Origin: Diphasiastrum complanatum
Taxonomy: Eukaryota > Streptophyta > Lycopodiopsida > Lycopodiales > Lycopodiaceae
Length of the DNA stretch: 64,000 bases
Assembly: GCA_029204225.1 (NCBI GenBank)
Contig: CM055095.1
Location: 66,675,940 to 66,739,939, forward strand
Direction of reading: 5' to 3'
Position 1 is the stretch's first letter; each line of letters begins with the position of its first letter. The position numbers and the translations under genes are program-made. Positions 1 through 64,000 of this stretch are shown here, piece after piece. Below the pieces are notes generated by a model. It was not told the origin of the DNA. It saw only the letters and a program-made list of their open reading frames with translations, and did not search any database.

Positions 1-1714
1 TTTCTATTTCATAATTCTTCCTACACGTTTATTGATCATTGATCTAGGTTCAGGTGAATGGCAACTTTGGTTCTACGTCTGCTCATCTGATACCTGCAGG
101 AATCACAAACTTAGACAGCCAATTTATTTGAAGAACGTCTACAACGGCTAATCTCCAGCAAAGGGTAACCAATCCTGTCATAATTTCAAGTTCAGATGTT
201 AAGTTCAATTACTTGAAGTCATTGAAGACTTGGCCATCTTCAAGGACTTCCACGAAATTAGCATTTAGAACAAGTCTGCAGAAATACATTATTTTCGTGA
301 CCGTCAGCAAAAATACTCTAAGTGTTGTGACAGTCTGCAGAAATGAACTATGTTTTCCACAGTGTCGGCTTTTTTGCATTTCCTCGAAATGCAAAACTAG
401 CATAGTCCAACAGTTTAAACTATTTTGCAACAGCTTCGCCTTTTTTGCATTTCCCTGAAATGCGACACTTGGCACAGTTCAAAGTTCAACTATTTTTTAA
501 CACCTTCAGCTTTTTCACGAAATGCAAAGAGAGAGAAAATTCTCGAAGGTCATCTACTTCAAGACTTGAACTGTTTTAGGGCGCTTTCGACTTTTTCGCA
601 AAAAACCCTATAAGAGAGAAAAAGCAAAGGTCGTCTATTTTGAACGAAGGACGTTCCCCATAATTCGTGAAGTGGGAGAAAGCCACTTCCCCTAAAAACG
701 AAGTGAGAGAATTTTCGACGTCCTCGTTCGAGTCAACATTCCCTGATTTGTTGACCGTATATACCATGTATAGTTGTCACAAGCCAAATACTTTCAAGTA
801 CAATGACTTACCTAATTAGGTGACAAATATTTAATGTAGTTAATACATGGATACAATCTATAAATAGATCATCCCAGCACAGATAACTCGAGATGCTCCG
901 TCCATGAGACGAATGCTTTTGAGCCTCCCAGTTATGTCATCATTCTGGTTGTAACTGCTATTTTATTGTGCTTCAGTGTAATATAGCAGCAACATGCTTT
1001 TCTATCTGCGTATAACGTAGATGAATGCTTGTTGTGATTGAATGCACTCTGTTGCTATTTGATAACATTTGTTCACTCACTCTAATCAAAACACGGACGT
1101 CTACGACTCCCTAGTTTTTTATCAGACGATGGTTGTCTTTGACGCCTGAGGAACTTGCGCTATCACACTGATATTTCAATCTATTTCAGAACTAAACTTC
1201 ATATTCGGATTTCCAGTAATACCACATATACACAAACCATTTCTAATCTCTTCGGTGGACTGTACTCTCATTTTTGTGAGTATGAACTAATTTTTGAGAT
1301 CTGGTTAGAACACTTAAAGCTGTGATTATACTTAGCATAAGTTTTTTATTAGACTATTTTTGCATCTAGCAGCTGATTGTTACGGTAGAACAGTTCCGCA
1401 ATATTCCTGCTATTTCAATCTATTTCAGAACTAAGCTTCATATTGAATCTAATTTCCAATAATACCACACACACACACACACACACACAAACCATTTCTA
1501 ATCTCTTTGGTGGACTGTACTCTCTTTTTGTGAGTATGAACTAAGTTTTAAGATCCTGTTGGGCAACTAGAACACTTAAAATTGTGATTATACCTAGGAT
1601 AAGCTTTCTATTAGGCTGTTTTTGCATCTAGTAGTTGATTGTAACGGGAGAGCTGTTCCGCGATATTCCTACTCTCTTCTCCATTCACGTTCCTCGCACT
1701 CCCTTGCCCCATTA
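1..1714 (+). repeat. 5' LTR of copia element 1 (left end outside window)
   Basis: This stretch aligns along its whole length with the sequence starting at 4112 and with the solo LTR at 59264-60778. By comparison with the 3' copy, about 43 bp of the LTR lie left of the window. It ends CCCCATTA, where the other copies end CCCCATCA, directly before a primer binding site. Near its middle it carries a tandem duplication of about 239 bp (copies from 1172 and 1411) that neither other copy has, and a (CA)n run at about 1466-1489. The orientation is plus. Confidence 0.9.
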
Positions 1715-1717
1715 GAT

Positions 1718-1729
1718 TGGTATCAGAGC
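1718..1729 (+). other. Primer binding site of copia element 1
   Basis: TGGTATCAGAGC lies three bases after the LTR end. It is complementary to the 3' end of initiator-Met tRNA, the usual primer of plant copia elements, and it fixes the element as plus-strand. Confidence 0.93.
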
Positions 1730-1781
1730 GTAGCTCATATAAACCAGAGATTAAGTGTATTCTATTTGTATTACTGTTAGT

Positions 1782-3793
1782 ATGTCTCATATAGGTAGCT
1801 CTTCATCTTCATCATCCAGCGAAGCTAGAATCATTGACAAGTTCAATGGTTCTAACTTCTAAAACTCCGGATGATGTTGATAGATAGAGATCTTTGGGAT
1901 GTAGTAGAAGGTGTTGACTTGAAACCAGAAGATGGTGATCAGGCAAAGGAATGAAAGATCAAAGATCAGAAGGCCTTAGCATGCATCACACTCAATTCGG
2001 CTGACTCCCAAATATCTCATGTTACCACATGCAAAACCTCTAAGGATGCATTAGATTTGTTATCAAATCTCTATGAGACTCATGATCTAACCACTAGATT
2101 ACATATGAGGAGAAAGTTCTTTACTCTTAGCATGTCTGATTCTACTGCCATCACTTCTCACATCGTGACAGCTTCAAGTCTTTATTGGATCAGTTATCAA
2201 CTGTAGGATGTTTTATTCAAGTTGATGATGTCGTCATGACCTTGCTTTCTTCTCTTCCAAAGTCGTATGAACACTTTGTGGTGATGATCTCCACACAATC
2301 CGACCTCACTCTTCAAAAAGTGATTGGTCACCTACTTCAAGAATAAAAGCCGAGAAAGACAAGCAACCTGTCTATCAAAGACAAATCCATGGCTCTATAC
2401 ACCAAGAAGAAAGACTATTCCAAGGGCAAGAATCAAGTGCAGCAGCAACAGTAGAAGCCTCATACTCAAGGTGAGAATAGTGGATCACGAAAGAAGCTTT
2501 TCTGCAGATATTGCAAGAGAGCCAATCACGACATCAAGGAGTGTCGTATCCAGATCTACAACGAGGCGAAGAAGCAACAACAACAACAACCAGACTCCTC
2601 CAACACGGTGGAATTCAAGGAGCAAGATACACATTTGTTAATGGCTTACAACAACAGCAACGAAGACTGTGATAGCTGGTACTTGAACAGCGGCGCTACC
2701 CAACACATGACCTCTCGCAAGGAATGGTTTACCGAGTATGCAGCTTACAACAGAGATCAATTCATCTACCTCGAAGATTCAAGCACCATATGCGTGGAAG
2801 GCAAAGGGACCGTCAAGATCACTTTCAACAATGATCTTTCTATTTTGAAAAGGAGCTGTAGACCTCCCAACCAAAAGGATTCAAAGTCAAAGGCCAAGAG
2901 CACAAAGTGTGCAAGCTGCACAAAGCAATCTACAGTCTGAAACAGGCCACAAGAGCATGGTTCGATAGAATCAACTCTTATCTCATTCAATTGGGATCTG
3001 CAAACAATTCAGTTGATTGTAATATTTATTCAAAGCATATATGCGCCAATTCAGTTCACATAGCTCTTTACGTAGATGATGCATTTATTTTGTCTAACAA
3101 CACTTCTCTTCTACACACTACTAAGAGTGATCTGTGAAAGGAATTTGACATGATTGATTTAGGAGCTATCCATTCTTTGCTAGGAATTCACATTACTAGA
3201 AATAGGCTTCAGAAGAATATCTATCTTAGCCAGCAGACATATCTAAAGAGCATTTTAGAAAATTTTCATATGTCTGATTGCAAACCAATTGATACTCCAA
3301 TGGATCCAAATATAGTATTGACTAAACCTACTTGTGCTGATTCTAATAGTAAAGTACTCGACATAGCGAACTACCCTTATAATTCACTAATAGGATCTTT
3401 GATGTATGCAATGTTGTGTACTAGACGAGATTTAGCATACACTGTTAGCATGTTAAGTCAATTCATGTCTAATCCTAGAATCTCTCATTGGAAAGCATTA
3501 AAGAGAGTGATGAGATATATTCAAGTTTAGTTCACATTTTATGTAATGATAAAAATGATATTGACTCACTCGTCCTGCGAGGATACTCCGACTCAGATTG
3601 GGGAGGAACATTCTCTACCAGAAAATCTACCTCTGGGTTCTGTTTTTATCTGGCAGGGGGACCGATTTCATGGAACTCAAGGAAGCATAAATTAGTTGCA
3701 CTTTTTTTGACCAAGGCAGAGTACATCACAACATGTCAAGCTTCAAAAAAAGCTGTATGGATCAGGTTGTTTCATGACTTACATCACACTTAG
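1782..3793 (+). pseudogene. Copia gag-pol remnant, internally deleted
   Basis: The reading starts at the ATG at 1782 with a Ser-rich Gag start and is soon interrupted by stops. A CCHC zinc knuckle (C-x2-C-x4-H-x4-C) lies at about 2503-2544. The protease core near 2685 reads LNSGAT, so the catalytic Asp of the usual LDSGA motif is Asn. At about 2850-2860 the reading jumps from protease into the middle of reverse transcriptase, so integrase and the RT N-terminus are deleted. The RT YVDD box is near 3069, and RNase H (YSDSDWGG) spans about 3570-3793. Several frameshifts and stops make it non-functional. Confidence 0.92.
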
Positions 3794-4057
3794 TTCAATG
3801 CTACCACCATTCTGTGTGACAACTTGAGCTGTATTTCACTGTCACTGAATCTCAGATTTTATGGCAAATCCAAGCACATAGAAATCTAGTATCATTTCAT
3901 TCGGGAGAAGGTTTTCTCAGGGCAAGTGATCCTTCAATGCTGCTCCACAACAGAAATGGTCGCAGACATCTTCACCAAAGCGCTTCCCAAGATCAAGCAT
4001 CAGAAGTTCTTCAACATGTTGAACCTGATGAAGATACCAAGGCACCAACCGTGACCT

Positions 4058-4067
4058 TAAGGGGGAC
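4058..4067 (+). other. Polypurine tract of copia element 1
   Basis: A purine-rich run (TTAAGGGGGAC) lies immediately before the TGTTGGAA start of the 3' LTR. It would prime plus-strand DNA synthesis. Confidence 0.8.
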
Positions 4068-5408
4068 TGTTGGAAATTAAGCCCATAGTTGTCTCCTTGG
4101 TGAATGACTAACTTCTATTTCATGATTCTTCTTGCACGTTTATTGATCATTGATCTAGGGTCAGGTGAAACCAACTTTGGTTCTACGTCTGCTCGTCTGA
4201 TACTTGCAGTAATCACAAACTTAGATAGGCAATTTATTTGAAGAACGTCAACAACGACTGGTCTCCAGCAAAGGGTAAACAATCTTGCCATAATTTTAAG
4301 TTCAGATGTTAAGTTCAATTACTTGAAGTCATTGAAGACTTGGACATCTTCAAGGACTTCCATGAAATTAGCATTTAGAACAAGTTTGCAGAAATACATT
4401 ACTTTCGTGACCGTCTGCAAAAATACTCTAAGTGTCGTGACAGTCTGCAGAAATAAACTATGTTTTCCACTGTGTCGGCTTTTTCGCATTTCTCCGAAAT
4501 GCGAAACTAGCATAGTTCAACAGTTCAAACTATTTTGCAACAGCTTCATCTTTTTCGCATTTCCTCGAAATGTGACACTTAGGCACAGTTCCAAGTTCAA
4601 CTATTTTTTAACACCTTCGGCTTTTTCGTGAAATGAGAAGAGAGAGAAAATTCTCGAAGGTCATCTACTTCAAGACTTGAACTGTTTTAGGGCACCTTCA
4701 ACTTTTTCGCAAAAAATTTTAAGAGAGAGAAAAAGTGAAGGTCGTCTATTTTGAACGAAGGACGTTTCCAACCACTTCCCCTAAAAATGAAGTGAGAGAA
4801 TTTTCGACGTCCTCATTCGAGTCAACATTTTCTGATTCGTTGACCGTATATATCATGTATAGTTGTCACAAGCCAAATACTTCCAAGTACAACGGCTTAT
4901 CTAATTAGGTGACAAATATGTAATGTAGTTAATACATGGATGCAATCTATAAATAGATCATCCCAATACAGATTACTCGAGAGGCTCCGTCCATGAGATG
5001 AATGATTTTGAGCCTCCCAGTTACGCCGTCATTCTGGTTGTAACTACTATTTTATTGTGCTTCAGTGTAATATAGCAACAGCATGCTTTTCTATTTGTGT
5101 ATAACGTAGATGAATGCTTGTTGTGATTGAATGCACTTTGTTGTTGTTTGATAACATTTGTTCACTCACTCTGATCAGAACACGGACGTCTACGACTCCT
5201 CAATTTCTGATCAAACGATGGTTGTCTTTGACGCTTGAGGAACTTGCATTATCACACTGTTATTTCAATCTATTTCAAAACTAAACTTCATATTGAATCT
5301 GATTTCCAGTAATACCCCACACACACAAACCTTTTCTAATCTCTTTGGTGGATTGTACTCTCTTTTTGTGAGTATGAACTAATTTTTAAGATCCTGTTGG
5401 GCAACTAG

Positions 5409-6229
5409 TGTGCAAAAAGTACAAAAAGGACCAAGAGTGGATCCTAATCTGATCCTCAAGAGGGATTGGTTGTCAGATTACTTGATCTATCAATCTACTT
5501 CAGATTAAGATCAATCTAGATCAATTCTAGACACAAAATCCTAACAAGAACAATCATTAATTGAAGGTAAGTGTACTTTATGGTTTCACACGTGTGAAGA
5601 CATTGTCTGAGTATGGACTCCAACCTGAAAATCAAGTACACATTGATAGAACCTCAAAACAATCAAAACAAATGTAGACAAATAGAGAGAATCACTCAAA
5701 ATTGCTTCCAAAACCAAGATTGGTGTCTCACATCGATTATGGCCAAATGTGGCTCTATATATACAATAAGTGGGAGCTCATGGTACTGATCATCCCTATG
5801 ATCCCACATGTGCGAAGGTGCTTTGTCATATGATGATTCATCATGCAAAACTGACACTTGGACAAAACCTTCTATTTTGAGCACTTTTGGTCCATTTTCC
5901 TTCTATATGGAGATCTACTTGGAAATCTTCTAGGAGTCAAAATTCGCCTACTTCAGCTTATTCCACACATGTGAGCTGTCCTCTACACATGTGATATGAC
6001 ACCTAACCAAAAAATGTGGCTCATGCAATCAATAGATTGATGTCATGTGTCATATGTCTAGAAAACCTTTTTAGCCACTAGAACTTGAATTAAACTATAT
6101 GTACAACCTATATGATTATGGTACATGACAAGTACATTATTTTCACACATGGTAACAGGCTCCACACATGTGTAAACATCTATTTACAAGATTTTTGGCC
6201 TCTACCAAGCTTATTTTTGCATTTTCACA
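5409..6229 (-). repeat. 3' LTR of the nested family-2 element
   Basis: It begins TGTGCAAAAAGTAC and ends GCATTTTCACA on the plus strand. It is nearly identical to 9347-10152 apart from small indels, for example extra bases near 5780-5806. It contains the palindrome CACACGTGTG at 5587-5596. A related solo copy in opposite orientation is at 42342-43162. Confidence 0.92.
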
Positions 6230-6469
6230 CTCCTCCTCAAAAATCTAGCTTGGTAAATCTAGCTTGATGGAAAACATGATGATCTTGAACTTGACTCCAT
6301 AGGCTAAATTGGTCTTTGCTGGTTCAAAAGGTGTGAAGATCAGCCAATGAGCTTGATGTTGATCTGAAATCACCATATCCATGATAGTGCTTCTTTGATG
6401 TTGACACCTTTGATGAGCTTGAGAGCTTTGCACCATCCTAGCACCTCCAAAATTGATTCCTTTCAATTT

Positions 6470-7744
6470 TCATGTAGATGCTTGATTGAGGCTTGCTCCT
6501 TCACATGAGATATGCTCCTCTTTCCCTGGAAATGTGAGCCACATGGGTTCAACCATGTTTCTTGAGTTTCTTTTTGGAATCACAACTTGAGAAGGTGTCT
6601 CCTCCTCAATCCTTGGCACACTTGAACCTTGAGATGACTCCTTAAGATCCTCTTCATGATGCTCCTTCTTGATGGAAATCCGAGACCTCCATGTCTCATA
6701 ATGATCACAACAAGTATGACCATTCAATATGCACTTCCTATGATTATCAAGATTACTTATGCTAGAAACATAAGTCCAAAAATCACCACAACTTGGCATG
6801 ATTTTTCCAATATTGAAATCAAAAGGTATCTCCATCTCAATAAGGCTAACTACTTGCTTATGGATATAAGTGTCCACTTTGAATGCTTCACTTATTCTCA
6901 TTAGAAGTTTACAACTTGCCTTTAGGATTGAAAACATACAATTTTCATCTTTATGAATGAACACATCATTCATGATCTTATTGAAACCAAAAGATCCTAC
7001 ATTATGAAGATATTTCCATTTCCTTGACTTCATAACTAATGTAAGCTTACAAGGAAAACATATTTTGCTATCTTTTAAGGCATCACACTCAACTAGTATT
7101 GGCTTAATCCACCTTTGAGATACAAAAATCTCTTCAAAGCAAAATGGTTCTTCATAAGTGGACATGAGAGCATAAATGAAACTATTTTCATTTTGTGAGT
7201 GCTCCTTATTCTTGATTGATTTCTCTTGGATAATAACAATAAGTTTGAACTTATCTAAAGTTCCAAGCAAAATACTTTCCAAGGACATAAAATAAATCCA
7301 AGTTACTTTCATGAAAGTGACATCTATCTTTGCATCTTGAACCAAACAATGCACTTCCAAATGAAAAATTTCAAAAGATTCAACATGTGTTGTGATGGAC
7401 TCTTGAAGACAAATCTTGCAAGTCCTTGTGAGACTCCAAGCCTCATTCACCTTTCCACAAAGGAAACACCTTTCCTTGGACTTGTCCTTCTTGTATTTGC
7501 ATTTTGAACTTGAAGCTCTATCCTTCACCTCGGCCCCCTTGCTTTGGTTCTCCTTGGATGAACTGGTCTTCTTTTTGTAGCATCTTGAGAAAAAATATCC
7601 TCCCTTGCCACAAAGGTTGCACTCAGGATCCTTTCTTTCCTTCAATAGGATGCCACCTATTGATGCCATGTGAATAAAAACCTGTGATATGATTCTACAA
7701 ATATAATTTGTGACTTTCAAGAGACTAGATTTGAACATCTTCAA
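6470..7744 (-). pseudogene. Gag-like open frame of the nested family-2 element
   Basis: An uninterrupted frame of about 420 codons runs on the minus strand without a convincing ATG at its start. Near its N-terminus are two Cys-rich finger relics: CNLCGKGGYFFSRC, which has C-x2-C and the last Cys but lacks the His, and CFLCGKVNEAWSLTRTC. A Lys/Ser-rich spacer separates them, as in copia Gag tails. The C-terminus (RNSRNMVEPMWLTF) resembles the integrase-RT linker of copia polyproteins. Most of the middle matches nothing I recognise. No protease, integrase or RT motif is visible. It is probably a recombined gag-linker frame of a non-autonomous element. Confidence 0.6.
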
Positions 7745-9334
7745 TAATCTAGAATGATCTACAAAAGATCTAGCTCACAAACCTAAGAATCAATCTTCAC
7801 ACTAATGACTAGTCACTTGGAAACTTTGCTTTGATCACTAAGACAAAAGCACACAATCTTTGAATCAAATCACAAAAGAAATCAGATTCAATCTCCTATT
7901 GAACTCATCAAATACCAATGACTCTTTCTTTTGAAAGTTGAAATGGATATGAAAAAGATTTGACACCTAGATTTTCCTTTTCACTTGACTAGTTCTCTCA
8001 ACACTTTAGATTCTTGAACAAAAGATGGGTTTTGTTTCAAATACATGAAAATCAAACTTAATCACTTCTTTTGGACTTACTCTTGACCCAAATAATCTCA
8101 CACTTGAGATTTAGAATGAATTTGATTTGATTTGACAACAAACTATGCCACCAATTTTTCACAAAGCTTAAAAATTTAGACAACTAGAGATTCACAAAGA
8201 TCTCAACCATGCATGAATACTCAAATATGGACTCCTCCTCATTCTAGACATTCAATGGGATCACAAATTGACCCTCACACTCTCACAAAGAAAGTTGAAT
8301 AGAACTAATTTGAGTTTCATACATACTATGTCAATTTCTGCTCAACAAATTGAATTCAATCACTCCTATTGGATTCCACCAATTACTCTACCTTTTAAGA
8401 CTTGGAATGAAAATCAAAATCAAAAGTTGTGATTTTTCTCACTAAGATATTGTGCTTCAAAGGGCTAATGCCACTTAGAAAGATTTGATCACCTAGGAAG
8501 AGACAAACTCTCCACCAATAACAACACATAATGAGCTTCTAGATCTTGCCCTCTACAAAGGAATGAACTCTTAGAAAACTGGATCTCTCTCTACACATTT
8601 GCCATAGACACCTTAATGACTCTTTTCAAACCTTACAATCACTCAAACAAATTGAGTAGGATATAACTATGTGACTTGGATCTCAATCTCTTTTCTAGAA
8701 CTCTCAATTTAAGCCAATCTATGTCAAATTCTACAAAAGATTTGCATAGATGCTCTATATGCACTAGAAACTCTCAAAGGTTTCACTTGGAGGATAGATC
8801 CAAGGATGTTTTCTAGCAAATTGATGCTTCTAAACTTGACCCTATCACTCTTGAACAAATCTAGAGTGATGGTACAATGGATTTCAACCTCTCACCTTGC
8901 ATATCACTCCTTAATCTATGATTTTTAGCAAAATCTCTCTCAACTTCAACATGCACTCAAAAAATCAGAGATAATCAATTAATGCACCTAATTCAAGCTT
9001 AAAATTTAATTTCTTGGCTGATCTAATCCAAGAACCAATCAAGGGATTAGATTCTCTATAGAAAATGCTTGATTTTGCACCAAAAATCTCTCAAATTGGG
9101 TATGTGAGTCAAATTCTACAAATTTTTGAAATTTCTCAGTCAAAACCGGAGCTGTACGGCCTCACACGTGTGAAAAGGGTTCCTACAACCCACAACAAGA
9201 TTTGGACCAAAAATTTTGAGGATAGCTATCAAATCCAACTCGCTACACAAAATTTGACTAGTTTTCAAAAAACTGCTAATTTTGGCTTTGATTTGGATTA
9301 ACCCTATCAATTTCAACAAAACCTCTTGTACTAG
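7745..9334 (-). other. Leader region of the nested family-2 element
   Basis: About 1.6 kb lies between the 5' LTR and primer site on the right and the open frame on the left. It is AT-rich with no coding pattern in any frame and is best read as untranslated leader. A CACACGTGTG palindrome lies at 9163-9172. Confidence 0.6.
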
Positions 9335-9346
9335 GCTCTGATACCA
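9335..9346 (-). other. Primer binding site of the nested family-2 element
   Basis: The plus strand reads GGCTCTGATACCA, the reverse complement of the initiator-Met-tRNA primer site, immediately left of the TGTG start of the 5' LTR. Confidence 0.92.
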
Positions 9347-10152
9347 TGTGCAAAAAGTACAAAAAGGACCAAGAGTGGATCCTAATCTGATCCTCAAGAG
9401 GGATTGGTTGTCTGATTACTTGATCTGTCAATCTACTTCAGATTAAGATCAATCTAGATCAATTCTAGACACAAAATCCTAACAAGAACAATCATTAATT
9501 GAAGGTAAGTGTACTTTATGGTTTCACACGTGTGAAACACTATCTGAGTACGGACTCCAACCTGAAAATCAAGTACACATTGATAGAACCTCAAAACAAT
9601 CAAAACAAATGTAGACAAATGGAGAGAATCACTCAAAATTGCTTCCAAAACCAAGATTGGTGTCTCACATTGATTATGGCCAAATGTGGCTCTATATATA
9701 CAATAAGTGGGAGCTCGTGTGTGTGAAGGTGCTTTGTCATATGATGATTCATCATGCAAAACTGACACTTGGACAAAACCTTCTATTTTGAGCACTTTTG
9801 GTCCATTTTCCTTCTATATGGAGATCTACTTGGAAATCTTCTAGAAGTCCAAATTCGCCTACTTCAGCTTATTCCACACATGTGAGCTGTCCTCTACACA
9901 TGTGATATGACACCTAACCAAAGAATGTGGCTCATGCAATCAATAGATTGATGCCATGTGTCATACGTCTAGAAAACTAGTTTTTGGCCTTTTTAGCCAC
10001 TAGAACTTGAATTAAATTATATGTACAAGCTATATGATTATGGTACATGACAAGAACATTATTTTCACACGTGGTAACAGGCTCCACACATGTGTAATCA
10101 TCTATATACAAGATTTTTGGCCTCTACCAAGCTTATTTTTGCATTTTTCACA
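9347..10152 (-). repeat. 5' LTR of the nested family-2 element
   Basis: This is the second copy of the 5409-6229 LTR, ending GCATTTTTCACA at 10152, next to the right-hand ACTAG duplication. It contains CACACGTGTG at 9525-9534. Confidence 0.92.
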
Positions 10153-10326
10153 ACTAGAACACTTAAAGTTGTGATTATACTTAGCATAAGCTTTCTATGA
10201 GACTGTTTTTGCATCTAGCAGCTGATTGTAACGGGAGGGTTGTTCCGCAATATTCTTGCTCTCTTCTTCGTTTATGTTCTTCACACTCCCTTGCCCCATC
10301 ACAATTGGTTAATAAAATCTAGAGGC

Positions 10327-11323
10327 GCCTCTAGTAGTAGAGGGGTTTTGACAATCTGCGAGTAAATTCTTTACGAGTTTTTGCGGGTTTTATTTAGAAG
10401 TGATTTCTAAAATTTCATGGCACATGGTATGCTATCAGATATATAGGCTCTATATATACTCATTTTATATTAGATGAAAACTAACTTTGATTATACCAAT
10501 GAATTCTACATAAAAAATGGAACACTTTTGCTTTTTGGACCATCTCCGTCCAAGCAATAATAAGAAAGTTATGACAGTTCAACATCTTTTAGACTAGAAA
10601 ACATTTTTTCTAAAAGGGGTAGCACGCCGGTGTGCTATCAATTTGAGTTAAAGACTAAAAGCTTAAATTGGTAGCACGTCGGCGTGCTACCCCTTTCAAG
10701 CTCCAAGAGTAAAAAAATTAGCCTAAAAAATTTTGAAGGGCGATAACTTTCTTAATATTGCTCGGATTGAGATGGTCCAAAAAGCAAAAGTGCACCATTT
10801 TTTATGTAGAATCCATTGTTCTAATCAAATTTGATAAAAAAAAGAATGAAAATATTTTATTATTTCATCATCTCAACATAAGCTTAATAGTCAAGTTATA
10901 GCCTCCATCTAGAACATACAATAAAAATGGTTTTTTTTTTACCAACGTTGATGTTATGATATCTAGGCCACATACATTCATGTCTTTTAATGTATGGTCA
11001 TACATCAATCCTTGGTCGTAGACAAAAATGTTTTAGCTTGATAAATGAGAAATTAAAGTGATTAAGTTTTCTACGTTCTCAATGAAATAACACACTATGT
11101 ACAATTTGTAGAAGACATATCTTTTAGCTAGTAAGAAAATAAACAACATGATAATGAAGTACACAAATAGATTTCGCCCCCAAAAGTGAAACAGAATAAA
11201 TTTTCAAAACCTAAAAACAATGTAGCATGCCATGTGCTATCAATTTGACGTAATTTAAAAACACTAAACTCGCAAAACTCACAGATGATTTACTCGCAAA
11301 ATGCCAAACCCCGTAGTAGAGGC
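10327..11323. mobile_element. Foldback-type MITE
   Basis: The left end (GCCTCTAGTAGTAGAGGGG onward) and the right end (to TAGTAGAGGC) are imperfect inverted repeats of more than 60 bp that include the shared phrase TGCGAGTAAAT. No coding capacity is visible. The centre is a long near-perfect palindrome listed separately. A clean target duplication was not resolved, so the superfamily (Mutator-like or other) is open. Confidence 0.75.
10497..10818. repeat. Long inverted repeat at the MITE centre
   Basis: The outer arms (about 10497-10575 and 10741-10818) pair almost perfectly around the phrase CTTTTTGGACCATCTC. The inner arms (about 10611-10643 and 10665-10700) pair around GGGGTAGCACGCCGG. Each inner arm also holds its own near-palindrome, TAGCACGCCGGTGTGCTA. 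A transcript would fold into a hairpin of well over 100 paired bases. Confidence 0.85.
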
Positions 11324-13430
11324 ACTTCGAATACTACAAGCAAACTAGGAATTGAAGCAAAATTTGATCAATAATAATGTTCAATTTTGAACCAGATCTA
11401 ATACCAAGTTGAAATAGAGAAAAATGACCTGGATTAACTACAAAGTGATGGATGTTGCAGAAGGAATCAAGTTGAATCCAAACTAGCACTTAAGATCAAG
11501 TCATAATCTCAATTCTTGCTTATCTTGGCAAGGGCTCCACATTGGCACATGGAATGTAATCAAATAAGATATGAGGTTCCAGCCACCTCTCACAACCTGT
11601 AAAATATCAATTAAGCATCCAATCAACCTATTACATACCATAAAATGAAAGTACTATGAAGCTACAATTCGCCACACAAAACAATGTGCAAAAAAACTCA
11701 AATCTTGATTTCTAGATTACTCTCTTCCAAGGACACATAGGTGTATATAAGAAAGCCACCACAGATTTTAAGTTTAGGATTTTGTACCAAATCATTTGAG
11801 ACCAAAACCTAACATCTATATTCTAAAATGGTGAATCGGCCCTAACTTTGACTTTTGTGTGGGATAATTTTGTTATTTTTAGCCCCTATATTCTTTCCAA
11901 TGTAATATGGCTCATTTTACTCACATGAAAGGTGCTCCAAAGCCTTGAGTGAGGAATATAAATGAATTATAACTTATCTGAACATCTATCCAAGTGTCAG
12001 TGCCTAGTCTTGGAAAAATTTAAAACACATCAAGCTAGAGTTGTGTAAATTTCAACATTAATTGATTAATCAAGTGTACTTGATAGCTCTAGTTATGGAA
12101 TGTTGGTAAATTGTCAAGTTCTCCTCATAACTAAATGTCTTGCACAAGCTGAAACGGTTAGAGAGAGATTTATTTAGTAAATTGTCAATCGTTGAATAGA
12201 AAACCAAAGAAAATCAGAGAAAAAAACTATCAATTTTTTGTATGCTTTCATTATACTAGTATTCTTTTTGAAGCAGTATGCATTTTTCATACATGAATTT
12301 TATGTTTGGATATTCACAATAGCCTTGAATTAGTAAATATTGTGACTTATTCTTATTAATATTTGACATTGGTTTTAGAGCGAGCATTATAGAAATATAG
12401 ATAGCTCATCAATTCTTTTTCATGTTTACTATCTAATATATGTGTCTCTAATCGACATGGTACTCACCTCAAAAACATGTTGATTCTTATGAGCTTCTTG
12501 TATTTTAATTATCGTTTTAATTCTAAACTATTATCAAATCATAAATGTAAAAAAATTGGTTTCTACTTCTAATTCTTCATGAAATTTTTTGAATTTTTAT
12601 TCACTCTCAAATGTGTGAGCAAAAATTTGAAAAAAAAAATTAAAAAGAACAATTTAAACATTACAAATAGCTCACCATTTGTATACCTATTTTATATAAA
12701 TTTCATAGAATCGCTTGCGCAAATAAGATTCATATTTCGGATTTTTGTTTGTCATCCAAATCATAACAGCCCATTATACAATCCATCTTTGTACTTCCAT
12801 TTTTTAAGTCTTAGAATAACTAGAAATATTGGTTTGTTTGTACATATTTGACAATTGTTATAATCTGAAACTAGTCTAAAAATTAGCTTTGAAACGATAA
12901 AAAGACAATTATCTAATTTGTTTTGTGTCTATAATCAATTAAAGTTTCAAAATTACTCATCCACAATAGTGACTTGAATGCCCTTGAGATATCAATGAAA
13001 AAACTTCTAGAAATGAAAGTCTGTATTACATATAAATGAATACATATTTGTCTTATAGCTGTTAAATTATATTAAATGCTTGCTTGTGTTGAGAAAAAAA
13101 AAATTGATGAGAATAAAATATAACTAAATAAACATCAAAAAAAAATTATATCAATTGCTAAATGAAAAGTCAAAGTTCGCATAAGAATATCCAAAATTAC
13201 TTGGACTTATTGTCAAAATAACTTACAAAGGATGCTACTATTTTGATTACAATTTATCCAAGAACTACCAACGAACTATTAAAATAAGTGTCGTCATAAT
13301 GTGCTCAATTTACTCGTATTGCAAAAGCTTACGAGGCTACCATGGTAGCCTCAAGGAAACAACAACGACACAATAATCACTTGAAGGATGACAAATTCAA
13401 GAAGCAAGGTGACACTGACAATCAAGTATT
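11324..13430. other. AT-rich stretch without a recognisable gene
   Basis: No coding pattern, LTR or terminal repeat could be supported here. The sequence is strongly AT-rich with many A- and T-runs, and open frames are short and of low complexity. Confidence 0.6.
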
Positions 13431-13439
13431 TGGAGGTGT

Positions 13440-16400
13440 AGAAGAATAAGGATGAGCTACCATAAGGTGAAGAAGGAGAATATTTGTTTCCTTTGCCATA
13501 AGCCTAGATATGTGGCCAAAAAATGTCCACAAAGGAAGAAGCAAGTTGTTTTTACTTATTAATTGGTTGAATCACTAGAAGGAGACAAGTGCTCTTTGTT
13601 GATAGCCCCTCATCTTGAACTAAAGTCAATAGCCTAAAGGGAAGTATAGCCAAGAAGACAAGTGTGTAGTTGAAATTGTGGGCCAAAGGGCAGAAGGCCA
13701 GTCTTGCCATTAAAGAGTTTGAATAGACCAAACGCCCAATTGTTGAGTGGATAGGCACTATTTCCATCCAACTAACTGATGGCAAAAGCAAAATGACCAA
13801 GGAGGTACTTACATACTAGGTTTGAAGAAAAATTTTCTTTCAGTTGGAGTCATTATTGATCAAAAGTTGAAAGTAGAGTTAACACATGATTGTTCCTTTG
13901 TAAAGGATATCAACAAAAAATCAAAGTCATTGTGGATAGTACAAGGGAGCCAAGACCAAATTGTATAGGTTGAATGCTACAGTTAAAGGGCAACATGGAC
14001 TTATCTCGTCCATTCCATCACAAACTCAACTATGGCATAAAAAGCTTGAGTCTCAGTTTGCTGAGAAAATTGGAAACAGTGAAGGGATTGGAAACAGTGA
14101 AGACCACTTGAAGATAATGTGCAAGTCATGTATGTACGGGAAGCAGCATCGAGAAAAGTTCAAGCTTGGTGGTGTTGCAAAAGTGAAGAACATCCCAGAT
14201 TTGATCCACATAGACTTATGAGGACCTATGAGGACAATGTCCATAGGTGGAGCATAATATTTCATCGCTTTCTTAGATGATATGTCTCGTAAGACGTGGA
14301 TATACTTCTTAAAGAAGAAATCGGATGCTTTTGCCACCTTCAAGAGTTTCAAAGCAGTGATTGAAAAGAAGATCAATTTCCTAAGATTTGACAATGGAGG
14401 TGAGTACAAGTCTAATAATTTTAATGACTTTTGTGACCAATGTGGGATCAAAAGACAATTCATGCAAGCTCATGCTCCTAAACATAATGGTGTAGTTGAG
14501 CACAAGAATTGTACGATTGTGGAGAGCGTTAGATCTATGTTTGTTTAGATGAAACCACCAAAGGATTTTTTGTTAGATGCATGCAATACTACAGTCTATC
14601 TTCAAAATAGAAGTCCTATCATTGCCATGCCGAAGATAACACCTAAAGAGACATTCATGAAGAAGAAACCAAAGGTGAACCATTTGCGAATCTTTGGATG
14701 TAAGGCCTTTGTACACATTTTTAAAGAAGAGACAATAAGCTTGATTAGTAGTTGTGAGATGCATGTTTTTAGAATATGATGATCATGTGAAGGGCTATAT
14801 ATGCTTTGATCCATTGGAAAACAAAACGCATGTTAGTCATGACGCTATCTTTGATGAATCTAAGATGTACAAAGATGAGGATGTTGAGAAGTTAGACACA
14901 TCAAGTGGAAAAGATGGTACAATGAGAATTTCTTTTTGACATTCCTGATGATGGACAGATGGATGCACCTCATGATGTCATCACTTAACCTCAAGAGACT
15001 CATTGGCGAGGTAGGAATAAACCATTTGGTGCTAAGAGGATTGAAGTTGGAGGTGACAAATGCAAGGAGAAGAATGTACCATGGGATACATTTTTTCTAG
15101 GAAGCCAATCACCTGACAGGAAGCTCCCTAAGTGGTTTGAGAGATTGATGGAGAGTCGTGACATGGATGACTTTTTTAAATCATCCATCCAAGGAGAGCT
15201 AAGGAGATCAATGAGAGAGAGGACACAACCTAATAGGTATGAAACAAATTATGCTCTCTTATCCAACATCATTCAAAGCAAAGAACCTTCGACTTATGAT
15301 TAAGAAAAGGATGATGACACTTGGGTCAAGGCCATGGAAGAAGAGATGGAAGCAATTGCTAAGCATGGCACATGGAACTTGGTAGAACCAGTAGTTGGTA
15401 GGAAATCCATTGGTTACAAATGGGTATGCCTGACTAAGTACCATGCAGTTGGAAGTATAGCAAAGCACAAGGCAAGATTGGTGATCAAGCGTTACATGCC
15501 AAGTAAAGTTGTCGACGAGACCTTTGCACCAGTATGTAAGAGGAATACTCTACATCTACTTGTTGCTTTAGCTTCACATTTTGGTTGGCCTTCACATCAA
15601 ATGGATGTGAAATCTAATTTTCTAAATGGTGAGTTGGAAGAAGAGGTCTTCATGGAACAACCCGAAGGATTGTGGTGAAAGGGCAAGAGCATAAAGTGTG
15701 TCGCTTGAAGAAAGCGCTTTATGGTCTCAAACATGCACCACGTGCGTGGTATAGCAAGATTGATGCCTACTTTTGTTCGAAGAGGGTGGTGAAAACACAC
15801 TCCAATCCAAATCTTTATGTCATATGTTTTGATGATATGATTGCTTTCGTTTCTCTTTATGTTGACGACTTGATTATTACGGAAAATAATTAAGAGATGA
15901 TAGATATGATCAAGAATGATCTCATAGATAAATTCGAGATGAAAGATCTCAACCTAATGATTTATTGCCTTGGAGTGGAGGTATGGCAAATTAAAGTACA
16001 TGAGGTGGGACTAACACAGGTCAAGTATGTCAGAGAGTTGATGCATAGGTTCATGCTACAGCATTGCAAGCCAGTGAACACTCCCATTGAACCAAGAAAA
16101 AAGCTTTCTAAGCTTGACGAGTCACATCCATTTGATGTTATGTTGTATAGCCAATTAGTAGGGAGATTGATTTACCTTACCATGACTAGACCATATATAT
16201 GCTATGTTGTTGGTATTGTAAGTCGGTTTATGGCAGTACATACGAAAACGCATTGGAAGGTAGCCAAACACATTTTGTGATATATAAAATGCACTTCTAA
16301 TTATGGCTTTGTGTACTGGAAGCAGGAAAGCCCACTTGAGTTATGTGACTATGTGGATGTGGAGTGGGGAGGTGGTTGGGGAGATCGTAGATCTACCACA

Positions 16401-16490
16401 TAGTATGTTTTTCAGTTTTGTGGCAGTTGCTTTTCTTGGTCTAGTAAGAAGCAAAGTACAGCTGTTTTATTCACAAGCGTCACAATGACA
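13440..16490 (+). pseudogene. Eroded copia gag-pol copy without LTRs
   Basis: In order: a degenerate zinc knuckle near 13485 (CFLCHKPRYVAKKC, His replaced by Tyr), the GAG-pre-integrase segment (LWHKKL near 14033), integrase core with HIDL and DNGGEY near 14206-14405, then the reverse transcriptase start at about 15334 (GTWNLV). The RT motifs WPSHQMDVKSNFLNG and YVDDLII follow, and a broken RNase H lies near 16280-16490. Several stops interrupt it and no flanking LTR was seen. It is an old plus-strand relic. Confidence 0.9.
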
Positions 16491-16499
16491 TGATGCTAT

Positions 16500-17065
16500 C
16501 TATGGTAATTAAGTCTCAATTTCTAGAAAGGTTGAGGAGAATTCATGTCTTGCGAACGTCCTTGTTATTTGTTGGAAGAGAGTTTCTTGCTTAAAAATTA
16601 TGGAATGCGAAGTCTCTAAGAAACTTTTGTTTAGGTGGAATGTACCTAGCCAACATTGAAGAGAAATTGCAAAAGGATATGATTGCTTCACTTTGAGCCA
16701 TTCCTTTTCATTTGTGGATTCAAATCCTAAGCGCCCATAGAGGAAATTTAAGCTTCTTCCAAATTGAGGCCCTTGCTGATGGATATCTTACTTGATCACC
16801 TTGGTATTGGCTTTGCAAAAGCAAACGACTTATTCTTGATGATGTGCAAAAAGATGATGTGTGGGTGAGTTTGAGCACAAACATGCTTCTCTTTTTTGGT
16901 CAGTCTTAAGCAATGGGGTACTTCTTTTAACTCATTAAGGACAAAGTTTGTGGTGACCTTTCAAGAAAGATCACCTTCTTGTTCTTTTTTGTTTTGTATG
17001 GTATTTCTTGTTCTTATATGAAAAAAATATGTATATGTCAGTATTTCTGTTGGAGTGTGTGAAAG
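16500..17065. other. No recognisable feature
   Basis: There is no coding pattern or repeat structure here. It separates the copia relic from the candidate EB1-like locus and could contain promoter sequence, but no motif decides this. Confidence 0.4.
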
Positions 17066-17070
17066 AATAA

Positions 17071-17475
17071 ATGGAGGATCAATCCAATTCACGAAGGAAT
17101 AGCGTGCAGCTGCAGCAGCAGGAGCAAGAGCGAGAGATGAGGAGGCAAACCCATGAAAGGAAAGGCAAGGGGGAATGTGAAGGAATCGGTCCTAGCAGCA
17201 AGAAGGCCTCGGATAAAGGAGGGGGACGCTACTGTTTTGGTAGCGGGAAGGAGGCTCAAGACTGTCTTATTGAAAACAGGAAGCAAGAGAGCATTGGCAT
17301 TGATGGTGGTCAAGGAAGGCAGAGGCCTGCTGGTGGTCATGCAGCAGACGCCAGAGTTGAGCAGCCAATGAAAGAAGCAGCAATAGAGGATGACAGTGCT
17401 GCTCAACAGCAAGCAGTTCTTGAAAGTCTAGCATCGTTAGTAATTTCAATGAATCCTCTCCTACGCAGGAATTGA
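17071..17475 (+). CDS. Uncharacterised 134-residue frame upstream of the EBH exons
   Basis: An ATG-initiated frame encodes a hydrophilic Gln/Lys/Arg/Glu-rich protein: QLQQQEQEREMRRQ near the start, then a basic stretch, a Gly-rich middle and an Ala/Gln segment. A short CFGSGKEAQDC phrase may be a decayed zinc knuckle. It lies 245 bp before the first EBH-like exon on the same strand and could be a 5' exon of the same gene. However, no GT donor in the required phase was found before its stop, so the join is unproven. It may be an independent or spurious frame. Base composition is richer in G than its neighbours. Confidence 0.35.
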   Translation: MEDQSNSRRNSVQLQQQEQEREMRRQTHERKGKGECEGIGPSSKKASDKGGGRYCFGSGKEAQDCLIENRKQESIGIDGGQGRQRPAGGHAADARVEQPMKEAAIEDDSAAQQQAVLESLASLVISMNPLLRRN

Positions 17476-17719
17476 AGATTTGTTTGAAACATATGTAATA
17501 GTATTTGCTCGTTGCCTTTGTTCTTGTCGATTGTGGGACTGTCGAATTCAAGTGGAAACGCGATCTTCGAATTGAACAAACACCCCTGTGATCCTTTTTG
17601 TATAATTTTGGTTTTTCTTTGCTGTTCAAATCCTCTGTTCAAGAAAGAATCGTGCAGCAGGGAAGAAAGAGAAAATTGCAGATGTATTGAGATTTCTTAT
17701 GCTTCTACTTGTATTGTAG

Positions 17720-18928
17720 GTACTTGGAAGGGGAGCTGATGGTTCGTTTGCAATCATATTCCGAGCTGCTTGCAGAGGTAAGAAACCATGCTTGTGCTCA
17801 AATGAAAAGATTGCTTATTTTATGAGTTCATTAAATTGCACACCATTTGCATGTTGTCTTTTTTGGGGATTTCACTGAAATCTGAACTCCAATTCCCCTA
17901 TGAGTCACTATTATAGATCCATACAAATCCACCATCTTGAATGACATTAATTTCATGCCCCAACCCCTCATAACCATAATTAATTTACAGGTCGAGGTAG
18001 GCCTACTGACCTCCTTACAGGATAATAATCTGAGATCAATCCAAATTTGGCCATGGTAGTTGGAATGCCTCCTTGTCTGATGTGCGAATAGTCCTCTTTT
18101 CTTAATCATGTATAGTGCACCCTAACAAGGTTTCACACTATTCGGCCTTGGGTTGCCATTCACTTTTTGTATCAAGAAATATACTAGTATCTTGAAGCTT
18201 TGCAAAAAAAATAATATGTGACAATGTCACACCTATCGTGTGTTGCAACAAAATCATGCGCTAAGTACGGTTGGATCGTGATTTCATCTTCGAACTTTTT
18301 TTTTAAAAGTATTTTCTATGATTAAGGGCAATCCTGGTTCTTTACACCCTATGGTTTAGGTTGTGTTTGAGTTTAATTTTGATATATATTATTGGCACTA
18401 AAGGCCTAAAGAACTATGTCTTCGTGTAGGTGGAGGGTCTGAACAAGGAACGATTATTCTACCATGGCAAATTGATCCAAATAGAGAAGGTATGGATAGT
18501 ATTTTGAACTTGTATTTTTCGATTATGAGGCATTTTCATTTGACATGTCAAACATTTGGGGTATGTAATGAATCCAAAGCTTGATTAGATGTGAATAATC
18601 AATCTTTTGACAAGAAAAGGTTTTGTATGAATTTCCAAGATATGACTAGGTGTTAGTTGTTACCTAATCTTCAAAAAAATTGGGACTTTAGTGCTTATTA
18701 TGCAATTTTGGAAATTTGTAGCTTACGGTACACAAACAAACAACTCTTTTTTCAATGTTGCAAAACATCAATGGTAAGAATTGTATAAGACAGATTTAGG
18801 GTATTCATTTGAAACAGCTTGTGTGCTAGGTGTGTGAACGAGTACAACCATTATCATCTTCAATGTCGCTTGCTCAATCAATTCAGACTATCTTGAGTGC
18901 TACTACTGATCAACCCAATCCACAATAG
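17720..18928 (+). CDS. EB1-type C-terminal (EBH) domain, three exons, 5' part unresolved
   Basis: Three blocks join in one frame with GT-AG borders: 17720-17777, 18430-18489 and 18830-18928. Together they encode about 71 residues ending at TAG. A heptad-like helix leads into NKERLFYHGKLIQIEKVCE, then a Ser-rich bend and SIQTILSAT. This order is that of the EB1 homology domain of microtubule plus-end proteins, whose hallmark is KERDFYFGKLR..IE..C followed by I..IL.AT. That domain dimerises as a coiled coil and binds SxIP and CAP-Gly partners. No calponin-homology domain, which would bind microtubules, was found upstream. The locus is therefore a truncated gene, or an EBH-only protein if a 5' exon exists. 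The clean exon phases argue against random similarity. Confidence 0.6.
18110..18210 (+). mobile_element. LINE 3'-end fragment in an EBH-gene intron
   Basis: The phrase AATATACTAGTATCTT, a GCTTTGCAAAAAAAA tail and the preceding T-rich context match the 3' end of the LINE fragment at 52700-52772 (AATATACTAGTATCTT, then GCTTGC and an A-run). It is consistent with a 5'-truncated LINE insertion. Its left end is not resolved. Confidence 0.5.
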
Positions 18929-20015
18929 CTTTTCTATGTTATGACTTTGGAAGATGGAGGTGCATAAGTATCACCAAAAAGACAAAGAAATAGAGGTCAA
19001 AAGGTTGTAATTTCTAAGAAAGTAATTCAAATTCTCTTTATGCTTAGTATAGGCGGAATGACTTGTGCTTGCAAACTTTCTCTTTGCTTGTTGTGTGAGC
19101 AATTAGTTGGACTAGATCCTTCATTTTGCATTCTTAAATGATGGCTATGTACGTATGTTGAATAAAATGTTTATGCTGCAAGTAAAATGTTCAAGTATAC
19201 ATATCAATTTTTTTGCAAAGAAGCAATAACTCGTCATTAATTACGATTTGCTACCAAAGCAACGTAATTGTAAGATTTTTATGAACTAGTTTTAAGGCAA
19301 ACATTATGCAAAAATTCTTGCAACAAATAAAATTTAATGTGATTAACGTTGAGACTGTAATTTGTAAGTATGTGTGACACAAGGAAAATAATTTCCCAAG
19401 CTTTCAATCTTACTTTATGTATAAGATGAAAAATTTGTCATCAATAGTTGCATTTATGTGATGCATGCAACTTTGACCACTTCAAACCTAGAAGTATCAT
19501 AACATACTCTCTCTTTTTTGTGAAGGTCTAAGTGAAGTCAAATCTTGCCTTACCAAAAGTCTCAACTCATATTGTTATCATTTGTAAGCATTCACAAAAA
19601 TTCCCCTAGTTATTTTGTTCACCATGTAAAAGAAATAAAAAAAATAGAAAACATAAAAATCGAGAGTCGCGGTATGTTTTAAGTTGGAGACCCTACTTGC
19701 AAGATGTTGGCAACTCCAAGGTAGTTAAAAAATCAATTTAATTACTTAGGTTCCTAAAGTCCTAAGTTAATTATTTTAAGTTGGGCCCAAACTCTTGACG
19801 TGCAAGAGTCTACTTGGGTCCTAACATTTTTAATCTCTCTAGGTGAAATATTTGTGTCCTTGGGACTCATGCATGCATGCAAACACCTAGAGGAACTCTA
19901 CTCGGCTCATCAAACCTACTACCATGCGATGTAATTTTGTTCTCAACAAAAATTATAAAAGGGCCTCCATCGTGTATCCAAGAGAGATCATTTGTGGTGG
20001 AGAAATCGATTGGAG

Positions 20016-20041
20016 CCCCCCCCCCCCCCCCCCCCCCCCCC
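20016..20041. repeat. Poly-C tract
   Basis: About 26 consecutive C residues lie here. A second run of 16 occurs at 58892-58907. Such tracts are error-prone in sequencing, so the exact length is uncertain. Confidence 0.9.
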
Positions 20042-20379
20042 TTCCCTTCCCTACATTGTTCTATTTATGCTCATTTCATTTAATTCTTTCCATACTTTAA
20101 AGTGTTCTTCTTGTTGTTCTGAATTATAGATCCAATTTGCCATTTTCTAGAATCATAATTCTTAATCATTTGGTGATCCAAATTGTGTAGATCATTGCAC
20201 ATCTATCCATACACTTTCTAAAGTGTTTTTAATGCATTTTGATGATCTTGTTGAATCTTTTAGCTTGCTGTCACAGCTACATACAGATCTGGATCAGATA
20301 TTTCCAGCCAGCCGATCCATCGCTTTACAAGTGTTTTGGGTTTAGGAATACCCATACACCACTCCTACACCTCGCATGG

Positions 20380-20460
20380 TCAGTGCATGCTCTTGCATGT
20401 TGTTGCATGTTGCTGAAATGTTCTTGCATGTCAATGCATGTTAATTGCATGTGGTCTTTT
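20380..20460. repeat. Clustered TGCATG words
   Basis: At least six TGCATG or CATGCA words occur in about 80 bp (for example CAGTGCATGCTCTTGCATG). The core resembles the RY element of plant seed promoters, but the cluster reads more like a degenerate microsatellite, and no gene start follows. Confidence 0.5.
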
Positions 20461-22234
20461 AAGCCTCAAGACAACTTGTGGGCTTATTAGATCCAAGATC
20501 CTCAAGCTTCCGCTAAACTTTGGTATCCATAATTGTGTTTTTTACATACTCTAGGACATCCCGATTTGCTAGCAATTTACTTTTGTATGTGCAAGTACTA
20601 GTCCATGCATGTTGTATGCATGTCTCTAGAATTTTTCAGATTGCTTGCATGTCGATTGCATGTAGGTATTGTTGAGCTATATGAGTTGTAGAAGACCATC
20701 AAGGTTTCCTAGATTGGTAAACCTTGATTCAAAGATCCTTTCTATCTCTATTCTCAATTTCATAACACATGATTTGTTTTCATTTGCATCTCTCATAAAC
20801 CACATTCATCTATCATTTGTAGTTACATAACTTGGTAAAGCTTTAAGACACTCAAAGAACAATCTTTTTGAAGATTTGAGTGATGAAAACTGTGATCAAA
20901 TAATATTTTACGAAGGTGTGTTTTACCACATGAAGTACCAGATTTAATCATGTTTTCACATGATGGCATGGGTGGAGGACACTTCTGTACATATATTATT
21001 GTCCGCAAACGTTTGCAATCCGGTTGTTGGTGGCCTACGCTTCATAAGGACACATAAAATTTTGTTCAGACATGTGATGTTTGCCAGCGAGCATGACGGC
21101 CTACTCGACAGAATTATAAACCCTTGCATCCGGTTTCAAAGTATTGGAAGTTGTAAATTGAACAGAGTAAGTGTATGCAAGCCATGAAGGACTATTTAGG
21201 GTCCAAGATTGTTGAACTAATTTAAAAATGGATGATATGAACTTTTTCCTGAAAGAAACTCGAATAAACGATCATTATAATGTGCATGGTCCTTGATGTC
21301 AAAATTACCCATCATATTACACTTATTTTCTTGTTTCGACAAATTTGTGCCACTAAGTGAACATTTTCAAGTATTATCTTTGTTAGCATCAAGATTGTCT
21401 GTGCAAAACAAATTTGTAATGAAAATTTGAAGATTAGGTTAAATTATCAATATTTAGGATTTCAATATTTAGTACTTTAGTTCTATTATCATGACTTTAG
21501 GCTTTTTAATTATTAGTACATCAAATATTTGATTCATGAGGTCCAATTCTTTTAATTTCTATTTAAGTACCAAGGTTAGAATGTGTTGTGAATATTCATA
21601 TCAAGGCAACTCGTTTGTGAAAGGAAATTGTTGATATGTACGTGTAGTACATTTGAAACTTTTGATATACTTAGCTCATTAAAACTAGATGATAGTTGCA
21701 TGTTTTGTTGTGGCTAAGATGAATTCTTTATGAGTTTTATAAAGGGCAGTAGATAAAAATGTTATTATTCTCTTCCAAGCATGTAGGAATGTTTTTGCTC
21801 AAAGGCATGCCCCTAACAAAATCACTATGTTTGCAATATGGCTCTTTTACTATTGAAACATGCTAGGTGAATCCTCATGTTATCAAAATTGTCATTATCA
21901 TAAACCTCCTGGAGCTTATCACAAAACCAATAGAATAAAGGTAGTTGTGCAACCCAGAGTACCAAGCTCTAGGTGCTTGCTTGAGTCCATAAAGACTCTT
22001 CTTCATGTTGGAATTCTATGCTCAGGCCCAATTCCATTAGGTAATGAGCATCCTGAAAAACCATGTTCATACTTGTTTTTGAAAAACTACAAAAACGGAG
22101 GAGGCTCAATTTTCTACTTGAAGATCAAAAAATTCAGGATCGAATTTTTTGACCCAAAGAACAGTTTTCAAGAAAACTCCGTATTCCATAAGGATTTATG
22201 TTGCAAGCCCACGACAATTAAGAGTTGATCCATA

Positions 22235-22728
22235 CACAATCTACTATCCAATCACAAGCAAAAAATGATCAAAATTAATGAAAAATTGATCTAATTTGGT
22301 GCATAAGTCAAGATCCAAGATTTTTTTATATTCAAAAGATAGAATTTTCTTATATTGTATCGACTCGAAAAATCTGTGATTTTTATTGTCATTGTAATTT
22401 TTCGAGTCAGTGTATATTTTTTGAGTCTTTGTTATTTTTCGAGTCTTTGTAAATTTTCGATACTGTCATAAATCTGACCCATGTCGCGACGTTGATAGTC
22501 CGCCTACTTCTGTACACAACTCTCTGGCAAAAATGACGGCCACCTACTGCAGAAAAAATGTATTTAATTAAGTAGGTTAACCAAGTACTGATCATCTGAC
22601 TTCCAATCATCAAGGAAGATCTACTGAAGTCAACAGTCTGATCAGGTTATCATCCTGCAAGCATTATACTGAAAATAGTCAAGTTGTAGTTTTTGAAGTA
22701 GGTTCATCAATGAGCTCAGCTGAAGACA
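22235..22728 (+). repeat. Probable LTR of copia element 4 (start uncertain)
   Basis: The segment ends in CTGAAGACA directly before a primer site, as expected for an LTR 3' end. Its last ~60 bp match 33115-33180, so that phrase is dispersed. At 22375-22460 the word TTTTCGAGTC or its complement recurs about four times. No partner LTR was found, so the left border is a guess. Confidence 0.55.
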
Positions 22729-22740
22729 TGGTATCAGAGC
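22729..22740 (+). other. Primer binding site of copia element 4
   Basis: TGGTATCAGAGC lies directly after the LTR-like end. It fixes a plus-strand copia element whose Gag begins at the ATG at 22872. Confidence 0.9.
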
Positions 22741-22871
22741 GGGTGGCTTAGTAATCTGCATATTTATTGCAGGTTATCAGTCTTGTTTTTACCAAGATCT
22801 CATTTCAGCAAGCGCAGCCAACAGTTTCTCAATATCATTGTTTCTATCAACGATCTCGCTACAATACCAGA

Positions 22872-24837
22872 ATGGATTCTACTTCTAGTTCTTCTCTAAT
22901 TGACAAGCTCGATGGAGAGAACTACTTGTGGAAGTCCAAGATGAAGGTTGTTCTACTAGCCAAGGAACTGTGGGACATAGTTAATGGTACCGAAATCAAG
23001 TCAGAGAATGATGTAGCTAGCATCATCAAATGGAGGCAACGAGATGGCAAGGCTTTTGCCTTAATCACTCTGAATATCAGAGACTCTCAAATCAGTCATA
23101 TCCGATCTGCACAGACTGCTAAGGATGCTTGGGACATCCTAGCAACTCTCTATGACATCAAAGATGTCACTTCCAAATTACATCTGAGGAAGAAATTCTT
23201 CACACTCAGAATGTCTGATGCAGACACCATTTCTAGCCATCTCAACACATTCAAAAACCTCATGGAGCAAATGATTGAAACAAGATCGGACATTGAAGAT
23301 TCAGATGCAGTAATGACTTTTTTATCGAGTCTCCTTGAAGCCTATGAATCATGGGTCATGGCTATTTCAACTCAGCAGCAACTTACTCTATCAAGACTCA
23401 TTTCTATGTTGTTACAAGAGGAAATAAGAAGGAATGCAACCTCCTCAGGCTCAGGATCGAATTCCATTGCTCTACACACAACCAAAAATCAGAAAAATCA
23501 GGAGAGATCTCCAAAGTCATATTTTTCTGACAGAAAGAGCAACTTGTAGTCTAGGTCAAATTTTGACTCTGGGTCAAAGTTTTACTCAAGGTCAAATTTT
23601 GGCTCAGCATCAAATTCGAATTTTTCTTCATCATTCCAGCCAAAGCAAAACATGTTTTACAAATACTGTAAGGGGACTGGTCATCTCATCAAGGACTGCA
23701 GAACACTCAAGTACAACAATGAAAAGAAGATGCAGTCCCAACTCAATCAGTTACTCGATCCAGCATGAAGAGGAAGATGAAGCTGCATTTTTAACCAAAA
23801 TCGAAGAACAACATAATATCGATTCTTGGTATCTGGATTCGAGTGCAACACAGCACATGACTCACCATCGAGACTGGTTCCATGACTACAAGTCATACAC
23901 CCATTCTAGAGTTGTGAAACTTGGAGACAACTCAACTCATTCCATTGAGGATGAAGGAATAATCAGGATCGAATTCCAGAAATGTGATGTAATATTTTTG
24001 TCCAATGTTCTTCAGATTCCAAATCTGACCAAAAACCTACTCTCAGTTAGCAAAATCACAGATTCAGGTCAGAGGGTTGAATTCGATAGACAAGGCTGCA
24101 CTATTCTTGACGAATCTAGGAAAGTTTTTGCTTTCAGTAAAAGGTGTGGCAATTTGTACAAACTCAGTCACTCCTATTCTACAAGTAGTCAAGCTCTTTT
24201 TACTACTACTACTGATTCAAATGATATGTTATGGCATCATAGATTAGGCCAATTAAATTTCAGTTGTATTCAGCAAATGTCGAATCAAAACTTAGTACAA
24301 GATTTACCTTTCATTAGCAAATCTGATACTCCATGTAAAAGCTGTATTTCTAGCAAGCTTGTTAGAAGTTCAATCATTTCAGATTCAGAATGTATTTCTA
24401 GAAATTTGCTAGATCTTGTACACTTGGACATTTGTGGTCTTATGCAGACTATTTCCACAGGAGGAGCTGTTTATTTGCTGACTATTAATGATGACTCACC
24501 TCAGTCCAATGGTGTAGCTAAATGGAAGACTCATTCACTCATTGAAAGTGCAAGGAGCATGTTGGCCCATGCATCTCTTCCAAAGAAGTTCTGGGCAAAA
24601 GCTGTTACTACAGCATCCTACATTCAAAATCGATCCATTTCAGAGGCCCTAAATGACAAGACACCTTATGAGGTGTGGACAAGATCGAAGCCATCACTCA
24701 ACCATATCAGAGTGTTTGGATGTTTGCTTTCATTCAGATCACTACTGATCTCAAGAAAAATCTGACTCGAGGATCGAACAATCAAAATCCGATCCAGGGT
24801 CGACTTTTATTGGCTATTCCTCAGACCATTAGACAAA
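22872..24837 (+). pseudogene. Copia gag-protease-integrase, broken off at 24837
   Basis: Gag starts MDSTSSSSLIDKLDGENY and stays open to 23549. An imperfect tandem of four ~17-bp GGTCAAATTTT units encodes a Ser/Asn repeat at about 23545-23620. The zinc knuckle near 23650 has lost its first Cys (FYKYCKGTGHLIKDC). The protease near 23835 reads LDSSAT instead of LDSGAT. GAG-pre-integrase LWHHRLGQ is near 24230. The integrase core is deleted between INDDS and PQSNGVAKW at about 24497. The reading continues to IGYSSDH near 24830, which normally precedes the polyprotein linker. Here copia similarity stops abruptly and the gene-A block begins. Confidence 0.9.
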
Positions 24838-25862
24838 CAAGCTCTTCAATCTGACTCATGGCGCTAACTCTAAACACCCTTGTTTGTACTGCATGAAAAC
24901 AGCAAAAGACATGACAAGGAGTACATGAATATCAAGAGATCGAGAAGATCCTAATTGGAAACCTGTACTACCGATTCCTCTACGAAATGTTCATATCTGT
25001 ACATTGCATGCGGAGATGCGTATTATAGAAAAAATAATATATCTTCACATCTTGTTTGCATGGAATTCCAAGCCAGAGGCCTCTGCAAAGGAAGCTATTT
25101 CCAGATTAGAGGATGTATTGTCCAAAGCAGGCTTACATAAAGGCCACGTTAAAATAAAAAAAGATGACAAGTTATCAGGTATAATAGGAAATATTCCATG
25201 CAAGCCGAGCATTGGAGGATCTAAAGCTCGAAGATTTTTATCAAATTATTCTGGCAAACAATCTAAGGTTCAATACACGGTTTGGAAAGAAATTACTGCA
25301 GCAACTCAAGATTTCGAAGAAGAAGGTTCTACTCGTATACACAAAGTAGAAGTTTGGAAAAAGTTAGACAACATGGTGAAATACTTGAGAAAAGATAAAT
25401 TTTCAAATACTGATGTTCAAATGATACAGAAAACAACCAATGAATTTGTGGATGCAGTTCAGAGTGCATGGGGTGTTGATCATATAACACATTATATGGT
25501 GAGATTTTGATTATACACTACGATAGACAAATATGTGCAATTAAATTAGATACTTTTAGTATTGATTTACATTATGTTTTTATAACATGCAGCACATATT
25601 ACTACATCATTCGACATTCTTTGCAAGAAATAGTGGAAGTCTTAGCATATGGTCATTGCAAGGAATGAAAAAATCTCATTGGCAAGCAAGAGCGGCATTT
25701 CATGAAAGTACACAACATGGTGGGACTAGCACAAAAAATAGCTATATACTACAACTTTTTCAATGGTTTTACAGAAGAATCCAAATTCGTCATAATACAA
25801 AATTGACGGATTATAAAAAATTTCAAAAAGCATGCAAATTTATACAAGCCAGTAGGCTATAG
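24838..25862 (+). CDS. Gene A: transposase-like protein, C-terminal half (one in-frame TGA)
   Basis: The frame runs from about 24842 to 25498, then across a GT-AG intron (25499-25592) into 25593-25862, phase 0 at both sides. It begins THGANSKHPCLYC, a Cys-x2-Cys segment, continues with NVHICTLHAEMRIIEKII and a long helical middle, and in exon 2 has HYMHILLHHSTFFARNSGS and LQGMKKSHWQARAAF. From memory this order (CxxC, then LHxxxRI, then HxHxLxxH, then GSL...SxQGxEK) recurs in a family of large uncharacterised proteins tied to eukaryotic DNA transposons. I could not verify this. A TGA at 24926-24928 interrupts the frame, and the N-terminus is missing at the copia junction. It is probably a decayed transposase. 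Confidence 0.5.
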
Positions 25863-25922
25863 ACACACAATAAAATTTTGTATATTAAATAAAAATATTT
25901 ACAAAGTACAATTCAGCGGTAT

Positions 25923-27311
25923 CTAATCTACTTCTGATATTTTTTCCAATGAAAGTTGCAACTTAGAATCATGCAACAATTTTCTTCTTTTGTATGGATC
26001 CAATAGCTCATAGTTTTCATGCTTACTCAGATCAACGTAAGCAGCATACACTGCAAAATGAGATGATCTGAACATGGAATTCACTGGTCCATATCCTAAA
26101 ATTTTAACCGCAATAGTTTTCTTTACAAAAATTATTTTATGCACCTTATTAAAATTATGTCCTCCAAGAAAATGAGACAGTGCCTTAATTGTCACAATCA
26201 TAGTTTCACCATGTTGATGAAACTTTGAATGGGCAACACTTATCTCATAATTCATGAAGGACTTTAGATAGTGCCCGAGTGCATGATCTCTTGAAAATTC
26301 TCCCGCAGAAGATCTTTGCCCTCCTCGACGAATTGCGAAATCATCAAGGAAAATTGTTTCTTGAAATGATAAAAAACAAAGTAAGCTCCAATATATAAGC
26401 TGACATAACAAATCTAACAGTACTTGATAAGAGACAAAAACTTGCGCATTCGGCTTTGTCTTCTCTGATTACTATCTCTCCATCAATATTATGTCCAAAT
26501 TTTGATGTCAATATTGCTGGTGAATAGACAGTTGGCTGTGGAAAACCAAGTTGACTTTGGATTCTAAGAAACTCCTCCTCAGAAGGTAGATCATCTTCTT
26601 TGTTGCGCATTTCCTCCACGGCCATTTTCAAGCAATCTTTCCCTCAATAAAACTTATCATTATGTACATCATCAACACCAGGGAGAAGATCATCAACATC
26701 AAAATCAATTATATCCGAAAATTCATCAAGCTCTTTGCTCAAAATGCAAAGAGTCTCAGCTTCAGTGAAGTCAAAAAGATTCGATATATCCGATATTGTA
26801 AAAAAGAAGTTATTATCTATATTATAAGTAGGCAAAGTGATCAAAGATTTATCAGAAGGAGAAAGGGTAGTGGATGTTCTAGAGCCTATAAAAGTAGCCC
26901 TATTTCGAACATGATCAAAATCAGAACAATCATCTAAATTCACACTCGTGTCAATAAAAAAAGTATCTATATCTACAATCTTTGACTTTTCAGACTTTGT
27001 ACCACTAGAAGAAGCTGCTTCAGAAGTGGAGGGCACAGAGTCCGAATTGTCAGAAATATTTAACAAAAAAAAAAAAAAACAGCAGACTGAAAATCAACAA
27101 ATCTACATTTTTTATTATGAATTGGGCACTCATCTACAGACTTGAAATCATTATGCAACTTGGTAAACATTCTGTCAAGCTTAGCTTTGTAGATATGCTT
27201 GTCGAGTGCCACTAGGTCCTCATACTGAATCGTGTCTTTATTCTGAGACCTGAATAACGTAGTACTGAGCAGGGACTTAAATCTGAGATATATCTCAGAA
27301 AATACCTCCAC
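25923..27311 (-). CDS. Gene B: acidic Ser/Asp-rich protein of unknown function, partly broken
   Basis: Reading leftward, an N-terminal segment (27311-27064) has a C-x2-H-x4-C cluster (CPIHNKKC). It is separated by an A16 homopolymer from a long frame rich in Asp, Glu and Ser (27058-26424; for example DIIDFDVDDLLPGVDD). That frame carries one in-frame TGA at 26644-26646. A short intron (26360-26423) leads in phase into the last exon (26359-25923), which reads FLDDFAIRRGGQRSSAG and ends at SEVD. The homopolymer may be an indel or a sequencing error. No ATG start was decided. Its start faces gene C across the CACGTG-rich repeats, which suggests shared control. I do not recognise the family. Confidence 0.45.
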
Positions 27312-27401
27312 ACCAGGGCCTCAGTTATAGAAGGTAGAATAAAAAGAAAAGGAGAAAGAAGGGTCATCATTATCAGTCCAACCTATCAGTAATACCAAAT
27401 T

Positions 27402-28560
27402 CATTAAAAAAAGAAAGCAAACTGGATTCAAAATTAGACATTTTAAACAAAAATAATAGAACTGAAGTTTCAAATATCGCTCTCAGGCGCAAACCCCAGG
27501 TCAGACAAGCACATCAAGGCAACATGCGCTCGAGAGAGATATTGGAAGCTGGAGTATCGGATCCGAGCGTAAGAACAACGAGCAGGAAAGAAAAGAGATA
27601 CGAAACGCGCTTGAATGTGATACCGGGGGATGCAGTATCAGATCCAGGCGCATAATAGTCAACAAGACGTAATGAGAGCAAGCGGCGCGCTTGAAATCGA
27701 TATCCGGCAAAGTAATCGTAAATTTGCGTGAAAATCCGAGCCGAAAAAGACCTATTTATATAAACAATTTCGCACGTGTGGAGGAGTGGCGAAGGAACAC
27801 GTGTCGACATGTGATTGGCCAAAATAAATGTGTCCTATCTTGAATGATTAATCTAACATCTGTCACGTGCGAGAATGACACGCGTCGATAAGGGATTCGC
27901 GCACGTGTCTCAGCCCACGTGTCCCCATAATTGGGTCATCATTATCAGTACGGACATTCCACGTGGTCTAGTCATCTGACGACACGTGTCTCGACCGTCT
28001 TTTCACACGTGTAAAAATTTGTGAAAATTTATTAAAAAAAGAAAGCAAACGACAAGCACGTCAAATCAACGTGCGCTCGAGAGAGATATTTGAAGTTGGA
28101 GTATCGTCCGAGCGCAAGAACAACGAGAAGAACAGACGCGCTGGAATGCGATACCGGACGATGCAGTATCGGATCCAGGCGCATAATAGCCAACGAGATG
28201 TAATGAGAGCAAGCGGCGCGCTTGAAATCGATATCCGGCAAAGCAATCATGAATTTGCGTGAAAATCCAAGTCCAAAAAGACATATTTATAAAAAAAAAG
28301 ATCGCACGTGTGGATGAGTGGCGAAGGAACACGTGTCGACTTGTGATTGGCCAAATTAAATGCGTCGTACCTAGTATGATTGATCTGACATCTGTCACGT
28401 GCAAGAATGATGCGCGTCGATTAGGGATTCGCGCACGTGTCTCAGCCCACGTGGCCTCATAATTGGGTCATCATTGTCAGTATGGACATTGCACGTGGTC
28501 TAATCATCTGACGACACGTGTCTCGATCGTCTTTTCACACGTGCAAAAATTTTGTATATA
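27402..28560. repeat. Tandem repeat carrying sixteen CACGTG boxes between genes B and C
   Basis: Unit 1 (about 27402-28029) and unit 2 (about 28030-28560) align over about 530 bp and both start ATTAAAAAAAGAAAGCAAAC. Unit 1 has about 80 extra bases near its start. A partial third copy (GGGTCATCATTATCAGT) precedes them at about 27362. Each unit holds eight CACGTG cores, in unit 1 from about 27773 to 28010 and in unit 2 from about 28305 to 28543. CACGTG is the plant G-box bound by bZIP and bHLH factors. The block sits between divergently oriented genes and is followed by a TATA box, so it is best read as a shared promoter or enhancer. Confidence 0.75.
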
Positions 28561-28564
28561 TAAG
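28555..28564 (+). promoter_or_regulatory. Candidate TATA box of gene C
   Basis: TATATATAAG lies about 310 bp before the gene C start codon and just after the second G-box repeat unit. The spacing allows a leader of about 280 nt. Confidence 0.5.
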
Positions 28565-28872
28565 TTCTCGAAATTTTCATTTTTTTTCGCAAAATTTTTG
28601 CTTTTAGCTCCCGATATCGCTCTCAAGCGCGCTCTTTTATCTTTCAAGCTTCAGCCCTTTCACAGTGCGTTCGAGTCCGATACCGCCTGCTGTGCAATAT
28701 CGCTTTCGAGCGCGCATCTCTTTTCTGCAAATAATCTTTGTAGATCTTGCGCGCATCTCTTTTTAGTAAATAATCTTTGTAGATCTCAAGCGCCCTTTCA
28801 TCGCAAATTTTTTTGTTTTGATCCACTTTTGTTTTGTTCAAACTTCTTTTTGTTAATTTTCTTCTTCCGAGA

Positions 28873-30976
28873 ATGATGGCCAGGACCAAATCCATCGCCC
28901 GTGTCATCACCACTGTACAGCCATCCCATTCTCGTATTCCCCCTGGTACTGGCCGTAGGCGTGGCAAAAAGCAGGTCTGGCTGAGGGAGATCAGGAAACT
29001 CCAAAGATCAATTGAATTGTTGATCCATAGATCTCCTTTCGGCCAATCTGTACGGAATGTCACTCTGTCACTTGGGCTGGATGTTCATTTTGTCGTGACA
29101 GCCATGCAAGCCTTGCAGGGTGCTGCAGAAGATTTTTTGTCCCAGTTTTTTAAGGATACTTGTCTTTTGGCAATGCATGGTAAGCGTGTCACCATCATGC
29201 CAAAGGATTTCGTCATTCTCAAAAGGCTTCGGGACAAATATTCTGGTCTGCATGTTGATAATGCCAACACCTCCAGAGACTTGCCTCTGGATAGAACCAA
29301 CGTGCCTACTACCTCTAGGAGGAAGAGAAAGCAGGCTGTCCCCAAGAAGGCGGGATCTCGAAGGCCAGCTGCTTCCCTTCCTCCTAGACGTATCCCGGCC
29401 AAGAGACCCCGTGTCTTCCTGAGCTCTGAGTCAAATGCTGGAGAATCTGACTCAAATCGAGAATCTTCACCCAGTCATCCTCCTGTTATTCGTCTAGTTC
29501 CTCAGCAGGTTTCATCACCAAAAGTGTTGATTACCCAAGAGGAGCTAGACAAAATAACAGAGAAATCTATAAATATTCTTTCCACTTCTGTTTCTGCTCC
29601 TGTACATAATGTTTTTGTGAGAATTCCATACGATCCAGCCCAGGTTTTTTTTTTATTTTGACCATTATAATCAATACGAGGCCTACCTAGCTAACAAAAT
29701 TGATCTTCTCGGCAAGTTTTTTTATTTTTTTCTTCCAGTTATGCATAGAAGCTTTAGATTAGGTCCCAAATTTTGTGCCGAGCTAAAAGATAAGACCTCA
29801 GAAATTTCAAATGCAATAGTAGAGGCTAGAGTTTCTTTTTGCAGAATAGTATTAGTTTCGATTCCCATGGTACAGTTTTTGTAGTTAGTCCATTTTTCAT
29901 GAGAGCGGTAAAGGCGAAAGAAGCCAATTTTGAGAAGGCTGTCTATTTTATCGAGTGCAGTCCTATGGTGAAATTTTTGATTCCATATGAAAATAAGTAA
30001 GGATTGTTCTTTTGTTTTTGTTGCTTTAATCTGGATTGTTGCATGCCTCGCTGCTTTAATAAGAACGGAATTTTTTCATAAATATGAATTTAACGATATT
30101 TGTATCTTGGTTGTTGCAGTCGGCATTGGAGCCTAAACATTCTTTTTGTAAAGATAAATAAGGAGGGAGTATCAAATTTTCTATGTGTAAAATTAAACTC
30201 AGCTGCAAATACACATAGAGAATTTGATTCTCTACTTTATGATGTCGTTCGGGAAATACCGACAACGGCAACTTCAATTGGAGATATAACCATTAAATAT
30301 CTCAAGGTATATTCAATCTATCTCTGATATGCATGTATTTCTTTTTTAATTCAAATGTATCGTCATAGCATAAATAAAATTTCTATTATAATATTACTAA
30401 TTTTCGTTCTATATATGCAGTGTGTACATCAAAATGACGCTTTTAGTTGTGCATGGTTCGTCCTGTACAATACGAAGCTATTTTTTGAATGGTATAATTT
30501 ACAAACGGATGTAGATATTGAGAAGGTAATATTTTATTCATTTGTAGTTCATTTCATTCTGATTCATATTTTATTACTATCATTGTTTGTAATTTGCTGA
30601 TTCACGTGTTTTGTGATGACAGTTCACTCTTGAGTTGTATACTCCTGATGATGTATATAGATTTCGGCAAGAGTTGATCAGAACTTTTGCCCAGTACAAT
30701 GTAAGCGTTGCACCTGCAATCGAGGGCCCTCAAAAGGAAGCTGCTCTCGTCTTAATAGCCTTTCAGATTGTTCAGGTAGCAGATCTTATTTTATATGATC
30801 AAAAAGGAATAAAAGTCCTTCCTAATACAGAGGAAGGCAATTTTGTAGCAGATATTCCTCTTGCCTTAAAAGGCATTGAGGCCCTTCCCGAAATTGAGGA
30901 GGGCGAGATTATAGGAGCTGTTGCTTTATCAGTTCCTAACACTGATATAGAAAATATAAAAAAATTGATTGAATAG
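28873..30976 (+). CDS. Gene C: histone-H3-like domain fused to a Ulp1-like (C48) protease domain
   Basis: Five exons join in phase with GT-AG borders: 28873-29643, 29845-29996, 30120-30306, 30421-30525, 30623-30976; about 522 residues. The start MMARTKSIAR mimics the H3 tail, with Lys at the H3K4 position. Residues 36-123 match the H3 fold: WLREIRKLQRSIELLI (alpha-N), a loop 1 of canonical H3 length, ALQGAAEDFL and HGKRVTIMPKDF. A basic linker (about 137-173) follows. The protease-like part (about 258-405) has IPYENNRHWSLNILF with His310, then KLNS with Asn334 where the catalytic Asp is expected, then QNDAFSCAWFVLY with Gln374 and Cys380 at the Ulp1 spacing. A tail of 117 residues is unrecognised. 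C48 proteases cut SUMO-like modifiers. I infer a nuclear, chromatin-bound protein. Confidence 0.8.
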
Positions 30977-31167
30977 AGATCTATTTGTAAATAGAGAGAC
31001 ATAAAAAAAAAAAGATTCAATCATTTTACTTATAAACGACCCGTTTGTGGGGTTTTTTATTGATATCACAATAGATCTTACAATCAGCTTGTGTCCATAG
31101 TCTAATAATGGAATGCAATTTTTCTATAATGATAAAAATATTGGCATGTATTTGCTGATAGTGAATC

Positions 31168-32128
31168 TCAATGTTCTTCCATAAGTTGGATTGTTTCGCC
31201 AATATCTCTGCATTTGATCTCGAACTCGTGTCTTTTACGTACCTGCATAAAACTAATATAAAGATAGTTAGAATTAGTACAGAGTTTGTATTAGAAAGTT
31301 TTGATTGAAACTATTCATAAAAGATCGAGTGTTTACAGTTACTTACGAGTTTACCATTGAAAATGAATCTGAAGTCTGAAAGTACATCATCTTGTAGGAG
31401 CAATAGTTCCCGCCGAATGTAGTTTAGACTCCAATCCTCTTCTACCTCAACACATGTCAAAACGGCATCATTGTTTATAAATTTAATATTTTTTCATTTT
31501 AAATGTCCACTGGCTTCCAAGTCTTGATCGAGTGGCACCCATTTACCTTTATTTTTTTTTCATCTTTGATAATGGAAGCATAAGCTCAACATTTGTTTTT
31601 CAATTTGATAAAGGAAGCACATGGAAGACATTTTAATTCTGCATTCTATTTCTCCATCTGATCTTTTGTCCCAGCCTTCATCCATAAGTTCAAATAATAA
31701 ACTATCTGATAAATTTTTGCATACAAACATCATTGGGGTTTTGTGTACATTGACACTTGAAAAGAAATTCAAAAATATATTCAAGGAAATAAACCAACTC
31801 AATCTGATTGTTTTTTATCTCGTGCTCATTTTTAATGAATTTTTTACATCATTATATATCTTGCAATGAAATGATTCTGAAACTGTAGCATCTGGTGCAA
31901 TCCATTCATCACTTTCAAAGCTAGGTAATGGAATTGGTACTATTTGTCCAAAATTTTCTTTTGTATCAGGAATGTACATTGATTCATAAAAAAAAAATTC
32001 ACTATCAACTAGATTTTTTGCAGTTCTACCTCGATATTACAGTTGTCCAATATCAGTGTGAATAACATCTAACAGGCCTGCTAAAAATCTACTCGGCTCC
32101 CATTTATTTATGTTGGATGGATATAAAT
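31168..32128 (-). pseudogene. Gene D: unrecognised multi-exon gene with in-frame stops
   Basis: On the minus strand a good acceptor (TTTTCTCTTGCAG) opens an exon at 32128 reading NKWEPSRFLAGLLD and DSEFFFYESMYIPD. Further open blocks follow at about 31800-31560 and 31550-31347. The latter ends FRFIFNGKL at a GTAAGT donor, and the final exon 31242-31168 reads VRKRHEFEIKCRDIGETI. Stops interrupt the otherwise continuous frames: TAA near 32040 and TGA near 31560 and 31490. A possible further exon (CIYAFRDKCARIQPSG) lies at about 32218-32345, next to a copia fragment. No family was recognised. Intron use and base composition match genes A-C, so it probably belongs to the same element. Confidence 0.45.
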
Positions 32129-32379
32129 CTGCAAGAGAAAAATGATCAGATTGGTAAGTTTACTATTAGATATTTATGAATGACAAAAATCAAAGTATCA
32201 AAAATATTAATACTCACAGTTGTTTTTTTTGTGATCCTGACGGTTGAATCCTTGCACATTTATCTCTGAATGCATATATACATGTTGGACTAGAATTCCA
32301 GAAATAGATTTTTCTCCTAATGATGTTTTGAAATCCAAAATTTTGGCCTTCCAATAAGATCGAAATGATAGTTTTGACC

Positions 32380-32546
32380 TTTTCCTTGATGAAGCCCTCG
32401 GGTTGTCTCATGAAGATCTCCTCTTTCCAATAGCCATTTTGAAAGGCATTAATCACATCAAGCTGAAAAAGAGTTTTCGATATGCTCCTCTTGATGATGG
32501 ATGCATCAAAACCCAATAGTTGTTTGAATATTTTCTTGGCACCCAT
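32380..32546 (-). pseudogene. Copia reverse transcriptase fragment
   Basis: The minus strand encodes FQLDVINAFQNGYWKEEI and MRQPEGF, the conserved block around the first RT Asp of copia elements. It stops abruptly toward gene D, so it marks the right-hand edge of the gene A-D block. Confidence 0.85.
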
Positions 32547-33114
32547 AATCCATTATCATCTGTCTCGTTGAATAGAAGCACAGAGTCGATTGAGGAGCAC
32601 AGCTTCCTTGATGGCGCCATTCATAATTTGCATGCAAAAATCTGAAACAATGAACTATGAATCTGAAAATCTGCATAGACAAAAAGCCATGAATCTGAAA
32701 AAAAGTGTTGGCAAAAATTTGAAACACTGATCTATTTGGCGCCACAAATTAACTCTGGTTATCCTTGTTAACGATGGTTTGACAATGCATATACATTAAT
32801 GGTACATCGATTTTCTCATCTCAATCATCTGTCATATTCATTTTCAATATTTTTGGGTCTCTTCAGGCAGTGATGAGCTGGAAGGGCAGGCCTCATCAAC
32901 CAATAGCATTTCCACATACTGCCCGACAAAACAACAATATATTTAAAAAGTTTTTATTTTATTTATATTTGGAAAATTCTGCGTTATGTAAAACCCCAAA
33001 GCTAAGGTTTCAATTGGTCCACATGGCAACGAAAATAAGAAAAATAAATAAAAAAGCATCTTTTTCAAAGGCCCTCGTCGGGCTCTAAGTTTCTCTAATG
33101 CTTGAAGATCTAAA
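32547..33114. other. No recognisable feature
   Basis: The stretch holds short frames only. A T-rich segment near 32940-32990 has no repeat partner in the window. Confidence 0.4.
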
Positions 33115-33497
33115 AATTAAATAGTCAAGTTGTAGTTTTTTAAGAAAGTTCATCAATGAACTCATCTGAAGCTGTGTTTTTTAGTGCCTACTGATTTGCT
33201 CTTAGCTTCAAGCCATTGTACACAGTTTTGATTATTATCAAAGTGCATTTTGTGTCTACACTGCTATTCTGTTCTATTGTGGTGTAGTTACTCGATCCAT
33301 CTTGAACTTTGCTTTGCTGGTAACTGCTGCACTTCCGATCCACTACACCACACATGCTCTCCACTTCCGCTGCAAATCTCCACATTTTCACTGATCTCTG
33401 ACTTGATATCAGAGAGTCTATTTCTATCATATCTCTATTATTCTTATATCAGTTGCCCATATCTGAATCCACTGATTTTCTACATGGTGTCAGAGCT
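33115..33497 (+). repeat. LTR end fragment with primer-site relic
   Basis: Bases 33115-33180 match the last ~60 bp of the LTR before 22728. At 33484 the sequence TGGTGTCAGAGCTC resembles the copia primer site with one change and is preceded by TTTTCTACA, an LTR-like end. It is a scrap of one or two plus-strand LTRs joined to the minus-strand relic on its right. Confidence 0.5.
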
Positions 33498-33519
33498 CAG
33501 CTCTCTGATCCTGTAGATT

Positions 33520-35003
33520 TACGACACTTCAAGTAGCAAACTTTGTCTTCATCTCCTTGCTTGATGAAGCCCTCGGGTTGCAGCATGTAGATGTCTTCTT
33601 CCAAGAATCCATTTAGGAAAGCATTAGTCACATCAAGTTGGAAAAGCTCCCATTTGAAAGAAGTAGCAAGACAAATGATCATTCTTATAGTGACAAGCTT
33701 AGCAACAGGAGCAAAAGTTTCATCATAATTATGCCTTTAGTTTGCAAAAAACTTTTTGCTACAAGCCTTGCTTTGTACTTATTAATGGATCCATCTTTAT
33801 TGTACTTCAATATATAAATTCACTTACAAGAAAGTGGTTTCTTCCCATATGGAAGATTCACAAGTTCCCAAGTCTGATTTTCTATCAAAGCATCAAACTC
33901 AACTTGCATAACATTTTTCCAAGATTGTGACTTCAAAACAAGATGGCTCTTCAAGCATAGTGGTCAAGAAAGTGTAGGAAGTAAATAGGATGAATGTCTT
34001 CCCTTTGCTTGCTCTTCTCAATACAGGTGAGCCTAGATGGCTCGGCCTTGTCCCTTGTAGACCTCCTTGGCCTTCTCGAATCCTCAGATATCGTCCTCAA
34101 AGTCTTTATCATCTTGAAGCTTCTCCTCGGCCTTTTCAAGATCTTTGACAACATGTGAGTGAGATGAGCTCTCATTCACTTTGGCATAATGAGATTCATC
34201 AAAGAGTACATCCCTACTTACTTTAACTTTCTTATAAATAGGATCATAGATCCTATATCCCTTGCTACAATCACTATAGCCAAGAAAAATGTCGTTAAAT
34301 GAAGTAGCATCTTCTTTCTTCCTTACTTCTAAAGAAATATGGACATAACAAATACATCCAAAGACTTTCAAATCTTTCAAATTTGGCTTTATGCCATACA
34401 AAGCTTCAAATGGTGTGATTTCACCAATGGCATAAAAAATTTGCATATGTAATAGCTTTTTCCCTAAAAAGAAATGGGTAGAGAGGCATCTAATCTCAAA
34501 GCTTTAGCTTATTCACACAAAGATCTATTCTTTCTCTTGGCCACAAGCACAAGTTCATTATCTTGGATTTCATCTCCAATTGAAGCCAATTCTTTGTTCA
34601 AAGATTTGATCCTAAGCACATACTATTGTGCACTCTCTCCACGTCCTTTCATGTTTTGAAGCACTTGATTTCTTAGCATGAGTATCCTTGAAGTGTTATT
34701 GGATTCATAAATGCCTTTTAATGAATTCCAAGCCTCCTTGGCTGAGATACAAGATGACACCTCTTTCAAGAGGTCATTGCTCACATTCATTTTGATGCAA
34801 TGTCAGGCCAATCTAGCCTTTCTCTTTTGTATCTAGCTTGCTCTCGTCCACCAAGAGGTTCATCTTCCTCATCTAGGACAATGTCAAAGAGATCATGGAG
34901 CACCAAAAGTGATTCCATTCTCACTTTCCAAATGGAATAATCAGTGGTAGTGAGACTCTCATTGGCTTCTAGCAAAAATCTACCCATGGATGAGTCAATC
35001 AAG
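33520..35003 (-). pseudogene. Internally deleted minus-strand copia relic
   Basis: Reading leftward from 35003, Gag begins near MGRFLLEANESL and DYSIWKVRMESLL. It runs to SLNKELASIGDEI and then jumps at about 34560 into the integrase region (VAKRKNRSLCE). The segment ALYGIKPNLKDLKVFGC with its linker follows at 34446-34084. RT begins LFQLDVTNAFLNG at about 33620. Stops and the missing central part of pol show it is dead. Its Gag resembles that of the element at 61914-63530. CACACGTGTG lies just upstream at 35068-35077. Confidence 0.9.
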
Positions 35004-35394
35004 ACAAATTCAATCTAGCTTAATCTAGATGCATTTATGACTACCATCCACATGTGGGAACGGGCTCCACACGTGTGGGATCAAGTTATGTACAAATGAA
35101 CTTAGATCTAAAAGCTAGAATTTGACAATTTCAACACTTCATATCTTGTTGTGATGTACTAATCTCTTTTCTTGCATTCAAATTGCAATGCACGTTGCTT
35201 ATATCATTTGACAAGGTCTTGAGGGAATAGATGTATTTTAAATAATATGAACATGCTCTTCAAAAGTCTGAATATATACAACTATATCATGCAAGAAAAC
35301 TACCACAAAACATTTCAAAATGGATGAAGAACATCATTCATCATTTTTTGGAAGGTTGCAAGTCAAAATGGTAAAGTCAAAAACTCATAGTGGA

Positions 35395-35660
35395 TGTATC
35401 TCATAAAAAGACCTATTTTAGATACATATCTTCTTTGATCATCATATGATGCTTGCCCCTTATCTGAGGTCAAACTTGTTGCAAAATTTTGCACCATTCA
35501 GATGATCCAATAAATCGTCTATCTTGGATAAAGGATATGTATTCTTGATGGTCATTTTATTTTATTTTTTATAATCAACAATGAAGCACAAGTCTCCATA
35601 TTTTTTACCTAGTAAGAGTAAGGGAGATTCACCAGACCATATGTGACCCATCCAAAGATA
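35395..35660 (-). pseudogene. Ty3/gypsy reverse transcriptase fragment
   Basis: The minus strand reads [39 protein letters not shown] and [10 protein letters not shown] with interspersed stops. These are the gypsy RT motifs (S.SPV..VKKKDG, VDYR.LN, T.K..YPLP.IDDLLD). It is the only clear gypsy sequence in a window dominated by copia. Confidence 0.85.
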
Positions 35661-35699
35661 ATTTTAAGGTTCTTGAGGAAATTCATCCTCTTCCTTTTG

Positions 35700-37600
35700 G
35701 CTTATATAGTATAAGAATAGTAGTGCATGATAGCTATTGGAAAGTGGTTCTACTTGATTGTCTACACCCCTAGAGGGAGAAATCCCACTATAATTTTGTC
35801 TAATCCTCCTAAAGACTATCCTAGGAAGAGAATCCTTTATGCTAAAATTATTACGAGGATTGCATTAGATATATTGAATGCAAAATTGCATACATTATCA
35901 ATCACAAAATCATCAATGAAGATAACATCTCCAAACAAGCAAAGAAAAGCATGATACTTAAAACTTCTTGAGCATTTTACAGAAGAAGCATCAAGCATAT
36001 TTACATTGCATGTTACTTTAATCAACAAGTCGTTATGCAATAAAATTAGACTATGAGTGACATAATCTTTCTTTAACAACTGCTTTTTACTAAACCAATC
36101 TTTGTTCAACATTAGAAACTTGTGGCATGTTAAGATACACTTCGCTAATGACACAAGATGAGTCATTTGCACAGCATGTGCATAAAGCCTGGAATGCACA
36201 GAAACATCACTTTTGAGTGAAAAATGTGAGTATCACTTACAAGATTATGTTGATAGTTAAAACACTCAAATCATCACTAGGGCCAAAGAAGTTACTAAAT
36301 CAAGATGGGACGATATACATGTTTTGGAAAAATTGAACACCAACAAGAGTGTTGCCCTTTGTCTATGCAACGATTTTGAGGTGAGCATAACCAAGAACAA
36401 TTAAATAAGGTTAATCCTCATGCAATATCAAACAATATCCTCAAAAGTACAAGTTGATGAATTCGAGAAATATACATATGATTGGGTTGAAGCGGTTATG
36501 GAAAGTGCTCCATTCTAATTAGTAGTGCACAACAACATCGGAACTTATCACACTATTGGCTTTTGATCAAGTCACAAGCCTTGAGGGAAGACCTAGTATA
36601 ACATGGGGGCCATCCACAACATCATATCCCACCAACACAACAATTGAGACACAAAAACCTATACCAACCCATTTTGAACTACCCACACCACAAGATTTTT
36701 ATCTAATGAAGAAGATTTTTCATCTCATCGAAGCTCATTGAGATGAATAAATGCACAATTTCACACTTTTTCAAGCTCATTGAAGATGATAAGGTGATCA
36801 CGGTGTTAACCATCAATGACTTCCAAAATTCCTTTCATACCTTTATGTTTCTCAAAGTCTATCTTCCATAACATGTCCCTGCCTCTCCCTACATTTGAAA
36901 TAGCCTAACAAGAGCATGATGGGCAACAAAGCCATCTAATCATATATTAGGATTTATGGAAAGTTTCCTCAGAGCGAATTACAACAAATAATAAAGTTCA
37001 TTTTATATTGAAGTATAAATAAGATTCTTTTCTAATCAGTTGCAGCATGTCATTGTAATTTCTTGAGGAATGCAAAACTATGCAGCTTCAATGCACTTAA
37101 AAATATATAAAAAGCCTTGTAAATCCTATTGCCACAAGGTGGTGCTTGATAGCATTGCCAAGCACACATGACCCGACACGAGACATGTAAAAACATATAA
37201 TGGCAAATATTCACAATTGGCATGGAGACTTTTGGAGCAAATTCATCTTACCCAAGGTCAAGAAAAAAGCAACAACTCCAAAGGATTTGACTTAGTGCCC
37301 AAGCAAACTACCAAATTATAGAGGAGTTTGTATATTGTACCTCATGATTTTGAAATAAATTCAGAGGATGCACTCTATTCTGTTCATATGTTGACACTCC
37401 GAGAGTACGAATTTGTTCATATGTTGACAGTACCAAGTTCATTATTGTATCTTGTGCTTTCGAGTTGGGTTTATCACCACCAAGCTTCTACAATTCAAGT
37501 TATTGCTGATTTTCCACCCTTTATTTCTTACAGCATAGTGTTTCCTCAAGTCCTGTATTTCCCATCGTGTTGGTAATACAAAGGCTATCTGTAAAAAGAG
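35700..37600. other. Repeat-like AT-rich stretch without a recognisable gene
   Basis: No frame shows a domain or exon structure. It may contain more of the gypsy relic, but no motif supports that. It ends at the 3' side of the carbonic anhydrase-like gene. Confidence 0.4.
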
Positions 37601-37629
37601 TGCTTGTAGATCAAAACCTCTGGCCTGTC

Positions 37630-39553
37630 TTAAAAGGCACTCACAGACACTTTTCTTTCATTCAGAGCCTGTACAGGTCGACTATTGGATCCCTGCACAC
37701 AAATTATGAAAGTTGATCTGATAAGTTGCCTTATTCAGTCCAAAACAACCTCTATAGAGCGATTTAGAAGAGCAAGTGCTTACCTCTAAGGCAACTCTAA
37801 ACAATGCCAACTGAATAGGAGACACTTTGTATATCTGTAAAGCAGAGCAGATAGCCAGCCTATTAACATGAATGATAAGTGTTCGGATTTTTGTAGGCCA
37901 AAACAAAGGGTAGAACATGGTAAGAAATGTTCTCGGAGAGAGATGGAGAGCTTACCGTGCTGACAATAGTCCATATAACACCTTCAGTACAAGGGGGAGT
38001 GGTCAAAGATCCCCCATATTGGTAGTAATGGTGTGTATCTGTAGGTTTGGAATAGATATTGACAGGGACGCCAGCCAATGCCTGGTTCTTTTTTAGTTTT
38101 CCAAGTTGCGATGTTACCTGCAAAAGGGTGCGGACCCAATGAGTTCCTTACAGTGAGTGGCTGGAATACTTAGCCAAAGAGCCCATTATTCAACACTCTG
38201 AAGCAATCCAGCACACAGTTTTCCCTTTTTATACCACTATAATACATGAATGCCAGTCAGATTTAGATGAGCACCTGTTCCAACACCGGGTTCTCTGCTT
38301 CGCCATATTCAAAAACAGCTACAATAATCGCATTAGCACCCTCCGGAGAAACGTGGAAAACTTGCATTTCCAAGGGGAATCTGAGCATAAACCGGAAAAT
38401 CAGTTTCACCAACACTGCCAAATTAGCAGGTAACACTGACCTGCCACTTTATATTGCACAGTTCATGACCACGAAGTTAATCATCTTAGCAATATCAGTT
38501 CAAACGAATCGCAAATGAATATGAAAAGAAGAAGTCTGATTAACGTACTCAACTCCATTGATAGTATGCTCGCTAGGGGAGTGGAAGTCAACATAAGCTA
38601 GGCTATAATTCACCCCTTTGATGATTAAGCTTCCTCCTCCTCGAATAACCTAAACAGATAACGTTGGGCTTTCATGAGAGAGCTCGAAACAATTGACATC
38701 ATCACTCAGCACAGTTCATTTAACAATTTCCAAAAGGGCAATAAAATATCACAGAGTGTAAAACACAACTTGAAAGAACAAGCTTTAAGCAACAATGGCT
38801 TTAGCCTTGAGATGGCGGCAGAAATAGCAGTCGCCGTGCCCTGAGAAGCTTACTTTGATTGTCCGACCATCGTTGGTAATTGTAGCATTGCTATACTCTG
38901 GAGCATTATCATATGTTAATGGCAGCATTCCCAGCTCCAAATCCTCCTCGAGCTCATACTTGTGAACATCAATGGGTGACTGCATTCTTCCACTTTTGCA
39001 TACAGCCCACCTAGGATCAAGATCAGCCCAGTGATCTGGTCCCTCGCTACTTTCGGAACAACTGTAGCTCCAATTGTCACCTAATGCCACAAACGCATCA
39101 TATTACTGTCAGAAAATAAAAGAAACCAAAAATGCACTTCGAAAGGTGATATATGCCTGAATACCGAGAAAAAAAACTATTACTACAAGTTAAAAAAGCA
39201 CACGCAGTTTTGAGGCAAGTGAAACTGAAGCGCAGAAATATAACACGATTTGAAAAGGATATGGCCATTCCGATTTCACAATGTGAAAATTCCTTACTTG
39301 CTAGATGACTTGAAGCTTCGTTGTAAAGGTCTGTAACACTTTTCAGATGGGTTTCATCCTGCATGCATTATTGGTTGCAATTTCAACTCACTGAGTAGAA
39401 TTTAAGCTAACCAGGTAATTGATAAACTTTAGATGAAATGTTTGATGGAATGTTTACAGTACCATGCAATACCTGTTGTGCAGAACTCCATCCCAAGCTC
39501 CACAAGAAGAAGCAATGATATAACACAAAGGCCCTTCTACAGGACACCATCAT
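37630..39553 (-). CDS. Alpha-carbonic anhydrase-like secreted protein lacking two zinc ligands
   Basis: Eight exons join in phase on the minus strand: 39553-39473, 39358-39298, 39080-38854, 38649-38549, 38380-38275, 38117-37956, 37834-37784, 37692-37630; 283 residues, normal family length. The first exon gives a hydrophobic signal peptide. Family motifs include GRMQSPIDV, SPSEHTING, SLTTPPCTEGVIW and the terminal NSRPVQALN. Active enzymes bind zinc with H-x-H...H. Here the first His is Asp144 (VDFHSPSEH), the second is His146, and the third is Gln163 (PLEMQVFH). Two of three ligands are thus lost, while the fold residues remain. Catalytic CO2 hydration is unlikely; a storage or binding role, as in dioscorin-like relatives, is possible. 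Start chosen at the first of two ATGs. Confidence 0.9.
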
Positions 39554-39846
39554 TGCTCTAATAACACTCACTTGCGTTTGAGCAGGAACAGAAATTTGTT
39601 TGCAAATGTATATTAGCCTTTCAAAGCAAAAATGAACCCATGCGTTTAGAGAGACAAAGTAGCAATGATCCCAAGACAATTTTGTGCTAAATCAAGAAGA
39701 AAATAGCAGCAGCAGCAGCTGTGAAAGCAACAAGCTTTTTCACAAAGAAGGAATCACGAGTCTCTCGTGAGTTGATTTTTATTCTTTATCTCTTTGAAAG
39801 GTTTCACATGTAAGAGTCAATCTATAATTTAGTTGCAACCATATAC

Positions 39847-40600
39847 TTGTGGGGCGTTAACATTCTTGATGTTAATGACAATGTTGATGACACTTTGGAT
39901 GGTGATGGTGAAGAAGCATCTTCAAGTCAAAAGCCAAGGAGTACATCAAGGCTCAGGCAAAAACCTTCAAGGCCCACATATGATGAGAATGGTAAGCAAG
40001 TGGAAGTTACTCATTTTGCATTACTCACATATTTTGGTGAATCTTCTTGTGTAAATGAGGCTATGCAAATGGATGGTGGTTTTCATGGATGGAAGAAATT
40101 AATGGATCTGGAAAAGATTTTTTTTTTCTATGGCTTTTATGGTCATGTGGAAGATCAAGAGATTGATCTTGAAGGGCTTCAACAACACAAAAAAAAAAGG
40201 TGGCAATTTGGAGCTAGTCAAGAGCATCAAAGAGAAGTCGAATGACAAAGATGGTTTGGATCTATTTTGCAGGTGTAGCAATTTCAAGTGAATGTGTGCA
40301 AAATTGTCAAAATATGGTGAAACTAGTTACATTGTTTTGCATTATTTTAATGTTAAAGTTGTACTAGAATTCTTGGCTATTTTTGCTTATGGAAATGAAA
40401 CTAAGGGAGGCTCATTATATCACTCTTTCATGGCTAAGTTCTCAAGTATTGAGTATATCTATGGCAATGGATGCTCATTCATGAATTTTCATGGTGGAGA
40501 CATATCAAGGAAGGACAAAGATGGAGGAGACATGCAAGCATTGGTTGATTACTCACATTTATTGTTTGGTTGTTGTTATTTTCTAGATAGTTCAAAGTTG
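39847..40600 (+). pseudogene. Copia polyprotein linker fragment
   Basis: A plus-strand frame holds RLRQKPSRPTYDENGK, then FALLTYFGESSCVNEAM and GWKKLMDLE, the acidic linker and pre-RT segment typical of copia polyproteins. A poly-T run near 40117 precedes loss of the frame. The following frame to 40600 is not recognised. Copia element 5 inserted at its right edge. Confidence 0.65.
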
Positions 40601-40604
40601 GAAG

Positions 40605-40936
40605 TGTTAGCCGAGTTTCTCTTACAATTCATGACTTTCCGCTTTTAGTAGTGTTTTCAAGTCTTTTGCTGCTTATATAATAGTGTGCATGAGTGCCAGA
40701 GCTTAACGGCACACGTAGTGTAAAGTTGGGACACACATCCTATAATGGAGACCGAACTGCCATGCAATGGTACCACACAAAAAATAGACTACGTATATAT
40801 ACCCTTAAGTCTCTTTTGTTAATACAGTTCAAAAGTGTTCTCTTGGGTTGGTGTGTGATCTCTCTTTCTTGCTTATCTAATTGATGATAGATTGCTTGCA
40901 AATTAGCTAACTATACTGCAAGTAAGATCCTTGACA
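40605..40936 (+). repeat. 5' LTR of copia element 5
   Basis: The LTR starts TGTTAG and ends TTGACA before TGGTATCAGAG. Shared phrases with the 3' LTR include GGCACACGTAGTGTAAAGTT. The 3' copy lacks about 150 bp of the middle part present here. Confidence 0.88.
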
Positions 40937-41022
40937 TGGTATCAGAGTCTGGGAGAGGAGCAATTTGGGGTTAGCTGAAAGCCGAATTCTGGGAGAGTTC
41001 GAGGAACCGTTTTGCATGTGCA

Positions 41023-41558
41023 TGTCATGTGCCAAATCTAAGCAAATAGCAATTACAATGGAAGTAAAGCTAAGAGCAAGAAAAGTACAAAGCATTCAAG
41101 ATAGCATATCCATAGAAAGCTAGAAACAATGAGATCTCAATGGAATCACATTAGCAATGAAAGAAAGAGTACAATCAATGTAAATGAGCATGGATTCATG
41201 TAGATAGGGCACATGAGACCTAGCAATGGAAATCCCTATGGCTCACATTCACAAGGAAGCTAGAAGCTCTCACTTGCAAATGAGCCAAAAGATCCACAAA
41301 TTGATGTCTCTTGCCCAGTTATAGACAATGCTCTTACTTAACTTAACATAACTATCTTGAAAGATAGTTAACCCTTGTTAAGTATTATTTAGTCTACATT
41401 GGGCCTTAAGTGGCCTATTATCCTTATTTATTACTTTGGAAGGGCCTAAAGAGGGAACAGCCTTGTTCTTAAGGCTAATAGCTCATTTTGGGCTTACAAA
41501 GCTTACAATGGATATTCTGATGCATTGATAAGCATATATGTACTAAAAGTACATGACA
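41023..41558 (-). repeat. 3' LTR of the nested LARD-like element
   Basis: This is a 536-bp LTR preceded by the GTGCA duplication at 41018-41022. It is the near-identical partner of 46940-47475. Confidence 0.93.
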
Positions 41559-42341
41559 CTCCCCTTAAACATTTTTGTCCTCAAAAATGAAGACTCTTGT
41601 TTGATCAGCTTGATCGCCTCGGTTAAGTAGTTATGATGGAGGATGTGTCATCGTAGAAAAATTACTGCTTCATTACAGATCCATAGTTGTCGAATTGAAT
41701 CCATTTTGCTAGCTTCATACTGTAATCCTTGTTCCCATGAAGAAGAAAAGATGGCCGAATAAGAGATGGATGAAACACCATATTGCTTTTTGACAGTCAA
41801 ATCACAATATCCTCGTTTGTCTGCTTCTTCGACATCGTAAGGTAGTCACTTTGTTGTTCAATCCAAATGCTTCAATGATAACCATAAGCCTTGCATCTGA
41901 ACTGTGAAGATCCTGCATGAAGAAATTATTGGCATAATCAATCCACAACTTAGGGACTAATATGCTTTGATTGATCATCTATGAAAATGATAAATGATAT
42001 TCTGAATGGACATTCATTTCCAAGAATATTGAGTGAATGAGATGCTTGCAAAGAGTAATGATATCCCTTTCACTCAAAGTCTCTACGAAAAATCTTTCGT
42101 AGGTTAGATCAACACGTTCAAAAATATTGATATTTCGAATATTTTGAACCACAAATTGGAAAGTGTGATATAATGGATCTTTGATTGTTTGTCCCATCTC
42201 ATAGCTAGGACAATTTCCAGTTTGTATAATACAAGTTTCATCACATTTCGTTGTGCACTCTATACTGAATGTGAAACATTCATACAGATCAGTTGTATCC
42301 TTGTCTGTTTATCCCATTTCACAAGATGTTTTAGACAAGTT

Positions 42342-43162
42342 TGTGAAAAATGCAAAAATAAGCTTGGTAGAGGACAAAAATCTTGTATATAGATAAACAC
42401 ACATTTGTGGAGCCTGTTCCCATTGTGAAAATAGTGTACTTGTCATGTACCATAATCATATAGGATTTAATTCAAGTTCTAGTGGCTAAAAAGGCCAAAA
42501 ACTAGTTTTCTAGACATATGACACATGTCATCAATCTATTGCTTGCATGAGCCACATACTTTGGTTAGGTGTCACATCCCATGTGTAGAGGACAGCTCAC
42601 ATGTGTGGAATAAGCTGAAGTAGACAAATTTTGACTTCTAGAAGATTTTCAAGTAGATCTCCATATAGAAGGAAAATGGACCAAAAGTGCTCAAAATAGA
42701 AGGTTTTGTCCAAGTGTCAATTTTGCATGATGAATCATCATATGACAAAGCAACTTCACACATGTGGGATCAAAGGGATGATCAGTACCACGAGCTCCCA
42801 CTTATTGTATATATAGAGCCACATTTGGCCATAATCAGTGTGAGACACCAATCTTGGTTTTGGAAGCAATTTTGAGTGATTCTCTCCATTTGTCTACATT
42901 TGTTTTGATTGTTTTGAGGTTCTATCAATGTGTACTTGATTTTCAGGTTGGAGTCCGTACCCTGACAGGGTTTCACACGTGTGAAACCAGCAAGTACATT
43001 TACCTTCAATAAATGATTGTTCTTGTTTGGATTTCATGTCTAGAATTGATCTAGATTGATCTTAATCTTATGTAGATTGATAGATCAAGTAAATCTAACA
43101 TCCAATCCCTCTTGAGGATCAGATTAGGATCCACTCTTGGTCCTTTTTGTACTTTTTGCACA
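42342..43162 (+). repeat. Solo family-2 LTR inside the LARD-like element
   Basis: The segment is the reverse complement of the LTRs at 5409-6229 and 9347-10152. It begins TGTGAAAAATGC and ends TTTTTGCACA. Flanks share AGTT, an imperfect target duplication. No internal domain accompanies it, so the rest was probably removed by LTR-LTR recombination. It contains CACACGTGTG at 42974-42983. Confidence 0.9.
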
Positions 43163-43290
43163 AGTTTTTTGGTTGAATGTGATGTGATAATTTTGGTGAT
43201 CTCAAGGAAGATAGAGTCCTTGAGTGATTTTCCCCATTGACAACTTCTTTGCCTGAATTGGCCCTTGTACTGCTCAATTGAAGATCAATA

Positions 43291-44775
43291 TTAAAAACAA
43301 AAGTAGTCCTCATAATCCTCCGCATCATGTTTGTTGTCCTCAGTTGATTTTCGATGTCCTTGCATTGACATTGTATTTACAATTGGAATTTTTTGGGTCG
43401 ATTCAAACTGGTAATTACATTTATGTTGCTGATCTTGTGTACATTCTATAGCAGTGCATAGATGTTGATTGTCCATTTCCTGTGAATTCAATGGGGAATC
43501 AAGAGCTATTGATGAAGTTGGCTGATCCATCTGTTGAATAGGCTTTTCAATCATTGGTAACTGTTTTTCCTCGTCAAATTGCACTTCTGGTTCATCCTCT
43601 GATGATGTTGATGAAGAATCATCAGATTCGCTTGAATTCATTTCCTGCATTGGATCTCCCATACCAGACATTTCCTCTTGATCACTACCATTTTGATTCC
43701 CAAGACATGATTGTAGCAAGTTCCCAATGTTGACTGTTCCTTCTGGAACAGTATCAATGTGTTCTCCTTGATTTGAGTCGTAATTTTCTCTATCAGATTG
43801 TTCATCATCCTCAAAATGTTGAATCCTTGAAGCTTCACCTCTTTCTTGGACATTTTGATGAACATTAGTTGGCACACCTTTGGCTGCTATAGATTGTTGT
43901 GCTCGTTGTTCCAACGTTCTTCTATCATTTCTAAGTCCAACCAGATATCTAGTATGACTCTGTAATACCTGTTTTTCCTTGTCCATGTCAATTCTCTGGA
44001 CATCTTGAAAAGGTGTTACATTTTGTGATGGAGATTGTAGCTGGAATGAAGTAGATGGCTCGTTACATCTTTGATCAGCTCCCACAATTTTGTCTTGCCC
44101 ACCAGCTAGGCTAACAAACAATCTTGTCCATTTTACCTCATCATCTTGCCGATTCTGTTTCCTTACTTGCCGATCTTGTCTCATTTCTTGCAACATTCCA
44201 ACTATCAGATCTTGTGTGGCCTATAGTTTACCTAGTACATTTTCTTATTGGTTCAAAACCTGCAGATCTTCCATCACTTCTTCAGTAGGGCTCAATTGTC
44301 CAGTGAACAATAGTAATGATGAACCACAATGTGTATGAGGAGTGGCATTATTGATTGTGCTATTCTGTACGCAATGTTGTACAGGAGATGACGATTGTTC
44401 AAGTTGGCATGTAGAACTCATGTACCACAGTGCGTGCTCATCACCTTGTGAATTGCGATAATGTTTTGATTGTCGTGAATATAGCTCGTCATCACTATCA
44501 CTACTATAAAAACCACCATCAATGCCAGATTGATTTGACTGGTGTACCTCATGGTTTTTATTTTGGTCAGAATAGTTTTCATCATCACTCAAACAGTCTC
44601 CATATGAGTCGTGTTGCTCATATTGATCTGAATTATTGTCATTGTGCCCCCCATACTGATAATATTTATCTGAAATACCATCATTTTGTTCCTTGTACTA
44701 ATAATCACAATATGATTGGTCATCACATTCAGATTGATTATCAAATTCCACCTCATAATCAGAATCAAAATCCAT
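43291..44775 (-). pseudogene. Acidic Asp/Ser/Gln-rich frame of the LARD-like element
   Basis: From the ATG at 44775 one frame of 495 codons runs to 43291 with only three stops (TAG near 44698, TAA near 44250, TAG near 44224). The last 301 codons are uninterrupted. The product would be very hydrophilic: repeated Asp/Glu/Ser/Tyr/Gln runs such as SSDSDDEL and SSESDDSSSTSSEDE, with a basic coiled patch (EMRQDRQVRKQNRQ) in the middle. It has no zinc knuckle and no Gag motif I recognise. Conservation of a single long frame in an element without pol suggests it once served the element, perhaps as an unusual Gag. Confidence 0.5.
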
Positions 44776-45399
44776 TTTGACAAATCAAAGGAGAATATGA
44801 GTCTGTAAATTTATAAAGACCCTTATAAAAAAAATTGCGAAGTTAGATTTTTGCAAAAAAAATAAGATCTTGACAGTTTCTCCACCCACTTAAAAATCAG
44901 AGATCTACGATGAGTAAAATTGAGAATGGCAAAACCTTGAAGTTCATATGAAACTGAGGACTTTTTTTCTTTTTACAGCATCGAATTCTGAACTCAAACT
45001 GAAAAGATATGGAACTTCAAAAATAACTAATAAAAAATACGTAAAATCTGACTCAAGAAAAGGGGTCTTAAATTAAATTTGAAAAGTAATAATGATACAA
45101 TCAGGCTCATCTTTTTGATCACTTTTCGTTTTTATAGCACTGAGATCTGAGCTCAAACAAAGAAGTTATGGGCGCTCAAAGAATGAGAAGGAAAAAACGG
45201 GCATTCAACTTAGGAAAAGGGGTTGTAAAAATTTTACAAACTGGATTGTATAAACCTTGAGATCCATGAATTGTTTTGGTGCTAGAGAGAAATTGCAAGA
45301 ACCGTAGGAGATTAAGAAGTTTTACGATAAAAATTTTAACGGCTGTCTATATGGTGCATTTGGGTGCTCGTGAAGGATTGTGGGCAACCCTAAAAAAAA

Positions 45400-45765
45400 A
45401 ATTTCAGCAGCGAATAGGTAGAGAGAGAAAAGAGGTAACGAATAGGGGTAGAGCAGGTAATCGAAGGAGAGAGAGGTAGAGAGAGAAAATCTTAACCGAC
45501 GCACTTAGAGAGAGGAAATCTCAACCGATGCACTCGTAGAGAGAGAGAAAAAGGGGTAGAGAGAGAAGATCTCAACAGATGGCTTCGTAGAGAGAGAAGG
45601 GATGTAGCCGACGTCTCTACGGTAACCGACGTTTCCTCAACCGATGGCTTCGTAGAGACAGAAGGGATGGCTTCGTAGAGACAGAAGGGAGGTGACCGAC
45701 GTGGGGGGTAGAGAGAGAGCGAAGGTGATCGAAGGAGAGAGAGGGAATGTAAGCGAAGTGAAGGA
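45400..45765. repeat. Degenerate purine-rich minisatellite in the LARD-like leader
   Basis: Units built from CGTAGAGAGAGAA, CTCAACCGATGGCTTCG and CCGACG recur roughly every 30-45 bp. They give nearly uninterrupted GA-rich runs on the plus strand. Frames across it are low-complexity and not genes. Confidence 0.75.
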
Positions 45766-46939
45766 ATTCTTTGAGGAATCAGATCGCGATGGTGAGAGTG
45801 AGCAATCTGTCTGCAAGCAGACCAAAATTGTAGACTTCTTTTCTTTCTCAGAGGACATCCACGTTTAGATTTGAATCGAGAAGGGAGTGGATCTCAGATC
45901 ACTTACGTGACATTCAGAAATTATGAAAATTGTCATCAGCGAGCGGGTGGTCGGAATTGTTCGAATGCTGAGCAGGAGCTGTTTCTTGTTCATTGATGCA
46001 GAGTGGCTCCAACCCGAGCTTGCAGGACAACACTGCCAATTACAACGGGCGATGCAGTTGTAGATTCTGCTTGAACCACTTGGATCCTTGCTGCCGCGGC
46101 CTAGATCCGTGAATTGAAAGTTCATGTTTGATCTAAATAGTGCTTTTAATCATAACACATTACATGAGAGCCAAACCATCAAAACGATTGGCGATACTAT
46201 CGTATACTCCAAATATGCTGGAACTGAAAAAATGCGTGAAGGAGGAGGAGAGAGAGGGAGCGAGAGAATAAGGGTTAGGTTAGGTCGCGTAGGTTAGGGC
46301 TGTAGGTAGGTAGGGTTAGATTTGGTTTGGTTTTTTTTTTTTAAATCAAACTTCAAATTGAAGAAATCCAAAAAAATTTACAACGGACATGAAACTTCAG
46401 AATTGAAAACTGAAGTGATTCTCTCTCACTTGGAAAGAATCCACCAAAAAAAAATTCGAAGAAAGAAAACTAACAAAACTAGAGCTACAAATCAAGATTT
46501 GTCATGACTTTTTGGATACTAATCCAAATGACCTGCCATATAGATCAGATCAAAGCTAATAGAATGCTCTAAAATTCTATGAAAGAACCTAGAAATAAAA
46601 ACTCAGATCAAATCTGAAAAATTCAAATCAAGTGAAGACAAAATTCTAGTCACCTATTTTGATAGCTTTTGGAAAAAGTGCAATAACTTTTGCAACTCTT
46701 ATCCAAATGGCTTGAAAATTAGTGCAAATGAAAGCTGAAACAAAGCTCTACAAAGGTTTGGAATCAAATTAGAAATAAAAAACAAAATTGAATGTCAAAA
46801 ATTCATCTGAACAGAACTGAAAAATTCAATGTTAAAAATATAACATAAAGAAAGCTACAAAAACAATAAACTCATCAAATCTAATGGAATCCTCATAGAA
46901 TCATCATGAATCATGGATCTATGCTCTGATACCAAGAAA

Positions 46940-47475
46940 TGTCATGTGCCAAATCTAAGCAAATAGCAATTACAATGGAAGTAAAGCTAAGAGCAAGAAA
47001 AGTACAAAGCATTCAAGATAGCATATCCATAGAAAGCTAGAAACAATGAGATCTCAATGGAATCACATTAGCAATGAAAGAAAGAGTACAATCAATGTAA
47101 ATGAGCATGGATTCATGTAGATAGGACACATGAGACCCAACAATGGAAATCCCTATGGCTCACATTCACAAGGAAGCTAGAAGCTCTCACTTGCAAATGA
47201 GCCAAAAGATCCACAAATTGATGTCTCTTGCCTAGTTATAGACAATGCTCTTACTTAACTCAACATAACTATCTTGAAAGATAGTTAACCCTTGTTAAGC
47301 ATTATTTAGTCTACATTGGGCCTTTAGTGGCCTATTATCCTTATTTATTACTTTGGAAGGGCCTAAAGAGGGAACCGCCTTGTTCTTAAGGCTAATAGCT
47401 CCTTTTGGGCCTACAAAGCTTACAATGGATATTCTGATGCATTGATAAGCATGGATGTACTAAAAGTACATGACA
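46940..47475 (-). repeat. 5' LTR of the nested LARD-like element
   Basis: This is a 536-bp LTR followed by the GTGCA duplication at 47476-47480. A reversed primer binding site (GCTCTGATACCA) lies just left of it. Confidence 0.93.
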
Positions 47476-48579
47476 GTGCAGAAGAATTGAGGCTTCAGTA
47501 TAAGTTATTGGCTTGATCCAGGAGCAAAACTGAAAATTGCCAAATTTTCAAGTTGATTGGAACAAGCAAAGGGTTGCTGAGAAGAACATATTGTTTGCAT
47601 TCAATTGTGCATCAATTGTGAAGCCGAAAATTTAAAGAGAGTCCTTGCAGTAGGGTGACCTCAATAAGCTAGAAAACTGCAAGAAAAACCTGTGAGTGAG
47701 GTGGAGCAAAACCCATGAAGGCTACAAAGTTTTGAAGCTAGGGTTTTAAAGAGAAAAACGGTGGATCTTGTGAGCTGTCAATGCATGATCATGGGCGCCC
47801 TGGTCAAAGAAATTGAGTCGCAGATGGCCGTGACTGGGGATAAGAGGCAATATCAAATTGAGTAGGGTGACTGAGGTGCTTAGCCAAAAGAACTCACACA
47901 AGGAATGAAGATGGTTGTAGAACTCGCGCGCAGCCGATTTGCGTGGATCCATCGTGGCTATAAGTTTCTAGTGCATATAAGAGTAGCCTTGGGCGTGCAT
48001 CATTGCGTGTAGCCACGAGATCAAGGCCAACGTAAATCCACGGAGGAGATCGATCGTCCAATATGCATTGTGGACTGTAAGATGATAAACAGCTGTGGGA
48101 TATGGTTGAAATGGACCTTAATGCAATTGAAGTGGAGTTAGCCATTCAACTTCATTGAAAATTTTCAAGTTGAGAGGGACCATGAAGTGCAAATTCGTTT
48201 GAAGAAGGGATTGGCTTGAAAGTGAAGAAACAGTGTGTTTTCTTCAAGAGCCTTTAACATTTGGTCTAAAGCTTTGTTTAGGGCCGTCCAAAAGCCAAAA
48301 TTCTCCAAATTAAGTACAGAAAAGGACTGTACACTACAAGTACGGTACCTGAAACAGAGTGATTGCCACGGAGAAAGTGTTCGGAGCACGCCAAAAGTGT
48401 TTTCACCATTCCAGTGGGCAAGTAGTTGGGAGTTGGTGACGAAGGGCATTTCGGAGGATGACATTGATTTGGCAGAAAAGTGACGGGAGGTCCTGAAACT
48501 TTATTGTTCAAAATTCAAATTGCTCTATAAGCTTGTCATTGGGCCTCATTAAGGTGCTATAGGAGCAATTTTTGGCGAA

Positions 48580-50373
48580 ATGGTAGGATTGGGAGAATCC
48601 GTGCTTGGAGAAGCTAGCAAATTGGACAGGGTATCCACTATAGCATTTGGAAATTCAAAATGAAAAGTATTTTCATGAAAAAAGGAGCTGTGGGACATGA
48701 TCACTGGGCTGGAACAACGGCCAACTACAACTCCAGCCGACATTCATGCATTTGACAAAAGGGCATAGAAGGCCTTATCCTTGATAAATTTGACAATGAA
48801 GGATCATGTCATTGCCCACATTAGTGAAGTTGTATTAGCAAGAGGTGCTTGAGATGCACTCAAGGCACAGTTTCAGATGGCGAACCCCCTCTCGAATGTT
48901 TTTGAGGACTAAACTCGTAAGTGTTTGCATGGAGGAGAATGAGGGCGTAGGGTCCTATTTTATACGAATAAAGAAGTTAAGAGACCATTTGACAGCTATT
49001 GGAGAGCAAATAAGGGATGTTGAGCTAGTTCACACAACTACGAATTTATGGCATAGACGTATGGCGCATTTGAACTTCAAGAGCTTGAGGCTTCTTCGTA
49101 AGCTCAAGATGGTAACAAATCTACCTAGCTTGGATGACAAAGAAGAGTCCATTTGCAAGGAGTGCATGCTAGGCAAGTTACACAAGAAGACGTTCAACAA
49201 AGAAGGAGCAACAAGGGCAAAACGAGTGCTCGAGTTTATACACTCTGATCTATGTGGGCCAATGAAGGTAATGTCTATTGGTGGAGCATTCTATTTTTTA
49301 ACTTTCACTGATGATTACTCACAAAAGACCTAGATCTACACCATTGACACATTTGGATGTTTCAAAAGCTTCAAAGCATTGGTGGAAAATCAGTCAGGTG
49401 CTAAGATCAAGATACTTAGGGCAGATTGTGGTGGTGAGTATCGTTCCACAGCTTTTATTGACTTTTGCAAGGAGCATGGCATTAAACAGGAGTTTTCACA
49501 AGTGGATACACCTCAACAAAATGGGGTAGTTGAAAGGAAGAATCGTACCATTGTCGAAGTAGCTAGGGCAATGATGACACATATGGGAGTTACTGATTCT
49601 TTCTGGGGTGAAGCTTTCAAGACTGTTGTGTTCTTACAAGATAGAGACCCTACAATTGTTGTATGTAATCGCATACCCGAGGAGGCATTCAGTGGTAAGA
49701 AGCCTAAGATGGATGGGTTGCGAGTATTTAGATGTCGAGTGTATGTTCACATACCTAAGAGCAAGAGAGCCAAAATGCGGGTAAAGGCCTTGAAGTGCAT
49801 TTTACAGGTTATGATGAACAAACCAAGGGATATAGATGTTATGATCCAGATGGGCTATGTGTGCACATAAGCTGTGATGTGTTATTTGATGAAATCCATA
49901 GATTTGGATATGAAGAAAGGGATAATGATGAGCTATCCAAGATTCTCAAAGAGGATGAAGTAGTTCTACCCCATGGATTGTTGTATGAGAGGCAGCATAC
50001 TTTACCAGTTTTACAGGGCTTTGTTGATTCAGATTGGGCAGGTTGTATTGATGACAGGAGATCTACCACAGAGTATGTATCTCATGTTGGTCATGGTGTA
50101 TTCTCTTTGTCAAGTAAGAAGCAAGACACAGTTGCTCTTTCTACTATAGAAACAGAATACAAAGCATTATGTTCAGCTATGCAGGAAGCAGTTTGGCTAA
50201 GAAGAATGTTAGAAGACATTGGCATTCCACAAAACAAGCCTACTATGATCAGATGTGACAGCCAGAACACTATACAGCTAGCTAGAAATCCTGTATTTCA
50301 TGTACACACGAAGCATATAGAAATTAAATATCATTTCATTAGAGAGAAGTTGTTATCTTGTAGTGCATTGTAA
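48580..50373 (+). pseudogene. Gag-integrase-RNase H remnant of copia element 5, RT deleted
   Basis: A decayed Gag (KELWDMI, KDHVIAHISEVV) occupies about 48580-49010. It passes directly into GAG-pre-integrase (LWHRRMAHLNF) and integrase (FIHSDLCGPMK; ADCGGEYRS; TPQQNGVVERKNRT) to about 49900. The reading then jumps near 49985 to RNase H (GFVDSDWAGCIDDRRSTTEY) and ends SLSSKKQDTVALSTIETEY and onward at 50373. Protease and the whole RT are missing, and stops occur in Gag. Confidence 0.9.
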
Positions 50374-50484
50374 GACAGAGAATTAGTTAGCTGATATACT
50401 CACTGAAGTTTTAAGTACTGATAAGTTTGAGTTTTTTAGAAAAAAGCTCTTTGTAAGAAAGATAAACTAGGGCTTAAGAGAGAG

Positions 50485-50668
50485 TGTTAGAATAAGTAAG
50501 TCCAAGTTTCTCTTACAGTTCATGACTCTCCACTTTTAGGAGTGTTTTTGAGTTTTTTACTACTTATGTAATATTGTGCATGACTGCCAGCTTAACGGCA
50601 CACGTAGTGTAAAGTTTGGATAGATTGCTTGCAAATAGCTAACTATACTGCCAGTAAGATCCTCGACA
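50485..50668 (+). repeat. 3' LTR of copia element 5, internally shortened
   Basis: It starts TGTTAGAATAAG after a purine tract (GGGCTTAAGAGAGAG) and ends CCTCGACA. It lacks about 150 bp that the 5' LTR has between AAAGTT and ATAGATTGCTTGC. Confidence 0.85.
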
Positions 50669-50899
50669 TGAAGCATGGAGGAATCATGGCATTTACATTC
50701 CATTTGGTTCTTCATGTTCTAGTTACATCTTGATATGGAAAATTGATGATAAAAATAGTGAAGTATCCAATTTGGACACTATTGTCTATATCAGTCATGA
50801 GTGGATCTATTTTGGACATCATAAAATTTTAGAAAGCAGATCCATACTTAGGATGGAGATCATTCTAAAGTTAGATCAAAGTTGTATGGTTAAAACTAT

Positions 50900-52110
50900 G
50901 CCTTGACCTTTCCATAGATCTATTTCTAGGCCTAAGATGTAGTGACGCTCAACTAGATCTTGCATCCTAAATTCACTATCTAGTGCACTTTTTGTCTCAT
51001 CAACAAGTTTCATGCAACCTCCACTCAAAAAAAATCATCTACATAAATGATGAGAATGACGAGATTGCTATTTACAAACTTTATGTACAAGGAAGCATAA
51101 TAGTCACTTAGATTGAATCCAAGTGAGATAAGATATGAGTTTAGCCTTGCATATCAAGACCTTGGGGCTTGTTTAATCCCATACAAGCTTTTGAATAAGA
51201 GAAAAACTTTGGATTCTTCACCTTCTTTGATAAAGCCCTCGGGTTGCTCCATAAAAATTTCTTCCTCAAGATAGCCATTGAGGAAGGCATTAGAAACATC
51301 AAGTTGGAACATCCTCCGTTTGAAATAGCATGCAATAGAAATGATAACTCTTATAGTCACCATTTTGGCCACGGGTGCAAAAGTGTCTTCATAGTCAAGA
51401 CCTTGGATCTGAGCATATCCTTTGGCACATAGTCTTGCTTTGAATTTGTTGATAGATCCATCACTGTTGTATTTCACTCGAAACACCCACTTGCATCCAA
51501 TAACATGCTTGTTGATAGGTGAATCCACAAGCTCCCAAGCTTTTTTAGAAATCAAAGCATCATATTCCTTGGACATGGCTTCAAACCACTCCCTAGATTG
51601 GAGTTATGAGAAATGAAAAGTGCATGATATGAGGTGCCATCCTCCACTTGCTTGCCTTTCTCCACATATGTGAGCCTCCTTGGTTCAGATCTCTCTCTCA
51701 TAGATCTTCTTGGTGTAATTGCTTGAAGATCCTCCTCCTGAAGCCTCAACCCCACCACATCTTGATTGGCATCAAGATTGATAATTGGTGATTCCCCATG
51801 AGATAGCTTGATCTCGACCCCATCCAAGTTGATCTTCATGAAAGAACACATCTCTACTTAAACAATCTTGTTTGTAGAGGGAACAAAGATTCTATATGCT
51901 TTCTTACTTGATGAATATCCAATGATCACTCCTTTGATACAACTAGGATCATCTTCTTTTGTAGTCTCTAAAAGCACACGCAAAAAGCAAACACAACCAA
52001 GGATCCTAAGGTGATCTACCTTAGGCTTTTCCTTATACATCTCATATGGTGATCTTCCTCCTAAAACAAGATTTGGAAGTCTATTTACAAAGATAATTGG
52101 CACATGAAAT
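50900..52110 (-). pseudogene. Minus-strand copia integrase-RT relic
   Basis: From right to left: integrase C-terminus (MPIIFVNRLPNLVL, VDHLRILGCVCF), linker (RRSMRERSEPRRLTY), then RT from KKAWELVDSPINKHVIGC through QLDVSNAFLNG and LYGIKQAPRS to a YVDD box near 51035. The frame breaks at about 51150 and 51850. No LTR was assigned, although a CACACGTGTG palindrome shared with other LTRs lies at 52283-52292. Confidence 0.9.
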
Positions 52111-52339
52111 TGCTTCTCCCCAAAAATCTTTTCAAAGAGATGCCTCTATTCTAAGTGCTTTTGCACATTCACATAGAGTCCTATTTTTTCTTTCAGCATC
52201 CCCATTTTGTTGGAGGGAATTGTTGCCTATATTGGCAAATCTAGCTATGTCAAATTATGTAAATATGTACATAAGTGGGTCCCACACGTGTGAGGCCATG
52301 GAGCCACGTGGGAAAGCCATACTAGAGTAGGTTAGATCA

Positions 52340-52772
52340 TGTTCAATGATAGACTTTGCCCGATTTGCTAGCTAGAGGAAGAAACTGTAAAGCACATGTT
52401 CTTTTCATTGTCACAGAGCACTCTGGATGGAGCTCGCACATTTACATCGCCGTTGGGACTTTTCTCTTTCTATTGGGATTGACATTATTCTGCTGGGTGA
52501 CCCCGCACTTATCGGTCGCTCTAATCTCACCTTTTGGCACGTCTGCAGGTTAGCAATTTTATGGAGGATTTGGACAGCTCAGAATCAACAAGTTTTTGAG
52601 GGTTCGGCTCCCTCTATCATGGCTTCTACGTGTTTCAGTTGCTTTTAGAACTGCCTCCCTGTGCAAAGTGAGATACTTGTATAGTTTGCCTTTTTGGGCA
52701 ATGATTTGAACTGCTTGTACCTGTACATTTGTGAAAATATACTAGTATCTTTACAGCTTGCAAAAAAAAAAC
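52340..52772 (+). mobile_element. 3' end of a LINE: zf-RVT domain, UTR and A-tail
   Basis: A plus-strand frame reads EEETVKHMFF, then ALWMELAHLHRRW, FWHVCRLAILWRIWTAQNQQ and VFEG. This is the C-terminal zinc-binding (zf-RVT) region found after RT in plant non-LTR retrotransposons. It ends at 52648 and is followed by about 110 bp of 3' UTR and an A9 tail at about 52763. The 5' part of the LINE is absent, as is usual after incomplete reverse transcription. Confidence 0.8.
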
Positions 52773-52779
52773 TAGTGCT

Positions 52780-55080
52780 TTGTGGAATCATCATTAAAAC
52801 TAAGATGATGGAAATAAATCAATACAAAATGAGCACGGAATTTATGTGGATTGAGCACATTAGACGTAGCAAGCTCTATTCCCAAGGCTCACATTTACAC
52901 AAAGAAAAGCTAAGCTCTCTTATTTGCAAATGAGCCAAAAGATCTTTCAAAATGACCATTAAGAATTGAAAGATGTTAAGCAAGATCAAACCCCCTTAGC
53001 AATAGACTATCAATAGAAGCACATTATGTCAATCAAGAATTACTACACTATTGGGCCTAAATCAAATGGATATCAAATAGTTGTCAAACAATCAATGAGA
53101 TAGTTTTAAATGAAACTAACATGTGGACCTGGGCTTATCAAATTTTAAAAAATGCTTTCATACAAAAAATGCCATTATTCCAATACAAAGCCGAGACATA
53201 ATTTTCAATGAAAGACTATTAACAAAACAAAGATATATAATCTACTTCACTTTACACAAATATATAGTGAACTTAACTTTCATTAAACATGTCATCACAA
53301 GAACAGTAAAATAAAAGTGAATGCAACATGTAATTTGAAGCACAAATTCTCTCAAAAGAACATTTTTTTTCTGACTGGTGCTTTAAGGTTGATCTGAATT
53401 AAAATGTGAGCCAAATTAAGATAGTCAGGATAAACCATCCATAGTCGAATATCTACTCATTGAAATGTAGACTACTGATTTTAAAACTGAGCCAGTCTAC
53501 TGGATTTTTCCTAATCAGATTTTTCCCGTTTGCATGGTTAAACTAGTTTTTGGCAAATAGATTTCACATCATTGTTTCTCAAGCGATTAGTTCTCAAATT
53601 CTTAGCCTAAGAACACCTAGAATTAGCTTGAGAGACACTTTCAAGTTCAAATGTTTCTTATAAGCTACTAGGTGTTGTCGAACCACTAATCTTATATCAG
53701 CGCCATCTATCATAAACAGGATAATCTTAACAGTCAAGCACAAAACTTCCGTGTATTCTAAGAACATATCATGTTTATGATACTTGTCAAGTCACAAAAT
53801 AGTAATAAATTCCAATACCAGCAGCTAAATGCAGAAATTACTAGAGAGCAGATTTTAATTTGTTTGCATTGTAGCAAACACTTTATTCTTGCCCAAAACC
53901 TTCATAGCCAAGATCTAGTATTTCAAGAATTGCGCATTTCTATGAAGCCCATCACTATATGAATCTAAATGGACTTGCTTTTATACAAGTCAACTAAGCT
54001 CATGGAGAATGAAATACTGGACTCATGGCTAGCCTTAATTATCAATATATGACCTTTCCATAAGGTGTTCAACAGATTCCCTCATGTAGAATAATTGCAT
54101 TTTGATGTGCGCATAGAAGTAAGTAGCATTGAAGGACGCCACCACGGGAATATTTATGTTTCTTCAATTGAACTAGGGCCAATGCTGGGTCCTTCCTCTC
54201 ACATCCAATAAAAGCTTCACCTTTCTTATTCAATTCAGTGTACATTATAAAATGAACGTACGGTGCACCCTGGACAAATGTTAGCCTCAGGAGCAATAAA
54301 AAGTTAACTAATATAGAGGGTTAACACTATAACAGATAAACAAGGTGGGAAAAAAAAGTTAACATATTTCAAGGGAGCATATATCCAGGGAATCAGATAA
54401 AAAATGCAAACATTTATGAGGGGAATCCTGCATCTAACGGCTGGGGCCTGAGCTAGCAAAACGCACTAGAAGAAATGTGCCCTAAAAACCCAAATTGTTG
54501 GACATAGCCCTTCCCTATCCGTAGAATAACATTTAACCAGGTCAATTTCTTGAAGGCGGGAGTAAATTCTGTTAACAAATAACAGTTACTATTTCTATTG
54601 TGTAAAATCCTTGGGAGTAGCCAAAAATTAACTAATAGTTATAGTTAACATAAATAGAGGTAACATATATAGAGGGTTCACTGTACCTCTTCCATTTGAA
54701 AACACCCTGAGGTTGTGTTTCATATGACCTTTTAACTTCTACCGTAAGTGAAACTTCTTCATGTCACTGAGATGCTACTACACTAAAAGTTAATTATTAA
54801 ACTGCATAATCTCAAGCTTCAAACAACCTCTGTTTGTCATCCATCTCGAACAAGATAAAGCAAAAGCCATAGGATCTAATTTCTAATGCTCAACTTTATT
54901 AATAGGAAAACGAGAGCTTTTCCAGTGCTTACAAAAGGGATTCCGTTTACAGAATTGGAAGCCAAAGTGACCTTCAAAAGGTGAGAACATTAGGATTTGT
55001 CTTCACACGACAAGCCAAAATAGCTTGGAACTGCTGTCCACAATTTATATTCACATGCCAAAATAGCTTGGAACTCCCGC
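52780..55080. other. Intergenic stretch; one possible exon and one dispersed repeat
   Basis: Most of this AT-rich stretch shows nothing. On the minus strand 54280-54069 forms an open block after an acceptor-like TTTGTCCAG (GAPYVHFIMYTELNKK to GIC) that I cannot identify. Bases about 54440-54600 resemble about 58750-58975 (shared GAGT...GTTAACAAAT.A phrases), so a low-copy repeat is present. Confidence 0.35.
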
Positions 55081-55103
55081 TTGAGAAATGAGCATCGAAA
55101 TTA

Positions 55104-56672
55104 TTACAAGGAATTCTGAGCTACTGCTTGGCAAAGTTCTTCCTCATTAAAAAGCACACGATGAGAAGTCAGAGATCTGATAGCCATCCTCGGTGGTCGT
55201 GGGGGGATTTGACTAGCAGATCCACGAAACAACGTAGCGGTGATTCGTCGCATTTCTACTAGGGGAATTCGGGCCTGTGGTGGCTTTGAAGAATGTCTTG
55301 GAGCATTGGGTGGAGCTGGTTGCCCCACAAGGCTGAGCACACAGAAAAACGAGGCGAAAAGGAATTTCTAGCATTATTTGTAGCTTTGATAGAGATCATA
55401 AAGCATTAACACCTGATAAATAAAAGCTTTACTTGTAAATGATGTAGTAGGAGTAGAATAACACGAAGTCTTACAATTACAGTCTGAAATTCTACTTAGA
55501 AATCAAGACATCAGCACAGACCTTAAAAAGGGCCACTGCTGATCCGGCTTGGGCGTTATAAGGCTAAGACTCTCTTGGCGTTCTCGACTAGGTGTTTTAT
55601 AGTTAAAATGAATCTGCCGAGCCATGACGACCTGCATAAATAGTTAGATATAAGCACAAATCTTACTAGTTTACTGCTTACTGGAACTAAGATTTCTGAA
55701 ACATTTATGGCATTGACATTCTCGGTCCACCTTACTTGAATTTCTTCCTAATCCCTGGACTTTCATAGCAAGTTTGAGTAAAGCATAAAGCACTTTATAC
55801 CGCTTGACGAAAACGCTTGCAGACGTGAAATACTGGCTTTAATTGATCGTGATGCAAATAGCACATTATTCGAACCTGAGATAAATAGATGAGTTAAAAA
55901 CAGTGCACAAGAAATACACAGTGAAGAACCTGACGTATTATCTAAGACAGTTGAAGATGAACATTTGCAGAGATTTATATGGATCTGACCTAATGACACG
56001 CACCAAAATGTCTAAGGGAATTGTTTCCAATACAGAATTGACCTCAGCTTGGCCAGCTTCACAATCCAAAGCAGCAGCTGTTGTTAAGTGAGTCATAGGG
56101 GTTCTTGGAGCTAGCAACTTCTTCCTCTGAGGACATGCTGGGCCAAACTCTTGAACAGATGACTCGGGAGTCATTAGTGGAGACAACGCCAGGAGATCTC
56201 TGCTATCAGGGGAACCTTTGTCGGACTCCACTTCATTGTCGGCTCCGATTATTCTTTTCCTACCTATGGTTGTGCATGGCGCCCTAGCAACTTTTCGGAT
56301 ATCTCGCATTTGAGCTAACGCTCCTGGCTTCATAAATTTTCGCATCTTGTAGAAGGCTTTCCTCGAGCGTTGGTTCCGCTTCGTCTCTTGAAAGGTTCTT
56401 CCTGAATATTTGATCATCTTTTGTCGCAGCAAATGCTTAGCTGAACCAGGTGTTTGGTCGGAGTACACGCGTGGTAGCATATTTAATGAAGTCGATTCAA
56501 CCGCTGGAGCGGATACGAAGCAATGGCATCTATACGAAACCGAAGCCGGCTCGTTGGTTCTGTCAGTAACACGTACGCAAGTGCATTTGTGATCTTCGAG
56601 ATCCACTAGGACTAACTCTCTCCTCCAAAACTCACTCCGACAAGCTTCTTCTCTTTGTGAATGACTCATCAT
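55104..56672 (-). CDS. F-box protein (FBS/SKIP27-like), complete four-exon gene
   Basis: Exons 56672-56004, 55875-55801, 55631-55522 and 55332-55104 join in phase with GT-AG borders and give 360 residues. The start is the first of two adjacent ATGs. The N-terminal half is basic and Ser/Pro-rich with KFMKPGALAQMRD. Across the first three exons lies the F-box: LETIPLDIL, VRIMCYLHHDQLKPVF and HVCKRFRQA, followed by VVMARQIHFNYKTPSRER. The F-box plus an ARQxHFxYxTP extension is typical of plant stress-related FBS/SKIP27-like and At4g35930-like proteins. They dock to SKP1 in SCF ubiquitin ligases through the F-box, and substrates are unknown here. No frame damage was seen. Confidence 0.88.
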
Positions 56673-57429
56673 TCAGAGGCGGACTAAACCTAGGCAGCAA
56701 ATATTCAAATATCACGTCAAAATGAGGGAATTACAGGAAAAATGCATAAAACGTCTAACTATTCCAGTAATAATATTATGTTTAAGAGTAGGCACTGCTT
56801 CTGCAGATTGAATATAAAAAATGGTCAACACGTTAATGAGAGCATACACCAACCATACCAAACACATCCAAAATATGAAATAATTGGATGTACCAATGAA
56901 TGCCTCGACCTAGTCAAGGTGTTTTATCATGAAGTTACAAAATTAGAACATATGTTGATTCAAGCATAAAGAAGCCTCAGATATGCAAAGCAAATGAGTT
57001 CTAAGATAGTCGGTAGGCATTTCCAGAATAAGCAAGCCGATAAAATGACAATGCTTGATTAGGTTCATGGAGAAAGTAGTTCACAAATGCAACTATGAAC
57101 TTCCACTTGCTAAACAGCATAAGACTTCCAAAACGTCTGGTATTGACATTGAAAGAGCTTTGATAGACACAATATAGCCTAAAAATAAAAAAACTTAATA
57201 GAATCGAAAGACTGTGGCCTTGTCCCTTAACTATGCTAGGAATAGCATACATTTCAAAAGCATAGAATCTAGATGCTCTAGGTTTCTGCATTGTGCAATT
57301 CTACTTGAGCTTCGATGTCAATGCGCTTCTACATAGAAGCTATAAAAAACTAAGACCCCGTTTAGCAATGAGCACATTCAAGAGTAAGGTGAAATTCGAG
57401 ATTAACATCAAGAGCACATCCTGAAGGAA

Positions 57430-57795
57430 AAACCCCAATTACGTGACGAAACTGGCATCAAATCAGGGAAAGCAAGGAACAGGAAACTCATCGACTCAAC
57501 AGGATCTGAAGCAAAAACCCCAATTCTGTGACTAAACTTGCATTATAATATGACTAAAAAGAAGAAACTCATCGAATCAACAGGATCTGAAGCAAAAACT
57601 CCCATTCTGTCACTAAACTTGCATTAAAATACGAGTAAAAAGAAGAAACTCATCGACTCAACAGAATCTGAAGCAAAAACTCCCATTCTGTAACTAAACT
57701 TGCATTGCAATACGAGGAAAAAGAAGAAACTCATCGACTCAACAAGATCTGAAGCAAAAAACACCAATTCTTTGACCAAACTTGCACCACAATAC
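57430..57795. repeat. 80-bp minisatellite upstream of the F-box gene
   Basis: About four and a half units with a period of 80-81 bp share AAACTCATCGACTCAACAGG, ATCTGAAGCAAAAAC and AAACTTGCATT. Anchor words start at about 57502, 57582, 57663 and 57743. The array lies 0.8-1.1 kb before the F-box start codon, in its promoter or 5' UTR. Confidence 0.88.
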
Positions 57796-58281
57796 GAGTA
57801 AAAAGCATCAACCAACCAGAATTTGCAGAATTCCTCTTGAATTTCTCCCGTCGCGATGCCGATCACGATCCAACCAGCGCGCAAGGCAACGCAACGCAAC
57901 GCAACGCAGGGCTGTGTTGGTGTGTGGGAAAGGAGAACAAAACAAACGCAAACGAGACACAAATCGCACCAATCCGAATTTTCTGACAATTATAAATAAA
58001 TAAATAAATAAATGTAATTACTTCTCTTTAGCACGTGAGAAAAAGATTGCGTGGAGCCCAGCGGATGGCCCGCTCCAGCAAAAAATGAGACTATTTTATA
58101 AATATTTAATAAATAATATTTTCAATAATAATAATGAGAAGCCAAGGCTCAGCGCTCCGAACTAATTTAATGAAAAAAAAAAAAAAAAAAAAAAAGGGGA
58201 AAATTTTTGAATTGGGTGGGGGCCGACGGAAAAGGGCGGGAGAGCGTCTCCACCGCGGGTGGCCTGATAGGCCCCCGGCAG

Positions 58282-58408
58282 CGGCCTTCAGGGCTGGCCT
58301 AGGTCGGTTATGTCCTCCATCGGCCTTCACTGAAGGGCTGGCCTGGGTTGGTTATGTCCTCGATCGGCCTTCAGTGAAGGGCTGGCCTAGGACGGTTATG
58401 TCCTTTAT
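58282..58408. repeat. Three GC-rich tandem units
   Basis: Units starting CGGCCTTCA at 58282, 58321 and 58365 share GGGCTGGCCT and GGTTATGTCCT. The first lacks the CTGAA/GTGAA present in the others, so the spacing is 39 and 44 bp. An A-run (about 20 A) and a GC-rich segment precede it. No gene was assigned. Confidence 0.8.
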
Positions 58409-58891
58409 TATTATGTTATTGTGGTGGTGCAACGCCTCCCTTATTCTTGAAGCCATCTCCGGCCTAGGTGCCTACCCTATAATGCCTTTTTGGTTTATGC
58501 TGAGGGACCCAAGGTTTTTATATGAACCCATGATCTAGATTATAAAGAATGAATGCAGGCATGCGACTTGTAACCAATCCAACTCGAAGTTTAATGACAT
58601 ATGAGATTTGCTACTCCATACCTATCTCTAATGCAAATACTACGTCTTACAGTTTGGATAAATGTTAAGTCTCGGAGTAGATAACGATTTACAATCAAAA
58701 AATTGATGATCCTTGTGTTGAGCAACTATTGATAATTTGATGAGTCTATGCTGGACTTGAGGGGTGGTAATGGAGTTTGGGCAAGCAAAATGCTCTAAAA
58801 GAAAAGAAAAAAAATGACTTGTGTATCAAATGTCCCATTGACGGGTTTGAAAGCATTCTTTAAAAATCTCTAAATCCTAAAAATGTTATAA

Positions 58892-58907
58892 CCCCCCCCC
58901 CCCCCCC
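58892..58907. repeat. Poly-C tract
   Basis: About 16 C residues precede TCCCTG. It is similar to the longer tract at 20016. Length may be affected by sequencing. Confidence 0.85.
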
Positions 58908-59064
58908 TCCCTGTTTGTGTAGAATAGCATTTATCCAAGTCAAGATATTTAAGGTGGGAGTCAATTATGTTAACAAATGATAATGAACACTTTTGATATA
59001 TTAAATGTTTAGATTTTACAATTTTTGCCTTGTAAATGTAAGTAATTTGATATCTATGTAGATC

Positions 59065-61189
59065 CACACGTGTGAGAACTTGTCCACACGTGTGAAATGT
59101 CAAGCATAAATTTCATATCCATTGTATATAGATTTCATTTGAGTCAAATGTCAAATCTCCTAAATTGTAGGAGTTATCTCCTAGATTGTAAGAATCTAGA
59201 AGGTCAAAACTAGCCACCAATGATGATGTGGCAAATTAGTGGAATCTTAGCCAAAGTGGATATTATTAGAAATTAAGCCCACACTTGTCTCCTTGGTGAA
59301 TGACTAATTTCTATTTCATAATTATTCCTGCACATTTATTAATCATTGATCTAGGGTGAGGTGAAACCAACTTTGATTCTACGTCTGCTCATCTGATACC
59401 TGCAGGAATCACAAACTTAGACAACCAATTTATTTGAAGAACGTCTACAACGGGCTTCTGCCTAATCTCCAACAAAAAGTAACCAATCTTGTCATAATTT
59501 CAAATTCATATGTTAAATTCAATTACTTGAAGTCATTGAAGACTTGGCCATCTTCAAGGACTTCCAAGAACTAGCATTTAGAACAAGTCTACAGATTTAC
59601 ATTACTTTTTCAACAGTCTGCAGAAATACACCAAGTGTCGCAACAGTCTGCAAAAATACACCAAGTGTCGCACAATTCGCATTTTTCGCATTTCCTCGTG
59701 ATGCGACACTTGCACAGTTCAAAAGTTTAACTTGTGTAGTTCAAAAGTTAAACTGTTTTTAACACCTTCGGCTTTCTCGCATTTTTTCGAAAAATGCGAA
59801 GAGAGAGAAAATTCTCGAAGATCATCTATTTTCATGAGTTAAACTGTTTTAAAGACATCTTCGCCTTTCTTAGGGCACCTTCGCCTTTTTAAGGGCACCT
59901 TCGACTTTTTTGCAAAATCCTGAAAAGAGAGAAAATGTCGAAGGTCGTCTATTTTGAACAAGGAACGTTCCCAGTCACTTCCCGAAATTTGCGAAGTGAG
60001 AGAAAACCACTTCACGTAAAATGCGAAGTGAGAGAATTTGCAACGTCCTCGTCCGCGTCAACATTCCCTTATTTGTTGACCGTATATACTATGTACAATT
60101 GTCACAAAAGCCAAATACTTCCAAGTACAATGGCTTACCTAATTAGGTGACAAACATTTACTGTAATTAATACATGGATGAAATCTATAAATGGATCACC
60201 TAGGCACACTCTATGAGACACTCCGTCCATGAGACGTATTATTTAAGCCTCCCAGTTACGCCTCATTTTGGTTGTAATTGTTATTTTACTGTGCTTCAGT
60301 GTAATATAACAGCAGCATGCTTTTCTATTTGTGTATAACGTAGATGAATGCTTGTTGTGATTAAATGCACTTTATCGTTGTTTGATCGCACTTGTTTACT
60401 CACTCTGATCAAAACACGGACATCTACAACTCCTCAGTTTCTTATTAGACGATGGTTGTCTTTGACGCCTAGGAACTTGCGCTATCACACTGCTATTTCA
60501 ATCTATTTCAGAACTAAACTTCATATTGAATCTAATTTTTAGTAATACCATAACAAACCATTTGTAATCTCTTCGATGGACTATACTCTCGTTTTTGTGA
60601 GTATGAACTAATTTTTAAGATCTTGTTGGGCAATTAGAATACTTAAAGCTGTGATTATATATAGCATAAGCTTTCTATTAGACTGTTTTTGCATCTAGTG
60701 GCTGATTGTAACGGGAGAGTTCCGCAATATTCATGCTCTCTTCTCCGTTCGCGTTCTTCTATCTCTCTTGCCCCATCAGATATGGATAAGCACTATGAGC
60801 TATCTCACACGTGCTGGATATGGCTTACAGAAAGATTATGAAGATTTTGTATATCATCCATGTGAGATCCATTTTAAGATTAATGATGATAAACATTGAT
60901 TTGGGAGCAATCTTGTTGATTTCAACTCTCTATGCATGTTCTTTGTGAATGAATGTTTAGGATCTGATAAGTAAACACATTTGCTATTAGCAGGCTGTAC
61001 ACTTGCTATACTTCACACGTGTGAAGCCTGTTGATCATTATCTTTGATTGTTCTTGCTTGGATGTGTAGAAATTGTCAAGTAGAAGCTAGATTTAGATGC
61101 TAGTTTGAAGATATCTAGATCAACATACCAAGTTCACTCTTATCGATCTTTTGTAGATCTATTTGAGTCCTATTTTCTGATTTTTGACA
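59065..61189 (+). repeat. LTR of copia element 6, split by a solo LTR (left border uncertain)
   Basis: The right part (60784-61189) ends TTTTTGACA directly before a primer site. The left part holds two CACACGTGTG palindromes (59065 and 59085), and the right part has one at 61014. The solo family-1 LTR at 59264-60778 interrupts it. The left end was not located because no second LTR lies in the window. Confidence 0.55.
59264..60778 (+). repeat. Solo LTR of copia family 1 with perfect target duplication
   Basis: The 1515-bp copy starts TATTAGAAATTAAGCCC (family start TGTTGG, mutated) and ends CCCCATCA. It is flanked by GATAT at 59259-59263 and 60779-60783. It aligns with 1-1714 and with 4068-5408 plus 10158-10301. 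Absence of any internal sequence indicates LTR-LTR recombination. Confidence 0.95.
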
Positions 61190-61201
61190 TGGTATCAGAG
61201 C
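61190..61201 (+). other. Primer binding site of copia element 6
   Basis: TGGTATCAGAGC follows the LTR end TTTTTGACA without spacing. It fixes a plus-strand copia element. Confidence 0.93.
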
Positions 61202-61556
61202 CAAGTCTAAGAGCTTTGACAATGATCTAAAACTCTTCATTTTGTACATAGCATTGGTGAGCAGTTCAATTTGAAGGAGTCTAACCAATTGTTTACTTGA
61301 AGATTTGGAGTACAAATTAGTGTGTAAAGTTCAAGTGTACTTCCCACACGCGTGAGAGGCTGCTATATTTGTACTTTCACCATATCTATGTGATTATTCA
61401 TGTTTGTGCTTCATACAAGATTGAGAGAGTGAAACTAGTGATTTGCTTTGTAAGAAAATCAATCAACTAATTATAGATTTGATGTGAAATGGTGTTAGAT
61501 CTTTGATCAACCTATAAATCATTGAGAGTGAGCTTTGAGGCTGATGCACTCCTGTC

Positions 61557-61677
<121 letters not shown>

Positions 61678-61913
61678 AAAATCATTCTAAACACCATAGG
61701 CAGGCATAGGCACTTCCAAGACTCCAAATCCAATTTTTCCAAGAGGATAGTGTGAGTAGAATTTTGGTTCCGAAGTCTTTTTGAGTTTGAGATTATTAAA
61801 GATTACTTTTTGAGTTTTGTGAGATTCAAGTGAGTGGCCTTGAGGCTAAATTCTAAAAGAGAGAGTAGTGAGCATCTTCTTGAGTACCTTTGTTGTACTT
61901 GTGACTAGTCAAA

Positions 61914-63530
61914 ATGGGTTCGATTGAAGCCTATCTTCTTGAAGCTAGTGAGAGGCTAAATTCTAGCAACTATTCAATTTGGAAAGTTTGTATGGAGTCA
62001 TTTTTAGTGCTCCAAAATTTGTATGAACTTGTCCTTGGTGAAGAGGAAGAGCTCAAGGAGGATAAGAACAACAAAAAGAGAGCTAGGCTGGCATTGCATT
62101 GTCCAAAAAATGAATGTTAGTAATGGACTTCTCAAAGAAGTTGCATCATGTACTGCGGCCAAGGAGGCTTGAAACTCCTTGAAAGGGATTTATGAATCCA
62201 AAAATACCTAGAGTGCTAATGCTTAGAAACAAGGTTCTACAAAGCATCAAAGATAGTGAAGAGAGTGCTCAAAAGTATATCTTGAGGATCAAATCTCTCA
62301 ATAAAGAACTTTCCATCATAAGTAAAAAAATCCAAAATGATAAGCTTGTGCAAATCATCCTAAATGGTCTTGGAGATGAGTTCTCCAATCTAGTACAAAG
62401 TTTTGTCATACAACATTCCTTACCTTCTATTGACAAGCTCCATAGTGTGCTTGTGGCCGAGGAGACTAGTAGGATCCTACATGTGAGACAAAGGATTGGT
62501 TCCTTGAAGCTACATGATGGAGATGAGAAGGCCAACTTCTCAAGCAAAGGCAAAATGAAGTCCAAGAAGAAGATCCAACACAAGGAGTCCAAGAGTGATG
62601 ATCAAGCATCAAGCTCTAAAGGAAAGAAGTAAGACAAAGCCAGACAAAAGTGCTTATTTTGTGGAAAGAAAGGGCACTTTGCATCCGAGTGCTACAAAAC
62701 GAAGAATGCACAAAGTGAGAGCAAGCAAGGGAACCTTACCCTTGAGGAAGATGAGGATGAAATTGATTCATCCTTGATGGCATCTACACCAACAAGCAAG
62801 AGCTACTCCAATGACACATGGTGGACTGATAGTGGGGCTAGTTCCCACATGACATTCCAAAAGGATTTCTTCTCAACTCTTGTACCTTTTGTAGGTTGTA
62901 GAAAGTCTATTCTAACAGCAAGTGATCAAGAATGTAGAATAGATGGAGTGGGAACAATCCCTTTAAGTCTTGGATCCTCAGAAATATTGGATCTAGAAAA
63001 TGTACTCTATGTTCCTAATCTTACTGAAATCTTGGATAACTAATGGATAGTGGTTTAGATGTTCATTTTAGACAAGGTGTTTGCTCTATTATGATGAATG
63101 ACACTTGCATTGTAAAGGGATTCAAGCAAGGGAGGCTATTTAAGCTTGATGCTGATGTGTTTTTTGGAAGTGCCAGAACATGGCTAAGGAGGAAGGAGCT
63201 TACACTAGTGGAGCTTTGGCATAAGAGGTTGGGCCAGCCCAACTACAACGTACATATAGTCCTCAACAAAATGGTATAGCCGAGAGAAAGAATAGTGAGT
63301 GTGCAAAAGCTTCAAGACTAGATTCTTCTCTACCTAAGTCTCTTTGGGGAGAGGCCATTATTTGTGCAAATTACTTATGTAATAGATTGCCATGTAAGCC
63401 CATTGGAGGCATAACATCTTATGAGGCTTTATTTGGTAAAAAGCCAAATCTCAAAGATCTTTGGATCTACTTGCTATGTTTTTCAATCATCACATACAAG
63501 AAAGAAGGTGTTAGATTTCTTATGCTCAGC
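61914..63530 (+). pseudogene. Copia gag-protease-integrase remnant of element 6
   Basis: Gag starts at the ATG at 61914 (MGSIEAYLLEASERL, SIWKVCMESFLV). It continues with frame breaks near 62120 and 62630 to an intact CCHC knuckle at 62651-62692 (CLFCGKKGHFASEC). Protease near 62820 has an intact WTDSGASSHM. The GAG-pre-integrase segment ends LWHKRLGQ at about 63230. From there the reading jumps to TYSPQQNGIAERKN, so the integrase core is deleted. Integrase C-terminal EALFGKKPNLKDL is near 63420. RT is not present before 63640. Confidence 0.88.
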
Positions 63531-63639
63531 CTTAAACAAATCGTTCAAGTAATGAGCATCCTAAAAAACCAAAGGCCGACAACATATTTTGGGGCCTTCA
63601 CATTTTTTTGTCCCTTGAGATTTCTTGTGCCTCAGAAAT

Positions 63640-64000
63640 CATTTTAAGGCACCTTCTCTTTCTTCACCTTTTTCGCTCCTTAGCCAAAAATGCGACACAC
63701 TAGCCAAGTGGCCATAATGCCTTAGAAACCATTCTTAAAGGCACCTTTTGCTTTTTCCACCTTCTTCGTCTTTTTTGTTCACGAAAAATACAACACACTG
63801 GCCAAAATGACTTAAACCATTTATGGACCACCTTCAACTTTTTCGCCTTTTTCTCTTTGCAAAAAATGCGACAAAGTACCCAGAAAACCTTGAAACCATT
63901 TTAGGGCCCTTTCGTCTTTTTTTTATTTTCTTCGCCACCTCTAAACTAAGGCAATTTTTGCCTTTCTCACTGCCTTTAGTTTAGGGCACCTTCGCCTTCT
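63640..64000 (+). repeat. Degenerate CACCTTCG / AAATGCGACA repeat, LTR-like
   Basis: Phrases GGGCACCTTCGCC, TTTTTCGC and AAAAATGCGACA recur about every 60-90 bp. The same phrases build the U3 part of family-1 LTRs (for example 59690-59940), so this is likely a diverged LTR of a related family continuing beyond the window. Confidence 0.5.

Follow-up and report, generated by a model that had tools for sequence, protein, structure and literature searches.

Anti-silencing proteins, some of them with Ulp1 domains, are known from plant transposons. Some VANC genes carry such a domain (PMC13317346); VANC21 of Arabidopsis recognizes a DNA motif directly. The locus described here appears likewise to belong to a multi-gene plant element, and the closest parallel that we found for it is VANDAL (Kaonashi/KIU, with a Ulp1-carrying VANC), a group of non-TIR, Mutator-like elements of Arabidopsis. 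As in VANDAL, an accessory gene is predicted here to combine a Ulp1/C48-like module with a second module, and tandem-repeated non-coding DNA is densely set with a short motif, in this case 16 CACGTG sites in two repeat units. The partner module is VANC in VANDAL, whereas at our locus it is a histone H3 fold. The two also differ in the motif itself (CACGTG here), in the host, which is a lycophyte, and in that no match to a Mutator transposase or to VANC was obtained at the locus.

A comparable C48 add-on is found in Ginger1, where a Ulp1-type protease was added C-terminally to a DNA transposon protein (PMC2836005). The Ulp1 module of Ginger1 is fused to the transposase, however, while the C48-like part described here is predicted to be joined to H3, and its neighboring genes gave no match to an integrase-type domain. 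H3-like proteins carried by non-host elements also have precedents, namely the viral H3s of Sylvanvirus and Xenomavirus and the histone fusions of giant viruses. In contrast to the 51% identity of our exon 1, the Sylvanvirus and Xenomavirus proteins are 75-77% identical to cellular H3, and the main text of the viral-histone review from which these values are taken (PMC9145170) never uses the word "protease". Canonical and centromeric H3 share the histone fold and the ARTK start with the exon 1 product, whose alignment to canonical H3 is ungapped, including loop 1. Relative to canonical H3, the exon 1 product has 51% identity, replacements of several arginines and a long C-terminal extension.

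A C48 module within a mobile element is of an already known kind. Among the matches listed in a search of open-access PMC text, we found neither an H3-C48 fusion nor a transposon-encoded H3, and an H3 fold on a transposon-like repeat, with a putative fusion to a C48-like module, would be new as far as this literature goes. If true, a mobile element with its own histone H3 would represent a different route to anti-silencing, one that alters the nucleosome rather than the DNA mark. It would then be testable whether a histone devoid of the silencing lysines suffices to shield a sequence from heterochromatin.

The window, i.e., the whole 64,000-nucleotide stretch of DNA that was analyzed, is from Diphasiastrum complanatum, a lycophyte of the Lycopodiaceae. 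Within it, the histone fold and the C48-like module lie in consecutive exons on one strand, as the preliminary description had it. The features of the H3-C48 gene are as follows.

28873..29643, plus strand: exon 1, (M)MARTK tail, H3-type histone fold and basic/serine-rich linker; 257 aa
28924..29220, plus strand: histone fold, PF00125 match, residues 18-116; E 9.7e-23
29644..29844, plus strand: intron 1 of the preliminary description, more likely frame-shifted coding sequence between T-runs
29845..29996, plus strand: exon 2, segment running into the C48-like core
30120..30306, plus strand: exon 3, HWSLN with candidate catalytic His; Asn where an acidic residue is expected (by eye)
30421..30525, plus strand: exon 4, QNDAFSC with candidate oxyanion Gln and catalytic Cys
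30623..30976, plus strand: exon 5, C-terminal tail

An MARTK start followed by an H3-type fold had been claimed, and the claim was borne out for exon 1. The reading frame begins with MMARTK and, read as an ORF, is closed by a stop ending at 29661; it matched PF00125 with 81.2 bits, exceeding the Pfam curated cut-off of 26.4. Among the best 60 of 175 PDB matches, the closest chains were H3 (E about 1e-19), and the core was identical to an H3.1 chain at 44 of 86 aligned residues (51%). CENP-A chains were nearly level with H3.1 in the same set of best 60 of 175 (72.3 vs. 73.8 bits). Loop 1 has the canonical length and aligns to H3 free of gaps, without the lengthening of the CENH3 type, yet CENP-A scores are close in this comparison, which covered PDB chains. 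An identity as centromeric H3 (CENP-A/CENH3) is made less likely by the canonical loop 1 but may still hold, since the CENP-A scores almost equal those of H3. A single-sequence structure model of exon 1 had a pLDDT of 43.7, too poor for a fold search; its helices lie roughly at the H3 positions, to which we attach no evidential weight.

The H3-like tail (ARTKSIARVITT...) keeps A1-R2-T3-K4 and has V at position 9, positions being given in what we take to be standard H3 numbering. The only lysines ahead of the core are at 4, 30, and 31, with none at K9 or K27, and the tail before the core is 13 residues shorter than in canonical H3. Within the fold, three arginines are replaced (R63H, R69Q, and R83H), all at positions that we presume to be DNA-contact residues of H3, and the DNA contacts of the predicted product are partly lost. 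The fold retains H113, R116, D123, and the KRVTIMPKD block. None of 717 protein candidates was related to exon 1 at E up to 0.001 (candidates were 0.55-1.75 times the length of the 257-aa query, a range that lies outside the ~136 aa of an ordinary H3), and the H3 part is known from a single copy within that search. Likewise, the NCBIfam library for bacteria and archaea had no match for the H3 half or for the C48 half. Capture of a host H3 gene together with its promoter was considered and rejected: positions 27330-28873 contain no CGCGGATC octamer, no CATCCAACG nonamer and one ACGTCA, which we take to be the motifs of H3 gene promoters, although a decayed promoter would escape this comparison.

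The segment following the linker had been described as a C48 module on the strength of its His, Gln, and Cys residues. These are indeed present in C48/Ulp1 order (His310, Gln374, and Cys380), with a His-to-Cys distance of 70 residues, and their spacing in the 522-aa model is, we assume, that usual for the C48 family. Asn334 occupies the likely site of the acidic triad member, as placed by eye. The resemblance was weaker than had been stated, however. Profile searches, which the preliminary description had put forward as a check on both halves, were positive for PF00125 (E 9.7e-23) but borderline for PF02902. The exact 522-aa model reached 16.7 bits (E 0.0066), and a joined version differing at one exon border reached 17.7 bits (E 0.0034); the read-through version gave 17.1 bits (E 0.0051), and a piece that was trimmed post hoc gave 19.7 bits (E 0.00082). 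All four scores (16.7-19.7 bits) lie below the Pfam curated cut-off of 20.7. When one reversed and nine shuffled controls of the trimmed piece were searched, 0/10 matched C48, so the likeness exceeds what composition would give. A phmmer search of the C48-like part against PDB returned no Ulp1/SENP chains up to E 10 (five matches at chance level, E 0.17 to 1.3). Judged from these residues, the C48-like triad seems atypical and the protease activity is putative.

When the five exons were joined, a single open frame of 522 aa with GT..AG borders was obtained, reproducing this part of the earlier claim of one spliced gene. The claim held less well at intron 1, which reads more like coding sequence that has undergone two frame changes. 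Its donor sits at a T-run, and one frame is open over 66 codons; in 5000 simulations that preserved the dinucleotide composition, such openness had a P of 0.013 in that frame and 0.037 in any frame. The codon score of the open frame, as trained on the exons of the H3-C48 gene itself, was +0.07, whereas no frame of the three other introns scored above -0.12. Two of these three (123 and 97 bases) likewise have one stop-free frame, which counts against a special status of intron 1. The shifted frame begins at 29621, ahead of the closure of exon 1, and from the second T-run onward there is no stop in the exon 2 frame. By eye, the read-through version adds a helix that we take to resemble the first helix of Ulp1. 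We gave it little weight because the Pfam alignment stops short of the helix and the score is barely higher (17.1 vs. 16.7 bits). Taken as a whole, 29644-29844 is probably coding, with this copy holding two frame changes at T-runs, either real or arising from assembly. One intact spliced gene is a predicted join that these data support in part.

Upstream of the H3-C48 gene, and separating it from a divergent neighbor, are two tandem repeat units.

27397..28024, no strand: tandem repeat unit 1, intergenic control region; 628 bp
28025..28552, no strand: tandem repeat unit 2; about 530 bp
27773..28543, no strand: 16 CACGTG sites, eight per unit, corresponding one-to-one and all conserved

The two units are identical at 476/531 aligned positions (89.6%), and unit 2 is followed by a TATA-like stretch at about 28555-28562. 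The 1.5-kb region 27397-28872 had a CpG observed/expected ratio of 1.57, as opposed to 0.43 in the rest of the window, and when the window was scanned in 700-base segments every 100 bases, the 13 segments highest in CpG all fell in or across this region. Of the 31 CACGTG sites in the window, it holds 16, where 0.29 would be expected from dinucleotides and the maximum in simulation was 3 (n = 1000). In a comparison that involves two repeat copies, no column differed between units within the CACGTG sites (0/48), vs. 55/483 elsewhere (Fisher P 0.006). CpG columns outside of these sites differed more often than average (14/84), implying that it is the motif that was kept and not CpG as such. CACGTG is the plant G-box, and a host factor may therefore read these sites. 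The CpG richness of 27397-28872 could be ordinary promoter composition. Palindromes around CACACGTGTG occur outside of the promoter at 5589, 9165, 9527, 35070, 42976, 52285, 59067, 59087, and 61016, with TTCACACGTGTGAA found exactly four times among them; they are perhaps part of another repeat.

Three genes neighbor the H3-C48 gene and its control region.

24929..25862, plus strand: left neighbor, 193-aa ORF and a possible second exon at 25593-25862
25926..27180, minus strand: divergent neighbor, several ORFs, with one in-frame stop between 26647-27093 and 26347-26643
31176..32129, minus strand: right neighbor, long frame with four in-frame stops (two TAA, two TGA) before a possible last exon

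None of the three neighbors had a Pfam match above cut-off, and a Mutator-type transposase was not identified among them. The left neighbor may bear some likeness to the tail of a DDE transposase. It ends beside the convergent minus-strand gene, and its start was apparently lost next to a copia remnant; given this incomplete gene, a lost transposase is possible. The right neighbor is a broken gene. Copia remnants flank the H3-C48 locus on both sides.

Protein searches with the fused or C48-like queries had a sole match, P0001 (O6H91_Y440400), also from D. complanatum, once in a set of 7997 scored candidates (E up to 0.01) and again in one of 2457 (E up to 0.1). The match has 76% identity over 71 aa, corresponds to 30620-30832 of the window and begins one codon before the exon 5 border. 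P0001 is without the H3 part and has only a portion of the last exon in common with our gene. For its first 326 residues the window offers no counterpart, further tblastn matches being only at E 7.7 and 9.6, and on this ground we rejected the reading of P0001 and our gene as the same locus. The last-exon part probably belongs to a dispersed repeat, seen in one other place and there as protein only. As the simplest reading of the two sequences, a copy of the repeat may lie in or beside the P0001 gene, its last exon having been spliced in by the gene predictor at the same acceptor. A link to mobile elements, suggested in the preliminary description, is supported by this recurrence of part of the last exon and by the broken neighbor gene.

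The explanation that we favor, tentatively and with somewhat more doubt than conviction, is that the locus is a decaying copy of a multi-gene transposon-like repeat, whose accessory gene encoded a fusion of H3-like and C48-like parts, possibly serving to counter silencing. The H3 part would take H4 as its partner and be incorporated into chromatin, with a preference for the element's own control region. There, its A1-R2-T3-K4 tail could bear the anti-methylation mark at K4, while offering no lysine 9 or 27 for silencing marks. Silencing factors at the same control region would lose SUMO or a similar modifier to the C48-like part, and the two parts together would keep the promoter unmethylated and active. 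We infer every step from fold to function in assigning the fusion product the role of an anti-silencing accessory factor. An H3 open to the K4 mark and not to the silencing marks, coupled to a module like a SUMO protease, would suit such a factor, and the CpG-rich repeat promoter with its conserved CACGTG sites, in a layout like that of VANDAL, may be taken as indirect support for the escape from silencing that the preliminary description had suggested. In Arabidopsis, H3K4me3 promotes active DNA demethylation (PMC11842272). A more specific version, in which a transposon-made H3 variant that can be methylated at K4 but not at K9 or K27 acts with a deSUMOylating protease on its own CpG-rich CACGTG promoter, replacing host nucleosomes and keeping the element unmethylated, strikes us as improbable. 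Several observations speak against the explanation that we favor: the C48 scores below the curated cut-off and the apparent Asn in the triad, the single known copy of the H3 part, the limitation of P0001 to part of the last exon, the lack of convincing terminal inverted repeats and of an identified transposase in the parts searched, the replaced arginines, and a CpG richness for which ordinary promoter composition could account. The two frame changes and the broken neighbors likewise suggest that this copy is dead.

It is also conceivable, though rather unlikely, that the locus comprises two adjacent genes, a 262-aa H3-like gene whose stop codon is 29659-29661 and a separate C48-like gene of the repeat, and that the fusion is an error of splicing prediction. 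Exon 1 does carry its own stop, the H3 part is absent from P0001, and the GC content of exon 1 (0.475, vs. 0.34-0.39 in the other exons) implies that the halves may differ in origin; moreover, predictions of animal histone-histone fusions were splicing mis-annotations in the cases examined in a review (PMC9145170). Against this reading, there is no gap between the halves, as the shifted frame is already open from 29621, upstream of the exon 1 stop. The intervening 29644-29844 is open and coding-like, and the C48 exons rejoin in phase under the five-exon model. Alternatively, the gene might have been domesticated from a transposon and now be a functional gene of the host, encoding an H3-protease fusion in which either intron 1 is real, as in the preliminary description, or the broken look reflects assembly errors at T-runs. 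The open five-exon frame with its GT..AG borders would agree with domestication. T-runs are common sites of assembly error and could mimic frame changes. However, the neighboring genes are broken, copia remnants lie on the flanks, a part of the last exon recurs elsewhere in P0001, and no full-length relative was found among the 7997 and 2457 scored candidates of the protein searches, all of which makes domestication improbable.

We attach a similarly low probability to the H3 part being functionless, a captured host sequence that hitch-hiked on an element to which only the C48-like part mattered. Gene sequences caught by plant transposons mostly become pseudogenes or vanish (PMC13317346), and the GC content of exon 1, unlike that of the other exons, would fit such an origin. 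On the other hand, the fold, at 51% identity to H3.1, has stayed free of stops and has kept H113/R116/D123 and KRVTIMPKD, which would suggest a time under constraint after capture.

A 53-bp direct repeat, 91% identical between its copies at 22673-22725 and 33119-33171, lies astride the element, with the copies 10.4 kb apart; these may be pieces of copia. There were no convincing terminal inverted repeats among the best 25 of 38 pairs in 24400-32600. In viral contigs, no relative was found of exon 1, exon 5, the left neighbor (searched in two parts) or the divergent neighbor, and a Polinton-type element was rejected, as the neighbors examined had no polymerase, integrase or capsid match. Further downstream, at 37866-39102 on the minus strand, is a carbonic anhydrase gene of the eukaryotic type in two pieces (PF00194), the only host-like gene recognized in the parts of the window that were annotated.
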